This document shows, piece after piece, positions 1 through 64,000 of a stretch of 64,000 nt of DNA. A program made the translations under genes and the position numbers. The stretch's first letter is position 1; each line of letters opens with the position of its first letter. Location of the stretch: positions 496,001 through 560,000 of the forward strand of contig JAUHZU010000002.1 of assembly GCA_030425705.1 (NCBI GenBank), written 5' to 3'. The stretch comes from Phycisphaerae bacterium (GTDB lineage Bacteria > Planctomycetota > Phycisphaerae > Phycisphaerales > Phycisphaeraceae). Under the pieces are notes generated by a model that did no database searches, was not told where the DNA came from, and saw nothing but the letters and a program-made list of their open reading frames with translations.

Positions 1-1778
1 ACGAACACGGCCGGGCCGTTGGGAGGCCACCACCCGCCGAGGTAGTAGTCGCTGTCGCGTTCGGTGAGCCGGGGGTCGCCCCAGCCGACGACGGGCGTGG
101 TCATGCCGTGGGCGTAGTGGATCGCGTTGGCGGCGTAGGCGCTGCCGCCCTCGGAGCCGACGACGAGCCCGTGCGCCTCGCTCATCCATTGCATACGCGA
201 CAACCGTTCGTGCATGTCGTCGTGCTTGGAGCACATGCGGTCGGGCGTGTAGTCGTCAAAGAGCTGGCCGAACGCGTCGCAGTCGACAAACCACGCGGTG
301 TGCGGCGCGCGTTCGAGCAGGCCGGTCACACGCCGCTCGACGTACGGCCGGGCCGCGGTGGAGGACAGGTGCCGGCCACGCTGCTTGAACCCGGCGGCGT
401 AGCTGCCGTCTTCCCGCCGGACGCCGCCGAGCTCCCACAGCGCCTGGTCGAACTGCGCGGTCTCCCACGTCCGGTCCTCGGGCATGTCGGGCGGGTGGAT
501 CGAGTGGTACGAGTCGTACGGCCCGAAGAGGTAGCCGGCTGCGTCCGCGTAGGCGCTCACGTGCGGCTTGCTTGCCGAGGGCGAGAGGTCGCTGGCGAGG
601 AGCAGGGCCCGCTCGATGCCTGCGTCCCGCAGCGTGTCGATCATGGCGGTGCTGATGCCGTCGCCCCAGGTGTTCGGCGGGCGGAGGTGGTCGCTGAGCA
701 CGTCGTAGACCGCGTCGCGGGTCATGCCGTTGTTATCTGCGTCGGCCATCACGCGCGACAGCGCCGCCGCCAGTTCGCGTTTCAGGTACATCGACGCCCA
801 CTCTTCCGCGACAAGCTGCCGCACGGCGTGGTGCCCCGCCTCATCGAGAAGGGACCACAGACGGCCCGCGTCTGATTCGCCGGGGTCGGCGTCTGCGGCG
901 GCGGCGAGCAGCGCGGCGATCGGCTTGGCCTGCCGCAGGTCGTGGGCGCTGATGAGCCCATCGTCCCAGACATAGGCGTGCAGCGCGCCGCGAAGGCGGT
1001 TGACCGCCGGGTTGTCCGCGATCTTCTCGGCCAGGGTGCGCAGCAGGCCGTGCTCGGACAGGTACGCCCGGTACGCCAGGGCCGGCGCGATCGGGCTTTC
1101 GCCGGTGAACACGAAGCGCACGCGGTAGCGTGTGTCGTCCATGACCGGGTTGAAGCTGTGGGTGATGCTAAGCCCGATCGGCGTGCCCGTGCCGTCGCCG
1201 GTGTAGCGCAGCGTGTTGTTGACCGGGTCCGTCAATAGCCATGCCTGCGTTTTGCCGTCGCCGCCGCGCCGCCCGAGGAACGGGACCGACAGCCCCTCGA
1301 GTGTGTTCGTCGGCGACTGGCCGGCGAGGTGCCCGGCCCAGTCCGCGTCGTCGTCAGGGATCAGGTGGCCCTCGTGGATCGGCAGGAGCCACTCGACCGG
1401 TGCCGGGTCGGCAACCCGGTCACGCCCGAGCACGGGGAAGACAACGTCGCAACACTCTTCGCTCGTGAACGTCAGCGTCAGCCCGGCATCGATCACTTCC
1501 GCGATCACCCGGACCTCCCCGAGCGTCCACGCCAGGGCGGTGTCGCTCAACGCGATGTCGGTCGGGCCCGGCAGTCCCTGCTGCGCCTTAGAGACCACGG
1601 CCGAACGGCCCTCGCGCGCTTCGGTGCAGACCACGCGGAGCGTCGCCGGGTCGATCTCGGCGGCGAAACCCCCGCCGGTAAGGGTGTAGACCGGGGCCTC
1701 CTGCGCCGGTCCCGCCGAGCAGCCGAGCGACAGCCAGACCACCAATACGTAAACCAATGACCCGACCCATCTGTGCAT
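1..1778 (-). CDS. GH129/GH101-related glycoside hydrolase lipoprotein (3' end outside window)
   Basis: The reading frame runs from an ATG at 1778 off the left edge with no stop, so at least 592 codons are present and the C-terminus is missing. The N-terminus is a lipoprotein signal: a hydrophobic stretch ending in LSLGC, with Cys the predicted lipidated residue, so the enzyme is probably anchored outside the cytoplasm. The body contains EWLLPIHEGHLIP, the acidic motif WFVDCDAFGQLFDDY, and a later stretch around SEGGSAYAANAIHYAHGM. These resemble the Glyco_hydro_129 family (alpha-N-acetylgalactosaminidase related to GH101), which I infer from pattern only. The substrate is unknown. The several antisense and out-of-frame ORFs in this interval are GC-rich shadows. 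Confidence 0.6.
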   Translation of the reverse strand, partial: MHRWVGSLVYVLVVWLSLGCSAGPAQEAPVYTLTGGGFAAEIDPATLRVVCTEAREGRSAVVSKAQQGLPGPTDIALSDTALAWTLGEVRVIAEVIDAGLTLTFTSEECCDVVFPVLGRDRVADPAPVEWLLPIHEGHLIPDDDADWAGHLAGQSPTNTLEGLSVPFLGRRGGDGKTQAWLLTDPVNNTLRYTGDGTGTPIGLSITHSFNPVMDDTRYRVRFVFTGESPIAPALAYRAYLSEHGLLRTLAEKIADNPAVNRLRGALHAYVWDDGLISAHDLRQAKPIAALLAAAADADPGESDAGRLWSLLDEAGHHAVRQLVAEEWASMYLKRELAAALSRVMADADNNGMTRDAVYDVLSDHLRPPNTWGDGISTAMIDTLRDAGIERALLLASDLSPSASKPHVSAYADAAGYLFGPYDSYHSIHPPDMPEDRTWETAQFDQALWELGGVRREDGSYAAGFKQRGRHLSSTAARPYVERRVTGLLERAPHTAWFVDCDAFGQLFDDYTPDRMCSKHDDMHERLSRMQWMSEAHGLVVGSEGGSAYAANAIHYAHGMTTPVVGWGDPRLTERDSDYYLGGWWPPNGPAVF

Positions 1779-1839
1779 GCCATCCTTCTCCGCGTTTCGA
1801 CTGGTTTCACAGCATACGGTAGCCGGCCGGCTGCGGGTG

Positions 1840-1867
1840 TTGTGAGCGGTCGGCGTGCTTGTAGAAT
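1840..1867 (+). promoter_or_regulatory. Putative promoter of the small membrane protein gene
   Basis: TTGTGA (1840-1845) and TAGAAT (1862-1867) are separated by 16 bp, a sigma-70-type spacing. The -10 box ends 7 nt before the ATG at 1875, so transcription would start at or next to the start codon, giving a leaderless mRNA. Confidence 0.5.
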
Positions 1868-1874
1868 CAGGGGA

Positions 1875-2237
1875 ATGCCCGGACACGACGACAGCCCGCG
1901 ATCCGTCAAGCTGCTCATCGGCGTGCTGTTCGGCTGGGTGTTCTCCGCCGCGTTTGTGGTGGGGCCGTGGGTCGCGGTCGTCGTGCTGCTGCCCGATGTC
2001 CAGCCGTGGGTGCACCCGACGTACTGGCTCTGCATGGCGGCGTACCTGCTGTCGGCGTTGGCGTTCAACCCGTCGCCGGACATGACGGAGCTGGGCATCG
2101 GGGGGACGCTGATCAACAACCCGTTCTCGTTCGAGGATGATGCGAACCGGGCGCTCTTGAAGTGGGCGTTGTTCCTCTGGCCGGGCAAGCTGGTGTGGTG
2201 GACGCTGCTGCGGACCTGGGGGCTGGTCCGGGGCTGA
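1875..2237 (+). CDS. Small membrane protein of unknown function
   Basis: 120 residues from the ATG at 1875. An upstream in-frame ATG at 1773 lies inside the divergent promoter region, so I prefer the internal start that sits just after a TAGAAT box. Two clear hydrophobic segments lie at about residues 14-40 (LLIGVLFGWVFSAAFVVGPW) and 50-68 (YWLCMAAYLLSALAF). A soluble stretch with NPSPDMTELGIGG follows, then a semi-hydrophobic tail rich in Trp. I do not recognise a family. It is divergent from the GH129-like gene and co-oriented with the kinase-like gene 110 bp downstream. Confidence 0.6.
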   Translation: MPGHDDSPRSVKLLIGVLFGWVFSAAFVVGPWVAVVVLLPDVQPWVHPTYWLCMAAYLLSALAFNPSPDMTELGIGGTLINNPFSFEDDANRALLKWALFLWPGKLVWWTLLRTWGLVRG

Positions 2238-2347
2238 GGCGTGGGCCGATTCGTAAGGCGAGGGGCGTGGGTCGGCCGATGGTAGGTGGGCCGGGCGATG
2301 CCGTAGACTATGGGGGTTGTGTTCCCAGCGGAGTTGGTTGGAGTCCC

Positions 2348-3982
2348 ATGCCTAGCCAGGACCACCCGATCTACAAGCACATGCGTGAGGACGCGCGTGG
2401 CCGGGCCGATCGTGCCGGCTCGTCGCCGTCGCTGCACGGTGCGCCGCCGCCGCGGGCGTCGGTGCCTGCGCCGGGTACCTCGTCGGGTCGGCCGGACGCC
2501 GCGCCGTCAGTCGAAACCCCGCCCGTGCCGCAGCCCGCGCCGGTGGCGACTGCACCCAGCCCTGCGCCTACCCCCCAACCCCTTGCCCTGTCGCCGGTCC
2601 AAACGGCGCGTCCCGCTTCGCCAACGGCGCGTCCGGGTTGGTGGCGTGCTTTGAGCGCGTGGCTGCCGCCCTACACCGCGTCGCCTGCCGATCGCGCCGG
2701 TGCCCCCGCCCCGCCCCGCCGGGACAAGCTCCTGCGCGCGATGCGCGACGCGGTCCTCCGCACCCAGCGCAAGGGCCGGCTGGTCGCCCGCAGCAGCGAG
2801 CCCACGCCCGGCCGGCTGGTCGATGTCCTCCTCGCCGGGGCCGGCGAACCCAAGCTGCCCGACGAGGTGTTCCCCCGGCTGCGCTGGGGCGGCGTCTTCG
2901 CCTACGCCTGCACGAACGAGAAGAGCGTCCGCAACCTCGCCGAGGCCTACGACAACAAGCGCGGCTTCCTGCTCGAACAGGTGCCCGCGCCGATCCACGC
3001 CGGGCTCCCCCTCCCCGGGCTGCGCACGGCCGGCTACGGGTTTGTCGCCCGCAAGGTCCAGCTCCTCCAGCCCGGCGACACGACCGAACGCTTCACCTAC
3101 CACGTCGAGCTGTCCCGCTGCCCCGTCACGCCCGACACGCCGGATGGCTACCTCGTCACCAAACGGGTGCCGACCTACCCGAACATGGTCTGGCGTCTCC
3201 GGCAGAAGTTCCCCGAGGTCGATGTCCGCGACCTGGAAGAACGCGCCCGCAAGCTCGTCGACCATGTGTTCCCCACCTTCCTCACGCGCGAGGCCGCGAT
3301 GCTCGGCATCCTGCAGAAGAACCTCGCGCCGAACTACCGCCACCGCGTGCCCAAGCCGCTGGGGATCGAGAAGGACGCCCGCGGCTTTGTCCGCACGCTG
3401 CACATGAACTGGATGCGGGTCGGCGGCGCCACCCTCAGCCAGCTCGACTTCGCCGAGCAGGCCGCCGACCTGCTCTCCGCCCTGCACGAGCAGGCCCGGG
3501 TCATGCACCTGGACCTGCGCATGGACAACATGGTGATCACCGAGGACGGGGTCGGCTTTGTCGATTTCGGCTCGGCCTGCCGCATCGGGGAGCAGATCGG
3601 CGAGTCGCCGATGCTCGACACGCTCTTCAGCGAGATGATGCGCACCAGCCAGATCCAGAAGATGCTCGGCAAGATGCTCGAACGCGGCCACGTCACCAAC
3701 CGCGCGATGGCCGAGGTGCACGGCAAGGTCGACAAGACCGTCGACTCGTTCTACCTCGCCGTGCAGATCACCAAGCCGCACGGCAACCCGGAGCTGAAGC
3801 AGCTTATCGCCTTCGACCCCGAGTCGGAGACCGCGCACGCGCTGTCGGCGCTCACGGCCGCGGTGCTCCGGCCGAAGAACCCGGAGATGGCGCAGTACAA
3901 GTCCGCGAGCGACATCCTCCGCGGGGTGCACCGGATCCGCCGGCGGGTCGAGCGCCACGCCGGCCGCGGCCGGGCGGCCTGA
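2348..3982 (+). CDS. Protein-kinase-fold protein with proline-rich N-terminus
   Basis: 544 residues from the ATG at 2348, chosen because the preceding stretch (2162-2347) runs through the previous gene's end and has a GGAG about 6 nt upstream of this ATG. Residues 1-115 are low-complexity, rich in Pro, Ala and Ser, followed by a basic segment. The C-terminal 300 residues carry kinase hallmarks: HLDLRMDN at about 386 (catalytic loop type HxDxxxxN) and VDFGSA at about 404 (DFG metal-binding motif). The overall shape suggests a lipopolysaccharide-kinase-like or ABC1-like family rather than a classical Ser/Thr kinase. The substrate is unknown. A strong hairpin follows the stop codon. Confidence 0.65.
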   Translation: MPSQDHPIYKHMREDARGRADRAGSSPSLHGAPPPRASVPAPGTSSGRPDAAPSVETPPVPQPAPVATAPSPAPTPQPLALSPVQTARPASPTARPGWWRALSAWLPPYTASPADRAGAPAPPRRDKLLRAMRDAVLRTQRKGRLVARSSEPTPGRLVDVLLAGAGEPKLPDEVFPRLRWGGVFAYACTNEKSVRNLAEAYDNKRGFLLEQVPAPIHAGLPLPGLRTAGYGFVARKVQLLQPGDTTERFTYHVELSRCPVTPDTPDGYLVTKRVPTYPNMVWRLRQKFPEVDVRDLEERARKLVDHVFPTFLTREAAMLGILQKNLAPNYRHRVPKPLGIEKDARGFVRTLHMNWMRVGGATLSQLDFAEQAADLLSALHEQARVMHLDLRMDNMVITEDGVGFVDFGSACRIGEQIGESPMLDTLFSEMMRTSQIQKMLGKMLERGHVTNRAMAEVHGKVDKTVDSFYLAVQITKPHGNPELKQLIAFDPESETAHALSALTAAVLRPKNPEMAQYKSASDILRGVHRIRRRVERHAGRGRAA

Positions 3983-3996
3983 GCGCGCGCAAAATC

Positions 3997-4040
3997 GATG
4001 CAGGGGCGGACTCCGGGGGCGGGCCGCCGCCTGCATCTTT
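3997..4040 (+). terminator. Intrinsic terminator after the kinase-like gene
   Basis: GATGCAGGGGCGG (3997-4009) pairs with CCGCCGCCTGCATC (4024-4037) with one bulged base, and a short T run follows. The stop codon is 15 bp upstream. Confidence 0.6.
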
Positions 4041-4167
4041 CCAAGGAGCGTGGGTTGTGCGCGGGCTGGCCCGCTGGGTTTCTATCGAAACGAAACCTAC
4101 GGAACTATAGCGCTGATTTCCCCGGGTGAGAAAGAAATCGTCTGCGCTACGGGTTCGTGGTGGCCGC

Positions 4168-6303
4168 TTAGCCCGTGGGCCGCTGCAGCAGGTGGCAGAC
4201 GCGGAGGACCTCGGCGACAGACCAGGCCTGGGCGGGACAGCCGCGCGGGGCGAAGGGCGGCTCGGGCTCGTGGATCTCGTGGAGCTGGCCGAGCATGCCC
4301 GGGTGGCGGGTGGTAGTGAGGCGCTCGAGCAGCGGCGCGATGGCGTCGCGGGCTTCCTGCCGCGCGGCGGGGCTGAAGCCGTCGGCACGGAGCACCGCCT
4401 CGGCGTATGGGCCGATCAGCCAGGGCCAGACGATCCCGCGGTGGTACGCCCCGTCGCGTTCGAACGGCGGGCCGCCGTAGGCCCGGTGGTAGTCCGGGTC
4501 GTCCGGCGGCAGGGTCCGCAGCCCGACCGGGGTGAGCAGCCTGTCCCGCACCGCCGCGACGGATCGGGCCCGGTGCTCGGGCCGGACCGGGCTGTGTTCG
4601 AGGGCACAGGCGATCATCTGGTTCGGCCGCAGCGCGGTGTCGGCGACCCACTTCCCATGGCCGTCGGGCGCGAGGTGGTCGACCAGGTGCCCGAGATCGT
4701 CGGACCAGAACGCCTCCCCAAACGACGCAGCAGTTTGGGTCGCCAGTTCGGCGTAACGTCTTCGTTCGGCTTTGTACGACGCGGGCAGCCGGTCGGCGAG
4801 CTGGACCAGCGCGCTGTACCAGAGGGCGTTGATTTCGACGCACTTGCCGGGCCGGGGCGTGAAGACGTGCGGTCGTCCCTCGGCGTCGAGCGCGGCGGCG
4901 TCCATCCAGGTGAGCTGGCTATGCTCGTGGCCTGCCGCGATGAGCCCGTCGGCCTGCATGGCGATGGGCACGGGTTCGCCCCCGGCGTGGGGGTCGGCGT
5001 GGGTGCCGGTGCGGTAGCCCTCGACGATCTGCACGCAGGCGTCGGCGAGCCAGCCGTCCCACGTGTCGCGGTCGTTGGTGTGGTCAAGGTACGCGAGTGC
5101 GCTGTGCACGAACCACATCGACGCGTCGACGGTGTTGTAGTGGGCGAGCGTCGGGTCGTCGTCATCAAAACGGTTGGGGACCAGCCCACCGCGTAACGCC
5201 CCGGCAAAGGCGGCGAGTGTGTCGCGGGCTTCGCCGGCTCGGCCGGTGCAGAGCAAGAGCCCCGGCAGCGCGATGAAGGTGTCCCGGCCCCAGTCGGCGA
5301 ACCACGGGTAGCCGGCGATGATGGTCGAGAGTGTCCGGCCGGCGACGTCGCGGCGGACGATGAAGTCGTCCGCCGCGCGGGCGAGGATGCGCGGCAGCGG
5401 GTCGTGGCGGCCGGCGTCGTCCTGGTTCTCGTCCTGTGTTTGCTCGGTCAGTGCGTAGATGATCGGGCGGAGGCGCTGGCGTCGCCGCTCCGGGCTGTCT
5501 TGGGGTGTGGCGGGTGAATCACCCAGTGTTGCGGTGAAACGCACCGCCGCGTCGTCGGTCGCGGGCAGCGGGAGGCGGAACACGGCCGGTGCGTTGTAGT
5601 CTTCCCGATCGCCCAGGCCGCGGTGGCGCTCGATCGGGTAGTCCACACGCTCCCACCACTGCGGGTCGCTCACGCACTCGGCCCCGGCCGCGCGGAACAC
5701 CGCCGACCGGCCGCCGCGCGCGGCGTAGAGCGTGTCGCCGTCGGCCCGGGCCTCGAAAGCATGCTGCGCGTCGGCACGATGCGACAGGTCGTGGAACCCG
5801 CGCAGCGTCAGCATCGGGCGCAGGCGCAGCTCGGCCCGCTCGCACACGCCGTTGAGCCCGTGCAGGTCGTAGTGCAGCGTGCAGGCGGGCTCGCCGTCGT
5901 GCAGCACCAGCCGGCGGGTCAGCGCCAGCGCGCCCCAGGCGTAGGACCAGACCGCGTCGAGCCCGTGGTCGAACCGGCGGAGCAGGTCGACGCAGTCGGG
6001 GGCGATGACGCGCCGGCCCCGGTCGTCGCGGAAGAGCATCGGCCCGAGCGACAGGGTCTGCGTTGTGCCGTCGCCGGCGGTGAGCACCAGTTCCTCGAAG
6101 ACCTGGTGGAGGACGACGACGCGGTCGACCGGCGGCCTGGCGGCGGCGATGAGCAGGCCGTGGTACCGCCGAGTGTTCGCGCCCAGCGCGGTGCCCATCG
6201 CGAACCCGCCGACGCCGTTGGTCAGCATCCACTCATGTTCGAGCAGCGGCGTCGGGTCGGTCTCGGGGCGGTGCTCAAGGTGGTGGGTGGTGTCGGCGGT
6301 CAT
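4168..6303 (-). CDS. Glycogen debranching enzyme (amylo-alpha-1,6-glucosidase)
   Basis: 711 residues. The N-terminal domain opens with EWMLTNGVGGFAMGTALGAN followed by RRYHGLL, the signature of the bacterial/archaeal GDE_N domain. The C-terminal (alpha/alpha)6 domain has DWGRDTFIALPGLLL at about residues 336-350, which contains the conserved catalytic acidic region of GH133, and later PNQMIACALEHSPV. The enzyme hydrolyses alpha-1,6 branch points of glycogen or related glucans in the cytoplasm. Length matches the family. On the minus strand a TACAAT box (6313-6318) lies 9 nt before the ATG, so the message may have almost no leader. Confidence 0.9.
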   Translation of the reverse strand: MTADTTHHLEHRPETDPTPLLEHEWMLTNGVGGFAMGTALGANTRRYHGLLIAAARPPVDRVVVLHQVFEELVLTAGDGTTQTLSLGPMLFRDDRGRRVIAPDCVDLLRRFDHGLDAVWSYAWGALALTRRLVLHDGEPACTLHYDLHGLNGVCERAELRLRPMLTLRGFHDLSHRADAQHAFEARADGDTLYAARGGRSAVFRAAGAECVSDPQWWERVDYPIERHRGLGDREDYNAPAVFRLPLPATDDAAVRFTATLGDSPATPQDSPERRRQRLRPIIYALTEQTQDENQDDAGRHDPLPRILARAADDFIVRRDVAGRTLSTIIAGYPWFADWGRDTFIALPGLLLCTGRAGEARDTLAAFAGALRGGLVPNRFDDDDPTLAHYNTVDASMWFVHSALAYLDHTNDRDTWDGWLADACVQIVEGYRTGTHADPHAGGEPVPIAMQADGLIAAGHEHSQLTWMDAAALDAEGRPHVFTPRPGKCVEINALWYSALVQLADRLPASYKAERRRYAELATQTAASFGEAFWSDDLGHLVDHLAPDGHGKWVADTALRPNQMIACALEHSPVRPEHRARSVAAVRDRLLTPVGLRTLPPDDPDYHRAYGGPPFERDGAYHRGIVWPWLIGPYAEAVLRADGFSPAARQEARDAIAPLLERLTTTRHPGMLGQLHEIHEPEPPFAPRGCPAQAWSVAEVLRVCHLLQRPTG

Positions 6304-6391
6304 GGGCCGGGCATTGTAGGGGCCGGCGCGTGGCCCGCGTGGTCGGTCAGGCGCGGGCTCTCCCGCAGGCCTCGGGCTACACTACCCCCTC

Positions 6392-7582
6392 ATGATCTTG
6401 TTCCCGATCAGGACCGACCGCCCGCTGCGCGACACGCCCTATGTGAACTACGCGCTGATCGCGGTGAACGTCGTCGTGTTCCTGGCGACGTTCAAACAGA
6501 TCGGCGAGGCGGGCGTCGTCTGGGGCAGCCTGCAGGGCCTGTCGATCGGCGAGTTGTGGGACCGCTTCCCCGTCCTGCGGTTCTACCTGTGGACCGGCGA
6601 AGACACCCGCCTGTTCCAGTTCATCACCAGCCAGTTCCTGCACCAGGACCCGCTGCACCTGATCGGCAACATGGTGTTCCTCTGGGTGTTCGGCAACAAC
6701 GTCGAGGACCGGCTGGGCAAGTTCGGCTACCTGTTTTTCTACCTCGCGGCGGGGACGTTGGCCGGCGTCGGGCACTGGCTGACCTCCGACGCCGCGGCAC
6801 TCGGTGCGTCGGGCGCGGTGGCGGGCGTGACCGGGGCGTTCTTCGCGCTGTTCCCCCGCACGCGGATCACGATCTTCTTCTGGCTGTTCCTGTTCATCTA
6901 CTTCTTCGAGGTGCAGGCGACGTGGGTCGTGCTGTTCTTCTTCGCCAAGGACCTATTCTTCTACACCAGCGGCTACGGCGGGGTCGCGTACACCGCGCAC
7001 CTCGCGGGGACGATCGCGGGCTTTGGGTTCGGGATGTCGCTGCTGTTTACCCGCCTGCTGCCGCGCGAGCCGTACGACCTGCTGTCCCTGCTCGAACATC
7101 GCCGCCGCCGGCAGAAATTCCGCAAGATCAGCCGGGACGGCTACCAGGCCTGGGACGGCAAGCACGACACCTGGCAGGGCAAGAACGCTCCGCCGCAAGA
7201 CCCGGCCGTGCTCGAAGCCCGCCGCGCCATCGCGCAGGCCGCCGGCGACCACGACCTGCCCCGCGCCGCGTCGCTGTACGCCGACCTGCTCGGACAGCAC
7301 CCCGACCAGGTGCTCAGCGAACGCCTGCAGACCGACGTCGCCAACCAGCTCTTCGGCGACGGCCGACACGCCCAGGCGGCCGAGGCCTACCGCCTGCTGC
7401 TGCAGACCTACCCCCGCCACCCGGACAAGGCGGACCTGCAGCTCATCCTCGGGCTGCTCTACTCCCGCTACCTCGACCGCCCCGCCGACGCCAAGCCCCT
7501 GCTCCAGCAGGCCAGCGAACGCCTGACCGGCGACGCGCAGGCCCACGCCCGCGAGCTCCTGGCGTCGCTGTCGGCGGGCTGA
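6392..7582 (+). CDS. Rhomboid-family intramembrane serine protease with TPR-like tail
   Basis: 396 residues. Six to seven hydrophobic segments occupy residues 15-220. The catalytic dyad is visible as GASGAVAG (nucleophile Ser140) and AHLAGTIAGFGFG (His203), with the rhomboid signature QFLHQDPLHLIGNMVFLWVF at 81-100. After residue 240 a soluble charged linker leads to a C-terminal helical repeat region (about 275-395) with TPR-like heptads (ARRAIAQAAG, AASLYADLLG, AAEAYRLLLQ), probably a protein-interaction module. It would cleave transmembrane substrates within the inner membrane. TACACT at 6378-6383 sits 8 nt upstream of the ATG, the same arrangement seen at several other genes here. Confidence 0.88.
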   Translation: MILFPIRTDRPLRDTPYVNYALIAVNVVVFLATFKQIGEAGVVWGSLQGLSIGELWDRFPVLRFYLWTGEDTRLFQFITSQFLHQDPLHLIGNMVFLWVFGNNVEDRLGKFGYLFFYLAAGTLAGVGHWLTSDAAALGASGAVAGVTGAFFALFPRTRITIFFWLFLFIYFFEVQATWVVLFFFAKDLFFYTSGYGGVAYTAHLAGTIAGFGFGMSLLFTRLLPREPYDLLSLLEHRRRRQKFRKISRDGYQAWDGKHDTWQGKNAPPQDPAVLEARRAIAQAAGDHDLPRAASLYADLLGQHPDQVLSERLQTDVANQLFGDGRHAQAAEAYRLLLQTYPRHPDKADLQLILGLLYSRYLDRPADAKPLLQQASERLTGDAQAHARELLASLSAG

Positions 7583-7716
7583 AATCCCCCTTATCGAGCT
7601 GCTTCATCGGGGCCCGGAATCTGTCGATAACAACGGCGGGCATATAGGCGCGGGGCCGATCCGATCGGGCCGCGGTCTAGCCGCTTTTGTTCAGCGTCCG
7701 ATTGGGGGGAGACCCA

Positions 7717-8763
7717 ATGAACCCACTGCCACCGAACCTCCGCCGGGTGCTCGACCGCGATGCCCGGCCGTGGCGGCTCATGGTCCTCGGCGGCGGGCAG
7801 GTCACGGCCGATCGGGTCCGTGCATCGGTGCACCGGCAGGACGACCGCGCCACGGTGCACGCGGTGCAGTCCCTGGCCGAAGCGCTCGACGAGGACCTGT
7901 CGCAGACCGACCTGCTGCTGTGCCACCTCGAGCTGCGTGACGCTGGAATCGATCGCGTGCTGGAGGAGGTGCTGCTCGAGCGCCCGGACCTGCCGGTGAT
8001 CGTGCTCGTCGACGCGGGCTGCGCGTCGCAGGTCGACCACGCCCTGCTCGCGGTGAACCACGGCGCCTACGACTACCTGGTGCTGAACGAAGGGAAGCTC
8101 GAACAGCTCCCGATGCTGATCGATAAAAACCTCGCGATCCACACCGTCCGCCAGGAGAACGCCCGGCTGCAGGTGCAGCTCACCTCGACCCTCGCGCAGC
8201 TGAAGATCCGCAACCAGCAGCTCCAGTCGCTCGTGCGCGAGCTGGAGACCATCGCCGCAACCGATGCGCTCACCGGCATCGCCAACCGCCGCGCGCTGAC
8301 CGAGGCGCTCGAGCAGCGCTACGCCGCGGCGGTACGCGACAACCGCGACCTCGCGCTGCTGGTCGTCGATATGGACGGGTTCAAGGCGCTCAACGACGCG
8401 GTCGGCCACGCCGCGGGCGACCGTGTGCTCCAGCTCGCCGCGCAGGTCCTCAAGGCCAACTGCCGCGCATCGGATGTGCCCGGGCGCATCGGCGGGGACG
8501 AGTTTGTCGTCGTGCTGCCGGAGACCGGCCTCGACGAGGCGCGCGCCGCGGCGGAACGCATCCGACTCAGCTTCGCCGAAGGCGGCGGCCGACTGTGCGA
8601 GGCCATGGGCTTTGCCGGCCGGGTCTCGATGAGCATCGGCATCGCGACGCGCTCCTTCGCGCCCGACGCCACCGCCGACCAGCTCCTGGGATTCGCCGAC
8701 CGCGCGCTCTACTGCGCCAAGAGCGACGGCAAACACCGCGTCGCCATCCACGGCCAGGGCTGA
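7717..8763 (+). CDS. Diguanylate cyclase with receiver-like N-terminal domain
   Basis: 348 residues from the ATG at 7717, with a GGGGGGAG-like SD just upstream. Residues about 20-140 look like a divergent response-regulator receiver fold. A coiled-coil stretch (about 145-175, RQENARLQVQLTSTLAQLK) links to a GGDEF domain. The active-site GGDEF motif is intact at about residue 259 (RIGGDEFVVVLPE), and RASD five residues upstream matches the RxxD allosteric inhibition site. The protein should make cyclic di-GMP from two GTP and be product-inhibited. No phosphodiesterase lies nearby. The gene stands alone between a rhomboid gene and a bidirectional terminator. Confidence 0.88.
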   Translation: MNPLPPNLRRVLDRDARPWRLMVLGGGQVTADRVRASVHRQDDRATVHAVQSLAEALDEDLSQTDLLLCHLELRDAGIDRVLEEVLLERPDLPVIVLVDAGCASQVDHALLAVNHGAYDYLVLNEGKLEQLPMLIDKNLAIHTVRQENARLQVQLTSTLAQLKIRNQQLQSLVRELETIAATDALTGIANRRALTEALEQRYAAAVRDNRDLALLVVDMDGFKALNDAVGHAAGDRVLQLAAQVLKANCRASDVPGRIGGDEFVVVLPETGLDEARAAAERIRLSFAEGGGRLCEAMGFAGRVSMSIGIATRSFAPDATADQLLGFADRALYCAKSDGKHRVAIHGQG

Positions 8764-8799
8764 CCACCGCTGCGCCTCAGTGGATCTCTATAAAACAAA

Positions 8800-8823
8800 C
8801 ACCCGCCCTGTGAGGGGCGGGTG
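8800..8823. terminator. Bidirectional intrinsic terminator between convergent genes
   Basis: CACCCGCCC (8800-8808) pairs perfectly with GGGCGGGTG (8815-8823). A-rich sequence on the left and T-rich sequence on the right allow function in both directions, serving the diguanylate cyclase and the convergent PEP-CTERM gene. Confidence 0.75.
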
Positions 8824-8856
8824 CTCGTATTGTTGTCGGTCTTAGGTGTTACCGGT

Positions 8857-9645
8857 TCAGGCCTGGCGCTTGCGGCGGAGGGTGAGCCCGAGCAGCGCGA
8901 GCCCCGCGAGGCCGGCCGAGGGGCTGGGGACGCCGGTGCCGGACACGGTCTCGTAGACGATGTTGTCGATGCCGCCCGAGCCGCCGAGGTTGACCACGAC
9001 GGTGTCGAAGCCGGTGACGTTGAAGCCGTGCGCGTTCAGGTCGTCGACAGAGTAGGGGCTGATGCGGTTGGCCGTGTTGTTGCCGAACTCGATCGTCGGG
9101 TCGTAGAACGTGTTGCCGGGGGTGATGAGTTCACCGAAGGCGACGTCCGCGACTTCCACGCCGTTGAGGAAGAACTGCAGGAAGAAGCCCGAGGTCGTGC
9201 CGAACTCGACGGGCCCTTCGATGTCCACGACGTCCATGCCGAAGGCGGTGATGACCTGGTTGAACGCAAAGGTGATCGTGCCGGCCGGGCGCGCCCCTTC
9301 GTTGTGCGGGTTGCCGCCGGGGCCGACCATCCCGCCGACGATCGGGCCGTCTTCCTGAATCACCAGGACGTTGCCGAGCAGCGCGCTCTGGATGTTGCCG
9401 CCCGACCAGGGGCTGGTCATGTCCGGGTCGAACGATGGCTGGAGTTGTGTGTCGAACGCGACGGCGACGTCGACGTTGTTCGTCGCGTTGTCGGCCGAGA
9501 TGGTGATACCGGGGTACTGGTTGTTCACCACCGTGCCGTGCGACACGTTGTTGAAATCGATGAGGGTGGTGCTGGCCGACACGCCGGTGGCCGCGCACAT
9601 CAACAACGACCCTGCCAGGGCAGGACGAATCAAGAGGGTTTTCAT
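8857..9645 (-). CDS. Secreted protein with PEP-CTERM-like sorting signal
   Basis: 262 residues from the ATG at 9645. The longer frame upstream has no signal peptide, while this start gives MKTLLIRPALAGSLLMC followed by an Ala-x-Ala-type cleavage site (VSAS). The mature region is Asn/Gly/Asp-rich beta-type sequence without a recognisable enzyme motif. The C-terminus reads VPSPSAGLAGLALLGLTLRR, a proline motif, a hydrophobic helix and a basic tail as in PEP-CTERM or closely related exosortase signals. It is probably exported and attached to or released from the envelope. The function of the body is unknown. Confidence 0.75.
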   Translation of the reverse strand: MKTLLIRPALAGSLLMCAATGVSASTTLIDFNNVSHGTVVNNQYPGITISADNATNNVDVAVAFDTQLQPSFDPDMTSPWSGGNIQSALLGNVLVIQEDGPIVGGMVGPGGNPHNEGARPAGTITFAFNQVITAFGMDVVDIEGPVEFGTTSGFFLQFFLNGVEVADVAFGELITPGNTFYDPTIEFGNNTANRISPYSVDDLNAHGFNVTGFDTVVVNLGGSGGIDNIVYETVSGTGVPSPSAGLAGLALLGLTLRRKRQA

Positions 9646-9798
9646 GATGGTTCCGGCTCGCTTTCTGGGCAGAACGCCCAAGCTTCCTTCTGTTCCCACG
9701 GACCACGAGGCCGTGATCGCGCGAATTATAGATCGCGCTTTATCGGATGCAATAGCCATGAGCCCCCGGAACATAAAAAAATACAAGGCCCGACAACG

Positions 9799-10863
9799 TT
9801 ACCCCGGGGCCGTCGCCGCCCGTCTCAGGCGGTCGTTGATCGCCCGGCCGAGCCCGGTGTCCGGGACGCCGATGGCGACGATGCCGTCCAGCCCCAGCCC
9901 GTCCAGCTCGCGCATGTGCGCGAACAGGTTGGCCGCGGCGCGGGTCATCTCGCCGTCGGGCGAGAGGTTGCGTTCGGCCGCGAAGCCGGACGGGTCCGGG
10001 GCGTGCTCGGGTTTGCCGAACCACAACAGCCCCCACCGCCCCGCCGGCGGGGTGACTGCTGCCGGCCCCGCCCCGGGGTCGTGCGGCAGATAGCGCAGCG
10101 GCGTGCGCGGCGCGTAGTGCCGGTCGGTCATGCCCGGCGACGGCAGGGCCTGTGCGGCGTCCGCCGGGCCCGGTGCGCTGGGCCGGCTGGTGGGTGGGGT
10201 CAGCTCCACCGCGTGGCCGGGCAGCGCTTCGCGCAGGGCCTCGACCGGCACGCCGCCCAGCCGCAGCACCCGCATGCTGCCGGTGTCGGTGAACCCGACG
10301 ACCGTGGACTCGACGCCGCGGGCGCACGGCCCGCCGTCCAGGATCAGCGGGATGCGGTCGCCCAGCTCCGACGCGACGTGCTGCGCCGTCGTCGGGCTGA
10401 CGGAGCCGAAGCGGTTGGCGCTGGGTGCCGCCAGCGCGAGGCCGGTGGCGCTAAGCAGTTGCTGAGCGACCGGGTGGTCCGGCACACGGAGTCCGACGGC
10501 GGGCAGCCCGGCGGTGACGAGGTCCGGAACGATGGGCTGGCCCGCGTCCCCCACCGCCCGGGGCAGCACCAGCGTCAGCGGGCCCGGCCAGAACCGCTCC
10601 GCGAGCACGCGGGCCGGCTCGCAAAACACCGCGAGCACCCGGGCCTGCCCGGCATCGCGCACGTGCACGATCAGCGGGTCGAAGTTCGGCCGGTCTTTCG
10701 CGGCAAACACCCCCGCCACCGCCGCGGGGTTCAGCGCGTCGCACGCCAGCCCATATACCGTCTCCGTCGGCAGGCCGATACACGCCCCGGCGCGCAGGGC
10801 CTGACCGGCCCGGGCGATCGAGTCCGGCGAGAGGCCGGGCAGTATCTGGGCAAGCTTGTTCAC
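9799..10863 (-). CDS. tsaC: L-threonylcarbamoyladenylate synthase (Sua5/YciO/YrdC family)
   Basis: 354 residues from a GTG at 10863. The N-terminal YrdC domain shows GLPTETVYGLACDA and KDRPNFDPLIVHV near the start, then RVPDHPVAQQLL and SANRFGSVSPTTAQHV. The extra C-terminal portion corresponds to the Sua5 domain, so this is the long Sua5-type form. The enzyme makes threonylcarbamoyl-AMP from threonine, bicarbonate and ATP for t6A37 modification of ANN-decoding tRNAs. A TACTAT box on the minus strand (10871-10876) lies 7 nt before the start, overlapping a divergent TATAGT box for the small lipoprotein gene. Confidence 0.88.
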   Translation of the reverse strand: MNKLAQILPGLSPDSIARAGQALRAGACIGLPTETVYGLACDALNPAAVAGVFAAKDRPNFDPLIVHVRDAGQARVLAVFCEPARVLAERFWPGPLTLVLPRAVGDAGQPIVPDLVTAGLPAVGLRVPDHPVAQQLLSATGLALAAPSANRFGSVSPTTAQHVASELGDRIPLILDGGPCARGVESTVVGFTDTGSMRVLRLGGVPVEALREALPGHAVELTPPTSRPSAPGPADAAQALPSPGMTDRHYAPRTPLRYLPHDPGAGPAAVTPPAGRWGLLWFGKPEHAPDPSGFAAERNLSPDGEMTRAAANLFAHMRELDGLGLDGIVAIGVPDTGLGRAINDRLRRAATAPG

Positions 10864-10869
10864 GCGCGC

Positions 10870-10876
10870 TATAGTA
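10870..10876. promoter_or_regulatory. Overlapping divergent -10 boxes
   Basis: Plus strand: TATAGT at 10870-10875, with TGGGCA 17 bp further upstream. Minus strand: TACTAT at 10871-10876, 7 nt before the GTG start of tsaC. The two putative -10 elements share five bases, so divergent transcription of tsaC and the 22-residue lipoprotein gene would be mutually exclusive. Confidence 0.4.
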
Positions 10877-10916
10877 TCGGGACCGATTGTCTTTGGGTTC
10901 TATTCAGGAGCCACGC

Positions 10917-10985
10917 ATGGCACGCCTCATCACCTGTCTCGCAGCGATGATCTCGCTGTTCCTCTTCGTGGTCGGCTGTACCTGA
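10917..10985 (+). CDS. 22-residue predicted micro-lipoprotein
   Basis: The ATG at 10917 has a good SD (AGGAG at 10906-10910, 6-nt spacing). The product is MARLITCLAAMISLFLFVVG then Cys-Thr and a TGA stop. This is a complete lipoprotein signal peptide with a lipobox (VVGC), but the mature portion after signal peptidase II cleavage would be only Cys-Thr. It resembles entericidin-like micro-lipoproteins in architecture only. A TATAGT box 40 bp upstream and a hairpin about 20 bp downstream suggest an autonomous transcription unit. The alternative is a leader peptide or a chance ORF. Confidence 0.45.
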   Translation: MARLITCLAAMISLFLFVVGCT

Positions 10986-11004
10986 GGCACCTGAAAGGGA
11001 TAAC

Positions 11005-11025
11005 GCCGCTGGTCAGCGGCTTCTT
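11005..11025 (+). terminator. Weak terminator after the micro-lipoprotein ORF
   Basis: GCCGCT (11005-11010) pairs with AGCGGC (11015-11020) around a GGTC loop, followed by TTCTT. Confidence 0.4.
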
Positions 11026-11055
11026 GGTCATGATGTTCTGGGGACCCGGGCGCGG

Positions 11056-12525
11056 CTATCGCTCGATCACCTGCACCTGCCAGTTGAGATCGCCCTCGGC
11101 CGGGGGCAGCGGGGTATGCAGCACGATATCCAGCCAGCCGGCGGGCGCGATGTAGAGGTCTTCCTGCACGGACATGAACCGTGCGACGGGTCGGCCGGCG
11201 GCGTCCGTGGCCGAGAGCAGGATCATCGCGTCGCGCAGCCAGGTGTCGCGGTCGTTGTGCATGGTGACGCGTACCGACGCCCAGCCGTCACGCCCGGCCG
11301 GGGTGATCTGCACCCCTTGCATCTCCACCAGCGACTCGGCGGTGTCGAACACGGCCGCGCTCGTTCGTACGTCGCGGGCCCGGGACCAGTGCCGGCCCGG
11401 GATCGCCAGGCGGACCCGGCGGGACTCGTCGGCCTGGAGCGCGACAAAGGGCAGGTAGGTCTCGGCGAAGATGCGTCCCGACGCGTCGAGCAGCGCGACG
11501 TGCGCCTCGCCCCGCAGCGCGATGCCCTGGCCCTGGTAGAGCAGGTCGCCTTCGAGGTAGACCGTGCCGTCGTCCGCGCCGGCCGTGGGCTCGGCGGGCT
11601 GGAGCGTGGAGAGCACGACGTCGCTCGCGCCCGTGGCGGTCAGCCCTTCGCGGGGCGGGGTCGTGATGTACCAGCCCTCGTGGACCAGCGGCGTGGCGGG
11701 GGCCAGCACGGTCGGGATGTCGCGGTTTGCGGTTCGCGGGTCGCCCGAACCGCCGGGCACATAGAGGTTGTCGGGGTTCGGCTCGTACCGCTCTTTGACG
11801 AGCATCCAGCGCGACGGGTCGGGGTCGTCGGGAACATCCGGCGGGCCGTCGGGGTCGCTGCCCGGGTGGTTGGGGTCGTTCGTCCCGGGGGTATCGGGGA
11901 AGAGTTCGGGGTCGTTGCGTTGGGCGATCGCGGGCGTGTTGCCGCCGTCGTTGGAAGGGTTCTGCGCGGTCGTGTCGCCCGGGTCATCGGGGTCGCCGCT
12001 GAACACACCCGAGAGCACGACGGCGAGCAGGCCGACCGTAACCGCGAGGACCAGCAGGGCCGCGGCGATGATGAGGCCGTTGGCGTTGCGCTGTTTACGT
12101 CGCCCCGCGCGGCGTGTCGATGAGCGCGTGCTGCGGGGGCTGCTCGACGGGCGGGCAACGCGCGCGGCGGGCGGCGGCGCGTCCTCCGTCGCGGTGGCGC
12201 GGGTACGGGCGATCGCCTCGGCCTGGGCGTGGGCGGCGTCGGACTGCCGCATCAGTTCCGTCAGCCCGGACAGGCCGACGACGTTCCCGTCCGCGTCGAT
12301 CTGTACCGGGGCACCGACCTCGTCGGCTTCGAGGTCCACGCTGTCGCCGCGCAGCAGCGGGTCGGTTTCGTCGACGGTCTTGGGCCCGGTCGTGATCGTC
12401 CGCGTGACAAAGCCGGACTTGATCCGGTAGCGGTGGTCACAGGCCCCGCACCGGACCACCGCGCCGTGCCGGACAAACGGCGAGGACAGCGACTGCGAGC
12501 AGGATGGGCAGGTGAGCTGATACAC
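11056..12525 (-). CDS. Zinc-ribbon, single-TM protein of unknown function
   Basis: 489 residues from a GTG start. The first 35 residues hold a zinc ribbon with two Cys pairs (CPSC at about 6-9 and CGAC at about 26-29), similar to the MJ0042/zinc-ribbon heads common in planctomycetes. A disordered Ala/Arg/Ser-rich stretch follows, then one transmembrane helix at about 155-175 (LIIAAALLVLAVTVGLLAVVL). Next comes a Pro/Asp/Asn-rich linker and a C-terminal beta-rich domain of about 250 residues that repeats similar blocks (VRLAIPGRHW, VRVTMHNDRDTW), perhaps an FxLYD-type extracytoplasmic domain. The N-terminus should be cytoplasmic. On the minus strand TACAAT (12534-12539) sits 8 nt before the start. 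Confidence 0.7.
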   Translation of the reverse strand: MYQLTCPSCSQSLSSPFVRHGAVVRCGACDHRYRIKSGFVTRTITTGPKTVDETDPLLRGDSVDLEADEVGAPVQIDADGNVVGLSGLTELMRQSDAAHAQAEAIARTRATATEDAPPPAARVARPSSSPRSTRSSTRRAGRRKQRNANGLIIAAALLVLAVTVGLLAVVLSGVFSGDPDDPGDTTAQNPSNDGGNTPAIAQRNDPELFPDTPGTNDPNHPGSDPDGPPDVPDDPDPSRWMLVKERYEPNPDNLYVPGGSGDPRTANRDIPTVLAPATPLVHEGWYITTPPREGLTATGASDVVLSTLQPAEPTAGADDGTVYLEGDLLYQGQGIALRGEAHVALLDASGRIFAETYLPFVALQADESRRVRLAIPGRHWSRARDVRTSAAVFDTAESLVEMQGVQITPAGRDGWASVRVTMHNDRDTWLRDAMILLSATDAAGRPVARFMSVQEDLYIAPAGWLDIVLHTPLPPAEGDLNWQVQVIER

Positions 12526-12660
12526 CGCCGACTATTGTAGTCGCCGCGCACCCGGGGCGTGGCTACCGCCATGCCCCCGCCGCCGATAACCCGCCGCCCC
12601 CGCCCCACCGCCGACAACTGCCCGTATCATGTACGGCTCGCTCCCCCGGCCGTACGACGC

Positions 12661-13761
12661 ATGTTTACCCAGCTGCTCTCCATCACCCGCAACACCTTCC
12701 TCGAGGCGATCCGCCAGCCCATCTTCGTGGTGCTGATCCTCGTCGGCGCGGTGTTCATGGTGATCTGCCCGTTCCTCGCCGCCTACTCCATGGACCCCGG
12801 CGAGGGCGACAACCGCATGCTCGTCGACCTGCAGATGGGCAACCTCTTCCTTGTCGGGATGTTCCTCGCCGCGTTTACCGCGACCGGCGTCGTCGCCGCG
12901 GAGATGGAGTCGCGCACCGCGCTGACCGTCGTCAGCAAGCCGGTGCCCCGGCCGATCTTTATCGTCGGCAAGTTCCTCGGCGTTGCCGGGGCGCTGGTCG
13001 TCGCGAACTACATCCTGCTGCTGACCGTGCTCTTCACGATCCGCCACCGCGTCCTGCAGAACGCCTCGGACCAGCTCGACGGCCCGGTCCTCACCTTCGC
13101 GGTCGGCGGGCTGGTGATCGCCTTCTTCCTCGCCGCCGCGGCGAACTACTTGTACAACCGCGTCTTCACCTCGACCTTTACCGCGCTGCTCGCGGGGATC
13201 CTCACGCTGAGCCTGGTCATGGTCTCGCTCATCGGGCCGGACTGGTCGTTCCAGTCGCCGCTGCACGACTGGCAGGACCACGACAACCAGATGTTCGAGA
13301 TCGCTATCGGCGCGGTCCTTATGCTGCAGGGCGTGCTCGTACTCACCGCGGTGGCGGTCGTGTTCTCGACACGCCTGTCGCAGGTCATGACGCTCATGGT
13401 CTGCCTGGTTGTGCTCGCGGTCGGGCTGTTCACCGGGAAGATCGCGCAGTCCGTCGACGAGGCGCTGGGCATCCCGCAGGCCGCTTCGGTCTGGCAGAGC
13501 ATGAGCATCATCGCCGACTCGGACAACTCGTTCGCGCGGAAAACACTGTATCTCGCGGGGAAAACGCTCTACCTGGTCGCGCCCAACTTCCAGTTCCACT
13601 GGCCGACCGACGCGATCACCCAAGGCAACTCGCTCATCGAAGACCAGGAAGGACGCTTCTCGCTGTCCTACCTCACTGGGGTCACGGCCTATACCACGGC
13701 CTACATCGCCGCGCTGCTCGCGCTGGGCGTCGCCCTCTTCCAGAAACGCGAAGTCGCCTAA
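12661..13761 (+). CDS. ABC-2 type transporter permease
   Basis: 366 residues from the ATG at 12661. The open frame extends further upstream but over Pro/Arg-rich noncoding-like sequence. About six hydrophobic segments are visible: residues 18-40 (IFVVLILVGAVFMVICPFLA), 60-80, 110-130, 165-195, 215-275 and 340-360. The order (N-terminal helix, long first loop, then a helix bundle) fits ABC-2/NosY-like permeases. No ATP-binding subunit lies in the neighbourhood, so its partner must be elsewhere. The cargo is unknown. Confidence 0.7.
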   Translation: MFTQLLSITRNTFLEAIRQPIFVVLILVGAVFMVICPFLAAYSMDPGEGDNRMLVDLQMGNLFLVGMFLAAFTATGVVAAEMESRTALTVVSKPVPRPIFIVGKFLGVAGALVVANYILLLTVLFTIRHRVLQNASDQLDGPVLTFAVGGLVIAFFLAAAANYLYNRVFTSTFTALLAGILTLSLVMVSLIGPDWSFQSPLHDWQDHDNQMFEIAIGAVLMLQGVLVLTAVAVVFSTRLSQVMTLMVCLVVLAVGLFTGKIAQSVDEALGIPQAASVWQSMSIIADSDNSFARKTLYLAGKTLYLVAPNFQFHWPTDAITQGNSLIEDQEGRFSLSYLTGVTAYTTAYIAALLALGVALFQKREVA

Positions 13762-13852
13762 GACACCTCGAAGCGCACCGCGGTCGAAGACCCAAGGCAT
13801 GCCGGTGCGCAGGCGTGACCGAGTGCTCACGACGTAAATCGAAAACAAAACA

Positions 13853-14737
13853 TCAGCCGCGCGCGAGTGGCAGCTCGATGCGGAACTCCGCGCCGCCCCC
13901 CGCCGCGTTCTCCGCGGTGATCTGTCCGCCTGCGCGCTCGACCAGGTCCCGCGAGATCGACAGGCCGAGCCCCGTGCCGGGAGGCGGTGCATCACTGTTC
14001 TGTTCTTTGTGACGCATAGTCTGACCCGAGGGGTGCGTGACAAACGCATCGAACAAGCGCTCGCGGACCGGCTCGGGGATGCCCGGCCCGTTGTCGGCCA
14101 CGACCAGGACGATGCGTTCCGCACCGTTTTCGCCCGCCTGCGCCGACGGTCGTTCTGCCGTGATCGACACCCGCCCCACCGCCGCCCTGCCCAGCAGCGC
14201 TTTGCGCGCATTGCTCAGGAGGTTCACCAGCACCTGCTGCAGCTCGCCCCGTGCCATCGCGACGTCGATCTTCGGCACCGAAACGCGCACCTCGATCCGC
14301 TCGTGCCGGCTGCTCATCGTCAGGCAAGACACCGCGCTGTCCACCGCCTCGCGAAGCGGGCACCGTTGCCCGCCCGCCCCGCCGCCCGGGTCCTCTCGTG
14401 CCAGGCCCAGCACCGAGTCCGCGATCCGCGACGCCCGCCCCACCCCGTCGATCGCGGCGACCAGGGCCTTGCGTGCGAGTTCGGTGTCGTCGGCCGAGTC
14501 CAGCGCGAGCTGGGCATAGGCCCCCACCGGCGTCAGCGCGTTGTTCACCTCGTGCGCCACCGCCGCCGCCAGCGTGCCCAGCGTCGCCAGACGCTGCGAC
14601 CACGCCAGTTCCCGCCGGAGCTGCGCCAGCTCGGTCTCCAGCCCCTGCACGAGCCGCAGCAACGCGTCCTCGTCACGGGCCGGCCCTCGGCTGCGGCCGT
14701 CGTCGGGTTCGAACTCGGGGGTCGGCGGGTCCGGCAA
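13853..14737 (-). CDS. Soluble sensor histidine kinase with insertion in the ATP lid
   Basis: 294 residues. A coiled-coil start (LVQGLETELAQLRRELAW) leads to the H box AAVAHEVNNALTPVGAYAQ (His62), the N box VNLLSNARKALL (about 171-182), the G1 box VADNGPGIP and the G2 box GTGLGLSISRDLVERAGG. No transmembrane segment or sensor domain is present, so it would act in the cytoplasm. No response regulator is adjacent. Between the F and G2 boxes there is an insert of about 14 residues (SGQTMRHKEQNSDA, DNA 13988-14029) whose base composition is clearly lower in GC than the rest of the gene. Upstream, toward parB, lie two parS-like sites. Confidence 0.8.
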   Translation of the reverse strand: MPDPPTPEFEPDDGRSRGPARDEDALLRLVQGLETELAQLRRELAWSQRLATLGTLAAAVAHEVNNALTPVGAYAQLALDSADDTELARKALVAAIDGVGRASRIADSVLGLAREDPGGGAGGQRCPLREAVDSAVSCLTMSSRHERIEVRVSVPKIDVAMARGELQQVLVNLLSNARKALLGRAAVGRVSITAERPSAQAGENGAERIVLVVADNGPGIPEPVRERLFDAFVTHPSGQTMRHKEQNSDAPPPGTGLGLSISRDLVERAGGQITAENAAGGGAEFRIELPLARG

Positions 14738-14842
14738 AGCGCCCTTTCACTCGGCAGATCGACACGGCATCTACCATCGGGCACCCGCCCAGCAATCCGG
14801 CAGGGTTCGATAAGCAAAAGGCAAGAAAACGTAAAAAACAGA

Positions 14843-14858
14843 GGTTCCACGTGAAACC
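14843..14858. promoter_or_regulatory. parS-like site 1
   Basis: GGTTCCACGTGAAACC: an imperfect palindrome around the CACGTG core. It matches the widely conserved chromosomal parS consensus TGTTNCACGTGAAACA except at the two outermost bases. Confidence 0.7.
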
Positions 14859-15021
14859 TGCCAGTTCGATTCAGATTCTCGTTTGACCCTTGTGCTCAAT
14901 GATGCGTCGGTAATGTTTCGCTACCTGATAGCTTAGTTTCGTGGGTTCGGAGACTGTGCTGCACCCGGCATCTTTGCACGACAATGGTTGATGAGCATGA
15001 CGTGGACGGGGGGTGGCTGAT

Positions 15022-15037
15022 AGTTCCACGTGGAACA
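15022..15037. promoter_or_regulatory. parS-like site 2
   Basis: AGTTCCACGTGGAACA: a perfect 14-bp palindrome (15023-15036) of the GTTCCACGTGGAAC type used as parS in some bacteria. It is 179 bp from site 1 and 66 bp before the parB start codon. Confidence 0.75.
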
Positions 15038-15102
15038 TTGCCTGGCAGGGTTAGCTTGGTAGACTGTGTCGGAACCCTATCCCGCACGGCAAGGAGGCCG
15101 GC

Positions 15103-16164
15103 ATGGCAGACAAGAAGAAGCGTCCTTCACGGCTCGGCCGAGGCCTGAGCAGTCTCATGGGAACCCCGGCTGATCTCCCAGCCGTGTCGGTCGAGCCAGA
15201 GCCGTCTAGGCCTGTGCCGCAAAAGCCAGCCGACCTCGCAGTTCACGAAACCGCCCAGCCCGATGCCGGGCCGGTCGAATCATCTCCGGCAGAGGGCGTT
15301 ACGGAGGTGGCTGCCGGCCACGCTGATTCGACAGGGACCGTTGGCTCTGGGGGAAGCTCTGTGCCGGGGTTTGTCTCGATCGATGTGCTGAAGGTTTCGC
15401 CGAACAAGCACCAGCCGCGGCAGCAGTTTAGCGAGCAGGCCCTGGCGGGCCTGGCGGCGTCGATCCAGCGGGACGGGCTCATGCAGCCGGTCGTAGTCCG
15501 GCCCGACGGGCGGGGGGGCTACGAGCTCATCGCCGGCGAACGGCGTTGGCGTGCGGCGCAGCTCGCGGGGTTGTCGACGATCCCCGCGATCCTCCACGAG
15601 GTGGATGATGAGCGATCCGCGCAGTGGGCCCTGGTCGAGAACCTGCAACGCGAAGACCTGAACCCGATGGAGAAGGCCGAGGCCTTCAAGCGGTTGGCGG
15701 ACGGCTTCGGCCTGCCACACGCGGAGATCGCCGAGCGGGTCGGGCTCGAACGGTCAACGGTGAGCAACCTGATGCGGTTGCTGAACTTATCGGACTTTTG
15801 CCGGGGGCTGGTGCGGGAAGAGCTCCTGTCGATGGGGCAAGCCCGAGCGATCGCGGGGCTCCCCGACCCGGCCCATCAGAAGCAGCTCGCCCAGCGCGCG
15901 GTGCGGGAGGGGCTGTCGGTCCGCCAGGTCGAACAGGCGGTCCGCAAATTCCTGCAAAACGAAGGTGATGCAAAGCCCACGGCAGGCAAACACGCGAGTA
16001 AGTCGAACCTGGCGGACCTGGAGCGGCAGATCGGCCAGCAGCTCGGCACCCGCGTCCGCGTCAAGGCCGGGCGGAAGAAGGGCAGCGGTACCCTGGCGAT
16101 CGATTTCTTCTCCCTGGAGGAGTTTGATGCCCTGCTGGCCCGGATGAAGGTTGAGACGGAGTGA
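15103..16164 (+). CDS. parB: Chromosome partitioning protein ParB
   Basis: 353 residues; AAGGAGG SD 6 nt upstream of the ATG. The N-terminus (SRLGRGLSSLM, residues 10-19) is the ParA-interacting motif of chromosomal ParBs. It is followed by a long low-complexity linker to residue 90. The CTPase core shows NKHQPRQQFS, GERRWRAAQLAGL (145-157) and LVENLQREDLNPMEKA (178-192). A helix-turn-helix follows at about 204-226 (LPHAEIAERVGLERSTVSNL), then a C-terminal dimerisation domain. It should bind parS, and two candidate sites lie immediately upstream. No parA is found in the window, which departs from the usual parA-parB pair. Confidence 0.93.
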   Translation: MADKKKRPSRLGRGLSSLMGTPADLPAVSVEPEPSRPVPQKPADLAVHETAQPDAGPVESSPAEGVTEVAAGHADSTGTVGSGGSSVPGFVSIDVLKVSPNKHQPRQQFSEQALAGLAASIQRDGLMQPVVVRPDGRGGYELIAGERRWRAAQLAGLSTIPAILHEVDDERSAQWALVENLQREDLNPMEKAEAFKRLADGFGLPHAEIAERVGLERSTVSNLMRLLNLSDFCRGLVREELLSMGQARAIAGLPDPAHQKQLAQRAVREGLSVRQVEQAVRKFLQNEGDAKPTAGKHASKSNLADLERQIGQQLGTRVRVKAGRKKGSGTLAIDFFSLEEFDALLARMKVETE

Positions 16165-16218
16165 ATCTCGTTCATCGCCGTGGGATTGAAAGCACGGCCA
16201 CAGCGTGTTAATCCCGCG

Positions 16219-16296
16219 CAATAGCCGCCACGGCATACGCGGCGGAGGGCCGCGTGTGACGTTCCAGGGCCCCGTCGCGTGTGACGCGGCGGCTAA
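16219..16296. repeat. Paired-hairpin (REP/BIME-like) repeat, copy 1
   Basis: Two inverted GC-rich palindromes lie between the convergent parB and M42 genes. The left unit (16219-16245) reads ATAGCCGCC then a degenerate centre then GCGGCGG. The right unit (16269-16296) contains GTCGCGTGTGACGCGGCGG followed by CTA. The right unit is nearly identical to the units at 63335-63414, in the same head-to-head arrangement. Confidence 0.65.
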
Positions 16297-16332
16297 AACT
16301 GCAATACGTCAAACAGTCGTTTGATTTGTAAA

Positions 16333-17397
16333 CTACTTCACAGTAGCCAGATACGCGGCGAGCAGGTCGCGGCAGGCGGTGATGTCGCCTTCGTGGATCA
16401 TTTCCGTGACGGTGTGGATGTAGCGGGTGGGGCAGGAGAGGGTGATGGCCTTGCACCCGCCGGCGTTGCGCTGGATCCCGCCGGTGTCGGTGCCGCCGGC
16501 CGCGAGGATGGAGCGCTGGTACTTGATCTTCTTCTGCTTGGCGGTCTTCTCGAAGGTCTCGACCAGGTCGTAGTCGCAGATGACCGAGCCGTCCATGACG
16601 GTGATCGCCGCGCCGTCGCCGAGCTTGGTGCAGCAGTCCTGGCTGGGCACGCCGGGGGTGTCGACTGCGAGGGTGACGTCGATGCCGATGCCGACGTCCG
16701 GCTTGATGGTGTAGGCCGAGGCGATCGCCCCGCGGAGGCCGACCTCTTCCTGGACGGTGAAGACGCAGTGGACCTCGCAGTCGTGGTGCTTGAGCTTGCG
16801 GCAGGCCTCGATGGCGATCCAGCAGGCGACGCGGTTGTCCATCGCCTGGCTGACCATGTGGTCGCCGATGTAGTAGACCGGGGCGTTGATCACGACCATG
16901 TCGCCGATCTTGGTCTTCTTGTTGACCTCTTCGACGGGGAGCCCGGTGTCGACGACGAACTCCCGGACGGTGGGGACCTTCTTGCGTTCCTCGGGCGTGG
17001 CGACGTGGACGGGCTTGCCGCCGGGGTTCATGATGCCGGTGAGGTCTTTCTTCGGGTCGTTGGGGTCGGGGCAGATGGTGACGGCCCGGGCGAAGAGGTT
17101 GCGGGTATCGAACCCGCCGACGGGGTTGAGGTAGAGGAAGCCCTTGTCGTCGATGTGGGAGACCAGGAAGCCGATCTGGTCCATGTGTGCGGCGAGCATG
17201 ACTTTCGTCGGGGTTTTCTTGGGCTTGCCGGTCTTGGGGCTGGGCTTCTTGACGGCGATGACCGAGCCGAGCGGGTCGACGGTGACGCTGTCGAAGATGC
17301 CCTTGATCTCGTTCATGATGAGCTTGCGGACGCGGTGCTCGCGCCCGGGCACGCCGGGGGTGGTGGTGAGTTTTTCGAGGAGTTTGAGGGTGGCCAA
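16333..17397 (-). CDS. M42 family metallopeptidase (glutamyl/leucyl aminopeptidase type)
   Basis: 354 residues from a TTG at 17397, chosen because GGAG lies 7 nt upstream and the coding pattern stops there; the longer frame upstream is Arg/Pro-rich noise. Family motifs are in order: HMDQIGFLVSHIDDKG (first zinc His-x-Asp), DNRVACW (bridging Asp), VQEEVGLRGA (Glu-Glu catalytic pair), DVTLAVDTPG and the late zinc His in YIHTVTEMIHEGD. M42 enzymes form large tetrahedral cytoplasmic aminopeptidases. A 55-residue segment around HVATPEERKKVPTVREFV corresponds to the lid domain. Convergent with parB across a paired-hairpin repeat. Confidence 0.88.
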   Translation of the reverse strand: MATLKLLEKLTTTPGVPGREHRVRKLIMNEIKGIFDSVTVDPLGSVIAVKKPSPKTGKPKKTPTKVMLAAHMDQIGFLVSHIDDKGFLYLNPVGGFDTRNLFARAVTICPDPNDPKKDLTGIMNPGGKPVHVATPEERKKVPTVREFVVDTGLPVEEVNKKTKIGDMVVINAPVYYIGDHMVSQAMDNRVACWIAIEACRKLKHHDCEVHCVFTVQEEVGLRGAIASAYTIKPDVGIGIDVTLAVDTPGVPSQDCCTKLGDGAAITVMDGSVICDYDLVETFEKTAKQKKIKYQRSILAAGGTDTGGIQRNAGGCKAITLSCPTRYIHTVTEMIHEGDITACRDLLAAYLATVK

Positions 17398-17486
17398 GGG
17401 TGCGCTCCGTGGGTGTGGATTGACTCGGGCGGTGATGATAGCGGGATCGGTGGGCGGTAAGGGGCCGGCGATGTGTCGCGTTGCGG

Positions 17487-17777
17487 CTAGCGGGTGTTGA
17501 CGTTTTCGATCGCCTGCGCGAGGTCTACATCGTTCTGTGTGATCTTGTCCCCGGCGTCGTGCGTGCACAGGTCGATCGTGACGTTGTTGTAGACGTTGCT
17601 CAGCTCGGGGTGGTGGTTGCGCTGCTCGGCCTCGAGCCCGATGCGGACGATGAAGGCAAGCGCTTCGCGGAAGTCGGCGAGCGGGTAGTGCTTGTGCAGC
17701 TTGTCGCCGACGCGCGACCAGCCGGGCAGCGTCGCGAGGGCGTCGGTGATCTCTGCGTCGTTAAGGGGGGTGGGCAT
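17487..17777 (-). CDS. phhB: 4a-hydroxytetrahydrobiopterin dehydratase
   Basis: 96 residues, the usual family length. The active-site block QRNHHPELSNVYNNVTIDL followed by CTHDAGDKITQND matches the pterin-4a-carbinolamine dehydratase signature with its catalytic His pair and the THD motif. It regenerates quinonoid dihydropterin after aromatic amino acid hydroxylation. No hydroxylase gene is adjacent, and the family also has moonlighting roles, so the physiological partner is open. GGAG lies 8 nt upstream of the ATG on the minus strand. Confidence 0.9.
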   Translation of the reverse strand: MPTPLNDAEITDALATLPGWSRVGDKLHKHYPLADFREALAFIVRIGLEAEQRNHHPELSNVYNNVTIDLCTHDAGDKITQNDVDLAQAIENVNTR

Positions 17778-17838
17778 GGGCGGTCTCCGGGGGCGTTAGA
17801 CTGGTGGGCCAGTGTATCGGAGCCAACAGGGGCAGACG

Positions 17839-18708
17839 ATGGCCAGGACGCTGCGGCTGGATGTGCACGACTGGGACCTCCATACGGCGGGGCCGCTGCT
17901 GGTGTTCATCCCCAGCGGCAGGACGCGCGGCCGACAATACCTGGTGACGCTCGTGGCCGCGGTGCTGGCGGGGCTCATCCTCTGGCAGTGGGGCGTCCCG
18001 CCGGGGAGCTACAAGGTGTCGCGTCAGCAGCGTGTGGTGCGTCAGCACGAGCGTGCGGTCGCCGAGGCGGAACAGCACCTGAAAGCGCTGCGGTCCGGCG
18101 GGTCGGTGGGGGAGCTGCACCGGTCGATGGTCGAGGGCGCGCGGTCACAACTGCGGATGCGGGAGGACGCGTTGCAGCGTGAGCAGGACCGGCTCGCGCA
18201 GACCCGCGCGACGCTGGGCCCGCTGGGCAACACGTTGTATGTCCTGGCGCTGGTCGTGCTCGCGATCGTCGGGCTGGGCTACCCGCAGCTCGCGCGGTTC
18301 GAGCGGCTGGTGATCCGTTATGACGATGGGGTGCTGCGCATCCGTCACCGGCTGCAGCCATGGGCGGCGCGTCGGCTGGATGCGGGCCGCTTCGTCGGGC
18401 TCGCGGCACATGCCCGCCGGCTGGTGACCTACGAGCACGAGATGCACTCGACCTCCGACCACGGCTGGGCCTGGAGCGTGCTGCTTGTGCCCGCGCCCGA
18501 TGACACCGGCGGCACGGTCGTCGAGCTGATCTGCGACCACGAGCACATGCTGTCGTCCCGGCCGAACGCCGAACCGCGCCGCGTCCGCGACACGCTGGCG
18601 TACTTCCAGGGCCATACCGGGCTGGCCCCGTCGCCCGCCGCGGTCACGGACGTCGCGGCGGTCGGGGCGTACGGCCGACGCACCTACCGCACCACCCGCC
18701 GGGGCTGA
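17839..18708 (+). CDS. Two-TM protein with periplasmic coiled coil, unknown function
   Basis: 289 residues from the ATG at 17839. TM1 lies at about 33-53 (QYLVTLVAAVLAGLILWQW). A charged coiled coil with regular heptads follows at about 60-125 (RVVRQHERAVAEAEQHLKAL, REDALQREQDRLAQTR), then TM2 at 131-149 (NTLYVLALVVLAIVGLGYP). The C-terminal 140 residues form a soluble, presumably cytoplasmic domain with beta-type sequence (LVIRYDDGVLRIRHRL). I do not recognise the family. It lies alone between phhB (divergent) and a convergent SPOR lipoprotein gene. Confidence 0.65.
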   Translation: MARTLRLDVHDWDLHTAGPLLVFIPSGRTRGRQYLVTLVAAVLAGLILWQWGVPPGSYKVSRQQRVVRQHERAVAEAEQHLKALRSGGSVGELHRSMVEGARSQLRMREDALQREQDRLAQTRATLGPLGNTLYVLALVVLAIVGLGYPQLARFERLVIRYDDGVLRIRHRLQPWAARRLDAGRFVGLAAHARRLVTYEHEMHSTSDHGWAWSVLLVPAPDDTGGTVVELICDHEHMLSSRPNAEPRRVRDTLAYFQGHTGLAPSPAAVTDVAAVGAYGRRTYRTTRRG

Positions 18709-18738
18709 GCCGCGTGGTGCCGTCGGTGGGTGTGCGGC

Positions 18739-19560
18739 TTACTGCGTGATGGGCTTGATGATGACGCCGGTCGCGCCGAGCTGGTCGCGGAATGTCGCGG
18801 CGGACTGGTAGCTGGTGAACGTGCCGACCTGGACGAGGGTGAGGTTGCGCCCGTTGCCGTCGGTCGACTCGACCAGACGGGGGAGCCCGATGCCTAGGCG
18901 GTTGGCGCGGTCGGCGACGCGCTGGGCGGCGGCGGTCGCGGTGTCGGGCTGGCTGTAGGCGCCGACCTGCAGCGTCCAGCCGGTCGTCGCGAGCTGCTCG
19001 CGGACCTGGGCCTCCATGCCCGGGTCGCTGGTGTGACGCAGCGCGTTGTAGAGCGTCGCGCGGGCCTGCGACCACTGGCCCATCTTCTGCTGTGCGACCC
19101 CGGCGTAGTAGAACGACTGAGCCTTGTTTTCGCCCTCCTGCTGCTCGGCCGCCCAGAGCAGAAGCTTCAGCGCCTCGTCGTACCGGCCCTGCTGCGAGTA
19201 CACCAGCCCGAGCTGCGCGCCCGCGTCGGCCGCGAGCGCGTCGTTGTCGCTGGTCAGCGCCTTGCGGAGCATCCAGTCGGCGTTGCGCGTGTCGCCCAGC
19301 GCGTGCGCGCTCAGGCCGGCGATGTACGCCGCCTCGAGGTGACGCGGGTTGAGGTAGTCGTCGGCGATCGGCTTGGCCGTCGCCCACGCGCTCGCGTAGT
19401 CGCCCAGGCGGTAGGCCTCGTACGCCGCGTCGACGGTCCCGGCCGGGGCGCGGTCGACGTAGGTGTCTTCCAGATACGTGTCCTTCAGCGTCGAGTCCGT
19501 GCAGCCCACGGCCGAGAGGAGCGTTGCGGGGACGAGCAGCAGGGGGGCGAGGTGTTTCAT
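18739..19560 (-). CDS. TPR and SPOR domain lipoprotein
   Basis: 273 residues. The signal peptide ends in LLSAVGC (predicted lipidated Cys). Residues about 40-180 are TPR-like repeats (AAYEAYRLGDYASAWATA, GLVYSQQGRYDEALKLLLW, AGVAQQKMGQWSQARATL). The C-terminal 80 residues form a SPOR domain (GWTLQVGAYSQPDTATAAAQ, then TLVQVGTFTSYQSAATFRDQ), which binds denuded glycan strands of peptidoglycan at division sites. A septal or envelope-maintenance role is likely, presumably at the inner or outer membrane periplasmic face. Confidence 0.8.
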   Translation of the reverse strand: MKHLAPLLLVPATLLSAVGCTDSTLKDTYLEDTYVDRAPAGTVDAAYEAYRLGDYASAWATAKPIADDYLNPRHLEAAYIAGLSAHALGDTRNADWMLRKALTSDNDALAADAGAQLGLVYSQQGRYDEALKLLLWAAEQQEGENKAQSFYYAGVAQQKMGQWSQARATLYNALRHTSDPGMEAQVREQLATTGWTLQVGAYSQPDTATAAAQRVADRANRLGIGLPRLVESTDGNGRNLTLVQVGTFTSYQSAATFRDQLGATGVIIKPITQ

Positions 19561-19713
19561 GGTGCGGCGGCGCGTGTGGGGAGGGGCGGGCAGGTCGGTG
19601 TCCGATATTCTAACGTCCGATCACGGTACCCTATACGCCGCAAGAACACACACGACCAGGCCTGCGCTTGAAGATCGCGCTTTGCGGAGACCCGGCACCC
19701 GAGACCCGTCCCC

Positions 19714-21204
19714 ATGGCTCTGCTCCGTCCCATCCTGAAACAGGCCCTGTGCCACCCCAAGCGGACGGCCGTCGTCGACGATCAGGGCACCTCCCCCTAC
19801 GTCAAGCTCCTGGGCGGCACGTTCCACCTCGCCAAACTCATCCGCAAGACCACCGATCGGCCCAACGTCGGCATCATGCTCCCCACCTCCGGGGCGTTCC
19901 CCATGGCCTTGCTCGGCTGCTGGCAGGCCGGCCGTGTCGCCGTCCCCCTTAACTACCTCCTCGCCAACGACGACCTCCGCTACGTCATCGAGGACGCACA
20001 GATCGACACCATCTTCACCGTCGGCAAGCTGCTGGACTTCATCGGCGGCGAAGCGGCGATCCCCGACGGCGTCAACCTCATCAAGCTCGAAGAGCAGTCC
20101 TTCAAGGGCGTCCCCCCCGTGCGCTGGCCCGCCAACCCGCGCGACGACGAGCTCGCCATGCTGCTCTACACCTCCGGCACGTCCGGCCAGCCCAAGGGCG
20201 TCATGCTCTCGCACGGCAACCTGCACACCAACGTCCTGGGCGCGAAAGAACACGCCCGGCTCACCTCCGCCGACACGTTCCTCGGCGTGCTCCCGCAGTT
20301 CCACGCCTTCGGCGTGACCGCGCTGACGCTCCTGCCCATGTACATGGGGTCCAAGGTTGTCTACACCGCTCGCTTCGTCCCGCGACGCATGGTCGAGCTG
20401 ATGCGCGAGCACCGGCCGGAGATCTTCATCGCCGTGCCCTCCATGTATAGCGCGCTGCTGGGTGTAAAGAGCGCGACGCCCGAGGACTTCGCGTCGCTGA
20501 ACTACACGGTCAGCGGGGCCGAGCCCCTGCCACAGGCGACCTACGACGCGTACCGCGACCGGTTTGATGTGCAGCTCCTGGAGGGCTACGGGCTCACCGA
20601 GACGGCACCGGTGAGCAACTGGTCCACGCCGTTCGAGAACCGCGAGCACGCCGTGGGCAAGCCCCTGCCGGGCGTGCGCATCTTCATCGTGGATGAGCAG
20701 AACAACCTGCTCGGCCCGGACGCCGAAGGCGAGATCCTCATCGCCGGGCCCAACGTGATGCAGGGCTACTGGCACCTGCCGGAGAAAACCGAGGAGGTGA
20801 TGCACTACCTCGAACTGCCTGGCGAAGACCAGCCGCTGCGCACCTTCCGCACCGGCGACATCGGCAAGCAGGACGCCGACGGCTTCCTCTACATCACCGG
20901 CCGAAAGAAAGAGATGCTCATCATCGGCGGGGAGAACGTCTTCCCCCGCGAGATCGAGGAGGCCCTCAACCAGCACCCGTCCGTCAAGGCGTCGGCCGTG
21001 ATCGGCAAGCAAGACGATATGCGTGGCGAGGTGCCGATCGCCTTCGTCGAGCTCGAAGAGGGCGCGGACTTCGACGAAAAGGCCCTCCGTCAACACTGCC
21101 GCGACGCGCTGCCGCAGTACAAGGTCCCCAAAGAGATCCGCCACCTCGAAGCGCTCCCCCGCAACCCCACCGGCAAGATCCTCCGCCGCGAGCTGAAGGC
21201 GTAG
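19714..21204 (+). CDS. Acyl-CoA synthetase / AMP-dependent ligase
   Basis: 496 residues. The ATP-binding P-loop LYTSGTSGQPKGVMLSHGNL lies at about 151-170. Further adenylate-forming motifs follow: EGYGLTETAPVSNWS, the hinge TGDIGKQDADGFLYITGRKK and the C-terminal catalytic Lys in PRNPTGKILRREL. The order and length fit fatty-acid CoA ligases, which activate acids as acyl-AMP and transfer them to CoA. Substrate chain length cannot be read from sequence. A shorter out-of-frame ORF at 19668 is a shadow. Confidence 0.88.
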   Translation: MALLRPILKQALCHPKRTAVVDDQGTSPYVKLLGGTFHLAKLIRKTTDRPNVGIMLPTSGAFPMALLGCWQAGRVAVPLNYLLANDDLRYVIEDAQIDTIFTVGKLLDFIGGEAAIPDGVNLIKLEEQSFKGVPPVRWPANPRDDELAMLLYTSGTSGQPKGVMLSHGNLHTNVLGAKEHARLTSADTFLGVLPQFHAFGVTALTLLPMYMGSKVVYTARFVPRRMVELMREHRPEIFIAVPSMYSALLGVKSATPEDFASLNYTVSGAEPLPQATYDAYRDRFDVQLLEGYGLTETAPVSNWSTPFENREHAVGKPLPGVRIFIVDEQNNLLGPDAEGEILIAGPNVMQGYWHLPEKTEEVMHYLELPGEDQPLRTFRTGDIGKQDADGFLYITGRKKEMLIIGGENVFPREIEEALNQHPSVKASAVIGKQDDMRGEVPIAFVELEEGADFDEKALRQHCRDALPQYKVPKEIRHLEALPRNPTGKILRRELKA

Positions 21205-21225
21205 GGAGCTTCGTTCGGCGAGCGA

Positions 21226-21537
21226 TCAGAAGTCGATCTCGCCGCGGTCACGCATGGCTTGGAGCCGGCGTTCATGGCGTGCCCGCGGACCGATCTCCAT
21301 CAGCTTGGCGAACGCGTACATCACCAGCCCGAACCACGACACGCCCGACAATACAAACCCGGCGATCAGGACGATCCCCGCGATGTTCCGCCGCTGCTGC
21401 GCCCGGACCGGACCAGGTGCAGCCAGGTCAACGCCCACAAGGACCATGATCTCGGCGATCGCGAAACACAGCGCCAGGGGCAGTGTCGCAAGCAACACAC
21501 CCACCGCCAGCCGGACCGCGAGTCGCTTGAAGGTCAT
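21226..21537 (-). CDS. Small two-TM membrane protein
   Basis: 103 residues with two hydrophobic segments, about 9-32 (LAVGVLLATLPLALCFAIAEIMVL) and 48-72 (NIAGIVLIAGFVLSGVSWFG), and a basic C-terminus (RARHERRLQAMRDRG). No family recognised. It begins 6 bp after the stop of the downstream-oriented aroG on the same strand, so it is probably co-transcribed with it. Confidence 0.6.
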   Translation of the reverse strand: MTFKRLAVRLAVGVLLATLPLALCFAIAEIMVLVGVDLAAPGPVRAQQRRNIAGIVLIAGFVLSGVSWFGLVMYAFAKLMEIGPRARHERRLQAMRDRGEIDF

Positions 21538-21543
21538 CCGGGC

Positions 21544-22653
21544 CTACCCCAGCCGTGCATACCCTTCGCGGAGCACCTGCTCCGTCTTTTCCCACCCCAG
21601 GCACGCGTCGGTGACCGACACACCGGGCCGCAGTTGAGCGCGGACGTTGTCGCCGGGCTTCACGCCGGCCGGGAGCTTCTGGTTACCTTCTTCGAGGTTT
21701 GACTCGATCATCGCGCTGGTGATGAACGGCCGGGTGCTTGCCGCGCCCGCCGCCTTCGCCCCGGCCGCGCGGGCGACACGCTGGTCGATCAGCGACTTGA
21801 ACACCACCTCTTGCCGTTCGTGCTTCTTTTCCGAGTTGGCGTGCGAGCAGTCGATCATGACACCCGGGTTCAGCCCGGCATCCGAGAGTCGGCGGGCGGC
21901 GTCGGCGACGAACTGCGGGTGGTAGTTGGGCTGGCCGGCCCCGCCGCGCAGGATGGCGTGGCCCAGCGGGTTGCCCTTGGTCGCGACGACGCAGGTCCGG
22001 CCGACATCGTCGATGCCCAGGAAGTGGTGGGGCGACCGGGCGGAGAGCATCGCGTCGATCGCGGTCTGCAGGTTCCCATCTGTCCCGTTCTTGTAGCCCA
22101 CGGGCATCGATAAGCCGCTGGCCATCTGGCGGTGGGTCTGGCTCTCGGTCGTGCGGGCGCCGATCGCGGCCCAGGCGACGAGGTCGGCCAGGTACTGCGG
22201 GGTGATGGGCTCGAGGAACTCGGTGCCCGCGGGCATGCCCAGCGCGTTGACGTCGATCAAGAGCTGCCGGGCCAGCCGGATGCCGCGGTCCATATCGAAC
22301 GTGCCGTCGAGGTGGGGGTCGTTGATGAGCCCCTTCCAGCCGAGGGTGGTGCGCGGCTTCTCGAAGTAGACACGCATGACGATGCACAGCCGGTCGCCCA
22401 GCTCGCCGCGGAGGGCGTTGAGCCGGCGGGCGTAGTCCATGGCCGCGTCCGGGTCGTGGATGGAGCAGGGCCCGACAACGACGAGCAGCCGGTGGTCCTC
22501 GCCGGTAAGGACACGCTCGACCTCGCGGCGGGCGTCGACCACGGTCTGGCGGGCGGCGTCGGGCACGGGCATCTGCTCGGCGAGCTCGGCGGGGCCGATC
22601 AGGGGCGTCAGCGACGCGACGTTGAGGTTGTGGGTCTGGGTCGGTTCAGGCAC
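21544..22653 (-). CDS. aroG: 3-deoxy-7-phosphoheptulonate synthase (class I, AroF/G/H type)
   Basis: 369 residues from a GTG at 22653; the open frame extends upstream through a terminator hairpin, so the GTG before [18 protein letters not shown] is the sensible start. Hallmarks: [71 protein letters not shown] and [11 protein letters not shown]. It condenses phosphoenolpyruvate with erythrose 4-phosphate at the entry of the shikimate pathway. The N-terminal extension typical of feedback-regulated AroFGH is present. Confidence 0.93.
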
Positions 22654-22716
22654 GGGGGTTCCAAACAACAGGGGCACACAAAGAAGTGGGGTAGTGTAGC
22701 CCACCCGGGGGGTGCG

Positions 22717-22749
22717 AAAAAAAGCAGGCCCGGACGGTCCGGGCCTGCT
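22717..22749 (-). terminator. Strong intrinsic terminator of the pseudopilin gene
   Basis: AGCAGGCCCGGAC (22723-22735) pairs perfectly with GTCCGGGCCTGCT (22737-22749). Seven A residues at 22717-22723 become the U tract on the minus strand. Confidence 0.85.
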
Positions 22750-22782
22750 GCCAGTTGGCATGGTCGCTTTATGTCGCGATCG

Positions 22783-23697
22783 CTACTCGTTCAGGCCGAA
22801 CGGACGAGGATTGATATAGAGCGACCATTCCTCGCTGCCACGGATGGAGAAGACTGCGCCGACCACAGGGTTCGGGTTGCCCGGGACGTTCCCGCGGTCC
22901 AGCGATCGGTCGTCCTGTGACACGGTCCCGGACGCACCGTCCATGAAGACGACGTTGTGTTTGCCGAACTCGCCGTGGAACCCGGGGGTCGGGGTATCGA
23001 GGTAGACATACGCGTCAACGAACGGCATTTCACCGGCCATGACGACGCCGCTGCCGCCGTTGTCCATGAGTGCACGTGAACGGCTGCGCGAGGCATCTTC
23101 CACATTCGAGATCGCGGTCGGCAGGAAGATCCGGGGATCAAGGAACGAGTCGATCCCGGATTCCCCGTAGCTCGAACCCTGCAACTCATAGGACGAGTAG
23201 GCATTGTTGGCGGCGTCTTCGTAGCCGGATGGCCCCCAGATCTCGTTGTAGCCGGCACCGGCACCGTTGACGTCCGCCGGGCACAGGAAGGGCTCGACTT
23301 CCTGTCGGTTGGTGGGTGAGTTATCGGGTCTGGGCTTCTGGCCGAGGACGTATTCGTTGAGTGGGCGTTCCTCGATCGGGGTGCCCTCGAAGAAGCCGTT
23401 GAGCAGCGGGGCCGCGGACTTGCCGCCAATCGCGTGCGATGGCTGCCAGACAATACCACCCAGCGAGCCGAACCAGTTGGCCAGAGGCATCTCTTCGAAG
23501 TCGGCGTAGTACGAGTGGGTGGTCTGCCCGATACCGCGCGTATTCGAGAGGCACTGCGCGTTCCGTGCCGTCGCTCGGGCCTTGCTCAGCGCCGGCAACA
23601 GGATGCCGATCAGCAGCGCGATGATCGAGATCACCACGAGCAGTTCGATCAGGGTGAAGCCCAAGGGGGCACGGTGTTTCGTACGGTATTGCTTCAT
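22783..23697 (-). CDS. Type II secretion/pilin-like pseudopilin (cassette A)
   Basis: 304 residues. The N-terminus is a class III prepilin signal: basic leader, cleavage between Gly13 and Phe14 in [20 protein letters not shown], with Glu at +5. The conserved planctomycete continuation [19 protein letters not shown] follows. The C-terminal region has [17 protein letters not shown], the H-x-DG type signature of the large planctomycete pseudopilin family. Residues [20 protein letters not shown] and a following Cys align with the partner copy at 25173-25967. It probably forms part of a pseudopilus or is exported through it. Confidence 0.85.
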
Positions 23698-23757
23698 GAT
23701 ATACCTCTGATGAAGAATAGATAAGCAGTGTAGGAAGCAAGGGCTGGGGCCGGGGCC

Positions 23758-24153
23758 TTACCTCGGCCCACCGCGTTGCGGTTCGGTGGCGTTTTCGCTC
23801 AGGTCCCAGGCCTCCGAGACGGCGATCTCCTCGCCAGACTCACGGTCGAGTTTGAAGCAGGACATGCGGTTGCACTCGGGGCAACGAACCCGCGCAGGGC
23901 AGCCCGAGTCCCGGTCGTTCATGATGGCGTTGCCCTCGGACCGCCAGGTATAGAAGTCGGCGTTGGACACGTTGACTTTGCCGTCGTCGTAGTGGCAGTA
24001 GTACGTGTTTTCGGTGTCACCGATCGACGAGTCGCCACCGCTCACCTTGATCCAGATGAAAACCCCCGCGCCGAGGAGCCCGACGACCAGCAGCGCGATG
24101 ATCAGTCGCGGGTCCACGACTTCTTGTTCTTTCAGGGAGTTCATCAGGCCCAT
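23758..24153 (-). CDS. Zinc-ribbon single-TM protein (cassette A partner)
   Basis: 131 residues. A short cytoplasmic N-terminus (LKEQEVVDPRLI) leads to one TM helix at about 18-36 (IIALLVVGLLGAGVFIWI). A soluble domain follows with YYCHYDDGKVNVS and CPECNRMSCF. The Cys/His residues (C-H near 52, CPEC near 93, then MSC) suggest a metal-binding ribbon. It lies 60 bp upstream of the pseudopilin on the same strand and is a clear paralogue of the gene at 24689-25120, sharing EQE..D.RL, YYCH.D and CP.CNRMSCF. Function unknown. Confidence 0.75.
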   Translation of the reverse strand: MGLMNSLKEQEVVDPRLIIALLVVGLLGAGVFIWIKVSGGDSSIGDTENTYYCHYDDGKVNVSNADFYTWRSEGNAIMNDRDSGCPARVRCPECNRMSCFKLDRESGEEIAVSEAWDLSENATEPQRGGPR

Positions 24154-24688
24154 GTTGGTGATTCCGGGAAAGTGAGTCGGGAGAATTGACGCCGGATGCG
24201 TCGGGCTGATACATCCATTCCCCCAGTTTTGCCTGAGATGGCTAAGGGTCTACCGCATTGAGGAATGTCCTGTCATCCTAGCAGGGGCTCAGAGACCGGG
24301 CAATGAAGTTGGCCGATCTTAACACTGGTGTTTCTACCATGGATCAAGCAACTCAATCACGCGATGGCACTGTAGGGGCTTGAGCGGGTGGTTCTGCTCC
24401 AGACATGACCGCCCGATCATTTGCGGGACGGCTATACGCCTGTCAGGGGCAACGGGTTCTCGCCCGAGATGGGCCGAAGTGAGTATCAAGAGGCGTTTTT
24501 GCCTGATTTAGCCCGTAGACAGTCTCTGTGACGACAAGACTACTCATAAAGTGTTACATAATAACGACTAAAATCACACCTATTTCTATTAAAAAAAATG
24601 AACTTAGGCCTATTCTTCTGGACCTCTAGGGATAGTCCTAGTATGATTTGTTGTAGATCTCATACCCAGCTCAACGGATGCTAACTGA
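24154..24688. other. 535-bp AT-rich divergent intergenic region
   Basis: This separates the two divergent cassettes. The stretch around 24535-24660 is strikingly AT-rich for this genome, including an A8 run near 24591-24598, while 24360-24480 has average composition. I find no convincing ORF on either strand and no perfect SD/ATG pair. A small hairpin AGGC-GTTTTT-GCCT lies near 24491-24504. Candidate -10-like boxes (TAGTAT near 24640, TACATAAT near 24556) are present without clear -35 elements. It probably holds divergent promoters and their control sites. Confidence 0.4.
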
Positions 24689-25120
24689 ATGGCCTCAATC
24701 GGCGAACTCTGGGAAAAGTTTCGGGAGCAGGAGGCGATCGATTTCCGGCTGGTCCTCGCCCTTCCTGTGATCCTTATCGTGGGCATCGTCGTGGTCGTGA
24801 TGCTCAACAGCGACAGCAAGGGCATCAGCAGCGACCGCACCGCGCCGGCCCTCGGTGAGCACGCCTACTACTGCCACTTCGACCAGACGCAGGTCAACGC
24901 GACCGGCGAGCGGCTCTGGGAACTGGACGCGCGCGGCGATGCCATCGTCGGGCGGGATACCGGCATCCCCTCACGCATCCGCTGCCCCAAGTGCAACCGC
25001 ATGTCCTGCTTTCGCCACGGGCCCGACGGCCAACCCATCGAGGTCAGCGAGGACTGGGACCTGAGCGAAGAAGCCACTTATCAGGGCCGACAGGGCGGCG
25101 GAACCGACCGAAACCGGTAA
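24689..25120 (+). CDS. Zinc-ribbon single-TM protein (cassette B partner)
   Basis: 143 residues. N-terminal [15 protein letters not shown] precedes one TM helix at about 22-42 ([17 protein letters not shown]). The extracytoplasmic or cytoplasmic domain carries [15 protein letters not shown] and [16 protein letters not shown], then [13 protein letters not shown]. The same landmarks occur in the 23758-24153 protein ([11 protein letters not shown] versus AVSEAWDLSEN), so the two are diverged duplicates. It lies 52 bp upstream of the cassette B pseudopilin. Function unknown; the tight pairing in both copies suggests an accessory role for the pseudopilin. Confidence 0.75.
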
Positions 25121-25172
25121 CGCCCATCAGCCACCGTCATTTTCATTTTTCATCCCCGAAACGGAGCCACTC

Positions 25173-25967
25173 ATGCGTACCCCCACCGACCGGACCCGGC
25201 ACGGCTTCACCCTGATCGAACTGCTCGTGGTGATCTCGATCATCGCGCTCTTGATCGGCATCCTCCTGCCGGCGCTGGGCAAGGCCCGCGCGACGGCACG
25301 GAACAGCCAGTGCCTGTCCAACCTGAAGAATCACGCGCAGGCCGGTCACTCCTACTTCGCCGACCACGGCGTCAGCCCGACCTTCCACGCCTACAGCGCC
25401 GAGGACATCGCGGCTGGCGTCCAATTCGAAGTCGCCGGCGGACCTGGCGCGGGGCAGAACATCATCAGCGGCAAGACCTACGCCCCGGGCCTCGGCTCGG
25501 GCTATGGCGAAGGGCCGATCCAGACCCGCCCGCTCAACGAGTACCTGATCGGCGTCAAGCCCAAGGCGGACCCCTCGCCGACCAACCGCCAGGAGATCGA
25601 GATCTCCGAGTGCCCGGACGATGACAACTCCGAGTCCGGCCCGTACCAACAGCTCTGGGGCAACGGCTGGCAGGACCCGGGATCGAACTCCTACTCCGGC
25701 TACGAGACCAGCGGCACGTCTTACATCGCCGACTGGTTCAACGAGTCGCAGCTGGACGGCACGTCGTTCGAGAAGGGCGACTCCCGCGCGGTGTTCATGG
25801 GTGAGATCTTCTACATGGAGGCCTGGATCTTCTACCCCGACTTCAACCCCAGCGCCCACCACGAGTTCGCCCGCCACAACGTCGCCCACATGGACGGCAA
25901 CGCCGGCGCGAAGAACCAGGAAGACGACCCCTACTACCGCACGACCCAGGGCCTCCCGCCCTTCTAA
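25173..25967 (+). CDS. Type II secretion/pilin-like pseudopilin (cassette B)
   Basis: 264 residues; GGAG lies 6 nt upstream of the ATG. The prepilin signal [20 protein letters not shown] (cleavage Gly11/Phe12, Glu at +5) and the continuation [19 protein letters not shown] match cassette A almost residue for residue. Shared internal landmarks are [20 protein letters not shown] and the C-terminal [18 protein letters not shown]. The central region diverges. A terminator follows 33 bp after the stop. Both copies carry the intact cleavage and methylation site, so both should be processed by a prepilin peptidase encoded elsewhere. Confidence 0.85.
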
Positions 25968-26000
25968 ACCGTCGCGGTCAACCCTGTCACGATTTTCTGG

Positions 26001-26028
26001 AACCGGCCCCGTTGATGCGGGGCCGGTT
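26001..26028 (+). terminator. Terminator after the cassette B pseudopilin
   Basis: AACCGGCCCCG (26001-26011) pairs with CGGGGCCGGTT (26018-26028); the following bases are CTGTT. Confidence 0.7.
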
Positions 26029-26045
26029 CTGTTCCGCCCGGCGGT

Positions 26046-26074
26046 TTGGCGGTGATCGGGGACCCCGCTATACT
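26046..26074 (+). promoter_or_regulatory. Promoter of tRNA-Val
   Basis: TTGGCG (26046-26051), 17-bp spacer, TATACT (26069-26074), 12 bp before the mature tRNA 5' end. Confidence 0.65.
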
Positions 26075-26086
26075 GTGCGGCCCGAC

Positions 26087-26160
26087 GGGCCATTGGCGCA
26101 GTTGGCTAGCGCGCCTCGTTGACATCGAGGAGGTCACTGGTTCAAGTCCAGTATGGCCCA
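26087..26160 (+). tRNA. tRNA-Val (anticodon GAC)
   Basis: 74 nt. The acceptor GGGCCAT (26087-26093) pairs with ATGGCCC (26153-26159), discriminator A. Anticodon stem CCTCG/CGAGG encloses the loop TTGACAT, anticodon GAC. The T arm ACTGG-TTCAAGT-CCAGT is canonical. CCA is not encoded. An intrinsic terminator follows directly. Confidence 0.93.
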
Positions 26161-26164
26161 TCCC

Positions 26165-26199
26165 AACCACCCCGCGCCGACGCGCGGGGTGGTTTTTTT
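26165..26199 (+). terminator. Terminator after tRNA-Val
   Basis: AACCACCCCGCG (26165-26176) pairs with CGCGGGGTGGTT (26183-26194), followed by five more T residues. Confidence 0.85.
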
Positions 26200-26232
26200 G
26201 TGGGTCCCTGTAACCGTAACCAGGAGCCGGCC

Positions 26233-27480
26233 ATGCGGATCGCGATCGTCGGGACGGGGGTCTCCGCGATGACGGCGGGGTACCTGCTGCACCCGGACCA
26301 CGAGCTGACCGTCTTCGACAAGGCGGAATACGTCGGCGGGCACACGAACACGGTCGAGGTCGAGGTCGCTGGCCGGGCGTTCGCGGTGGACACCGGGTTC
26401 ATCGTGTTCAACGACTGGACCTACCCGAGCTTCTGCAAGCTGATCGACCGGCTGGGCGTCGCGTGGCACGGCTCGACGATGAGCTTCTCGGTGTGCTGCG
26501 AGCGGACGGGGCTGATGTACAACGGCGGGTCGCTGGCCGGGCTGTTTGCGCAGAAGCGCAACGCGGTCAGCCCGCGGTTCCTGGGGATGCTGCGCGACAT
26601 TCTGCGGTTCAACCGGCTGGCGAAGCGGTGGGCGGAGGCGGGGGACCCGGCGGTGACGCTGCGCGGGTTCCTGGACCGGCACGGCTTCGGCGCGGCGTTC
26701 GAGGCGCAGTACCTCCGGCCGATGGCGGCGGCGATCTGGTCGGCAGACCCGGCGGCGCTGGACCGGTTCCCCATGCGGTTCATGGCCGAGTTCTTCCGCA
26801 ACCACGGCATGCTCAACGTCTGGGACCGCCCGGCGTGGCGGACGATCACCGGCGGGTCGCGCCGCTACATGGACCGGCTGACCGCGCCGTTCCGTGACCG
26901 CATCCGGCTGAATGAGCCGGTCCTCGCCGTCCGACGGGCCCCCACGCATGTCGAGGTCGACACGCCCGCCATGGCGGGTCAGCGCTTCGACCACGTCGTG
27001 CTCGGCTGCCACAGCGACCAGGCGCTCCAACTCCTCGGCGATGACGCAACCGACGACGAGCGCTCGGCGTTGTCGGCGATCCCGTACCAGCCCAACGAGG
27101 CGGTGCTGCACACCGACGCGTCGGTGCTGCCAGCCCTGCGGTCGTGCTGGGCGGCGTGGAACTACCGCGTCCCGCGCGAGTCGGGCCGGCCCGTGGCGCT
27201 GACATACCACATGAACCAGCTCCAGGGGTTGGACGCGCCCGAGCCGCTGTGCGTCACGCTCAACGAGCGCGAGCGGATCGACCCGGCCAAGGTCCTGCGC
27301 ACGATCTCGTACGAGCACCCGGTATTCCTGCCTGAGCGTGCGGTGGCTCACGGGCTGTTCGACACGATCAACCACGCCCGCCGGACGTCGTTCTGCGGGG
27401 CGTACTGGGGGTTCGGGTTTCACGAGGACGGTGTGGTGAGCGGGCTGCGGGTGGCCGAGCGATTCGGCGCGTCGCTGTAG
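26233..27480 (+). CDS. FAD-dependent amine oxidase-type oxidoreductase
   Basis: 415 residues from the ATG at 26233 (CAGGAG SD 6 nt upstream); the longer frame would start inside the tRNA. The Rossmann motif MRIAIVGTGVSAMTAGYLL and the following FDKAEYVGGHTNTVEV bind FAD. VDTGFIVFNDWTYPSF and the C-terminal SFCGAYWGFGFHEDGV are typical of the COG2907 family of putative lipid-modifying flavoproteins (amine oxidase/phytoene desaturase superfamily). It heads a five-gene cluster with DUF1365, two Cfa-like methyltransferases and DUF1295. That set recurs in many bacteria and is associated with modification of unsaturated membrane fatty acids. The specific reaction is not established here. Confidence 0.85.
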   Translation: MRIAIVGTGVSAMTAGYLLHPDHELTVFDKAEYVGGHTNTVEVEVAGRAFAVDTGFIVFNDWTYPSFCKLIDRLGVAWHGSTMSFSVCCERTGLMYNGGSLAGLFAQKRNAVSPRFLGMLRDILRFNRLAKRWAEAGDPAVTLRGFLDRHGFGAAFEAQYLRPMAAAIWSADPAALDRFPMRFMAEFFRNHGMLNVWDRPAWRTITGGSRRYMDRLTAPFRDRIRLNEPVLAVRRAPTHVEVDTPAMAGQRFDHVVLGCHSDQALQLLGDDATDDERSALSAIPYQPNEAVLHTDASVLPALRSCWAAWNYRVPRESGRPVALTYHMNQLQGLDAPEPLCVTLNERERIDPAKVLRTISYEHPVFLPERAVAHGLFDTINHARRTSFCGAYWGFGFHEDGVVSGLRVAERFGASL

Positions 27481-28334
27481 TGAAGGCCGAGGCGCTATAC
27501 TCGGGCATGCACTCGGCGATCTATGAGGGCGTGGTCCGGCACCGGCGGTTTGAGCCGGTCGCGCATGCGCTGTCGTACCGCATGTACATGATGTACCTGG
27601 ACCTGGACGAGTTGGGCACGGTGTTCCGCGGGGCGGGGCGGGTGCTGTGGTCGGCGGGGCGGTGGAACGTGTCGTGCCTGCTGCGGAAAGACCACTTCGG
27701 GGACCGGGGGACGCCGCTGAAGCAGACGGTCCTGGATGCCGTCGAGGCGCGGTGCGGGTTTCGGCCGGGCGGGCCGGTACGGATGCTGACGCACTTGCGG
27801 ACGTTCGGCTACGTGATGAACCCGGCGACGTTTTACTACTGCTTTGATGCCGCGGGCCGATCGGTCGAGGCGGTCGTGACGGAGGTGCACAACACGCCTT
27901 GGGGCGAGCGGCACGCGTACGTCCTGCCGCGCGCAGAGAGCGTGGCCCGGCCGGGCGGCGGGCACCTGCGGTTCCGTTTCGCCAAGGCGTTCCACGTCTC
28001 ACCCTTCATGCCGATGGAGCACGACTACGACTGGCGGTTTATCCCGCCCAGTGGGCCTCTCGGGGATCCCGGCGGCGACGGCCGGCTGTTCGTGGGCATG
28101 ACCAATCTGGACGCGGGCCGGCGGGTCTTCGACGCGACGCTGTCGATGCGGCGGGTGGAGATCACGTCGGCCCGGCTGAACGGGCTGTTGGTGCGGTACC
28201 CGCTGATCACGGTGAAGGTCGTCGCGGGGATCTACCTCAACGCCCTGAAGCTCAAGCTCAAGGGGGCCCCGGTCCACGACCACCCGAAATGGCGCAGAAC
28301 CGGTGAATCCGACCGAGGCCGGGGCACGAACTGA
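27480..28334 (+). CDS. DUF1365 family protein
   Basis: 284 residues if the GTG overlapping the previous stop (TAGTG) is used. The ATG at 27507 is an alternative and lies 5 nt after a TATACT box. Conserved blocks include SAIYEGVVRHRRFEPVAHAL, MMYLDLDELGTVF, RMLTHLRTFGYVMNPATFYY and VTEVHNTPWGERHAY, then PFMPMEHDYDWRF. DUF1365 proteins almost always accompany the flavoprotein upstream and Cfa-like enzymes downstream. The biochemical role is unknown; participation in fatty-acyl modification is inferred from the constant neighbourhood. Confidence 0.85.
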   Translation: MKAEALYSGMHSAIYEGVVRHRRFEPVAHALSYRMYMMYLDLDELGTVFRGAGRVLWSAGRWNVSCLLRKDHFGDRGTPLKQTVLDAVEARCGFRPGGPVRMLTHLRTFGYVMNPATFYYCFDAAGRSVEAVVTEVHNTPWGERHAYVLPRAESVARPGGGHLRFRFAKAFHVSPFMPMEHDYDWRFIPPSGPLGDPGGDGRLFVGMTNLDAGRRVFDATLSMRRVEITSARLNGLLVRYPLITVKVVAGIYLNALKLKLKGAPVHDHPKWRRTGESDRGRGTN

Positions 28335-28422
28335 TCCCCGGTGTCGGTGCGCCCGACACGCCCGAGCCGGATGGCCCGCCCGGGCTGTACTCTGCTAGCC
28401 ACTTCCTGCCGCGACCTGACCG

Positions 28423-29694
28423 ATGAGCACGACGATCGTCCCCGCCCCACGTAGCCTGCCCGCCCGCGACCGGGCCGGACTCACCGACCGTGCCTGCCGT
28501 GCGACGCTGGCACGCTGGCTGAGCCGGCTCACCCAGGGCGAAATCACCCTGATCGAGGGCTCGGAACGCACCCGCTTCGGCTCGCCCGGCGTGGCGGGGC
28601 TGCGCTGCGCGGTCCGCGTCCACCACCCGCGCTTCTACCGCGACGCCGTGCTGGGCGGGCACCTCGCCGCGGCGGAGGGCTACATCCACGGGCTGTGGGA
28701 CTGCGACGACCTGACGACGCTGGTCCGCATCTTCGCCCGGGACCTGGCGTTGTCCGACGACATGGACAAGCTATCGGTCCGGCTGGGCGGAGCGGTGCTC
28801 AAGGCCGGGCACTGGCTGAGGCGGAACACCACGCGCGGCAGCCGGGGCAACATCGCCGCGCACTACGACCTGGGCAACGACTTCTTCCAGCACCTGCTCG
28901 ACCCGACGATGTCGTACTCGGCCGGGGTCTTCGCCGACGAACGCACAACGCTCGAGCGGGCGCAGCTCGCGAAGATCGACCGGCTGCTGGATAAGCTCCA
29001 CCTCGGGCCGGGCGACCACCTGCTGGAGATCGGCACGGGCTGGGGCGGCCTCGCGTTGCGCGCGGTGGAGCGCTTCGGCTGCCGGGTCACCACGACCACG
29101 CTCTCGCAGGCGCAGCACGACTACGCCAGGGCCCGGTTCGAGCAGGCCGGCGTCTCTGATCGCATCGAGCTGCTGCGGCGCGACTACCGCGAGTTGGCCG
29201 GGACGTACACCCACCTCGTCTCGGTCGAGATGATCGAGGCCGTCGGCCACGCGTTCTACCCGCGGTTCTTCGCAGCGTGTGACCGGCTGCTGGCCGACGG
29301 CGGGCGCGGGGTGATCCAGTGCATCACGATCCCCGACGCCCGATACGACCAGGCGCGTAAGACCGTGGACTTCATCAAGCGGTACGTGTTCCCCGGCTCG
29401 TCCATCCCGTCGGTCGAAGCGCTGGACCGAGCGATGGCGCAGGCCGGACCGCTGCGCATGGCCGGGCTCGAGGACCTGACGCCGCACTACGCGACGACGC
29501 TGCGCCACTGGCGAGAGAACCTGGACGCGTCGCGCGTAGCGGTGCTCGGGCGGGGCTACCCCGAGACGCTGCTGCGGCTGTGGGCGTTCTACCTGGCGTA
29601 CTGCGAGGGCGGGTTCCGCGAGCGGAACATCGGGCTGGTGCAGTTCGAGCTGACGCGCGGCCCGCGGGCACGCGCAGCGGGGGCACGCGCATGA
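28423..29694 (+). CDS. Cyclopropane-fatty-acyl-phospholipid synthase family methyltransferase
   Basis: 423 residues. The N-terminal domain (residues 1-120) has the Cfa-specific VHHPRFYRDAVLGGHLAAAE. The SAM-binding Rossmann core begins with AHYDLGNDFFQHLLDPTMSY and LLEIGTGWGGLALRAV (about 198-213). VSVEMIEAVGHAFYPRFF, CITIPDARYDQARKTVDFIK and the C-terminal FYLAYCEGGFRERNIG complete the family pattern. It should transfer a methylene or methyl group from S-adenosylmethionine to a double bond of membrane phospholipid acyl chains at the inner membrane surface. Its stop overlaps the next start (ATGA). Confidence 0.9.
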   Translation: MSTTIVPAPRSLPARDRAGLTDRACRATLARWLSRLTQGEITLIEGSERTRFGSPGVAGLRCAVRVHHPRFYRDAVLGGHLAAAEGYIHGLWDCDDLTTLVRIFARDLALSDDMDKLSVRLGGAVLKAGHWLRRNTTRGSRGNIAAHYDLGNDFFQHLLDPTMSYSAGVFADERTTLERAQLAKIDRLLDKLHLGPGDHLLEIGTGWGGLALRAVERFGCRVTTTTLSQAQHDYARARFEQAGVSDRIELLRRDYRELAGTYTHLVSVEMIEAVGHAFYPRFFAACDRLLADGGRGVIQCITIPDARYDQARKTVDFIKRYVFPGSSIPSVEALDRAMAQAGPLRMAGLEDLTPHYATTLRHWRENLDASRVAVLGRGYPETLLRLWAFYLAYCEGGFRERNIGLVQFELTRGPRARAAGARA

Positions 29695-30488
29695 TCGGGC
29701 CGTGGTGGTACCTGCTGGCGGTGTGGGGCGCGGCGGCCGTGGGCATGGCGGGCGTGTGGTGCTACTGCCAGCGGAAGCGTAACGCGGGGTACGTCGACGC
29801 GGCGTGGGCGCTGGGGATCGGCGCGGCGGTGCTAGTGGCGGCGGCGGTCGTGCCGGGCGAGCCCGCGCGGCGGTGGCTCGTGGGGGTGCTCGCGGCGGCG
29901 TGGGCGGTTCGCCTGGGACTGCACCTGTGGCGCCGCATCCACGGCAAGGAGGAGGACGGGCGGTACCAGGCGATGCGTGCGTACTTCGGCGAGCGGGCTG
30001 GGCTCGCGTTCTTCGTGTTCTTCCAGATGCAGGCGGTGTTCGTCGTCGTCTTTACCGCGCCGGTGGTCGCGGCGATCGCGCGCCCCGGCGCGTTGGGCTG
30101 GCGCGACGGGCTGGGCGTCCTGATCTGGGCCGTCGCGCTGGGCGGCGAGGCGCTGGCCGACCACCAGCTCGCGGCGTTCAAGCGCGACCCGGGCACGGCC
30201 GGTCAGGTCTGCCGACGCGGGCTGTGGCGGTACTCGCGCCACCCCAACTACTTCTTCGAGTGGGTGCACTGGTTCACCTACCTGGTGATCGGCGGGGCGT
30301 TGGGCACGGCGCTGGGCTGGGCCGCGCTGGCGGGGCCGGCGGTGATGCTCGGGTTCCTGCTCGTGGTGACCGGCGTGCCGTACACCGAGAAGCGTGCGCT
30401 CGCGAGCAAGGGCGAGGCCTACCGCCGGTACCAGCGGGAGACCAGCGCCTTCATCCCGTGGTTCCCGCGTGAAAGCAGGCCGGCATGA
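29691..30488 (+). CDS. DUF1295 (steroid-reductase-like) integral membrane protein
   Basis: 265 residues, start ATG in a 4-base overlap with the Cfa-like gene. About six to seven membrane helices are visible. The isoprenylcysteine-methyltransferase/steroid-reductase-like motif occurs as GLWRYSRHPNYFFEWVHW followed by a C-terminal PYTEKRALASKGEAYRRYQR. DUF1295 proteins are found beside Cfa-like genes in this conserved cluster and are predicted reductases of lipid double bonds, which is a family-level inference. Co-translation with both neighbours is likely from the overlaps. Confidence 0.85.
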   Translation: MIGPWWYLLAVWGAAAVGMAGVWCYCQRKRNAGYVDAAWALGIGAAVLVAAAVVPGEPARRWLVGVLAAAWAVRLGLHLWRRIHGKEEDGRYQAMRAYFGERAGLAFFVFFQMQAVFVVVFTAPVVAAIARPGALGWRDGLGVLIWAVALGGEALADHQLAAFKRDPGTAGQVCRRGLWRYSRHPNYFFEWVHWFTYLVIGGALGTALGWAALAGPAVMLGFLLVVTGVPYTEKRALASKGEAYRRYQRETSAFIPWFPRESRPA

Positions 30489-31576
30489 GCCAGGCGCAGA
30501 CCCCCGAACCCGAGACCGCGCCGCCGACCGCGTCCGAGCCCGAGCGCGGGCTGATGGGGCTGGCCGAGCGCGGCTGGCTGCCCGACGCGGTGATCCGCCT
30601 GGGCATCCGCCGGCTGCTGGCGCAGCGGCTGCGCGAGATCGAAGCGGGCGGGGTCGACGCCATCGCCCGGCGCACCGATCGCCTCCGCGCCGAGCTGAGC
30701 CGGGGCCCCATCGCCGTGCAGACCGACGACGCGAACCGCCAGCACTACGAGGTCCCCGCGGTGTTCTACACGCAGGCCCTGGGCCCGCGCCTGAAATACT
30801 CCGGCTGCTACTGGCCCGAAGGGGTCACGACACTCGGGCAGGCCGAGGAGGCGGCGCTCGCGCTGGCCGGCGAGCGGGCCGAGCTGCGCGACGGGATGGA
30901 GGTCCTCGAGCTCGGCTGCGGTTGGGGCTCGCTCACCCTTTGGATGGCGGAGCGCTACCCGACGGCACGGGTCATCGCGGTCTCCAACAGCGCCTCGCAG
31001 CGGCGGTTTATCCTCGGCCGGGCCGCCGAACGCGGGCTGGCGAACGTGACGGTGCTGACCCGGGACATCAACGACTTCACGACCGAGTCACGGTTCGACC
31101 GGGTGGTGTCCGTCGAGATGTTCGAGCACATGGCCAACCACGCCGAGCTGATGCGGCGTGTCGCGGGCTGGCTCGCGCCGGGCGGCAAGCTGTTCGTGCA
31201 CGTCTTCGCGCACCGCCGGGCGGCGTACCGCTTCGAGGAAGATGGCCGGAGCAACTGGATGGGCCGGCACTTCTTCACCGGCGGGATGATGCCCAGCCAC
31301 GGCTACCTGCCCGCGATCGACACGCACCTGCGCTGCGAGCGCGACTGGTGGCAGTCCGGCACACACTACCAGCAGACCGCCGAGGCCTGGCTGGCCAACA
31401 CCGACCGCCACCGCGAGGACATCCTGAAGACCTTTGCCTCGACCTACGGCCGAGCGGACGCGCGGCGCTGGCTGCAGCGCTGGCGCATCTTCTTCATGGC
31501 CTGCGCCGAGTTGTGGGGGTACGCCGGCGGGGACGCCTGGGGCGTCTCGCACTACCGCTTTACTCCGCGGGCGTGA
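30485..31576 (+). CDS. Second Cfa-like SAM-dependent methyltransferase
   Basis: 363 residues, overlapping the DUF1295 gene by ATGA. SAM motif VLELGCGWGSLTLWMAE at about 139-155, VVSVEMFEHMANH and HVFAHRRAAYRFEEDG. QHYEVPAVFYTQALGPRLKY corresponds to the substrate loop of Cfa enzymes, but the protein lacks the Cfa N-terminal lipid domain and is more distant from true Cfa than the gene at 28423. The last gene of the cluster; its 3' end overlaps the convergent transglutaminase-like gene by 17 bp. Substrate unknown. Confidence 0.85.
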   Translation: MSQAQTPEPETAPPTASEPERGLMGLAERGWLPDAVIRLGIRRLLAQRLREIEAGGVDAIARRTDRLRAELSRGPIAVQTDDANRQHYEVPAVFYTQALGPRLKYSGCYWPEGVTTLGQAEEAALALAGERAELRDGMEVLELGCGWGSLTLWMAERYPTARVIAVSNSASQRRFILGRAAERGLANVTVLTRDINDFTTESRFDRVVSVEMFEHMANHAELMRRVAGWLAPGGKLFVHVFAHRRAAYRFEEDGRSNWMGRHFFTGGMMPSHGYLPAIDTHLRCERDWWQSGTHYQQTAEAWLANTDRHREDILKTFASTYGRADARRWLQRWRIFFMACAELWGYAGGDAWGVSHYRFTPRA

Positions 31577-33182
31577 CCGACTCGACGACGAAGCCGCACG
31601 ACCAGTCGTCGAAGTACAGGTTCCGGCCGTCCACCTCGACCTCCCCGCGCTGGAAGTCGGCCGGCTCGGAGCGGAGCGACGGCTTGGGCGGGGAGAGCTC
31701 CCGGCCGTAGTCGAGGTTGACGATCAGCCGGTACGCGTCCATGTGTCCGAAGTAGAACCCGCGGACGTCCGGGTCGTCGGATTGCCGGTAGCCGTAGGAC
31801 GGGTCGGCGACGACCCAGCCGTGCGGCGCGAGGTAGATCTCGGTCCAGTCGTGCAGGTTCTCTCGGCCCGGCGTGGTGGTGAGCCCGGACTGCCACCGCG
31901 CGGGGATGCCGGCGTAGCGCATCATCGCCATGAGCGTGACCGCCTGGACCCCGCAGTCGCCGCGTCGCCGGTCCAGGCAGAACTCGACAAAACTGGGGAT
32001 CGCCGCGTACTCCAGCTCGGGCCGCCAGCGGATGTGGGCGTCCCACCAGTCGAAGATCGCTTTGGCCTTGCGGTAGGGGTGCGTCTCGTCGCCGACGATC
32101 GTGTCGGTGAGCGCCCGCAGCGCGCCGGTGAAGACCAGGTGCGGCGGGCGCTCTGCGAGGTAGTGCGCGAAGGCACCGCGTTCGGCCTCGGTCAGCGGCC
32201 GGGTACTCGCCTCGTCGAGCACGGGGTAGTGCCCGGCCATGGTGTACTCGAAGACCTCCTCGAACACGATCGGTTGGCTCGGGTCGGTAACGGTAGTCTT
32301 GAAGCAGGCGGTGCGCTGCGGGCTGCCGGCGATCGGTGCGGGGCCGCCGGCGTGGGTCGCGGGCGGGGCGATGTCCGGGGTGACGTCCTCGCCGTCGATC
32401 GTCGCGCTCAGGAGCGTGACGCCCGACTGCTGGCGGTACACCTGCGGGTAGGGGAGCCAGACCCGGACGCTCGCCCCGGGCCGCATCAGCGCGGGGTCGT
32501 GGTGCTGGTTGGCGGGTTTGAGGGTGAGGGTGTAGCGGACGCGGAAACGCATCGGCACGACGACCGGCGGCTCAGCCGCGGCGTGCGCCGCCCGGCCGGC
32601 GCGGGCGACCTCCGCGAGGTGCGCGTTCAGCGTACGGTTCGCGGTGTCTTCATCCATCGGCCGCGCCGGCGCGCCGGGCTGACCCGACGCCTCGGCGCGT
32701 CGGCGGTCCCACTCGGCACGGCGCTCCTTCACCTCCTCGCAAAAACGCATCATCACGCCCGGCTCGCGGCGGAAGTAGCAGACCGCGCCGTCGATCAGCC
32801 GGTGGTCCACCTCGCCCGCCGCGGTCAGGCGGCGCAGATCCTCGGCCGTAAAGTCCTCGATCGTTTGTTGCAACGCGGCGACCAGCTCGGGCCCGGTCTG
32901 GCTGTACTCCCGGCGGACGCGGCGGATCGTCTCCAGCGCATCGTCCCTTGCCGTGCGCTCGGCGTCGGTCTGCCAGTGCGCTTCCTCTTGCAGCAGCGCC
33001 TCGGCCCGAGCGAAGGCGCCCGCCTCGACGAGCAGCCGGGCCCGGGCGATCACGGGGTGGTCGCTGGCCCACAGCGACGCCGCGCCGGGGGCGTGGTGGG
33101 TGTCGTCGCCCCGCGCGGGGCCGGTAGGGGGCAGGCCAAGGGTCAAGAGGGCTCCGAGCAGCAGGCAGGCGGCGGGTCGCAT
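31560..33182 (-). CDS. Secreted transglutaminase-like protein
   Basis: 540 residues from the ATG at 33182 (AAGGAG 5 nt upstream). A Sec signal peptide (PAACLLLGALLTLGL, cleavage near GPARG) indicates export. The C-terminal third holds the transglutaminase-like triad: RRGDCGVQA (Cys near 407), NLHDWTEIYLAPHGWV (His near 444) and VVADPSYGY (Asp near 460). Such domains are cysteine proteases or transferases, and several planctomycete paralogues exist. The middle region is beta-rich (RFRVRYTLTLKPANQ, VRVWLPYPQVYRQQSGV), as in other transglutaminase-superfamily secreted proteins. Substrate unknown. Confidence 0.82.
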   Translation of the reverse strand: MRPAACLLLGALLTLGLPPTGPARGDDTHHAPGAASLWASDHPVIARARLLVEAGAFARAEALLQEEAHWQTDAERTARDDALETIRRVRREYSQTGPELVAALQQTIEDFTAEDLRRLTAAGEVDHRLIDGAVCYFRREPGVMMRFCEEVKERRAEWDRRRAEASGQPGAPARPMDEDTANRTLNAHLAEVARAGRAAHAAAEPPVVVPMRFRVRYTLTLKPANQHHDPALMRPGASVRVWLPYPQVYRQQSGVTLLSATIDGEDVTPDIAPPATHAGGPAPIAGSPQRTACFKTTVTDPSQPIVFEEVFEYTMAGHYPVLDEASTRPLTEAERGAFAHYLAERPPHLVFTGALRALTDTIVGDETHPYRKAKAIFDWWDAHIRWRPELEYAAIPSFVEFCLDRRRGDCGVQAVTLMAMMRYAGIPARWQSGLTTTPGRENLHDWTEIYLAPHGWVVADPSYGYRQSDDPDVRGFYFGHMDAYRLIVNLDYGRELSPPKPSLRSEPADFQRGEVEVDGRNLYFDDWSCGFVVESVTPAE

Positions 33183-33352
33183 CACGGCTCCTTCGGGCGG
33201 GTTCGCGGCGATCGCCCGTGTGGGGTGGATTCGATTGTACCGGTGTCCGCCGGGCCGGCCCGGGCGGATGCATCACGGGCCGTGGGCGTGCGTCATGTAG
33301 AGGGCCGGCCGGTTCGGTCGGATTTTGCGTGCCCGCCGCTGGGGCCGGGTTT

Positions 33353-34543
33353 ATGCTTCAGGAGATGTTTGGACGCCGAACGAGGATGCCCGACGCCGCC
33401 GACGAGACCGACCAGGCGCTGCTCGCCCGCTTCCGTGGGGGCGAGCCCGAGGCCTTCGCGCAGATCGTGGCGCGTTACGGCGGGCTGGTCTATAGCTGCT
33501 GCCACCGGGTCACCGGCGACGCGCAGCGGTCCGAAGACCTGACCCAGGAGACCTTCTTCAAGCTCAGCCGTCGCCCCGAAGAGGTCACGCGTTCGCTGCC
33601 CGCCTGGCTGCACCGGGTGGCGACAAGAGGCGCGATCGATGCGCTGCGGCGCGGCGCGACCCGCCGGCGCTACGAACGCGCCGCGGGTGCCGAGCAGTCG
33701 CGGCAGGCGGCCCAGCCGGACCCCGTGTCGGACGCGGAGGCCTCGTCGTGGGCAGAAGTCGGGCCGTGGGTCGACGAGGCGTTGGCCGAGCTGCCCGAAG
33801 ATGTCGCCGAGGCGATCACCCGGCACTATCTGCTCGGTCAGCCGCAGCGTGAGCTGGCGAAGGAGCTGGGCGTGTCGCAGGCGACGGTGTCCCGCCGGAT
33901 CGCGCGCGGGCTCGAAGCGTTGCGTACTGCGCTGCGCGGCAGGGGCCTGGCGGTCGGCTCGGCCGCGGGGCTGGGTGCGTTGCTCATGGGGGCCCCGGCG
34001 CACGCGGCCCCCGCGTCGCTCGCGCAGGCGGCGGGGAAGATGTCGCTGCTGCAGTCGGCGTCGGCGGGCGTCTGCGGTGGCGCGGCGTGGTGGTCGTCGG
34101 TCACGCTGCTGCAGGGCGTCGCCGCGGGGGTGGTGTTGGCCGCGGCGGTGGGCAGCGGCGTCGCGCTGGTCCGGTGGGCATCGATCGATCCGCAGCCCGC
34201 GTCGCCGATGACCGCGGCGGCACCGGGCGCCACGGCTGGGCCGGGCGAGTTGGTTCGCCTGGAGGCCGCGCCCCGGGACGAAACACCCGAAGACGACGAC
34301 GCGCCCCGCGAGATGGTGTACCTGCCCCTGGACGGTGCGGCGGGCTTCGCGACGACCTACCTGATCGCGATCGAGGCACCCACGGGCAACCCGGACGCGA
34401 CGCTGCAGGCGGTCTACGCCGACGGCCACGTCGCGACGATCACGGAGCGCGCCGCCGAACGCCACATCGAGGTGCAGACCGGCCGACCGATGGCCGAGGT
34501 GCTACGCGACGCCCCACGCGCCCCGCTCGGGGACTATGAGTGA
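33353..34543 (+). CDS. ECF-like sigma-70 factor with C-terminal transmembrane extension
   Basis: 396 residues if started at 33353; ATGs at 33365 and 33386 are alternatives. Region 2 is clear (FAQIVARYGGLVYSCCHRVT, then QRSEDLTQETFFKLSR and LPAWLHRVATRGAIDALRRG). Region 4 is an HTH (LPEDVAEAITRHYLLGQPQR, ELGVSQATVSRRIARGLEAL). After residue 200 comes an Ala/Gly-rich segment, one TM helix near 255-275 (GVAAGVVLAAAVGSGVALVR) and an extracytoplasmic tail of about 120 residues. ECF sigmas with long C-terminal extensions are common in planctomycetes, with the extension acting as a built-in regulator. No separate anti-sigma gene is seen. Confidence 0.85.
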   Translation: MLQEMFGRRTRMPDAADETDQALLARFRGGEPEAFAQIVARYGGLVYSCCHRVTGDAQRSEDLTQETFFKLSRRPEEVTRSLPAWLHRVATRGAIDALRRGATRRRYERAAGAEQSRQAAQPDPVSDAEASSWAEVGPWVDEALAELPEDVAEAITRHYLLGQPQRELAKELGVSQATVSRRIARGLEALRTALRGRGLAVGSAAGLGALLMGAPAHAAPASLAQAAGKMSLLQSASAGVCGGAAWWSSVTLLQGVAAGVVLAAAVGSGVALVRWASIDPQPASPMTAAAPGATAGPGELVRLEAAPRDETPEDDDAPREMVYLPLDGAAGFATTYLIAIEAPTGNPDATLQAVYADGHVATITERAAERHIEVQTGRPMAEVLRDAPRAPLGDYE

Positions 34544-34643
34544 CTTAGGCCCTCGAGAACCCGGGCAAGGTGTGGTTGTCAACCCGCCAGCAGAAACGCT
34601 GGGCTTCGGGTGTGCGGGGCCACCCGAATTCGCAGGGGTTTCC

Positions 34644-34805
34644 TTACGCATCCGTGGCGACGAGCCAGAGCGCGTGGATCATGCCCGGCAGGCCGAGCAT
34701 CAGCGTGAGCAGGATGTTCAGCCAGAAGTGCAGCCCGATCCCGACCTGCAGGAACGCGGCGACGGGCGGGAAGAAGATGGCGAGGATGATCTTGATGAGT
34801 TTCAT
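34644..34805 (-). CDS. YqaE/Pmp3 family membrane protein
   Basis: 53 residues, start ATG at 34805; a longer frame through 35123 is a shadow of holB. Two hydrophobic helices with IILAIFFPPVAAFLQVGIG and LNILLTLMLGLPGMIHALWL match the proteolipid Pmp3 family (UPF0057), including the FFPP motif. Members are small stress-linked membrane proteins affecting membrane potential. It is downstream of and co-oriented with holB, 14 bp from its stop. Confidence 0.88.
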   Translation of the reverse strand: MKLIKIILAIFFPPVAAFLQVGIGLHFWLNILLTLMLGLPGMIHALWLVATDA

Positions 34806-34819
34806 CGTTGATTTCCGGG

Positions 34820-36061
34820 TCAGGGGGAGTAGGCGGGTACGGGCGTGCCGGTCAGCGCCGCGCCGATGGACGCGCCCAGCCCGGCGCAGGCGAGGGTCAG
34901 GTTGACGTTCGCGGCGATCTGCTGCTGGGCCTCTTCGACGGCGTCGATCACCGCCAGCCAGGGCGACAGCGCCGCCTCGGCCGCGGCCGGGTCTTCGGGG
35001 TCGCACTGTGCGGCGCGGTCGGCCATCTGCCGGCGGGCGAAGTTGGAGATCATCGAGCCCATCAGCGCGCACGCCTGCCGGTTCGCTGCCTCCTTGGAGG
35101 CGTTCTGGTGCGCCGCGACCCACTGCTTAGCGAAACCGTCGACGCGCTCGGCGATGGCCGTGCCCAGCGTCCCGTCCGGCGGGCCGCCGCGCGCCATGCG
35201 CTGGACCGGGCCGAGCACCGCCTGCCCCCACTCCGCGAGCCCGAACCGCACCGCGAGCGCGGCCCGGCCGATGCTGCCCTGCGCGAAACCGACCACCCAC
35301 CGCCGGGTCTTGTCGTCCAGCGGCGGCGCGTCGGCCGCTGCCGTGTCGCCGAACACGCCGGGTTCATCACCGGCTTGGTCCTCAACGCCTGACCCGTGCG
35401 CATGGCGGTCCAGCCATCGGCCGACCTCGTTGTCGGTCAGCGGAGCAAAGGGCACCCGCTGGCACCGGCTTCGGATCGTCGGGAGCAGCCGGTCCTCGCT
35501 GGAGGTGACGAGGATGATTGTCGTGCCCCCGCCGGTCGTCGGCGGTTCTTCGAGGGTCTTGAGCAGCGCGTTCTGGCCGACGGGCGCGAGCAGCTCGGCC
35601 TCGTCGATGATGAAGACCTTGCCGTGGCCCATCTGCGGCGCGAGGTGCGCCGGGCCCAGCAGGTGCTTGCGGATGACCTCGAGGGGGATCGTGGTGAGTT
35701 TTCGGTTACGGATGTTCGCGTCGTCGTCGTAGAGCGCCAGCTCCTTGGTGACCAGGTGCAGGTCCGGGTGGGGCGAAGCGAGCGACGCGGCAGGGTCGTC
35801 GGGGTCCTCCGCGTCGCGATCGGTGAGGGAGGTAAGCCCCTTGAGCAGCTTGCACGAGGCGCAGACGCCGCAGGCCGAGGTCTCGCCGCGGAGGTCGGCG
35901 ACCGGGTCGTGGCAGAGCAGGCGGGTGGCAAAGGCGGCGGCCGTGGTAAACTTACCCACGCCGGCGGGGCCGTGGAAGATCTGGGCGTGGTGGACGCGCC
36001 CGGCCGCGAGCTGCGACGCGAGGACCTGCCTGGCGCGTTGTTGTCCGATGATGTGCTGCAC
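34820..36061 (-). CDS. holB: DNA polymerase III delta' subunit
   Basis: 413 residues from a GTG at 36061. The frame is open to a TTG at 36079, but TACAAT (36068-36073, minus strand) lies 6 nt before the GTG. AAA+ features: HAQIFHGPAGVGKFTTAAAF (P-loop like), a zinc module with CGVCASCK, HGKVFIIDEAELLAPVGQNA (Walker B-like) and LLKTLEEPP followed by RLLPTIRSRCQRVPF. It forms the clamp-loader wrench with DnaX and delta. The C-terminal 200 residues are a poorly conserved collar domain. A lipoprotein gene is divergent 71 bp away. Confidence 0.85.
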   Translation of the reverse strand: MQHIIGQQRARQVLASQLAAGRVHHAQIFHGPAGVGKFTTAAAFATRLLCHDPVADLRGETSACGVCASCKLLKGLTSLTDRDAEDPDDPAASLASPHPDLHLVTKELALYDDDANIRNRKLTTIPLEVIRKHLLGPAHLAPQMGHGKVFIIDEAELLAPVGQNALLKTLEEPPTTGGGTTIILVTSSEDRLLPTIRSRCQRVPFAPLTDNEVGRWLDRHAHGSGVEDQAGDEPGVFGDTAAADAPPLDDKTRRWVVGFAQGSIGRAALAVRFGLAEWGQAVLGPVQRMARGGPPDGTLGTAIAERVDGFAKQWVAAHQNASKEAANRQACALMGSMISNFARRQMADRAAQCDPEDPAAAEAALSPWLAVIDAVEEAQQQIAANVNLTLACAGLGASIGAALTGTPVPAYSP

Positions 36062-36132
36062 GGCAGGATTGTAGTGCAACCCGCGTTCCCCCCGGTGACA
36101 GACCCGAGCCGAGCATCCCCAGGAGCGAGACG

Positions 36133-36816
36133 ATGATCAAGCAAGCGATGAAACAAGCCCTGCTCCCCGTGCTGCTGGTGTCGGCGATAGCGCTGGCCGG
36201 CTGCGGCGACAACGCGACCACGCAGCAGGGCGACCGCCCGGCCCCCGATGCGACCCCGCAGAAGCCCGAGCGCAACCCGCGCCAGCGACCGGCCGACCGC
36301 GACCCCTCCGCGCTCGCGCAGACCCCCACGACGAACACCGACCCCGCCCAGCCCCCGCTCGGCACCGACGCCAACGCCGGCCGGGTCGCCACGCTCGGCG
36401 GCGTCGCCCGGCTGCCTTTCCCCGACGTCAACGAGCGCGTCGCCCAGCCCTACCCCGCCGTCCGGCTCAGCAACCACGACCCGTTCGCCAACGAGATCGA
36501 CCCCGAAGACATCCCCGACATCGTCCCGTGGACCGAGGCCGGCGAGTACGTCGGCTACGAGATCACCGTCGAGGGCCGGATCGTCAACCTCGGCCAGAGC
36601 CGCGACGGCAACGTGAACTTCCTGAACTTCGACCCCGACTGGCGCGGCAAGTTCTACATGGTCATCTTTAAGGACCTGGCCGACACCCTCGAAGGCGGTG
36701 TCGAAGGCACGTTCCTCAACAAGCTCGTCCACGTCACCGGCGAGGTGGAGGACCACCGCGGCCGGCCGCAGATCCAAATCCTGTCGATGGACCAGGTCGA
36801 ATTCGTGGACGAGTAG
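36133..36816 (+). CDS. Lipoprotein with OB-fold-like C-terminal domain
   Basis: 227 residues. Signal peptide with lipobox SAIALAGC. A Pro/Asn/Thr-rich linker (about 25-95) leads to a C-terminal domain of about 100 residues: YEITVEGRIVNLGQSRDGNV, FLNFDPDWRGKFYMVIFKDL and VHVTGEVEDHRGRPQIQILS. This beta pattern (VxGxI..., L.VtG.v....G.pqI.v) is that of OB-fold nucleic-acid-binding-like domains sometimes found on bacterial lipoproteins. Ligand unknown. A bidirectional terminator follows 35 bp after the stop. Confidence 0.7.
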   Translation: MIKQAMKQALLPVLLVSAIALAGCGDNATTQQGDRPAPDATPQKPERNPRQRPADRDPSALAQTPTTNTDPAQPPLGTDANAGRVATLGGVARLPFPDVNERVAQPYPAVRLSNHDPFANEIDPEDIPDIVPWTEAGEYVGYEITVEGRIVNLGQSRDGNVNFLNFDPDWRGKFYMVIFKDLADTLEGGVEGTFLNKLVHVTGEVEDHRGRPQIQILSMDQVEFVDE

Positions 36817-36851
36817 TGCGGCGGTTAACCGCATCCTCCTTGAGCAATGAA

Positions 36852-36881
36852 AAAGACCCGTGTCCTGGACGCGGGTCTTTT
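36852..36881. terminator. Bidirectional terminator
   Basis: AAAGACCCG (36852-36860) pairs with CGGGTCTTT (36872-36880), flanked by A and T residues. It lies between the lipoprotein gene and the convergent Cys-rich small protein. Confidence 0.75.
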
Positions 36882-36906
36882 CGTTGGGTTGCAGGGGTGG
36901 CCGGGG

Positions 36907-37110
36907 TTACGCGGCGTTCGCGGGGGTGAACCCGTCGCAGCCGGACATCGGCGTGACCTTGAGGTGGATGTCGTCGTTGCGGCCGCAACGGTCGACGTAG
37001 TCCTCGGGGGCCTGGTGGGTCGTGCGGATCTGGACGAGCTTCTGCTCCTGCGGGTGGTGCTCGCCGAAGTGGCTGCAAAGCCCGCACTGACCGTTCTCGA
37101 TATGGATCAT
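36907..37110 (-). CDS. Small Cys/His-rich conserved-looking protein
   Basis: 67 residues; AGGAG 7 nt upstream of the ATG. The N-terminus HIENGQCGLCSHFGEHHPQE has a CxxC and a HH pair. Two later Cys (DRCGRND, MSGCDGF) make a metal-binding site likely. Codon use is less GC-biased than in neighbours. No family recognised. It stands alone between a terminator and the divergent ferredoxin-NADP reductase gene. Confidence 0.65.
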   Translation of the reverse strand: MIHIENGQCGLCSHFGEHHPQEQKLVQIRTTHQAPEDYVDRCGRNDDIHLKVTPMSGCDGFTPANAA

Positions 37111-37269
37111 GGTGAGACTCCTGTGTGTGTTGTTGGTTCCGTACCCGTTCTATTTTCGGTTCCAGATGCCGCCAATCAAGCGGAGTTGCGGTGTTTTGGT
37201 GAATCGAAACTGGGTTGCAGGATCAGTACCTGCGGTTCAGGGACCCCGGCGACGCTATGATCGGTAGGC

Positions 37270-38130
37270 ATGCCCGAGCCGGCCGACCCCTACAACGCGC
37301 GGATCGTCGAGAAGCGTCTGCTGCACGACACGCTGGGCATCTTCCGCATCGCGTACGAGGACGCCGACGTCCCCGACTTTAAGCCGGGCCAGTTCACCAA
37401 CCTGGCGATGCTCCCGCCCGCCCCGGCCGGGGGTGCCCCGGATCGGCCCGCGCCGTCGGACGGGCCGGACGAGGGCGTGCGTCGCCGGCGTCGGCGCGGG
37501 CCGCGCCTGGTCCGCCGGGCGTACTCGATCTGCTCGCCGCCCTCGGAGAAGCGTTGGCTGGAGTTCTACATCGTCGCGGTGGACGAGGGCGCGCTGACGC
37601 CGCGGGTGTTCGACCTGGGTGTCGGCGATCGGCTGTTCATGGACACGAAGATCAAGGGCCACTTCACGCTCGACGGCGTCCCGCCGGGCAGGGACCTCGT
37701 CACCGTCGCGACGGGCACGGGCATCGCGCCGTTCCTCTCGATGTACCAGGAGTACCGCGAGCAGGACCGGTGGGACCGGTTCGTCTTCGTCCACGGCGTG
37801 CGCTACGCCAAAGACCTCGGCTACCGCGACGAGCTGACCGCCTTCGCCGCGCAGGACCCGCGCGTGACGTACCTGCCCGTCGTCAGCCGGGAGCCGAAGG
37901 ACGCGTGGGACGGGCTGCACGGCCGGGTCTCGGGCCTCTTCCGCGACGGCGTGTACGAGCGGCTGGTCGGCGTGCCGCTGGACCCACGACGGACGCACGT
38001 GTTCCTCTGCGGCAACCCGGCGATGATCGACGAACTCGAGGCCGAACTGACCGCCGACGGTGGCGCGGGCTTCGTCACCAAGACGCCCCGCCAGAAGGAC
38101 GGCAACCTGCACTTCGAGCGGTACTGGTAG
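37270..38130 (+). CDS. Ferredoxin/flavodoxin-NADP+ reductase
   Basis: 286 residues. FAD-binding RAYSICSPPSEK (R-x-Y-S class), the NADP-binding VATGTGIAPFLSMYQEYREQ, and CGNPAMIDE near the C-terminus, which ends in FERYW (terminal aromatic as in plant-type and bacterial FNR). A 30-residue Pro/Asp/Arg-rich insertion lies between the first strand block (FTNLAMLPPAP) and RAYSICS, unlike standard Fpr. It shuttles electrons between NADPH and ferredoxin or flavodoxin. A TATGAT box (37256-37261) lies 8 nt upstream of the ATG. Confidence 0.88.
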   Translation: MPEPADPYNARIVEKRLLHDTLGIFRIAYEDADVPDFKPGQFTNLAMLPPAPAGGAPDRPAPSDGPDEGVRRRRRRGPRLVRRAYSICSPPSEKRWLEFYIVAVDEGALTPRVFDLGVGDRLFMDTKIKGHFTLDGVPPGRDLVTVATGTGIAPFLSMYQEYREQDRWDRFVFVHGVRYAKDLGYRDELTAFAAQDPRVTYLPVVSREPKDAWDGLHGRVSGLFRDGVYERLVGVPLDPRRTHVFLCGNPAMIDELEAELTADGGAGFVTKTPRQKDGNLHFERYW

Positions 38131-38238
38131 TCCCCGTGCCCCCCATCTTGTGCCGACCGCGTCGTTGATGGATCCGATAACGCGCTGTGCGGACGCGGCG
38201 CAAGCGGTGGGGCGGCGAGCGGGTCGATGTAGCCGGGG

Positions 38239-38883
38239 ATGGACGGGATGTACCCACTCGCGGAGGTGGTGAACGGCCACTGGCGGCCGGCGATCAGCGA
38301 CCCGACGGTGTACGGGTGGGTGACGGTGGTGGCGTACGTGTGGGCGGCGTTCTTCTGCGCGTTGTGCGTGCGGTGGGCGGCCCGGCTGCACCCGGGCCCG
38401 GGCCGACGGCGGTACGCGGCGTTCTGGGCGGTGCTGGCGGTGGGGCTGGCGTTCCTGGCGGTGAACAAGCAGCTGGACCTGCAGGGGCTGTTCGGGGTGT
38501 GGGCCAAGGGGCTCGCCAAGGAGCAGGGCTGGTACGACGACCGCCGGCGATACCAGCGTCTGTTTATCTACGGCATGGCGGGCGGCGGAGCGGTCGCGGT
38601 GGGGGTGATGCTCGTGGCGATGCGTGGGCTGCTGCGGCAGACTTGGCTGGCGATCGTCGGCGTGGGGGTGGTGGGGGTGTTCGTGCTGATCCGCGCGGCG
38701 TCGTTCCACTTCGTGGACTCGTTCCTGGGCGTCCGCATCGCCGGGGTGGCAACGAACTGGCTGCTGGAATGGTCCGGTATCCTGTTGGTCACGATGGCGG
38801 CGGTGCGGAACCTGCTCGCCGGGCCGCCGGGGGCCAATTCCCCGCCCGCGACCGCACAGCGCCGGCCCCGAGAACGCCGATAG
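38239..38883 (+). CDS. Integral membrane protein of unknown function
   Basis: 214 residues with about five hydrophobic segments: 27-45 (WVTVVAYVWAAFFCALCVR), 58-76, 112-130, 137-155 and 178-195. The motif AVNKQLDLQGLFGVWAKGLA and EQGWYDDRRRYQRLFI, between TM2 and TM3, is seen in a family sometimes labelled isopropylmalate isomerase by mistake. The start could also be ATG 38248. Function unknown. Confidence 0.6.
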   Translation: MDGMYPLAEVVNGHWRPAISDPTVYGWVTVVAYVWAAFFCALCVRWAARLHPGPGRRRYAAFWAVLAVGLAFLAVNKQLDLQGLFGVWAKGLAKEQGWYDDRRRYQRLFIYGMAGGGAVAVGVMLVAMRGLLRQTWLAIVGVGVVGVFVLIRAASFHFVDSFLGVRIAGVATNWLLEWSGILLVTMAAVRNLLAGPPGANSPPATAQRRPRERR

Positions 38884-38890
38884 CCAAGGT

Positions 38891-39424
38891 ATGACGATGA
38901 CGACCCCAACCGCCGAGAGCCCCGCCGTGGCCCAGCCCCGCACGATCCCGACGTTTACCGGACCCCTGCCCGACGCCTTCGCCGAGGCCAGGGACGCGAA
39001 TGAACCGCGGTTCGTGCCCCAGCCCGTTTTTGCCGACGACCGCGGCTGGTCCTACATGAACCAGTTCGTCGGCGTGCTCGCGCCCGAGGGCCAGATCAAC
39101 TACTCGGTCATGTACCCCGGCGTGGTCAAGGCCTGGCACCGGCACTTCAAGCAGACCGACTTCTGGATGGTGCTCCACGGCCACCTGAAGCTCGGCGTCG
39201 TCAACGAAGACACCGACGAGCGCTGGGTCAAGGTCATGGGCGACAAAGCGCCCGGCATCGCCATCGTCCCGCCCACGCTCTGGCACGGCGCGGCGACCGT
39301 CGGCCCGGACCACGCGGGGCTGCTCTACTTCGTCACCCACCAGTACGACCCGAAGCAGCCCGACGAGGACCGCCGAGACTGGGACAGCATCGACGGGTTC
39401 CCGTGGGACGTGCAATTCAAGTAA
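38891..39424 (+). CDS. dTDP-4-dehydrorhamnose 3,5-epimerase-like cupin (RmlC-like)
   Basis: 177 residues, first gene of a dTDP-sugar cluster. ADDRGWSYMNQFVG resembles the RmlC DxRG motif. MYPGVVKAWHRHFKQTDFWM holds the cupin histidine region, and PPTLWHGAATVGPDHAGLLY follows. Spacing and sequence differ from classical RmlC, so it may act on a related sugar. Together with rfbD and rfbB downstream it could convert dTDP-4-keto-6-deoxyglucose toward dTDP-L-rhamnose. rfbA is not in the window. Confidence 0.7.
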   Translation: MTMTTPTAESPAVAQPRTIPTFTGPLPDAFAEARDANEPRFVPQPVFADDRGWSYMNQFVGVLAPEGQINYSVMYPGVVKAWHRHFKQTDFWMVLHGHLKLGVVNEDTDERWVKVMGDKAPGIAIVPPTLWHGAATVGPDHAGLLYFVTHQYDPKQPDEDRRDWDSIDGFPWDVQFK

Positions 39425-39455
39425 GCCCCCTCCGCCGTATCCGAGCGCAGCGAAG

Positions 39456-40313
39456 ATGCGGATCAAGATGACCACTCCCCGCAACATCCTGCTCATCGCG
39501 CCTCAGGGCATGCTCGGCCGGGCGTGGCGGCTGCACCTCGAAAATGTGAGAGGGGTCCGCCCCCGTTTCGGGAAACGCCCCGACTTCGACATCACCGACC
39601 CCGCATCGGTCCGTCGGCACGTCACGCCGGACGTCGACATCGTCATCAACTGCTGCGCTTACACGAACGTCGACGCCGCGGAAGAACACGAAGACGAGGC
39701 GACCGCGGTCAACGGCACGGGTGTCGGCGACCTTGCGGACGCCTGTCGTGACGCGGGGGCGCTGCTGGCGCACTACTCGACCGACTATGTCTTCAACGGC
39801 GAGGCAACCGCGCCCTACCCCGTCGACGCGCCGATCGAGCCGGTCAACGCCTATGGCCGGTCCAAGGCCGTGGGCGAACGGCTTATTCGCGAAAGCGGCT
39901 GCGACCACCTCATCCTCCGCACGAGCTGGCTCTACGCAGCGTGGGGTAAGAACTTCGTCAACACCATCACGAAGTACGCGAAAGAGCGCGACTCACTCAA
40001 GGTCGTCGACGACCAGCGCGGCCGACCCACGAGCTGCCCGCACCTCGCCGCAACATCCATGAAGCTCATCGACGCCGACGCCCGTGGCACGTTCCACGTC
40101 ACCGACGGCGGCGCATGCACCTGGTACGACTTCGCCAAGGTGATCGCCGGCCACGCCAACCCGAGTTGCCAGGTGAACCCCTGCACCAGCGCCGAGTACC
40201 CCCTCCCCGCGAAACGCCCGGGCTACAGCGTGCTCGACCTCTCTGCGACCGAGGCGTCGGTCGGCCAGATGCCACCATGGGAGGAGAACCTGAAGGCCGT
40301 TTTGACAGGATGA
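39456..40313 (+). CDS. rfbD: dTDP-4-dehydrorhamnose reductase
   Basis: 285 residues (ATG 39456; 39468 also possible). Rossmann start ILLIAPQGMLGRAW, then INCCAYTNVDAAEEHEDEA, the catalytic STDYVFNGEA, YGRSKAVGERLI (YxxxK) and LRTSWLYAAWGKNFVNTI. It reduces dTDP-4-keto-L-rhamnose with NAD(P)H. The last codons GTT TTG ACA GGA TGA lie inside the left inverted repeat of the adjacent GxxExxY unit, so the stop is supplied by the inserted element and the original C-terminus may have been replaced. The N-terminal segment ENVRGVRPRFGKRPDF is longer than usual. Confidence 0.88.
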   Translation: MRIKMTTPRNILLIAPQGMLGRAWRLHLENVRGVRPRFGKRPDFDITDPASVRRHVTPDVDIVINCCAYTNVDAAEEHEDEATAVNGTGVGDLADACRDAGALLAHYSTDYVFNGEATAPYPVDAPIEPVNAYGRSKAVGERLIRESGCDHLILRTSWLYAAWGKNFVNTITKYAKERDSLKVVDDQRGRPTSCPHLAATSMKLIDADARGTFHVTDGGACTWYDFAKVIAGHANPSCQVNPCTSAEYPLPAKRPGYSVLDLSATEASVGQMPPWEENLKAVLTG

Positions 40314-40775
40314 CAGGATTTGCAGGATGTACAGGGTCGAAGATGGATGACCAAGCACTCACGCGAAAAATCATCGGGTGTGCGTATCAGGTTCACAACA
40401 CTCTGGCAGCGGGTTTCTGGAGTCTGTGTACCAGCGTGCCTTGGCGATCGAGTTAGCAAAGCTCGGTCTGTCAGGCATCATGGAAAAGAAGGTGCCGGTC
40501 TGCTACGACGGCCAGGTGATAGGAGATTTCAAGGCAGACCTGGTCATCGAAGAGCGTGTCATCGTGGAACTCAAAGCGATCGAGACACTCCATCAAGCCC
40601 ACGAAGTCCAACTCGTGAACTACCTGGTCGCCACCGGTATCCAAGTCGGCTTGCTCATCAACTTCGGCCCCGAACGCGTCGAAGTCAAACGAAAGTATCG
40701 GGACTACAAGCCACCCGAAAACAAAGCCTAGTCTGTATCCTGTCCATCCTGAAAATCCTGCCACCCTGTCAAAAC
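40299..40775. mobile_element. Inverted-repeat-bounded GxxExxY unit (candidate mobile element)
   Basis: Left repeat 40299-40336 (begins GTTTTGACAGG) and the reverse complement of 40738-40775 match at 33 of 38 positions. Each arm is built of spaced CAGGAT-like heptamers. Between them is a single frameshifted GxxExxY gene. The unit separates rfbD and rfbB, overlaps the last codons of rfbD and ends 13 bp before the rfbB start. Base composition is lower in GC than the flanking genes. I see no target-site duplication with certainty. Confidence 0.65.
40343..40731 (+). pseudogene. GxxExxY family protein (PD-(D/E)XK nuclease-like), frameshifted
   Basis: The frame starting at ATG 40343 encodes MDDQALTRKIIGCAYQVHNT and then AAGFWSL before terminating at 40456. 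A second frame from about 40396 resumes the family pattern as GSGFLESVYQRALAIELAK and continues to 40731 with KVPVCYDGQVIGDFKADLVI, VELKAIETLHQAHEVQLVNY and LINFGPERVEVKRKY. A single missing base in the GCGGGTTT stretch near 40412 explains the change. The nuclease-like core (D-x-x-I...ELKA) is intact downstream. It may be a true pseudogene, a sequencing error, or two pieces of a recoded gene. Function of the family is unknown to me. Confidence 0.75.
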
Positions 40776-40788
40776 ATAAAGAAACCCC

Positions 40789-41814
40789 ATGAACATCCTA
40801 CTCACCGGCGGCAGCGGCTTTATCGGCTCCAACTTCGTCCGGCTCGTCCTGCGCGAACGGCCCGACTACCGCGTCACCAACCTCGACTGCCTGACCTACT
40901 CCGGCAACCCGGAGAACCTCGCCGACATCGAGGACGACGACCGCTACACCTTCGTCCACGGCAACATCTGCGACCTCGAGCTGTGCACGAAGCTCATGCA
41001 CGACTGTGACGCGGTGGTGCACATGGCCGCCGAGTCGCACGTGGACCGGTCGATCATCGACGCTCGGCCGTTTGTCGAGTCCAACGTGCTGGGCACGCAG
41101 ACCCTGCTGGACGCGCTCCGCCGGGCCGACCCCGGCGGGACCAAGCGGTTCGTGCACGTCTCGACAGACGAGGTGTTCGGCGACCTGCCGCTGGATAAGC
41201 CCGAGGAGCTGTTCAGCGAGACGACGCCCTACGCTCCGTCGAGCCCGTACTCCGCGAGCAAGGCCGGCAGCGACATGGTCGCGCGGGCCTACGCCCATAC
41301 GTTCGGCATGCCGGTGATGATCACCAACTGCTCGAACAACCACGGGCCCTACCAGTTCCCCGAAAAAGTCATCCCGCTGTTCGTCACCAACCTCATCGAG
41401 GGCAAGAAGGTCCCTCTGTACGGCGACGGGAAGAACGTCCGCGACTGGCTGCACGTCGAGGACCACTGCGAGGCGGTCTTGACCGTGCTGGAGAAGGGCA
41501 CGCCCGGCGAGCAATACTGCATCGGCGGCAACAACGAACGCAGCAACCTCGAACTCACCCACGCGATCCTCGAACTCATGGGCAAGGGTGAAGACATGAT
41601 CGAGCCCGTCACCGACCGGCTCGGCCACGACCGGCGGTACGCGATCGACGCCACAAAGATCAAGCGCGACCTCGGCTGGGAGCCGACCCGCAGCGCCTGG
41701 CCGCAGGCGCTCGAACACACCGTGAAGTGGTACGTGGACCACCCGCGGTGGTGGCAGAACGTCAAGAGCGGGGCGTACCGGGAGTACTACGCGAAGCAGT
41801 ACGGGACGCGTTGA
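40789..41814 (+). CDS. rfbB: dTDP-glucose 4,6-dehydratase
   Basis: 341 residues. NAD-binding NILLTGGSGFIGSNFVRLV, substrate motif HMAAESHVDRSI, catalytic STDEVFGDLP (Thr/Asp/Glu) and YSASKAGSDMVARAYAHT (YxxxK), NCSNNHGPYQFPEKVIPLFV, and the tail RRYAIDATKIKRDLGWEPTR. It forms dTDP-4-keto-6-deoxy-D-glucose. It is last in the cluster and may depend on readthrough from the inserted unit upstream, whose right repeat ends 13 bp before the start. Confidence 0.95.
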   Translation: MNILLTGGSGFIGSNFVRLVLRERPDYRVTNLDCLTYSGNPENLADIEDDDRYTFVHGNICDLELCTKLMHDCDAVVHMAAESHVDRSIIDARPFVESNVLGTQTLLDALRRADPGGTKRFVHVSTDEVFGDLPLDKPEELFSETTPYAPSSPYSASKAGSDMVARAYAHTFGMPVMITNCSNNHGPYQFPEKVIPLFVTNLIEGKKVPLYGDGKNVRDWLHVEDHCEAVLTVLEKGTPGEQYCIGGNNERSNLELTHAILELMGKGEDMIEPVTDRLGHDRRYAIDATKIKRDLGWEPTRSAWPQALEHTVKWYVDHPRWWQNVKSGAYREYYAKQYGTR

Positions 41815-41849
41815 GTCGGGCCGCTGAATCCCAAACTCCCAAGGCGGGC

Positions 41850-42656
41850 TCAGACCCGCACCGGACGCCAGCCCGCGACATCGACGCGGCTGGCGTAGTG
41901 CGCGACGGGTGGGGTCCCGGGCAGGTCCAGGCCGAGCCCGGCGGTCATGTCGCACACCTCGATGTCGCACTCGGCGGGCTGCAGCGGCCAGGCCGCGTGG
42001 TGCACCTCGCCGACGAGCGCCGCGCCGGCCCGCGTCGTGGAGTACAGGCGGTAGCGCTCCGTAAGGAAGTGCTCGAACGTGCCGGGCGGGGCGGGGGTCG
42101 GCGGGCTGCCGGGCACCGGGCGGTAGCGTGCGACGAACGCGGCCGGCGGCGCGCCGCGTTGGGTGCGCCGGCTGGAGTAGCGGGTCCAGCCGTCGGGCGG
42201 GTGATCGGTCGTGATCTCCATCCGCGCGTGGTAGTAGGGCAGCCCGAACCCGTGCAGCGGGCCAACCCCGCGCCAACGCCCCGCCCACACGAACGACCGG
42301 CTCGCGGCGTCGAGCGAGAAGAACAGCACGCCCGGCACCCCGCCGCAGGTCACATACGTCCGCACGTTCAACTCGGGGAAGCGAGAGAAACTCGTCGCCC
42401 CACACCAGCGCGGCACCGCCGGGAGGAAGCGCGGCCGGACCCGGTCCATCACGAACGGCACGACCCCCAGCCAGCACCGTCCCTCGAACGGGTCGGGCTC
42501 GAACCCGTCGGGCAGCGCGCGGCGCATCGTGTCCGGGTCGATCGGCCAGTGCAGGAACGCGAGGTCGCGCCACACCATCGACACGGCCCAGGGCCTGGCC
42601 GGTAGCGGGTACGGCCGGTGGTCGGTATGACCGAGCGAGGTGTGCCGCGGGAGCAT
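41850..42656 (-). CDS. DUF2071 family protein (YqjF-like)
   Basis: 268 residues. MVWRDLAFLHWPIDPDTMRR and LPDGFEPDPFEGRCWLGVVP, then ELNVRTYVTCGGVPGVLFFS and the pattern of acetoacetate-decarboxylase-like folds, place it in DUF2071. No catalytic role is known to me. The gene is convergent with rfbB. On the minus strand a weak TACGAT box (42663-42668) sits 6 nt before the ATG. Confidence 0.82.
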   Translation of the reverse strand: MLPRHTSLGHTDHRPYPLPARPWAVSMVWRDLAFLHWPIDPDTMRRALPDGFEPDPFEGRCWLGVVPFVMDRVRPRFLPAVPRWCGATSFSRFPELNVRTYVTCGGVPGVLFFSLDAASRSFVWAGRWRGVGPLHGFGLPYYHARMEITTDHPPDGWTRYSSRRTQRGAPPAAFVARYRPVPGSPPTPAPPGTFEHFLTERYRLYSTTRAGAALVGEVHHAAWPLQPAECDIEVCDMTAGLGLDLPGTPPVAHYASRVDVAGWRPVRV

Positions 42657-42740
42657 GGCGGCATCGTACCGGGCGGCCGTGCGGTCAGGTAGGGCGGGAA
42701 TAGCGCCGCGGTCCGGCGCGTTGGTCCTTTGCGAGCGTGT

Positions 42741-42769
42741 TTGCCCGTGCCACGGGCCGGGCCTAGAAT
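42741..42769 (+). promoter_or_regulatory. Promoter of trxA
   Basis: TTGCCC (42741-42746), 17-bp spacer, TAGAAT (42764-42769). The start codon is 51 bp downstream, with AAGGGA as SD, so this message has a normal leader. Confidence 0.6.
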
Positions 42770-42820
42770 CCGCGGTTCACGCCCGCTTTTTGCACCCCGA
42801 CGCCAGCAAGGGAGACACGC

Positions 42821-43153
42821 ATGGCCGCAGACACCCTCACCGAATTCACCGACGCCAACTTCCAGGCCGAGGCCCTCGACGCCGACGTCCCGGTCCTCGT
42901 CGACTTCTGGGCCGAGTGGTGCATGCCCTGCCGGATGCTCGCGCCGGTCATCGAGAAGATCGCCACGACCTACGGCGACAAGATCAAGGTCGGCAAGCTC
43001 GACACCGACGGCAACCGCGAGACCGCCGTGAAGTACGGCATCTCCTCGATCCCCACGGTCATCCTCTTCCACAAGGGCGAGCCCGTGAAGAACATCGTCG
43101 GCATGCAGCCCGAAGGCGCCTACACCGCCGAGATCGACAAGCTGCTGGGCTGA
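42821..43153 (+). CDS. trxA: Thioredoxin
   Basis: 110 residues, typical length. The active site is WCMPC (Cys34, Cys37), with Met replacing the Gly of canonical WCGPC. The cis-Pro loop ISSIPTVILF and VDFWAEWC are conserved. It reduces protein disulfides with thioredoxin reductase, which is not in the window. The Met variant may alter redox potential. A strong terminator follows 31 bp after the stop. Confidence 0.93.
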   Translation: MAADTLTEFTDANFQAEALDADVPVLVDFWAEWCMPCRMLAPVIEKIATTYGDKIKVGKLDTDGNRETAVKYGISSIPTVILFHKGEPVKNIVGMQPEGAYTAEIDKLLG

Positions 43154-43183
43154 CCCCCCGAGCAATTCCATCTACAATCTCCC

Positions 43184-43216
43184 GAAGCCCATGCCGTGAC
43201 GGCGTGGGCTTCTTTG
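43184..43216 (+). terminator. Terminator after trxA
   Basis: GAAGCCCATGCC (43184-43195) pairs with GGCGTGGGCTTC (43201-43212), followed by TTTG. Confidence 0.7.
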
Positions 43217-43244
43217 CATCCCTGATCCTTACCGCGAGCCGCCC

Positions 43245-44477
43245 ATGCCTGTCGCGTTCCAGCACACGTACCTGCCCAACGGCCTGACCGTGATCGCCGA
43301 GACGGACCCGGACGCGCACACCGCGGCGGTGGGCTTCTTCGTCAAGACCGGCGCACGCGACGAGACGCCCGAGGTCATGGGCGTGTCCCACTTCCTCGAG
43401 CACATGATGTTCAAGGGGACCGACCGCCGGTCGGCCGAGGACGTGAACCGGGAGTTTGACGCGATCGGCGCGAGCTACAACGCGTTCACCAGCCACGAGC
43501 AGACGGTGTACTACGGCCACGTCCTGCCGGAGATGCTGCCCGCCGCGGTCGACCTCTTCGCCGACATGCTCCGCCCGGCGCTGCGGACTGAGGACTTCGA
43601 CATGGAGAAGAAAGTCATCCTCGAAGAGATCGGGATGTACGACGATCGGCCGGAGTGGCGGCTGCACGACCGGCTGCTGGAGGAGCACTACGGCCCGCAC
43701 GGGCTGGGCTACCGCGTGCTCGGGTCCAACGCGACGGTCGGCGCGATGACCGCCGAGCAGATGCGCGGCTACTTCGAGGCGCGCTACAGCCCGGACAACA
43801 TCGTCGTCTCCGCGGCGGGCCGGCTGGACTTTGATGCGCTGTGCGAAGACATCGAGGCCCGCTGCGGCGCCTGGACGCCGACCGGCGCGGCACGCGACTA
43901 TTCCCCGCCGACCGCCGCCGACCGCTCGGTCACGATCGAGGACGACAAGGTGTCTCGCCACTACCTGGCGATGCTCACGCCCGGCCCCGCGGCGCAGGAC
44001 GACGAGCGCTACGCCGCGAAGGTGCTCGCGGACGTGCTGGGCGACAGCGACGGGTCCCGGCTGTACTGGGCGCTGGTGGACCCGGGGATCGCCGACGAGG
44101 CAGACTTCTCGGTGATGCCCCACGACCGTGCGGGCGCGTTCTTCGCGTATGCTTCCTGCGACCCGGCCCGGGCCGAGCGGGTCGAGCAGACGCTGCTGGG
44201 TGTCTTGGATGCGCAGGCGGGCGCGGGCTTCGACATCACGCCGGCCGACGTCGAGCGGGCGGTGAACAAGCTGGCAACGCGGGTCACGCTACAGGGCGAG
44301 CGGCCCGCCGGCCGGATGCAGGCGCTGGGCGCGCAGTGGAACCTGCTGGGGCGTCGGCTGCCGCTGGAAGAGCAACTCGCGGGCCTGCGCGCGGTGACGG
44401 TGGACGACCTTCGCGGCCTGCTGGAGCGCTACCCGCTGAGCCCGCGTACGGTGGTGCGGCTGTCGCCCGGCGGATAA
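43245..44477 (+). CDS. M16 family zinc metallopeptidase
   Basis: 410 residues. The inverted zinc motif HFLEH lies at residues 49-53 in VMGVSHFLEHMMFKGT, with the downstream Glu in KKVILEEIGMYDDRPEW. VVSAAGRLDFDALCEDIEAR and VDPGIADEADFSVMPHDRAG continue the N-terminal M16 domain, and the C-terminal domain is present, so this is a complete two-domain protein of the bacterial processing-peptidase-like class (PqqL/YmxG type). It should degrade small peptides. Upstream is the trxA terminator. Confidence 0.88.
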   Translation: MPVAFQHTYLPNGLTVIAETDPDAHTAAVGFFVKTGARDETPEVMGVSHFLEHMMFKGTDRRSAEDVNREFDAIGASYNAFTSHEQTVYYGHVLPEMLPAAVDLFADMLRPALRTEDFDMEKKVILEEIGMYDDRPEWRLHDRLLEEHYGPHGLGYRVLGSNATVGAMTAEQMRGYFEARYSPDNIVVSAAGRLDFDALCEDIEARCGAWTPTGAARDYSPPTAADRSVTIEDDKVSRHYLAMLTPGPAAQDDERYAAKVLADVLGDSDGSRLYWALVDPGIADEADFSVMPHDRAGAFFAYASCDPARAERVEQTLLGVLDAQAGAGFDITPADVERAVNKLATRVTLQGERPAGRMQALGAQWNLLGRRLPLEEQLAGLRAVTVDDLRGLLERYPLSPRTVVRLSPGG

Positions 44478-44531
44478 CCGATGGATCTCGGATGCAGAGG
44501 GTACGCCGGCACCGAGTCATCCCGAGTCAAT

Positions 44532-45038
44532 ATGAGGGTCGAGGTCTTGGACGGGAACCCCGAATCAGATCGGCCGGGTTGGGCAGGCCGGGTGTCAAGC
44601 TGGGTGCGGTACCCGGTGCTGGGCTCACTGTTGCAGACCCGCCGGGCATGCGTGGTGTTGTCGGTGGTGCTGGTTCTGCAACTGGTTTCAGCCGGTCTGG
44701 GGGTGTCGGTTTACCAGTGCCCGATCCTGAAACTCACCGGGGTGCCGTGCCCCGGGTGCGGCCTGAGCCGGGGCGCTGTCGCGGCCCTGCTGCTCGACCC
44801 TGCGGGGGTGGTGTGGTGGAACGCGTTCGGCCCGGCGGCGCTCTTGGCGGTCGTGCTGATCCTGTTGACAGGGCTGCTGCCCGAGCGGCACCGACGGGCC
44901 TGGGTCGGCCGGATTGCATGGATCGAACAAAAAACCGGTATCACCAATACCGCGTTTATCCTGCTTTGGTTATATTGGGTAGGCCGTCTGGTCCTGCTGG
45001 GCGGCGACTTGGGGGGGCGCCTGTCTGCCTATCCCTGA
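44532..45038 (+). CDS. DUF2752 membrane protein
   Basis: 168 residues from the ATG at 44532 (an upstream ATG at 44481 is less likely). The DUF2752 signature is clear: YQCPILKLTGVPCPGCGLSR followed by GAVAALLLDPAGVVWWNAFG. Hydrophobic segments lie at about 38-58, 94-115 and 138-158. Members commonly neighbour TM2-domain proteins, as here, and may be membrane cofactors for unidentified envelope systems. Confidence 0.82.
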   Translation: MRVEVLDGNPESDRPGWAGRVSSWVRYPVLGSLLQTRRACVVLSVVLVLQLVSAGLGVSVYQCPILKLTGVPCPGCGLSRGAVAALLLDPAGVVWWNAFGPAALLAVVLILLTGLLPERHRRAWVGRIAWIEQKTGITNTAFILLWLYWVGRLVLLGGDLGGRLSAYP

Positions 45039-45071
45039 TTCATCCTCTCATCCATACCTAGGAGACTCACC

Positions 45072-45335
45072 TTGATCGCACTACTCGGCCTGCTTTCGAT
45101 CCCGGTCTCGCTTGTCGCTCTGGTCTGCTGGATCATGACCATCATTGTTGCGTTCAAGAAAGAAGAGGGGCCGTTGTTCGGCATCCTGTGCATCTGCCCG
45201 CTGATCGGTCTGATCCTGGGCTGGGTCAAGAACAAGGAGTGGGACCACCAGAAGGTCATGCTGGTCTGGACCGCGTGCGTGGTGATCAACATCATCCTGA
45301 ACATTGTGGTGACCGCCGCATCTGCCGCGTCCTGA
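45072..45335 (+). CDS. Small three-TM membrane protein
   Basis: 87 residues from a TTG at 45072 (AGGAG 7 nt upstream). Hydrophobic segments at about 2-25 (IALLGLLSIPVSLVALVCWI), 33-48 (GPLFGILCICPLIGLI) and 62-84. A short charged loop (KNKEWDHQK) separates the last two. It sits between DUF2752 and TM2 genes in the same direction and probably belongs to the same unit. Family unknown. Confidence 0.6.
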   Translation: MIALLGLLSIPVSLVALVCWIMTIIVAFKKEEGPLFGILCICPLIGLILGWVKNKEWDHQKVMLVWTACVVINIILNIVVTAASAAS

Positions 45336-45405
45336 GCCCGCAGCCGTTATCATGTCTTACATATCCGATCCACTCCCCCTATAATCGACTACTGGAGAAC
45401 GCATC

Positions 45406-45660
45406 ATGGCAGACGAAAAAATCCCCGGTGCCGAGAAGAAGATCGTGGCTGGTATCCTCGGCATCGTGCTCGGCGGACTCGGCGTGCACCGGTTCTACCT
45501 CGGCGACACCACGGGTGGTATTATTCGCATCGTCATCAATGTCTTCACCTGCTTTACTGTCGGCGGCATCATCGGGCTCGTCGAAGGCATCATCTACCTC
45601 ACCAAGTCGGACCAAGAGTTTGTAGATACCTACATCAATGGCGACAAGGCATGGTTCTAA
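45406..45660 (+). CDS. TM2 domain protein
   Basis: 84 residues. The TM2 signature VLGGLGVHRFYLGDTTGGII and a second hydrophobic segment (FTVGGIIGLVEGIIYL) are present, with an acidic C-terminus. TM2 proteins are small, two-helix proteins of unknown biochemical role, often paired with DUF2752. A terminator follows 33 bp after the stop. Confidence 0.9.
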   Translation: MADEKIPGAEKKIVAGILGIVLGGLGVHRFYLGDTTGGIIRIVINVFTCFTVGGIIGLVEGIIYLTKSDQEFVDTYINGDKAWF

Positions 45661-45693
45661 GCTGAGCCCGCTCGGACCATTGTGATCGACCTG

Positions 45694-45727
45694 CACAGCC
45701 CCCGCTCCACGGCGGGGGCTGTGTCTT
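45694..45727 (+). terminator. Terminator after the TM2 gene
   Basis: CACAGCCCCCGC (45694-45705) pairs with GCGGGGGCTGTG (45712-45723), followed by TCTTT. Confidence 0.8.
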
Positions 45728-45782
45728 TGGCTGGCCGACACAGGCACGGCGGCGGGGGGCTTGTTGCACCTATACTGCCGCC

Positions 45783-46973
45783 ATGATGCAGCCGATTCCC
45801 GAGATCCTGGATGAGCTCCGTGCCGGGCGGATGGTGGTCCTGGTCGATGACGAGAAGCGTGAGAACGAGGGGGACCTGGTGTGCGCGGCGCAGTTCGCGA
45901 CGCCGGAGACGCTGAACTTCATGCTGCGCGAGGCGCGTGGGATGATGTGCGTGCCGATGAGCCAGCGGGTGTGTGACCGGCTGGACCTGCCGCCGCAGAG
46001 CGCGAGCAACACGTCGCAGCGGACGACGGCGTACACGGTGAGCGTGGATGCGCACGAGCGTTTCGGGCTGACGACGGGGGTGAGCGCGGCGGACCGGGCG
46101 CGGACCTGCCGGGTGCTGGCCGACCCCGAGAGCCGGCCGAGCGACCTGGCGCGGCCCGGGCACATGCACCCGCTGCGGGCGCGGGACGGCGGGGTGCTGG
46201 TCCGCGCGGGGCAGACCGAGGGCTCGGTGGACCTGTGCAAGCTGGCCGGTCTCGAACCGGTCTCGGTCATCATCGAGATCATGAACGAGGACGGGACGAT
46301 GGCCCGGCGGGGCGATCTGGAGGCGTTCTGCGGGAAGCACAAGCTGAAGATGTGTTCGGTCGCGGATGTGATCCACCACCGGCTGGAGCGGGACAAGCTC
46401 GTGGAGCGGGTCGACCGGGTGCCGTTCGACAACGCGTTCGGCCGGTGGCAGCTCAACGTGTACCGCTCGCAGGTGGACCCGATGCCGCACGTCGCGCTGA
46501 CCTGTGGCCCGGTGGGTGAGCCGGACGAGTGCGGCGGGTCCGTGCCGACGACCGCGCCGACGCTCGTGCGGATGCACAGCCAGAACCTGCTGGGCGACGT
46601 GTTCGGCGACGCGACGCAGCCGTCGGGCGACACGCTGCGCGCCGCGATGCAGATGATCCAGCAGCAGGGGGCCGGGGCGATCGTGTACCTCCGGCACGAG
46701 GGGATGGGCACGGGCGTGCTCAAGCGGCTGCAGACGCTGGACCTCTCCCCCGAGCAGGCGCTGCAGCGCGAAGAGACCCACCGGCCCGGCGCGGCCCACG
46801 CCAGCCCCGGCGTCGCGCCCAGCGCCGACAAGCACGGCTACGGCATCGGCTGCCAGGTCCTCCGTGACCTGGGGCTCTCCAAGCTCAAGCTCATCACCGA
46901 CCACCCCTTCACGCCCCAGGCGCTCAGCGGCTTTGACCTGTCGATCGAGTCGTTCGTGCCCGTGCAGCGGTAG
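45783..46973 (+). CDS. ribB: 3,4-dihydroxy-2-butanone-4-phosphate synthase with degenerate GTP cyclohydrolase II domain
   Basis: 396 residues. The N-terminal RibB domain is intact: VVLVDDEKRENEGDLVCAAQ, TTGVSAADRA and the RPGHMHPL active-site segment, then GQTEGSVDLCKLAGLEPVSV. The C-terminal domain is RibA-like but altered: RMHSQNLLGDVFGDATQPSG replaces the canonical zinc-cysteine segment (CLTGDxxxSxxCDCG), and YLRHEGMGTGVLKRLQ replaces the YLRQEGRGIGL loop. All three zinc Cys are gone, so cyclohydrolase activity is unlikely, as in RibBX proteins. TATACT (45771-45776) lies 6 nt before the ATG. No FMN riboswitch is visible upstream. Confidence 0.88.
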   Translation: MMQPIPEILDELRAGRMVVLVDDEKRENEGDLVCAAQFATPETLNFMLREARGMMCVPMSQRVCDRLDLPPQSASNTSQRTTAYTVSVDAHERFGLTTGVSAADRARTCRVLADPESRPSDLARPGHMHPLRARDGGVLVRAGQTEGSVDLCKLAGLEPVSVIIEIMNEDGTMARRGDLEAFCGKHKLKMCSVADVIHHRLERDKLVERVDRVPFDNAFGRWQLNVYRSQVDPMPHVALTCGPVGEPDECGGSVPTTAPTLVRMHSQNLLGDVFGDATQPSGDTLRAAMQMIQQQGAGAIVYLRHEGMGTGVLKRLQTLDLSPEQALQREETHRPGAAHASPGVAPSADKHGYGIGCQVLRDLGLSKLKLITDHPFTPQALSGFDLSIESFVPVQR

Positions 46974-47024
46974 CACCGTGGATCGCGCGGCCCGCAGCGC
47001 GCCCGGGTTGAGTATCATCCGAGC

Positions 47025-48479
47025 ATGCATGCGACGGCCACGCCGAACGGTCCGGACCGCCCAAGGAACCCGCTGCTGCCTTGGCGGTGGGCGCTGCACT
47101 GGCAGATCCTGCTTGGGCTGGTGCTGGGCATCGGCGTCGGGGCGCTGCTGGCGCAGTCGGCACTCTCCGCCTCCGCCCAGGCCGGGGACAAGACGCAGGC
47201 CGCCAGCCGGGTGCAGGACGGCACGCTCTACCTCGTCCTCCAGCTCCTGGGCGACCTGTTCCTCAACGGGCTGAAGCTGATCGTCATCCCGATCATCACG
47301 ACGTCGATCATCCTCGCCGTCGCTGGGCTCGGCCGCAGTGATGCGTTCCGCCGGCTCGGGCTCAAGACCCTCGCCTACTACATGGCGACCTCGCTCATCG
47401 CCATCCTCATCGGGCTGGCGCTGGTCAACCTCATCGCGCCCGGCCACGTGCCCGGCGAGGCGACGCTGTTCGGCGACACCCAGGCCGCGTCCTTCACCTC
47501 CGAGGCCGCCGCCGTCGAGGGCCGGACCACCGGCAAGACCGCCTCGGACTTCCTCGACGTCTTCCGCAAGATGGTCCCGCCCAACGTCGTCGCCGCCGCG
47601 AACGAGGGCAACTTCATCGGGCTCATCATCGTCTCCATGCTCGTGGGCTATTTCGCCACCCGGCTGATGCCCGAGAAGCACGACATGTTCCTGGGCTTTG
47701 TCGAGGCGGTCTACGACATCACCCTCGCGATCACGCACCTGGTGCTCCGGCTCGCGCCGATCGGCGTGTTCGGGCTGATCGCCGCGACCGTCGCGGTCCA
47801 GGTCGCCAAGCTCGCGCCCGACGACCGGGTGCACGAGCTGGCCTGGGGCATCGGCAAGTTCGCTGGCACCGTGCTGCTCGCGCTGGGGCTGCACTTCTTT
47901 GTCGTCATGCCGCTGATCCTCTGCTTCGTCGCCCGGGTCAACCCAATCCGCCACTACGTCGCGATGGGCCCGGCGATCATGACCGCGTTCTCCACCTCCT
48001 CGTCTTCCAGCACCCTGCCGGTGACCATGGAGTGTGTCGAAGAACGGGCCGGCGTCTCGCGGAAGACCACCAGCTTCGTCCTCCCCTTGGGCGCGACGGT
48101 GAACATGGACGGCACGGCCCTGTTCGAGTGCGTCGCGGCGATCTTCATCTGCCAGGCGTTCGGCATCGACCTGTCGGTCGGCCAGCAGTTCATGATCGTC
48201 GTCGTCGCGCTGCTCACGAGCGTCGGCGTTGCTGGGGTGCCCTCGGCGTCGATCGTCGCGATCGTCGTGATCCTGCGCTCCGTGGAGGAGCAACTGAAGG
48301 CCCAAGGGATGGGCGACATCCCGCTGGTCGCGGTGGGGGTGCCGGTGATCTTCGCGGTCGACCGCCCGCTGGACATGTGCCGGACGGTGGTCAACATCTT
48401 CTCCGACTCGGTCGGCGCGGTGACGATCGCCCGGAGCGAGAAAGAAACCGGCGTCCTGGCGGGCCCGCCGGCGGGCTAA
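47025..48479 (+). CDS. Dicarboxylate/amino acid:cation symporter (DAACS)
   Basis: 484 residues, about eight to ten hydrophobic segments plus two re-entrant hairpins. The signature SSSSTLPVTMECVEERAGVS and FVLPLGATVNMDGTALFECV (substrate and sodium site) are typical of GltP/DctA proteins. The serine-rich hairpin AFSTSSSSSTLPVT and NMDGT motif are intact. It imports glutamate, aspartate or C4-dicarboxylates with Na+ or H+. TATCAT (47013-47018) lies 6 nt before the ATG. Confidence 0.92.
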   Translation: MHATATPNGPDRPRNPLLPWRWALHWQILLGLVLGIGVGALLAQSALSASAQAGDKTQAASRVQDGTLYLVLQLLGDLFLNGLKLIVIPIITTSIILAVAGLGRSDAFRRLGLKTLAYYMATSLIAILIGLALVNLIAPGHVPGEATLFGDTQAASFTSEAAAVEGRTTGKTASDFLDVFRKMVPPNVVAAANEGNFIGLIIVSMLVGYFATRLMPEKHDMFLGFVEAVYDITLAITHLVLRLAPIGVFGLIAATVAVQVAKLAPDDRVHELAWGIGKFAGTVLLALGLHFFVVMPLILCFVARVNPIRHYVAMGPAIMTAFSTSSSSSTLPVTMECVEERAGVSRKTTSFVLPLGATVNMDGTALFECVAAIFICQAFGIDLSVGQQFMIVVVALLTSVGVAGVPSASIVAIVVILRSVEEQLKAQGMGDIPLVAVGVPVIFAVDRPLDMCRTVVNIFSDSVGAVTIARSEKETGVLAGPPAG

Positions 48480-48518
48480 CCCGTAGGCGGTATTTGTGAG
48501 CGGGAGATTCAAGCCGTC

Positions 48519-48612
48519 TTGAAGTCCCGGCCGATCATGTCTATAGTGACGGCATAACCAGCCCCCGGAAGCTGCCTCTGCGTGAGCCTTGCTCCGCAGA
48601 GGCGGTTTTTTA
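48519..48612 (+). ncRNA. Candidate small RNA with promoter and terminator
   Basis: TTGAAG (48519-48524), 17-bp spacer and TATAGT (48542-48547) form a good sigma-70 promoter inside the gap after the symporter gene. Transcription from about 48554 would end at a stem GCCTCTGCG (48574-48582) / CGCAGAGGC (48595-48603) followed by GGTTTTTT (48604-48611), giving about 60 nt. No ORF with an SD fits. The hairpin could instead be the symporter gene's own terminator. Confidence 0.45.
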
Positions 48613-48653
48613 ACCGTGCATCGTCGTGGTTGGATTGGCGGAGGCCGGTTGGG

Positions 48654-49283
48654 TCAGGCGGGCTTGGTAGTCTGCTTAACCACGACCTGGCCCTTGGAGA
48701 TCAGCCAGATCAGGATGCCGATGCCCGCGAGCGCGAGCAGCAGCAGGCCGGCCCAGCCGAGCAGCATGCCGGCCGTCGCCTGCCCCCGGCCTTCAAGCAC
48801 ACCGCGTGACCGGCGGATCCGCCGACGCGCCCCGTTGCCATAGACCACCGCCAAGACCGACAGCACCCCGCCGACCACGAGGGGCGCGAACACGATGCCG
48901 AGGATGCCCATGACCAGCGAGGCGACGGCCCCGGGCGCGGTGTCGCCGTGCTCACCGTGGTCGCGCTTGGAGAGGTAGCTGCCGTGCTCGCGCGCGTGCT
49001 GCTGCACCTGGTCCGCGTAGTCGTGCTGTGATGAGTCGGCCGCCTGCGCGAGCGCGGCCAGGGGGTCGTCCGCGTCCGCGCGTCGGGTCGGGCGCGACGC
49101 CACCGGCCGGGGCGGGTCGGGTGTCACCGTCGAGCCGGGGCCGACCTCCTGCATCGGCACATCGTCCACCCCTTCGGGCCGGACCACGAACACCTTGCCG
49201 CAGGCCTTGCACTGGGCGCGCTTGCCCAGCGCCCGTTCCGACACCTGAAAAAGCTTGTTGCAGTGGGAACAGACCGTCTTCAA
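48654..49283 (-). CDS. Zinc-ribbon DUF4190-type membrane protein
   Basis: 209 residues. N-terminal zinc ribbon: VCSHCNKLFQVSERALGKRA and CKACGKVFVV (two CxxC pairs). A linker leads to two TM helices, at about 120-145 (VASLVMGILGIVFAPLVVGG) and 175-195 (LLGWAGLLLLALAGIGILIW). Between them is YGNGARRRIRRSRGVLEGRG, the GxA..I..S.G...G.g.A pattern of DUF4190 proteins. Function unknown. One of six zinc-ribbon membrane proteins in the window. Confidence 0.75.
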   Translation of the reverse strand: MKTVCSHCNKLFQVSERALGKRAQCKACGKVFVVRPEGVDDVPMQEVGPGSTVTPDPPRPVASRPTRRADADDPLAALAQAADSSQHDYADQVQQHAREHGSYLSKRDHGEHGDTAPGAVASLVMGILGIVFAPLVVGGVLSVLAVVYGNGARRRIRRSRGVLEGRGQATAGMLLGWAGLLLLALAGIGILIWLISKGQVVVKQTTKPA

Positions 49284-49369
49284 GCGCAGGCCTCAACAAC
49301 AAAGAAGGCAGAGGAGTAGCCGACATCATAGAGGCGCACGCCCACCCGTCCAACCCGGGCATCCCCCGG

Positions 49370-50032
49370 TCAGGCGGGGGCGACGCGCTCGAGCAGCGCC
49401 AGCACTTCCAGGTTGCCGCCCTTGCCGCCCGCGACCGGGCTGTCGACCGTGGCCGAGACGCGCAGCCCGAGCGCCGGGTCGGCCGCGATTTCATCCAGGA
49501 CCTGCGCGACGACCGCGCGGGCCTCGTCCTCGGGCATGGCGGACCGTTTCGGCTGGCCCCGCCGCCGACCGGCCGTGTCGTCGGGACGTTCGTAGTGCGG
49601 CTTCACCAGCGTGATCACCCGTTTCGGCGGCGTCGACACCGCCGGGCCGGCACCCAGCCAGCAGATCGCGGCCGGCAGCGCCTTCGCCTGCCGGGTCCAG
49701 CCCAGGTCGATCACCACCAGGTCCACGCCGCGCTCGCCCGCCTCGGCCGGGGGCGCGGTATGCAGGGCGTTGCGGCGCTCCATCACGAGGACGCGCGGGT
49801 CCTGCCGCAGCGGCCAGGCCAACTCGCCGTACGCCGTGTCGACCGCGAACACCCTGGCCGCGCCGTGGTGCAGCAGGCACGAGGTAAACCCGCCGGTCGA
49901 ACAGCCCAGGTCCGCGCAGGTCAGCCCGGCCACATCCAATGCAAACGCGCGCAGCGCCGCTTCAAGCTTCAGCCCGCCCCGCGAGGCGTAGGGATGTTGG
50001 TCTTCGGTAGATGGCGGGTCGGCCGGCAGCAT
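49370..50032 (-). CDS. TlyA/FtsJ-like rRNA methyltransferase lacking the S4 domain
   Basis: 220 residues. YASRGGLKLEAALRAF is the TlyA lead motif with the catalytic Lys. CADLGCSTGGFTSCLL is the SAM loop, RVFAVDTAYGELAW, VVIDLGWTRQA and ITLVKPHYE complete the Rossmann methylase. TlyA proteins 2'-O-methylate cytidines in 16S and 23S rRNA and usually start with an S4 RNA-binding domain, which is absent here. A TAGGAT box (50041-50046, minus strand) lies 8 nt before the ATG. Confidence 0.82.
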   Translation of the reverse strand: MLPADPPSTEDQHPYASRGGLKLEAALRAFALDVAGLTCADLGCSTGGFTSCLLHHGAARVFAVDTAYGELAWPLRQDPRVLVMERRNALHTAPPAEAGERGVDLVVIDLGWTRQAKALPAAICWLGAGPAVSTPPKRVITLVKPHYERPDDTAGRRRGQPKRSAMPEDEARAVVAQVLDEIAADPALGLRVSATVDSPVAGGKGGNLEVLALLERVAPA

Positions 50033-50081
50033 GCCCGGCCATCCTATCGCCGAAACAGAAACGCAGTAGTGCGAGCGATCG

Positions 50082-50756
50082 CTACTTCAGCTCGACCGAC
50101 CAATAGGCGTTGTCGAGGAAGGCCTTCCAGCTCTGGTACTTGCCGCTGCCGATGCGGATCGACAGGACCGGGTTGGTCTTGGGCTTCACCGGCTTGCGGA
50201 TCAGCGGCATGTGCGCCTGCCGGGGGGTCCGGCCGCCCTTCTTCGTGTTGCAGGTCACGCAGCAGCAGACCAGGTTCTGCCAGGACGCGCCGCCGCCCTG
50301 GCTGCGCGGGATCACGTGGTCCAGCGAGAGCTCGGAGACGGGGAACCGGCCGTCGCAGTACTGGCAGCGGTTGTGGTCGCGGGCGAAGATGTTGCGGCGG
50401 TTGAGCTTCACATCGTTGCGCGGCAGCTTGTCGTAGCCCAGCAGGCGGATGACCTTGGGCACGGCCAGGTGCATCCGCACCGTCCGCACCCACTCGTAAG
50501 GGTCCGCCGCGGTGTCGCCCCCCGCGGAGATCGGCCCGTCCGTGGCGTCCGGGAACAGCCGGTGGTGCGCCTGGGACAGGTCGGTCCAGTCCGCGAAGTC
50601 GTAGCCGGTGTACGAGCCGTCGTCGACACGGATCGCCTCGGCCAGGCCTTTGAGCAGCAGGGCGAAGGCCCGGCGGGCGTCGACCACGCGGACCGCCATC
50701 CACATCTTGTTGAGGACCAGGACATGCGCGTTCAGGGCTGTAGCTGTAGCGTCCAT
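50082..50756 (-). CDS. HNH endonuclease family protein
   Basis: 224 residues. The N-terminal half starts with HVLVLNKMWMAVRVVDARRA and resembles the region preceding the HNH domain in a large planctomycete and actinobacterial family. The nuclease core has CQYCDGRFPVSELSLDHVIP and SWQNLVCCCVTCNTKKGGRT at about 130-170, with two zinc CxxC pairs around the His-Asn-His active site. Host cell role is unknown; members occur widely as single-copy genes without mobile-element context. Confidence 0.85.
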   Translation of the reverse strand: MDATATALNAHVLVLNKMWMAVRVVDARRAFALLLKGLAEAIRVDDGSYTGYDFADWTDLSQAHHRLFPDATDGPISAGGDTAADPYEWVRTVRMHLAVPKVIRLLGYDKLPRNDVKLNRRNIFARDHNRCQYCDGRFPVSELSLDHVIPRSQGGGASWQNLVCCCVTCNTKKGGRTPRQAHMPLIRKPVKPKTNPVLSIRIGSGKYQSWKAFLDNAYWSVELK

Positions 50757-50912
50757 CGGGTGTTGCGATACGTGGCCAGCGGGAAAGGTCTATGGAATCC
50801 TACCGGCCGGATTATCGTAAATCAATGCTGTTCCGCGACTAGGAATCGGTAAGGGGGTGTTGAAAAAACAGGGTTTGGAGGAAGTTTTTGGCGTGTGACC
50901 CGCGCGGAGCGG

Positions 50913-50941
50913 TTGACGACCCCGCAGGATCGTGGTTAAAT
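50913..50941 (+). promoter_or_regulatory. Promoter of tRNA-Tyr
   Basis: TTGACG (50913-50918), 17-bp spacer, TTAAAT (50936-50941), about 45 bp before the mature tRNA. Confidence 0.65.
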
Positions 50942-50986
50942 GCCATGCTCGCCCCGGCCGATGCGATCGGGCGTGGCGGACCGCTT

Positions 50987-51069
50987 GGGTGGTTGCCGGA
51001 GTGGCCAAACGGGGCAGACTGTAAATCTGCTGGCTTATGCCTACGTTGGTTCGAATCCAACACTGCCCA
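50987..51069 (+). tRNA. tRNA-Tyr (anticodon GTA)
   Basis: 83 nt class II tRNA. Acceptor GGGTGGT (50987-50993) pairs with ACTGCCC (51062-51068) with two G-T wobbles, discriminator A. Anticodon stem-loop CAGACTGTAAATCTG places GTA in the loop, and the long variable arm CTGGCTTATGCCTAC fits tRNA-Tyr. T arm GTTGG-TTCGAAT-CCAAC is canonical. CCA is not encoded. Confidence 0.9.
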
Positions 51070-51076
51070 CTTGAGA

Positions 51077-51107
51077 ACAGCCCCGCGTTTCGACGCGGGG
51101 CTGTTTC
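51077..51107 (+). terminator. Terminator after tRNA-Tyr
   Basis: ACAGCCCCGCGT (51077-51088) pairs with ACGCGGGGCTGT (51093-51104), followed by TTCG. Confidence 0.75.
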
Positions 51108-51141
51108 GTTGGGGGTCTTCGTTGGTTGGTACGCGGGACGC

Positions 51142-52083
51142 TCAGCTGCGCCGACGGCGGGCCAGCGCCAGGCCGCCCAGCGCGAGCAGCGCCAGCGAGC
51201 CGGGCTCGGGGATGTTCACAACCGGCGGGTCGCCGTCGCCCCAGTGGTTGAGCACGATCGCCAAGTCGTCACCGTCCACCGTCCCGCTGCCGTCCGCGTC
51301 GGCGACGGAGCCGGACGCGCCCCACTCGGCCAGGAGCAGGTCCAGGTCTACGACATCGACCAGCCCGTCGCCGTCCAGGTCGCCGGGCGTCGTGAGCTGG
51401 CGGGCGAAGGTGTCCGTGGCGATGAGCGTGCCCTCGGCCGAGACGTTAACGGTGATGCCCTCGGCCTCGAAGGGGGCGTTGAAGCTGATCGGTGCGACCA
51501 GCGTCGCGGTGTAGTACCCCGTGTTGCCGAGGATCGAGTCAAGCGAGAAGCCCAGCGTCGCCGAGCCGACCAGCGCGGCGGTCGTGGGCTCTGCCGAGAA
51601 ATCGACCGTCTGGCTGACGCCCGACAACAGCCCCGTGCCCTGCGCGGTCAGCACGCCCTGGTCCACGGTGATGTCGTGGAAGCCCAGGTCAAAGCTGCCC
51701 GAGCCGGAGATCGACGCCGGCGGGGCGGAGGTGCCCAGCGTGCCGGCCAGGCCGGTGCCGTCGACCAGGACCGCGCCGAGGATCGCGTCGATGTTGAAGT
51801 TCAGGTCATCGTCGAAGGCGACGCTGCCGCCGGTGAACGCGATGTCTTGGAACGTGTCGACCTGCCCATTGGCGAGGAAGCCAACGTTCGTGGTCACCAG
51901 CGCGTTGCCGCTCACGCCGGACGTGTCGTTGTCGTCGAAGCCGGAGACCTCGACGGTGAGTTCGACGGTGTTCTCTGTTGGGCTCGAGGGCCCGAGCAGC
52001 AGGTCAAGCTGGACCTCCTCGGCGGACACGGGGAACGCCCACCCGCCCAGCAGGGCGGCGGACAACAGGGTGGCATGCTTCAT
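51142..52083 (-). CDS. Secreted protein with dockerin-like repeats and PEP-CTERM signal
   Basis: 313 residues. Sec signal peptide (LLSAALLGGWAFPVSAEE). The body is beta-rich and repetitive. Near the C-terminus two calcium-loop repeats occur: DLDGDGLVDVVDLDLLLAEW and DADGSGTVDGDDLAIVLNHW, as in dockerin type I EF-hands. The tail NIPEPGSLALLALGGLALAR plus RRRRS is a classic PEP-CTERM signal. The exosortase and any cohesin partner are outside the window. Such dockerin-like and PEP-CTERM combinations are frequent in planctomycetes. Confidence 0.85.
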   Translation of the reverse strand: MKHATLLSAALLGGWAFPVSAEEVQLDLLLGPSSPTENTVELTVEVSGFDDNDTSGVSGNALVTTNVGFLANGQVDTFQDIAFTGGSVAFDDDLNFNIDAILGAVLVDGTGLAGTLGTSAPPASISGSGSFDLGFHDITVDQGVLTAQGTGLLSGVSQTVDFSAEPTTAALVGSATLGFSLDSILGNTGYYTATLVAPISFNAPFEAEGITVNVSAEGTLIATDTFARQLTTPGDLDGDGLVDVVDLDLLLAEWGASGSVADADGSGTVDGDDLAIVLNHWGDGDPPVVNIPEPGSLALLALGGLALARRRRS

Positions 52084-52461
52084 CTCTCGATCCCTCCAGC
52101 AAGTCAGAAACAGGATGCACGGCGATCGCCGCCGCTACAGGAAGTATGCATCCTACCCGGTCGCGTGCCCCGGACGCGAGCCGTTCGTGAGGATCGTGTG
52201 ACCGGCCTTATGCACAGCCCGATAACGCGCAGGCCGCGAAACCCCCGAACAAAGCGTGACGCCCCGATAAAACGGGGGGGACCAGCCGGGAGACACCGAC
52301 CTTGACGTTTGGAGTTCTTTCGGGTAACGTGAGCCAAACAGGACGGCCGATGAGGTTTCAAGAGCCCGGAGCGCTCCTCTCGATAGGAGTCCGGACCCCG
52401 GCGGACGACCCCAAGATGTAGGGGGCCCGCCCGAGCGAAACCCCAGCGAAGGAACGTCACG
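52084..52461. other. 378-bp intergenic region upstream of the lexA-associated ORF
   Basis: No convincing ORF. CCCCG-ATAAAA-CGGGG (about 52261-52276) is a small hairpin followed by G-rich sequence. TTGACG near 52302, with a 17-bp spacer to TAACGT, is a weak promoter candidate for the following ORF. A 5-bp hairpin (CTCCT/AGGAG) lies near 52375-52390 in its presumed leader. I do not identify a LexA operator by inspection. Confidence 0.4.
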
Positions 52462-53217
52462 ATGTCTACCCCACTTATGATGCTCGGACAGGGCAGCTAC
52501 ACCACGCGATACGATGTCAAGGGCCGGTCCCTGGTCCGCACCCGCGCCGCCGCGACACAGGGCCACGACCCCGAGGCCGACTCCGCCGGCTCGCAGGCGG
52601 GCTGGGTCCGGTTACCCGGACGTGAAGAGGGTGTGGAAACCGCGTCGGAAACCGCCGTCGCCCGCCCCGGCGACCGCTTCGAACACCACGACCCCGCCTC
52701 CCCCGCGACCTACGCCAAGCCCGGCCGGGCCGGCACGCAGCAGAAGCTCGCGCTGCTCGACGCCCTGGGCAACTGGCTCCAGGTCCAGGACCAGCAGCTC
52801 GACGAGCAGCAGCAGGACCACCGGGCCCTCGCCCGCGCCCTCCGCGAGGCCGGGCGACCCGAGCCGGTCGTCCGCGTCATCCGGTGGAACGGCGGGACGC
52901 TGGACCTGCCCACCCCCCACCCGCTACAGGAAACGACTTCCACCCCCGCGCTGGCTCTCGCCGGCCGGCGCGAACCGCACGAGACCCCCAGGAGCGCCCC
53001 CCATGAGTCAGCCCAACCTCACACCCAAGCAGATGAAGATCCTCACCATGATCCGCGACTCGCGGCTGAGCCGTGGCTATTCGCCGACCATGCAGGAGCT
53101 GGGGGACGCGATCGGCGTTTCCAAGGTCACCGTCTTCGAGCACGTCGAAGCGCTCATCAAAAAGGGCTGCCTCGTCCGCGACAAGAACAAAGCCCGCTCT
53201 TTGGAGCTGTCGCCTGA
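52462..53217 (+). CDS. Hypothetical protein upstream of and overlapping lexA (possible frameshift)
   Basis: AAGGA lies 9 nt upstream of the ATG. The frame 52462 to about 53000 has strong G/C third positions and a protein-like composition (DALGNWLQVQDQQLDEQQQD, REAGRPEPVVRVIRWNGGTL), but beyond 53003 it continues to a stop at 53217 only as an out-of-frame shadow of lexA. A shift to the third frame just before 53003 would end the protein at TGA 53004-53006, overlapping the lexA ATG as ATGA. So the natural C-terminus is probably near 53003. No family recognised; glutamine-rich amphipathic segment near 106-120. Confidence 0.45.
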   Translation: MSTPLMMLGQGSYTTRYDVKGRSLVRTRAAATQGHDPEADSAGSQAGWVRLPGREEGVETASETAVARPGDRFEHHDPASPATYAKPGRAGTQQKLALLDALGNWLQVQDQQLDEQQQDHRALARALREAGRPEPVVRVIRWNGGTLDLPTPHPLQETTSTPALALAGRREPHETPRSAPHESAQPHTQADEDPHHDPRLAAEPWLFADHAGAGGRDRRFQGHRLRARRSAHQKGLPRPRQEQSPLFGAVA

Positions 53218-53635
53218 CCTCGAGCTCCCCGACGAACAGCGCAACTCCCGCATCCCCCTGGTCGGCTCCATCGCCGCCGGCTCACCCATTGAGGCCGTCG
53301 AGACCCGTGAGCACCTGGACCTCGAAGCCATCTTCGCGCCGCCCGGCTCGCGTAACACCAGCAAGTTCGTCCTAAAGGTCCGGGGCGACTCCATGATCGA
53401 CTGCCACATCGCCGACGGTGACTACGTCATCTGCGAGCAGCGCAACGCCGCCCGGGCCGGCGAGATCGTCGTCGCCCTGGTCGACAACGACGAGGCCACC
53501 CTCAAGTACTACCGCCCCCAGCGCGACGGCACCGTCCACCTCGAGCCGGCCAACGACAACTACGAACCCATCGTCGTCCGCAAAGACCAGCTCCAGATCC
53601 AGGGCGTCTGCATCGGTGTCGTCCGGGCGTACTAA
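53003..53635 (+). CDS. lexA: LexA repressor
   Basis: 210 residues from the ATG at 53003. N-terminal winged HTH: LTPKQMKILTMIRDSRLSRG and SPTMQELGDAIGVSKVTVFE. Self-cleavage site Ala92-Gly93 in GSIAAGSPIEAVE. Catalytic Ser130 (VRGDSMIDCHIADGDY) and Lys168 (DNDEATLKYY) are intact. It represses SOS genes and is inactivated by RecA-stimulated autocleavage. The upstream ORF is probably co-transcribed and, if frame-shifted, translationally coupled through ATGA. The longer N-terminal extension of this frame is a shadow. Confidence 0.93.
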   Translation: MSQPNLTPKQMKILTMIRDSRLSRGYSPTMQELGDAIGVSKVTVFEHVEALIKKGCLVRDKNKARSLELSPDLELPDEQRNSRIPLVGSIAAGSPIEAVETREHLDLEAIFAPPGSRNTSKFVLKVRGDSMIDCHIADGDYVICEQRNAARAGEIVVALVDNDEATLKYYRPQRDGTVHLEPANDNYEPIVVRKDQLQIQGVCIGVVRAY

Positions 53636-53703
53636 GGCCTGGGGCGATGAGTCGATGTTTGGGCGTTGCCTGCATCCGTAGGCCGCGGTGCAATAGCGAT
53701 ATC

Positions 53704-53735
53704 ATGACCGGATGGATGACCGGATGGATGACCGG
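53704..53735 (+). repeat. 12-bp direct repeat at the lpxI start
   Basis: ATGACCGGATGG is repeated 2.7 times in tandem (53704-53735). Every copy carries two ATG triplets in different frames, so the number of copies changes the choice of start codon for LpxI. Confidence 0.7.
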
Positions 53736-54566
53736 CCTGCGATAGGTCTGATTGCTGGGGGCGGGCGGCTGCCGTTCCTGCAGGCGGCGGGGATGCGTGC
53801 GGCGGGGTTTCGCGTGGTCTGCGTCGGGCTCGAGGGGCAGTACGACGACGATCTGCCCGGCTGCTGCGACGCATTTGCCGTGGTCGGCGTGCTCCAACTC
53901 GGGCGGTGGGCGCGGGTGCTCCGGCGGGGCGGGGCGTCGCGGGCGGTGATGGTCGGCAAGGTCGAGAAGAGCCAGTTTCTCTATCATCCCTTGGCGTGCC
54001 TCCGGCTGCTGCCGTCGTGGCGGGCGGTGAAGCTGTTTTTCTGGGACATGCGGCGGGACAAGCGGACGCAGGGCATGCTCGGCGCGGTGGCGGCGGAGCT
54101 GGACAAGATCGGGATCGAGCTGGTGGACACGACGCAATACATCCCCGAGCACCTGGCGACGGAGGGCGTGCTGACCCGGCGTGAGCCCACGGCCGCGCAG
54201 CGGCGGGACATCGATTTCGCCTGGCCCATCCTCATGCGGATGAACGACCTGGACATCGGCCAGGCGGTCGCAGTGAAGGGCGGCGACGTGGTCGCGGTGG
54301 AGGCGATCGAGGGGACCGACGCGATGATCGCGCGGGCCGGGGAGCTGAGCCGGGGCGGCGGCTGGGTCCTGGCGAAGGGGGCCCCGCCGAGCAAGGACCC
54401 GCGCTTTGATGTGCCGACGGTCGGAGTGCAGACGATCGAGAACCTCGCGGCGGCCGGGGCGGTGGCGCTGGTGGTCGCGGCGGGGAAGGTGATCCTGCTG
54501 GATCGGCCGGAGGTGCTGGCGGCGGCGGACCGTCTGGGGATCGCGGTGGTCGGCATCGCGCCGTAG
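53712..54566 (+). CDS. lpxI: UDP-2,3-diacylglucosamine pyrophosphatase LpxI
   Basis: 284 residues from ATG 53712; ATG 53724 is equally possible because of the tandem repeat. LpxI motifs: PAIGLIAGGGRLPFLQAAGM, ASRAVMVGKVEKSQF, FFWDMRRDKRTQGMLGAV, NDLDIGQAVAVKGGDVVAVE and IEGTDAMIARAGEL, then PTVGVQTIENLAAAGAV. It cleaves UDP-2,3-diacylglucosamine to lipid X in lipid A synthesis, replacing LpxH. The gene is followed 84 bp later by an oxidoreductase that may be co-transcribed. Confidence 0.92.
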   Translation: MDDRMDDRPAIGLIAGGGRLPFLQAAGMRAAGFRVVCVGLEGQYDDDLPGCCDAFAVVGVLQLGRWARVLRRGGASRAVMVGKVEKSQFLYHPLACLRLLPSWRAVKLFFWDMRRDKRTQGMLGAVAAELDKIGIELVDTTQYIPEHLATEGVLTRREPTAAQRRDIDFAWPILMRMNDLDIGQAVAVKGGDVVAVEAIEGTDAMIARAGELSRGGGWVLAKGAPPSKDPRFDVPTVGVQTIENLAAAGAVALVVAAGKVILLDRPEVLAAADRLGIAVVGIAP

Positions 54567-54650
54567 CGGTGGTACGAGGCGGGGCAGGATGCCGGGCCGA
54601 CCGGGTTTGCCTACGATGCCCGTTTCGGACCCCGGACGGAGCTGGCCAGG

Positions 54651-55679
54651 ATGACGAAGATCGGTGTGATGGGCTGCGGGGTGGTGTCGGAGTACGGCCA
54701 CCTGCCGCCGCTGCGCGACTCGAAGCGGTTCGACCTGCACGCGCTGATGGACCCGGACGCGGCGCGCGTCGCGGACTACGCCAAGCGTTTCGGCGTCAAG
54801 CACGCCTACACCGAGAGCGAGGCGTTCTTTAGCAGTGGGATCGAGGCCGCGGCGATCTGTTCCCCCGCGCCGGTGCACCTGGAGAACGTCCGCGGCTGCG
54901 CGGCGCACGGCCTGCCGGTGCTGTGCGAGAAGCCGCTGGCGATGGATGCCGGCGAGGCGCAGCAGATCATCGACACGATGCGGGCCGCCGAGCTGCCGCT
55001 GTATGTCGGGTTCTGCTACCGGTTCGCGGGCTGCGCCCAAACGATCCGTCGGCTGGTGCGGGATGGGGCGATCGGACAGGTGCTGTCGCTGCGGCTGGTC
55101 TACAACTGGGACTGCCACGGCAAGTACGAGCAGGGGCCCGATGGCGAATGGCGCATCTACCAGCGGCGGGCCGACCGGATGCTCGAGGGCGGGCCGATGG
55201 TCGATTGCGGCGTGCACCAGGTCGACCTGGCGCAGTGGTGGCTGGATTCGCCGGTCGTGCGCCACCACGGGCACGGGGCGTGGGTCGATGCGTACGAGGC
55301 GCCCGACCACATGTGGCTGCACCTGGACCACGCCTGCGGGGCGCACACCTGTGTCGAGATCTCATACTCCTACGGCCACACGACCAAGGAAAAATACAAC
55401 GAGTTCGTCTACGAGCTGATCGGCACCGACGGCATGATCCGCTACGAGCGCGGCACCAACCTCTTCGAGCTGCGCACACATCAGGGCACCGAGCGGCTCA
55501 AGCATACCGGTGAGAAAGACTTCGCCGGGATGTACGACGCCTTCGCCGATGCATTGCTGCACGGCAAGCCCGGCGACCTGTGTACGGGGGAGGAGGCGCA
55601 GCGTGTGACCGACATCGCGCGCACCGCGACAGAACAGGTCATCCGCGAGCGGGCGACCAAGCCGACGCCGGTCAGATAA
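54651..55679 (+). CDS. Gfo/Idh/MocA family oxidoreductase
   Basis: 342 residues. The NAD-binding Rossmann start TKIGVMGCGVVSEYGHLPPL, the family motif CEKPLAMDAGEAQQIIDTMR (EKP) and the downstream EGGPMVDCGVHQVDLAQWWL with catalytic-type acidic and His residues are clear. The C-terminal beta-sheet domain follows. Members oxidise sugars or inositols; the substrate here is unknown. Its 3' end overlaps the convergent zinc-ribbon gene by 8 bp. Confidence 0.88.
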   Translation: MTKIGVMGCGVVSEYGHLPPLRDSKRFDLHALMDPDAARVADYAKRFGVKHAYTESEAFFSSGIEAAAICSPAPVHLENVRGCAAHGLPVLCEKPLAMDAGEAQQIIDTMRAAELPLYVGFCYRFAGCAQTIRRLVRDGAIGQVLSLRLVYNWDCHGKYEQGPDGEWRIYQRRADRMLEGGPMVDCGVHQVDLAQWWLDSPVVRHHGHGAWVDAYEAPDHMWLHLDHACGAHTCVEISYSYGHTTKEKYNEFVYELIGTDGMIRYERGTNLFELRTHQGTERLKHTGEKDFAGMYDAFADALLHGKPGDLCTGEEAQRVTDIARTATEQVIRERATKPTPVR

Positions 55680-56163
55680 AGTTGTTCAGCTCCATGTGCT
55701 TGAACACGAGCCCGCCGATCATGCCGGCCGGGACGGCGACGAACAGGCCGGGCAACCCCGCGGGCAGGGCGAACAGCGCCGCGACCGAGCCGCCGACGAG
55801 GATGCATCCCGCCGTGCCGAGCCAGCCCGATGGCGAGATGCACGCGAGCAGGGCGACAACACACGCGACCAGCCAGACCGGGAACGCCAGCACCGTGCAG
55901 CAGCAGCAAGGCCCGTCGTAGGCGACGTAGCCGTACGCCATCGCGAGGACCGGCAGCAGCCCAACGAGTACGACGACGATGAGCACCGCGATGCGTTTGG
56001 CCTGCGTCTGCAGGAGCGCGACGACCTGCCGCGGCTCGTCCGCCGCGCGGAAGGTCGTACGCCTGTTCCAATCAAACAGCCGCCCGCACTCCGGGCAGGG
56101 CCCGCTCGGGATGCCTTTCAGCCGGTAGTTGCACCCCTTGCAGCGGAAGTCCCGGTCGAGCAT
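55672..56163 (-). CDS. Zinc-ribbon multi-TM protein
   Basis: 163 residues from the ATG at 56163. The first 25 residues hold a zinc ribbon FRCKGCNYRLKGIPSGPCPE then CGRLFDW, of the planctomycete CGYxLxGxxxxxCPECG type. Four hydrophobic segments follow (RIAVLIVVVLVGLLPVLAMA, CTVLAFPVWLVACVVALLAC, SGWLGTAGCILVGGSVAALF, LFVAVPAGMIGGLVF). A TATAGT box on the minus strand (56170-56175) lies 6 nt before the ATG and overlaps the stop codon of the phosphofructokinase gene. Function unknown. Confidence 0.75.
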   Translation of the reverse strand: MLDRDFRCKGCNYRLKGIPSGPCPECGRLFDWNRRTTFRAADEPRQVVALLQTQAKRIAVLIVVVLVGLLPVLAMAYGYVAYDGPCCCCTVLAFPVWLVACVVALLACISPSGWLGTAGCILVGGSVAALFALPAGLPGLFVAVPAGMIGGLVFKHMELNNFI

Positions 56164-56170
56164 CGCCGGA

Positions 56171-57391
56171 CTATAGCCGCTCGACCACCGGGAGCTCGCC
56201 GACCAGGGGCAGGGCGTAGTCGACAAAGCCCTGGCCGATGTCGTTGGCGTTGACGATCCACTCGGCGGGGAGGTGCTTGGTCTTCGCGGCGACGTCGGTC
56301 AGCTCGATGCGGTTGTACTCGACGCCGTAGGTGTCGCCGGGCACGCGCTGGATGGCGACCGAGCCGTGCTGGATGCCCGAGGTGGCGAGCTCGGCGGCCT
56401 TGCGCCCGGCGAGGCGTGCCTCCTGCTGGTCGACCTCGCTGGCGACGCCGGCGAAGCTGCGCTGCAGGTAGCCGAACGTGTCGGCGCGGACGCGGGTCTT
56501 GTGGCCCATGTAGTCCTTGACCGCCTGGGCGAGGAAGTCGCCCAGCGCGCCGGTGCCCGAGAGCTGGATGTTGCCGTGTGCGTCTTTCTCGACGTGGTGG
56601 CCCTGCATCTCCGCGAGTTTGGCGGCCATCGGTGTGCCGTCGGCGTCGTGGATGCCCTCGCTCACCGCGATGAGGCACCGGCCGAACCTGTCCATCGTCC
56701 GCTCGACGTCCTGCGTGAACTTCACGACATCGAACGCGGCCTCGGGCACGTAGACCAGGTGCGGCCCGTCGTCCGTGCCGGCGCGCCGACCGAGCACGGA
56801 CGCGGCGGTGAGGAAGCCGGCGTGCCGGCCCATGATGACGTCGATCTTCACGCCCTTGAGCGAGCGGTTGTCCAGGTCGTCGCCCATGATCGCCTGCGCG
56901 ACGAACTTCGCGGCGCTGCCGAAGCCCGGGGTGTGGTCGTTGAGGACCAGGTCGTTGTCCACGGTCTTGGGCACGTGGAAGGCGTGCATCTCGTAGCCGT
57001 CGGCCGCGGCGGTCTCGGCGACGATGCGGCAGGTGTCGGAGCTGTCGTTGCCGCCGATGTAGAAGAAGTAGCGGATGTCGTGCTCTTCTAAGTACTTGGT
57101 GATCCGCTTGACGTCGTCGGCGCTGGGCTTGTGCCGGGACGAGCCGAGCCCGCTCGACGGCGTGCCCGCGAGCCGGTCCAGCCGGTCCTGCTGCCAGTCG
57201 GTGAGGTCGAGGAAGTCGCCGGCCATCATGCCGTCGATGGCGTGGCGTGCGCCGAGGATCTTGCCGGTGAACCCGGGAGCGGCGTGGAGCCCCTCGACGA
57301 CGCCGACGAGGGATTGGTTAATGACGGCGGTGGGCCCGCCGGACTGCCCGATGACGGCGTTGCCGGGGAGGGGGGTCTTGCTGTTGCTCAT
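56171..57391 (-). CDS. 6-phosphofructokinase
   Basis: 406 residues from the ATG at 57391. GNAVIGQSGGPTAVINQSLV opens the PFK fold. The phosphate/nucleotide motif is YIGGNDSSDT (113-116 GGND), where ATP enzymes have GGDG and classical pyrophosphate enzymes GGDD. The catalytic PKTVDND (141-147) and IMGRHAGFLTAASVL are intact. VSEGIHDADG and a long C-terminal extension follow. It phosphorylates fructose 6-phosphate; whether the donor is ATP or pyrophosphate cannot be decided, though the GGND and length favour the PPi-type clade. Flanked on both sides by zinc-ribbon protein genes. Confidence 0.88.
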   Translation of the reverse strand: MSNSKTPLPGNAVIGQSGGPTAVINQSLVGVVEGLHAAPGFTGKILGARHAIDGMMAGDFLDLTDWQQDRLDRLAGTPSSGLGSSRHKPSADDVKRITKYLEEHDIRYFFYIGGNDSSDTCRIVAETAAADGYEMHAFHVPKTVDNDLVLNDHTPGFGSAAKFVAQAIMGDDLDNRSLKGVKIDVIMGRHAGFLTAASVLGRRAGTDDGPHLVYVPEAAFDVVKFTQDVERTMDRFGRCLIAVSEGIHDADGTPMAAKLAEMQGHHVEKDAHGNIQLSGTGALGDFLAQAVKDYMGHKTRVRADTFGYLQRSFAGVASEVDQQEARLAGRKAAELATSGIQHGSVAIQRVPGDTYGVEYNRIELTDVAAKTKHLPAEWIVNANDIGQGFVDYALPLVGELPVVERL

Positions 57392-57498
57392 GGTGTGTAG
57401 ATCAAACGAAGGGTCGCGGTAGCTCGGCGGGCCGCGGTGCCGGCCGAATCGGGCATTGTAGGTGAGCCGGGGTGTGACGACAAAAGGGTTGCCCGGTG

Positions 57499-57753
57499 CT
57501 ACCGCGCCGTGCCGCGTTCGTGGCCGCACTCGGGGCAGTGTGTCGTGACGCGAGGCAGGCCCCGGGCGTCGTAGCCACAATGGGAGCCGAGACCGCCTCG
57601 CCGTCGACGATGGGCCGACCGCTCCCGGGTGTACCCGACCAGCACGGCGACAAGCCAGAGCAGCGGTCCCACCGCCAGGCAGGTCCAGAGCACGAGTTGG
57701 TCGACCCACTGCTGTGGCACGATCCGGACAGCATATGGGCTGAGGCGTAACAC
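57499..57753 (-). CDS. Small TM/zinc-ribbon protein (CGYD...CPECG)
   Basis: 84 residues from a GTG at 57753. One TM helix at about 18-40 (DQLVLWTCLAVGPLLWLVAV) and a C-terminal zinc ribbon CGYDARGLPRVTTHCPECGH, the recurrent planctomycete signature. The ribbon lies at the C-terminal end here but at the N-terminal end in the 55672-56163 protein. A larger ORF across this region (57402-58226) is a shadow. Function unknown. Confidence 0.7.
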   Translation of the reverse strand: MLRLSPYAVRIVPQQWVDQLVLWTCLAVGPLLWLVAVLVGYTRERSAHRRRRGGLGSHCGYDARGLPRVTTHCPECGHERGTAR

Positions 57754-57784
57754 GGGAGCGCATGCGCAAGCGACATGCGGCTCA

Positions 57785-60193
57785 TCACGGATCCGTTCGG
57801 GACCGCCGCATGAAGGCGTCGAGCGTGACCGTGTCGGGCGCGTCGGCGTCGTTTTCGATCGCGGTGATCGCCTGGTCGTAGGCCAGGCGGAGCTGCTCGT
57901 TGTTCCCCGCGGCGTCGCGTGCCTCGCGGAGGCGGGGCAGGTACTCGGCGGCGGCGCTGCCGTAGGCCGCGAGCTGACTCAACGCCTTGGGGGCAAAGCG
58001 GGGGTGGCCCCAGCCGCCGAGCGTGGCGATGTCGGCGAGCGGGGGCAGGGCCTCGGCGATGCGCTGCGCGGAGACGAGGGCCAGGCACGACAGGCGTGCG
58101 TCCATCATGAACATCATGTTGCTCGGCGTGTCGTGGGACCCGGCATTGAGCAGGGCGGGCATGAGCGTCGCGCGTTCCGGCTCCGGGAACTGTTCGACCA
58201 GGCGGACGATCCGCGAGATCACCCACGGATCTTCGTGTCCGATCATCTGCCGAAGCGCGTCGAGCACGAGCCCGCGGTCTTCGATCGCCATCAGCCGACC
58301 GGTGATCTGCCCCGCGTTGCCGGAGAGCAGGTTGAAGACGATCTGCTGGGAGAGCATCGGGTCGTCGCCGCGCTCGTAGTCGGCGAGGTAGGGCAGCAGC
58401 TCGCCGGTCGCCCGCGCGGGATCGAGCTTGACCAGGGCGCGCACCGCTTCGTGTCGGACTTCGGCCGAGTCGCTGCGGACCAACAATGCCGCCGCGTCGA
58501 AGACGGTCTCTCGGCGTGGCATCCGGCCGATCCCGTCGGCCGCCTCGACCCGCCCCATCGCCGCCAGCCGATCGGGCCGGTGTGCCGACGCGATCAGCTC
58601 CGCGACCTCATCCGTCGGGGCGTAGCCCCGGCCGCGCAGCTCCTTGGCCGCCTCGAATCGCACCACCGGCGACCAGCTCGACAACGCCGCCACCAGGGCG
58701 TCGTCCGGCATCACGGGGTAGTCGTTCCGCCCCGCATCGAGCGCGGCCCGGACCTCCTCGGCGCTCATCGGGTCCAGCGTCATCGGCCCCTTGCCGGTGA
58801 TGCGCAGCTCGGCCCGGGCGACCGCGAGGTGCAGCAGGTACGCGCCGGGGCAGTCCCAGCCGTGGTAGTTCTCTCGGCGGGCCTCGGGGCTGCCCTGGTA
58901 CGGGTAGCCGTGCTGCCAGTCGCGTGCGAGGTCGTAGTACCAGCCGAACTCGCCGAGGTAGCCGCCGGTCGCGAGCGGCCCGCCGCGGGCGACGCCGGGC
59001 ATCGACCAGAGGATGTTGAAGAAGTTGCCGGTGTGCCCCTGTTCGCGGTCGGCGTTGATCGCGGCCACGGCGGTTCGGCGGAAGTAGGCGGTCGCCTCGG
59101 CATCGCCCAGGAGGTCGAAGAACACGGCGGCGTTGGAGTTCTTGCCGTTGTCGTCGTGGCCGTACTGTCGGTTCGGCTCGTGGTCGCCGTAGGGGATCGC
59201 GCCCATGCCGACGTACCGCCGGAAGAACGCGGCGCTGCGGGCGATCGCCTCATCAACGACCGGCTCGTCGACGCCGCACTCGCGGGCCAGGGCCATCGCC
59301 GTGGCGAGCGGGATGCTCACGCTGTTGATCGCGCCGTACCCCCGTAGCCGGCCCAGCTCGGGTGACACAAACCGGTGCCCCCAGTTGCCCATCACGCTCT
59401 GCCCGCTGGCGATCTCGACGGCCTGGTCGCGGAGCGTCGGGTAGACCGCCTCGTCCTCCGACACCAGGTAGTATTCGGCCAGCAGCAGCGTCGCATACGC
59501 GTACTCCCACGAGTGCAGCCCGCGGTGGTCCGACAGGTCGCGGTCCGCCACCCGGTGCACGTACTCCCGCACCATCGGCCGATACGCGGCGTCCCCCGTG
59601 GCCAGCAGCGCCAACGCGTTGATGTGGTTCGGCAGACTGATCTGCTCCAACCCCTTCTCGGCGAGCGCCCGTGCGCCGGCATCAAGCAGTCGGTCCGACT
59701 TCTCACAGTCAAACGGGGCCGTCGGGCTGAACGCGGGCAGCGGTTCGAGCTGGATGACAACCGTCTCGGTCTTGCCCTCGCGCCAGCGCAGCAGCTCGAG
59801 CCGGCCGTCCTGCTCCGACTCGCTCACCTGGATCGCGCGGGCGAGCGCGACCCGGGCGTCGCTCTGAAACGGCGCAGCCCCGAGCCCAAGCACCACATCG
59901 CCGGGCCGCAGCACGCCGTCGGCGGGGGACCCTTCGGCCACGGCCGAGATGTACGCCTGCCGGGCATCAAACGTGGCGCGTCGGCGATCGACATGGAAGT
60001 ACCCACGTGCCCCGGTCGGCCCGAGGGTCCAGTCGTGGGGGCCGTCCGCGGGGGGCGTGTCACCCGCGGTGTAGTCGGGCACGGCCGACTGCGGCTGGGC
60101 GACCGCCGGGCTCCATCCAACCACGAGTAAAACCAGCACGAGGATGGATGAGCCCATCGGAACGGGCCGGGCTGAGGTCGAGTTGCGTCGCAT
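57785..60193 (-). CDS. DUF6288-type secreted protein with PDZ and HEAT-like repeats
   Basis: 802 residues from the ATG at 60193 (GGAGG 6 nt upstream); upstream in-frame sequence is noncoding. Signal peptide near MGSSILVLVLLVVGWSPAV. A PDZ-like domain (about 65-125, SAVAEGSPADGVLRPGDVVL) is followed by an (alpha/alpha) domain with SLPNHINALALLATGDAAYR, HSWEYAYATLLLAEYYLV and YGAINSVSIPLATAMALARE, as in DUF6288. The C-terminal 250 residues are HEAT-like repeats (VVRFEAAKELRGRGYAPTDE, AEVRHEAVRALVKLDPARAT). Members are secreted planctomycete and verrucomicrobial proteins of unknown function. Confidence 0.8.
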   Translation of the reverse strand: MRRNSTSARPVPMGSSILVLVLLVVGWSPAVAQPQSAVPDYTAGDTPPADGPHDWTLGPTGARGYFHVDRRRATFDARQAYISAVAEGSPADGVLRPGDVVLGLGAAPFQSDARVALARAIQVSESEQDGRLELLRWREGKTETVVIQLEPLPAFSPTAPFDCEKSDRLLDAGARALAEKGLEQISLPNHINALALLATGDAAYRPMVREYVHRVADRDLSDHRGLHSWEYAYATLLLAEYYLVSEDEAVYPTLRDQAVEIASGQSVMGNWGHRFVSPELGRLRGYGAINSVSIPLATAMALARECGVDEPVVDEAIARSAAFFRRYVGMGAIPYGDHEPNRQYGHDDNGKNSNAAVFFDLLGDAEATAYFRRTAVAAINADREQGHTGNFFNILWSMPGVARGGPLATGGYLGEFGWYYDLARDWQHGYPYQGSPEARRENYHGWDCPGAYLLHLAVARAELRITGKGPMTLDPMSAEEVRAALDAGRNDYPVMPDDALVAALSSWSPVVRFEAAKELRGRGYAPTDEVAELIASAHRPDRLAAMGRVEAADGIGRMPRRETVFDAAALLVRSDSAEVRHEAVRALVKLDPARATGELLPYLADYERGDDPMLSQQIVFNLLSGNAGQITGRLMAIEDRGLVLDALRQMIGHEDPWVISRIVRLVEQFPEPERATLMPALLNAGSHDTPSNMMFMMDARLSCLALVSAQRIAEALPPLADIATLGGWGHPRFAPKALSQLAAYGSAAAEYLPRLREARDAAGNNEQLRLAYDQAITAIENDADAPDTVTLDAFMRRSRTDP

Positions 60194-60380
60194 CGGCGTC
60201 CTCCAGAGATGGGTTTCGGTACGCCCCGGCCAGGGTCTGGACTGGCGTGAGGTAGAACGGATTACGCCACACCCCAGTTTAGCCCGGGCCGTGCCGGGGA
60301 TACTGGGGCTGGACTTTCGTACAATACCCGGCTTGGCTCGATGTCCGGAAGCCACCCCACCCTCCCCCGCAGCCCCACCC

Positions 60381-62315
<1,935 letters not shown>

Positions 62316-62325
62316 GCCGCCCGCG

Positions 62326-63243
62326 TTACGACGCGTACCGCGCGGCTGTCTGCGCGAGGGTGTCTGCCTGCTCGGCGGTGCAGTTGACCGAGCCGAGGGC
62401 GACGTGTTTGCGCGTGCCGTGGTAGTCGCTGCCGCCGGTGGTGATGAGCCCGAATCGCCGGGCGTAGTCGGCGAAGCGTTCGGTGTCGGCCGGGGCGTGG
62501 TCGCTGTGGCGTGTCTCGATGCCGTCCAGCCCCATGTCCGCGAGCCGGGCGACGGCGTGCTCCAGCAGGTCCCCGGGCAGGCGGAGCTGCACCGGGTGGG
62601 CGAGGACGGCCGCGCCGCCCGCGGTATGGATCGCGTCGATCGCTTCCTCGGCCGAGAGCCGGTCCTTCCGCGTATGTGCCGCGCCGCCGAAGCCGATGTA
62701 TTTCGCAAACGCCTCGTGGACCGAGCGGACGTATCCCTTGGCGATGAGCACCTGCGCGATGTGCGACCGGCCGACGATCACGCCCGTCGCATCGATCGCG
62801 TCGTCATCGCCCCAGGCGTGCTCGGGGACGCCCGCCGCGTCCAGGACGTCTTCATAGGCGATCTTCACGCCCAGTGACTGCAGCTTGCGGACGACCTCCG
62901 GGTTGCGCTTGGCGCGGGTGGCACGCAGCCGTTCGCCGAGCCCCGCGAGCCCCGCGTCGTCGTGCCGGACGTGGTAGCCGAGCAGGTGCAGCGTGCCGGT
63001 ACGCGGCGTGTCGTCGTCGGCCGAGGGCGCGACCGACCCCGGGTCGGCGGACAGCTCGATGCCCGGCACGAAGGTGACCCGCAGCCGCTTCGCCGCGGCC
63101 GCCGCCTCCGCGAGCCCGGCCGTCGTGTCGTGGTCGGTCAGCGCAAACCCCGAAAGCCCCGCGTCTTTCACCAGACGGGCGAGGTCCCCTGGGGCATCGG
63201 TCCCGTCCGATGCGGTCGAGTGCATGTGCAGGTCGTAGGCCAT
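62326..63243 (-). CDS. PHP domain phosphoesterase
   Basis: 305 residues from the ATG at 63243. PHP motifs in order: DLHMHSTASDGTDAP, FALTDHDTTAG, FVPGIELSAD, GGAAVLAHPVQLRLPGDLL and TTGGSDYHGTRKHVALG. These His/Asp clusters bind metal ions. The family includes YciV/RNase AM (3',5'-nucleoside bisphosphate phosphatase) and DNA-polymerase-linked PHPs; the layout and length fit the YciV-like group. TATCAT (63253-63258, minus strand) lies 9 nt before the ATG. The longer upstream frame is spurious. Confidence 0.88.
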   Translation of the reverse strand: MAYDLHMHSTASDGTDAPGDLARLVKDAGLSGFALTDHDTTAGLAEAAAAAKRLRVTFVPGIELSADPGSVAPSADDDTPRTGTLHLLGYHVRHDDAGLAGLGERLRATRAKRNPEVVRKLQSLGVKIAYEDVLDAAGVPEHAWGDDDAIDATGVIVGRSHIAQVLIAKGYVRSVHEAFAKYIGFGGAAHTRKDRLSAEEAIDAIHTAGGAAVLAHPVQLRLPGDLLEHAVARLADMGLDGIETRHSDHAPADTERFADYARRFGLITTGGSDYHGTRKHVALGSVNCTAEQADTLAQTAARYAS

Positions 63244-63334
63244 ACGAGCGGAATGATAGCGGTGGGGCGGGGCGTGCGGCGCGTCGAAGTGAGCGGTGTC
63301 GTCGTCCGCTGCGCAGACGATGGTCGACGGCAGC

Positions 63335-63414
63335 GCCCCGCCGCGTGTGACGCGGCGGCTATCCGTGATGTGAATACAAGTGCTTGAGAATAGCCGCCGC
63401 GTCACACGCGGCGG
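63335..63414. repeat. Paired-hairpin (REP/BIME-like) repeat, copy 2
   Basis: Two copies of a 26-bp unit, CCCGCCGCGTGTGACGCGGC then GGCTAT, lie head-to-head (63337-63362 and the complement of 63389-63414) with a 26-bp spacer. Each unit is itself an 8-bp-stem hairpin (CCGCCGCG/CGCGGCGG around TGTGA). The right unit of copy 1 at 16269-16296 has the same sequence with one or two changes. Confidence 0.75.
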
Positions 63415-63447
63415 GATGCCCCGATGGGGTCGTCTTGATGCGCACCG

Positions 63448-64000
63448 TTACACGATGCTGTTGTCCTTGAGCACCTTTATCAGCTCCGCGACGCTCTGTT
63501 CGACGGTGAATGCGTCCGTCCGCAGGTGCAGGTCGGGCGAGGTCGGGGCTTCGAACGGGTGTTCGTCACTCAGCCCGGTCATGTTCGTGATCTCGCCGGC
63601 GCGGGCTTTCTGGTAGAGCCCCTTGGGGTCGCGCTGTTCGAGGACCTCGATTGGGCAGTCCACGAAGATTTCGAGGAAGGGGAGGTCGGCGTCGGTGTGG
63701 ATCGCGCGGACTTTGTCGCGGGCGTCGCGGTAAGGCGAGACGAACGAGCAGAGGGTGATGCAGCCGGCGTCGGCGAAGAGACGGGCGACCTCGCCGATGC
63801 GGCGGATGTTCTCGTCGCGGTCTTCGGGGCTGAAGCCCAGGTTGCTGCACAGCCCGTGGCGGATGTTGTCGCCGTCCAGCCGGTAGCACAGCCGGCCCTG
63901 CTGGTGGAGGTGCTGTTCGAGCGCGACGGCGACGGTGGACTTGCCGCTGCCGGACATGCCGGTGAACCAGAGCGTCGCGCCGCGTTGGCCCAGCAGGGCG
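63448..64000 (-). CDS. cysC: Adenylylsulfate kinase (5' end outside window)
   Basis: Reads in from the right edge on the minus strand; about 184 codons are visible. P-loop GMSGSGKSTVAVALEQHLHQ preceded by RGATLWFTG, then LDGDNIRHGLCSNLGFSPED, IRRIGEVARLFADAGCITLC and VSPYRDARDKVRAIH. APS binding and the lid region LYQKARAGEITNMTGLSDEH are conserved. It makes PAPS from APS. The upstream end is cut, so I cannot tell whether it stands alone or is fused to CysN. Confidence 0.92.
   Translation of the reverse strand, partial: ALLGQRGATLWFTGMSGSGKSTVAVALEQHLHQQGRLCYRLDGDNIRHGLCSNLGFSPEDRDENIRRIGEVARLFADAGCITLCSFVSPYRDARDKVRAIHTDADLPFLEIFVDCPIEVLEQRDPKGLYQKARAGEITNMTGLSDEHPFEAPTSPDLHLRTDAFTVEQSVAELIKVLKDNSIV

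Follow-up and report, generated by a model that had tools for sequence, protein, structure and literature searches.

We describe a pair of inverted short-repeat arrays around a single GxxExxY gene, which is best read as a decayed copy of an autonomous mobile element that also has miniature derivatives (probability roughly 0.7; its cutting and movement are what we infer). With their matching protein and repeat sequences, such elements are apparently a widespread and undescribed kind of mobile DNA. The unit lies between rmlD and rmlB in a stretch of 64,000 nucleotides from a Phycisphaerae bacterium (hereafter the window), with the following layout.

39456–40313, + strand: rmlD/rfbD (TIGR01214, 1.7e-80); last codons and TGA within the left arm
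40299–40335, + strand: left arm, GTTTTGACAGGATGACAGGATTTGCAGGATGTACAGG; four CAGGAT-like units 8–9 bp apart
40344–40404, + strand: GxxExxY gene, N-terminal part, in the frame of ATG 40344; 1-nt frameshift near 40404
40405–40731, + strand: GxxExxY (PDDEXK_3) gene, remainder (TIGR04256, 3.4e-35; PF13366, 6e-34); profile match begins at position 15 or 16
40739–40775, − strand: right arm; inverted copy of the left, likewise with four units 8–9 bp apart
40789–41814, + strand: rmlB/rfbB (TIGR01181, 1.2e-138)

The Unit between rmlD and rmlB

A repeat search of the window returned arms of 37 nt (40299–40335 and 40739–40775) that are 89% complementary and separated by 403 nt. This is the repeat that a preliminary description of the sequence had matched at 33 of 38 positions and had seen to consist of CAGGAT-like units, of which each arm holds four. 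We also confirmed its account of the borders: the left arm overlaps the end of rmlD and supplies its TGA stop (40311–40313), and 13 bp separate the end of the right arm from the ATG of rmlB at 40789. Upstream and downstream sequences at this locus reach a complementarity score of 27, against a maximum of 14.5 among 438 shifted windows, and the repeat pattern has 17 matches in the genome, against none for the reversed control. Together with the identity of the arms, these two comparisons rule out a chance inverted repeat.

The GxxExxY gene that had been described between the arms is present but not intact. Its C-terminal piece lies far above the curated cut-offs (120.9 bits against 35 for TIGR04256; 117.3 against 22 for PF13366). 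The mechanical listing of ORFs gives the larger piece as a GTG ORF at 40378–40731, which matches the TIGR04256 profile only from position 15 onward; the N-terminus that it lacks is encoded in a different frame, from ATG 40344. One base is absent near 40404 relative to the gene of a congener (G001), which is open throughout and belongs to an intact unit at the same rmlD–rmlB junction. The frameshift in the window may be an assembly error. Searches of Pfam and NCBIfam at E 0.01 with the 40378–40728 piece found no family other than GxxExxY and no transposase of a known class. In Pfam, the one gene enclosed by the arms gave a match to PF13366 and none to PF04754 (Rpn) or any other family.

The genome that contains the window (G000; 4.1 Mb, 21 contigs) has three GxxExxY genes. 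Among the matches listed, the family occurs in at least 63 of 101 relatives; in a sample of 199 genomes from across the phylum, 96 have it. As for viruses and plasmids, two GxxExxY loci lie in viral contigs and the family occurs in eight plasmid records; three plasmid regions were inspected.

A structure model of the intact G001 protein (pLDDT 92.2, pTM 0.85) found 4ic1 (SSO0001) in a structure search with an E of 1.3e-4; the alignment of the two has a middling Z of 9.6 and an rmsd of 4.8 over 105 residues. The nearest structures are the Cas4-like SSO0001, lambda exonuclease and Holliday-junction resolvases. A comparison of 55 sequences shows ten invariant residues, including E27, D66, E76, K78 and Q90, and we take the conserved acidic, ExK and Q residues to be the PD-(D/E)XK motif. 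The modelled fold and the conserved residues thus agree in predicting a PD-(D/E)XK nuclease fold, and the earlier assignment of the gene as PD-(D/E)XK-like is upheld by the model and its structure matches. The dN/dS ratio was 0.04–0.23 in 11 of 13 pairs; a very close pair gave 0.56, and for the remaining pair no ratio could be calculated. Most pairs had a dS above 1. Judged from these coding sequences, the protein is under purifying selection, with its function kept.

Inverted Arms Recur around GxxExxY Genes

The preliminary description had named recurrence of repeats at the borders of GxxExxY genes as a test of mobility, and such recurrence was seen in three sets of loci. In the order, 108 of 113 genes exceed the 14.5 that was the highest score among the 438 shifted windows. 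These are the better-scoring genes among the matches listed (two of 115 were dropped for short flanks, and some thirty lower-scoring listed places were left out). Their mean flank complementarity is 26.3, against 10.2 for flanks paired across loci (highest 38) and 9.3 for shifted windows. The cross-phylum set consisted of the best 80 of 580 loci, less five with short flanks; 47 of these 75, including one archaeal locus, exceed the highest of 257 shifted windows, and 28 fail this strict control. In a further set, 69 of 88 loci exceed the 95th percentile of cross-locus pairs (one of 89 was dropped for the same reason). Absence of the repeats from other GxxExxY loci is ruled out by the order and cross-phylum counts.

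A divergent, low-scoring branch of the family goes against this trend. Of ten lower-scoring places that were read, eight belong to this branch, in family f2 (L492–L496, L498–L500), and none of the eight has arms (scores 8–12); the other two are a decayed copy scoring 11.5 and a copy split in two pieces scoring 40. The armless branch may be a resident, domesticated relative that is no longer mobile.

At least two units were found in each arm of 153 of 188 elements, and three plus three was the commonest arrangement (86). Arms usually hold three to four units, mostly spaced 8–10 bp, and the units follow the pattern C-[AG]-C-N-[AG]-A-[GT], of which CAGGAT is a variant. The unit sequence is the same in both arms of one element and differs between elements. 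At five loci (L141, L115, L111, L114 and L110), the inverted repeat does not stop at the unit array but extends outward on either side through a GCTTCGCT-like stretch. These stretches are perhaps an outer palindrome that received the element.

Gene-Less Palindromes Outnumber the Genes

The G000 genome also contains five short gene-less palindromes with CAGGAT arms, on contigs 7, 9, 12 and 14 (two on 14). As single-stranded DNA, all five fold better than 200 of 200 shuffles (z −3.2 to −7.6). Because of these palindromes, the window unit appears, at the sequence level, to be the gene-carrying form of a palindrome that occurs without the gene as well. A three-unit pattern with 9-bp spacing had matches in 52 of 61 genomes, giving 1326 arms against 28 for the reversed pattern, split about equally between strands. 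Gene-less palindromes outnumber GxxExxY genes: G030 has the most arms of any genome (334) and five genes, and G019 has 117 arms and one gene.

The numbers of genes and arms are correlated across genomes (Spearman 0.67). The median is 14 arms in the 38 genomes with a gene and one arm (up to 15) in the 23 genomes without, the latter being those outside the matches listed. The type of arm follows the type of gene as well. Three or more arms with T-ending units occur in 8 of 12 genomes in which a T-type gene was read, against 2 of 49 others (Fisher 6.6e-6), in a table that was compiled by hand and counts genes only where their flanks were read; G013 was scored as T-type because its locus L100 falls in the T clade. 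Two genomes, G010 and G004, have T-type arms without a T-type gene among the loci read, and these exceptions speak against a strict rule. Several draft contigs end in or near palindromes (contigs 7, 17, 42, 47, 55 and 56 of G010; 12, 17, 18, 30 and 38 of G012). As draft contigs often end in this way, assemblies may undercount palindromes.

Occupancy of Sites and Nesting of Palindromes

Next, we compared the rmlD–rmlB junction among relatives. An rmlD match was found in 40 of 51 genomes of the family, and of 30 rmlD loci that were read, 28 have rmlB directly downstream. The gap is 19–60 bp in 14 of these 28, which rules out that the unit is always present. Element arms occur at nine junctions and are of five unit types, judged by eye: two hold a CAGGAT unit with its gene, and seven hold gene-less palindromes of the CACAAAG-like (three), CACAGAT/CGCAGAT (one), CGCAGAG-like (one) and CGCCAAG (two) types. 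Inside the CGCAGAG-like palindrome, another palindrome is nested. The remaining five junctions have a longer gap that was assigned to no element type. Within a single genus (g10), G013 has a gap of 19 bp and G040 and G045 have CGCCAAG palindromes. The rmlD–rmlB gap of G020 (L487) contains a tandem TAACTGA array.

A second site, in genus g37, is also variably occupied. G070 and G062 have one element in common, G058 has another, and the site is empty in G054, where the flanks are 86% and 82% identical and 28 bp apart; in G074, the two flanks are on separate contigs. Occupied and empty junctions, of the kind that had been named as the comparison to make, thus exist at both sites. These empty sites are between species, so that loss and gain look alike.

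Palindromes are also found inside other palindromes. In G010, 11 of 29 palindrome pairs enclose a second inverted pair, in many cases with units of a different type; this count comes from 20 loci chosen for their opposite arms, and the 29 pairs include the inner ones. An unselected 781-kb sample of G030 contained 107 arms against six for the reversed pattern. Here, an inner pair was present in 4 of 34 palindromes and in 0.74% of comparable windows, those with their centres outside long ORFs (p 1.2e-4); a stricter three-unit rule leaves three such palindromes. The centres of 25 of the 34 palindromes lie in the 12% of the sample that is outside long ORFs. The nesting suggests that palindrome centres are insertion targets, which would explain how one site can host different elements. 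Two loci (L287 and L288) are identical 85-bp copies within unrelated flanks. In G030, a short palindrome, CCGGTCGCTTGCGACCGG, or a near copy of it recurs inside CACAGAG and CGCCAAG palindromes (L355, L368 and L373). No target-site duplication was detected in 169 elements, where the only signal was a weak TT..AA that is also explained by the inverted ends, and no intermediate or fresh insertion was seen among the loci.

Protein and Repeat Sequences Covary

To relate the units to their proteins, we placed unit bases on protein trees. The last base of the unit changes once on a tree of 182 proteins (143 labelled: 21 T and 122 G; shuffles 15–21) and once on a tree of 270 proteins (201 labelled, 38 T; shuffles 29–38). 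CAGGAT elements fall outside the 7-mer pattern; L001, L097, L049, L073 and L087 were labelled as T-ending by hand for the trees, and base 5 of these elements was read by alignment of 3' ends. In the T clade, 36 of 38 proteins have Asn in QLxNYL, and residues near the C-terminus are absent. As the gene and its arms are linked, co-inheritance alone yields some correlation. The last-base pattern could arise in this way, although the repeat would then have kept that base across a deep clade.

Base 5 is more telling, as it changes often across elements. In the first set, proteins with Thr at a helix-1 site (L-T-x-x-I-I-G) have G at base 5 in 72 cases and A in one, and proteins without Thr have A in 31 and G in 17; rows gapped at this column (9 with G, 8 with A) are left out. 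When the rule was fixed beforehand and applied to new loci, Thr went with G in all 39 cases, residues other than Thr with A in 13, and Ser with G in six (Fisher 8.6e-9), leaving out 28 of 86 rows that lacked a readable unit. The helix-1 residue was located by its alignment column in the first set and by its distance from the G-x-G motif in the new loci, which may overlap the cross-phylum set in a few species. The window and G001 proteins have Thr at this site, and their CAGGAT units, counted from the 3' end, have G. On a weakly supported tree, base 5 gave a median p of 0.0002 for the best of 145 tests, with only two contrasts on well-supported branches. For unit bases 2 and 4 against single residues, nothing survived 204 and 224 tests, respectively. 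Binding of its own units by the GxxExxY protein is supported by this covariation, as far as sequences can indicate binding.

Comparison with Known Systems

The closest system in logic is REPIN/RAYT, in which many extragenic, gene-less inverted-repeat palindromes accompany one or a few genes for the presumed mover, according to the part of the account available (PMC3116915). The elements found here likewise form high-copy inverted extragenic doublets, with up to 334 arms per genome. Unlike REPIN/RAYT, their partner is not a tyrosine (HUH) transposase but a protein with a predicted PD-(D/E)XK fold, their arms are arrays of three to four units that vary by element, and the gene lies inside the palindrome; as a whole, they fall outside REPIN/RAYT. 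In enzyme fold and in the repeated use of one operon junction, the closest system is Rpn/YhgA-like (PF04754). Rpn is a recombination-linked PD-(D/E)XK nuclease with little sequence specificity for RpnA, and two separate rpnC insertions at panC–panD have been inferred; the available part of that account describes no flanking arrays (PMC5350276). GxxExxY, unlike Rpn, is a different Pfam family and does not belong to this system. Insertion sequences and MITEs share the inverted ends around one gene and the short gene-less relatives, and differ from our elements, which have iterated-unit ends, no transposase of a known class and no target-site duplication that we could see.

The window unit also resembles the 23S rRNA intervening sequence, which the available part of PMC4990558 describes as a selfish element of small size (428 nt in Coxiella) that carries a single small ORF. 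The intervening sequence differs in its S23/four-helix-bundle protein, its mostly heptad units, its location in rRNA and its excision by RNase III. We take S23 and TIGR02436 to be one family. TIGR02436 (four-helix-bundle) loci of relatives (L307–L336) lie between inverted arrays of short units such as GGGTATC, AGTGATG and AGTTAAA, and G000 has five TIGR02436 genes (e.g., G000:C16:322846–323169). We scored 29 of the 30 loci, one having short flanks; the mean is 22.0 against 9.6 and 9.9 for controls, and 10 of 29 exceed the highest control of 24. Outside the subscription journals, our literature search found, among the matches listed, no account that links GxxExxY with the repeats described here.

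Alternative Explanations

The TIGR02436 loci bear on an unlikely alternative, namely that another enzyme moves the palindromes and that the GxxExxY gene, as cargo or as a parasite, came to lie between arms that were already there, as in the copying between preexisting repeats considered earlier. An unrelated family occupies the same kind of place, two of its loci (L322 and L317) having GxxExxY-like units, although most of the 29 loci have different units of ~7 bp. The far greater number of gene-less palindromes, the insertions accepted at palindrome centres and the arms in some genomes without a detected gene would all fit; the covariation of the unit with the GxxExxY protein and the scarcity of arms where the gene is lacking (median 1 against 14) would not.

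Somewhat less probable still is a resident regulatory or RNA-processing module, in which GxxExxY would bind the repeats as DNA or as mRNA hairpins and the palindromes would be immobile sites. The strong hairpins, the purifying selection on the protein and the existence of an armless, apparently resident branch agree with this, and TAACTGA direct repeats reported from Beggiatoaceae have been proposed to be regulatory (available part of PMC4679880). Immobile sites are hard to reconcile with a junction whose occupancy and unit type vary among related species, with the nesting of unlike palindromes or with identical 85-bp copies in unrelated flanks. We consider it very improbable that GxxExxY is a nuclease-fold defence or toxin gene spread by ordinary horizontal transfer amid functionally meaningless repeats. 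Rpn, another PD-(D/E)XK family, is reported as an anti-phage toxin (available part of PMC10327210), but the arms here flank nearly all better-scoring genes and covary with the protein, and most copies lack the gene altogether.

A Candidate Mobile Element and Its Significance

The preferred reading is the mobile element. Each element would consist of two inverted arms of short units around one GxxExxY gene for a protein of predicted PD-(D/E)XK fold. The protein would bind units of its own type and presumably nick or cut DNA at or near them, and the element, or a copy of it, would thereby reach a new intergenic position, in many cases the tip of a palindrome. Gene-less palindromes would be miniature derivatives mobilised in trans. 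For insertion, the element would favour intergenic DNA and the midpoints of palindromes already present; targeting of the tips of hairpins or cruciforms may be the reason. Copies would then decay in place, as the window unit appears to have done. The recurrent arms and variable junctions support the original proposal of a minimal mobile unit with the nuclease-like protein as its sole gene, its movement being presumed.

A bolder version, to which we give rather less than even odds, is that GxxExxY proteins move DNA in a way that would form a class of its own. Such a protein would be a small Cas4/RecB-like nuclease with a residue-to-base code, and it would cut hairpins or cruciforms and insert palindromes into palindrome tips. 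Its ~7-bp unit, present three to four times per arm, would be read via helix 1, with Thr for G and Ala or Ser for A at base 5. Copying would keep the units of an element alike, so that protein and repeat would change together. If this is true, specificity would be readable and perhaps programmable.

Bacterial mobile elements are classed by the chemistry of their enzymes: DDE, HUH, serine, tyrosine and reverse transcriptase. A single-gene element with a PD-(D/E)XK-fold protein, iterated-unit ends and abundant gene-less derivatives would lie outside all of these classes. The covariation of protein and repeat leads to predictions that are open to a simple binding assay. The mobile-element reading would give the GxxExxY family a function and a very common kind of intergenic palindrome an origin.
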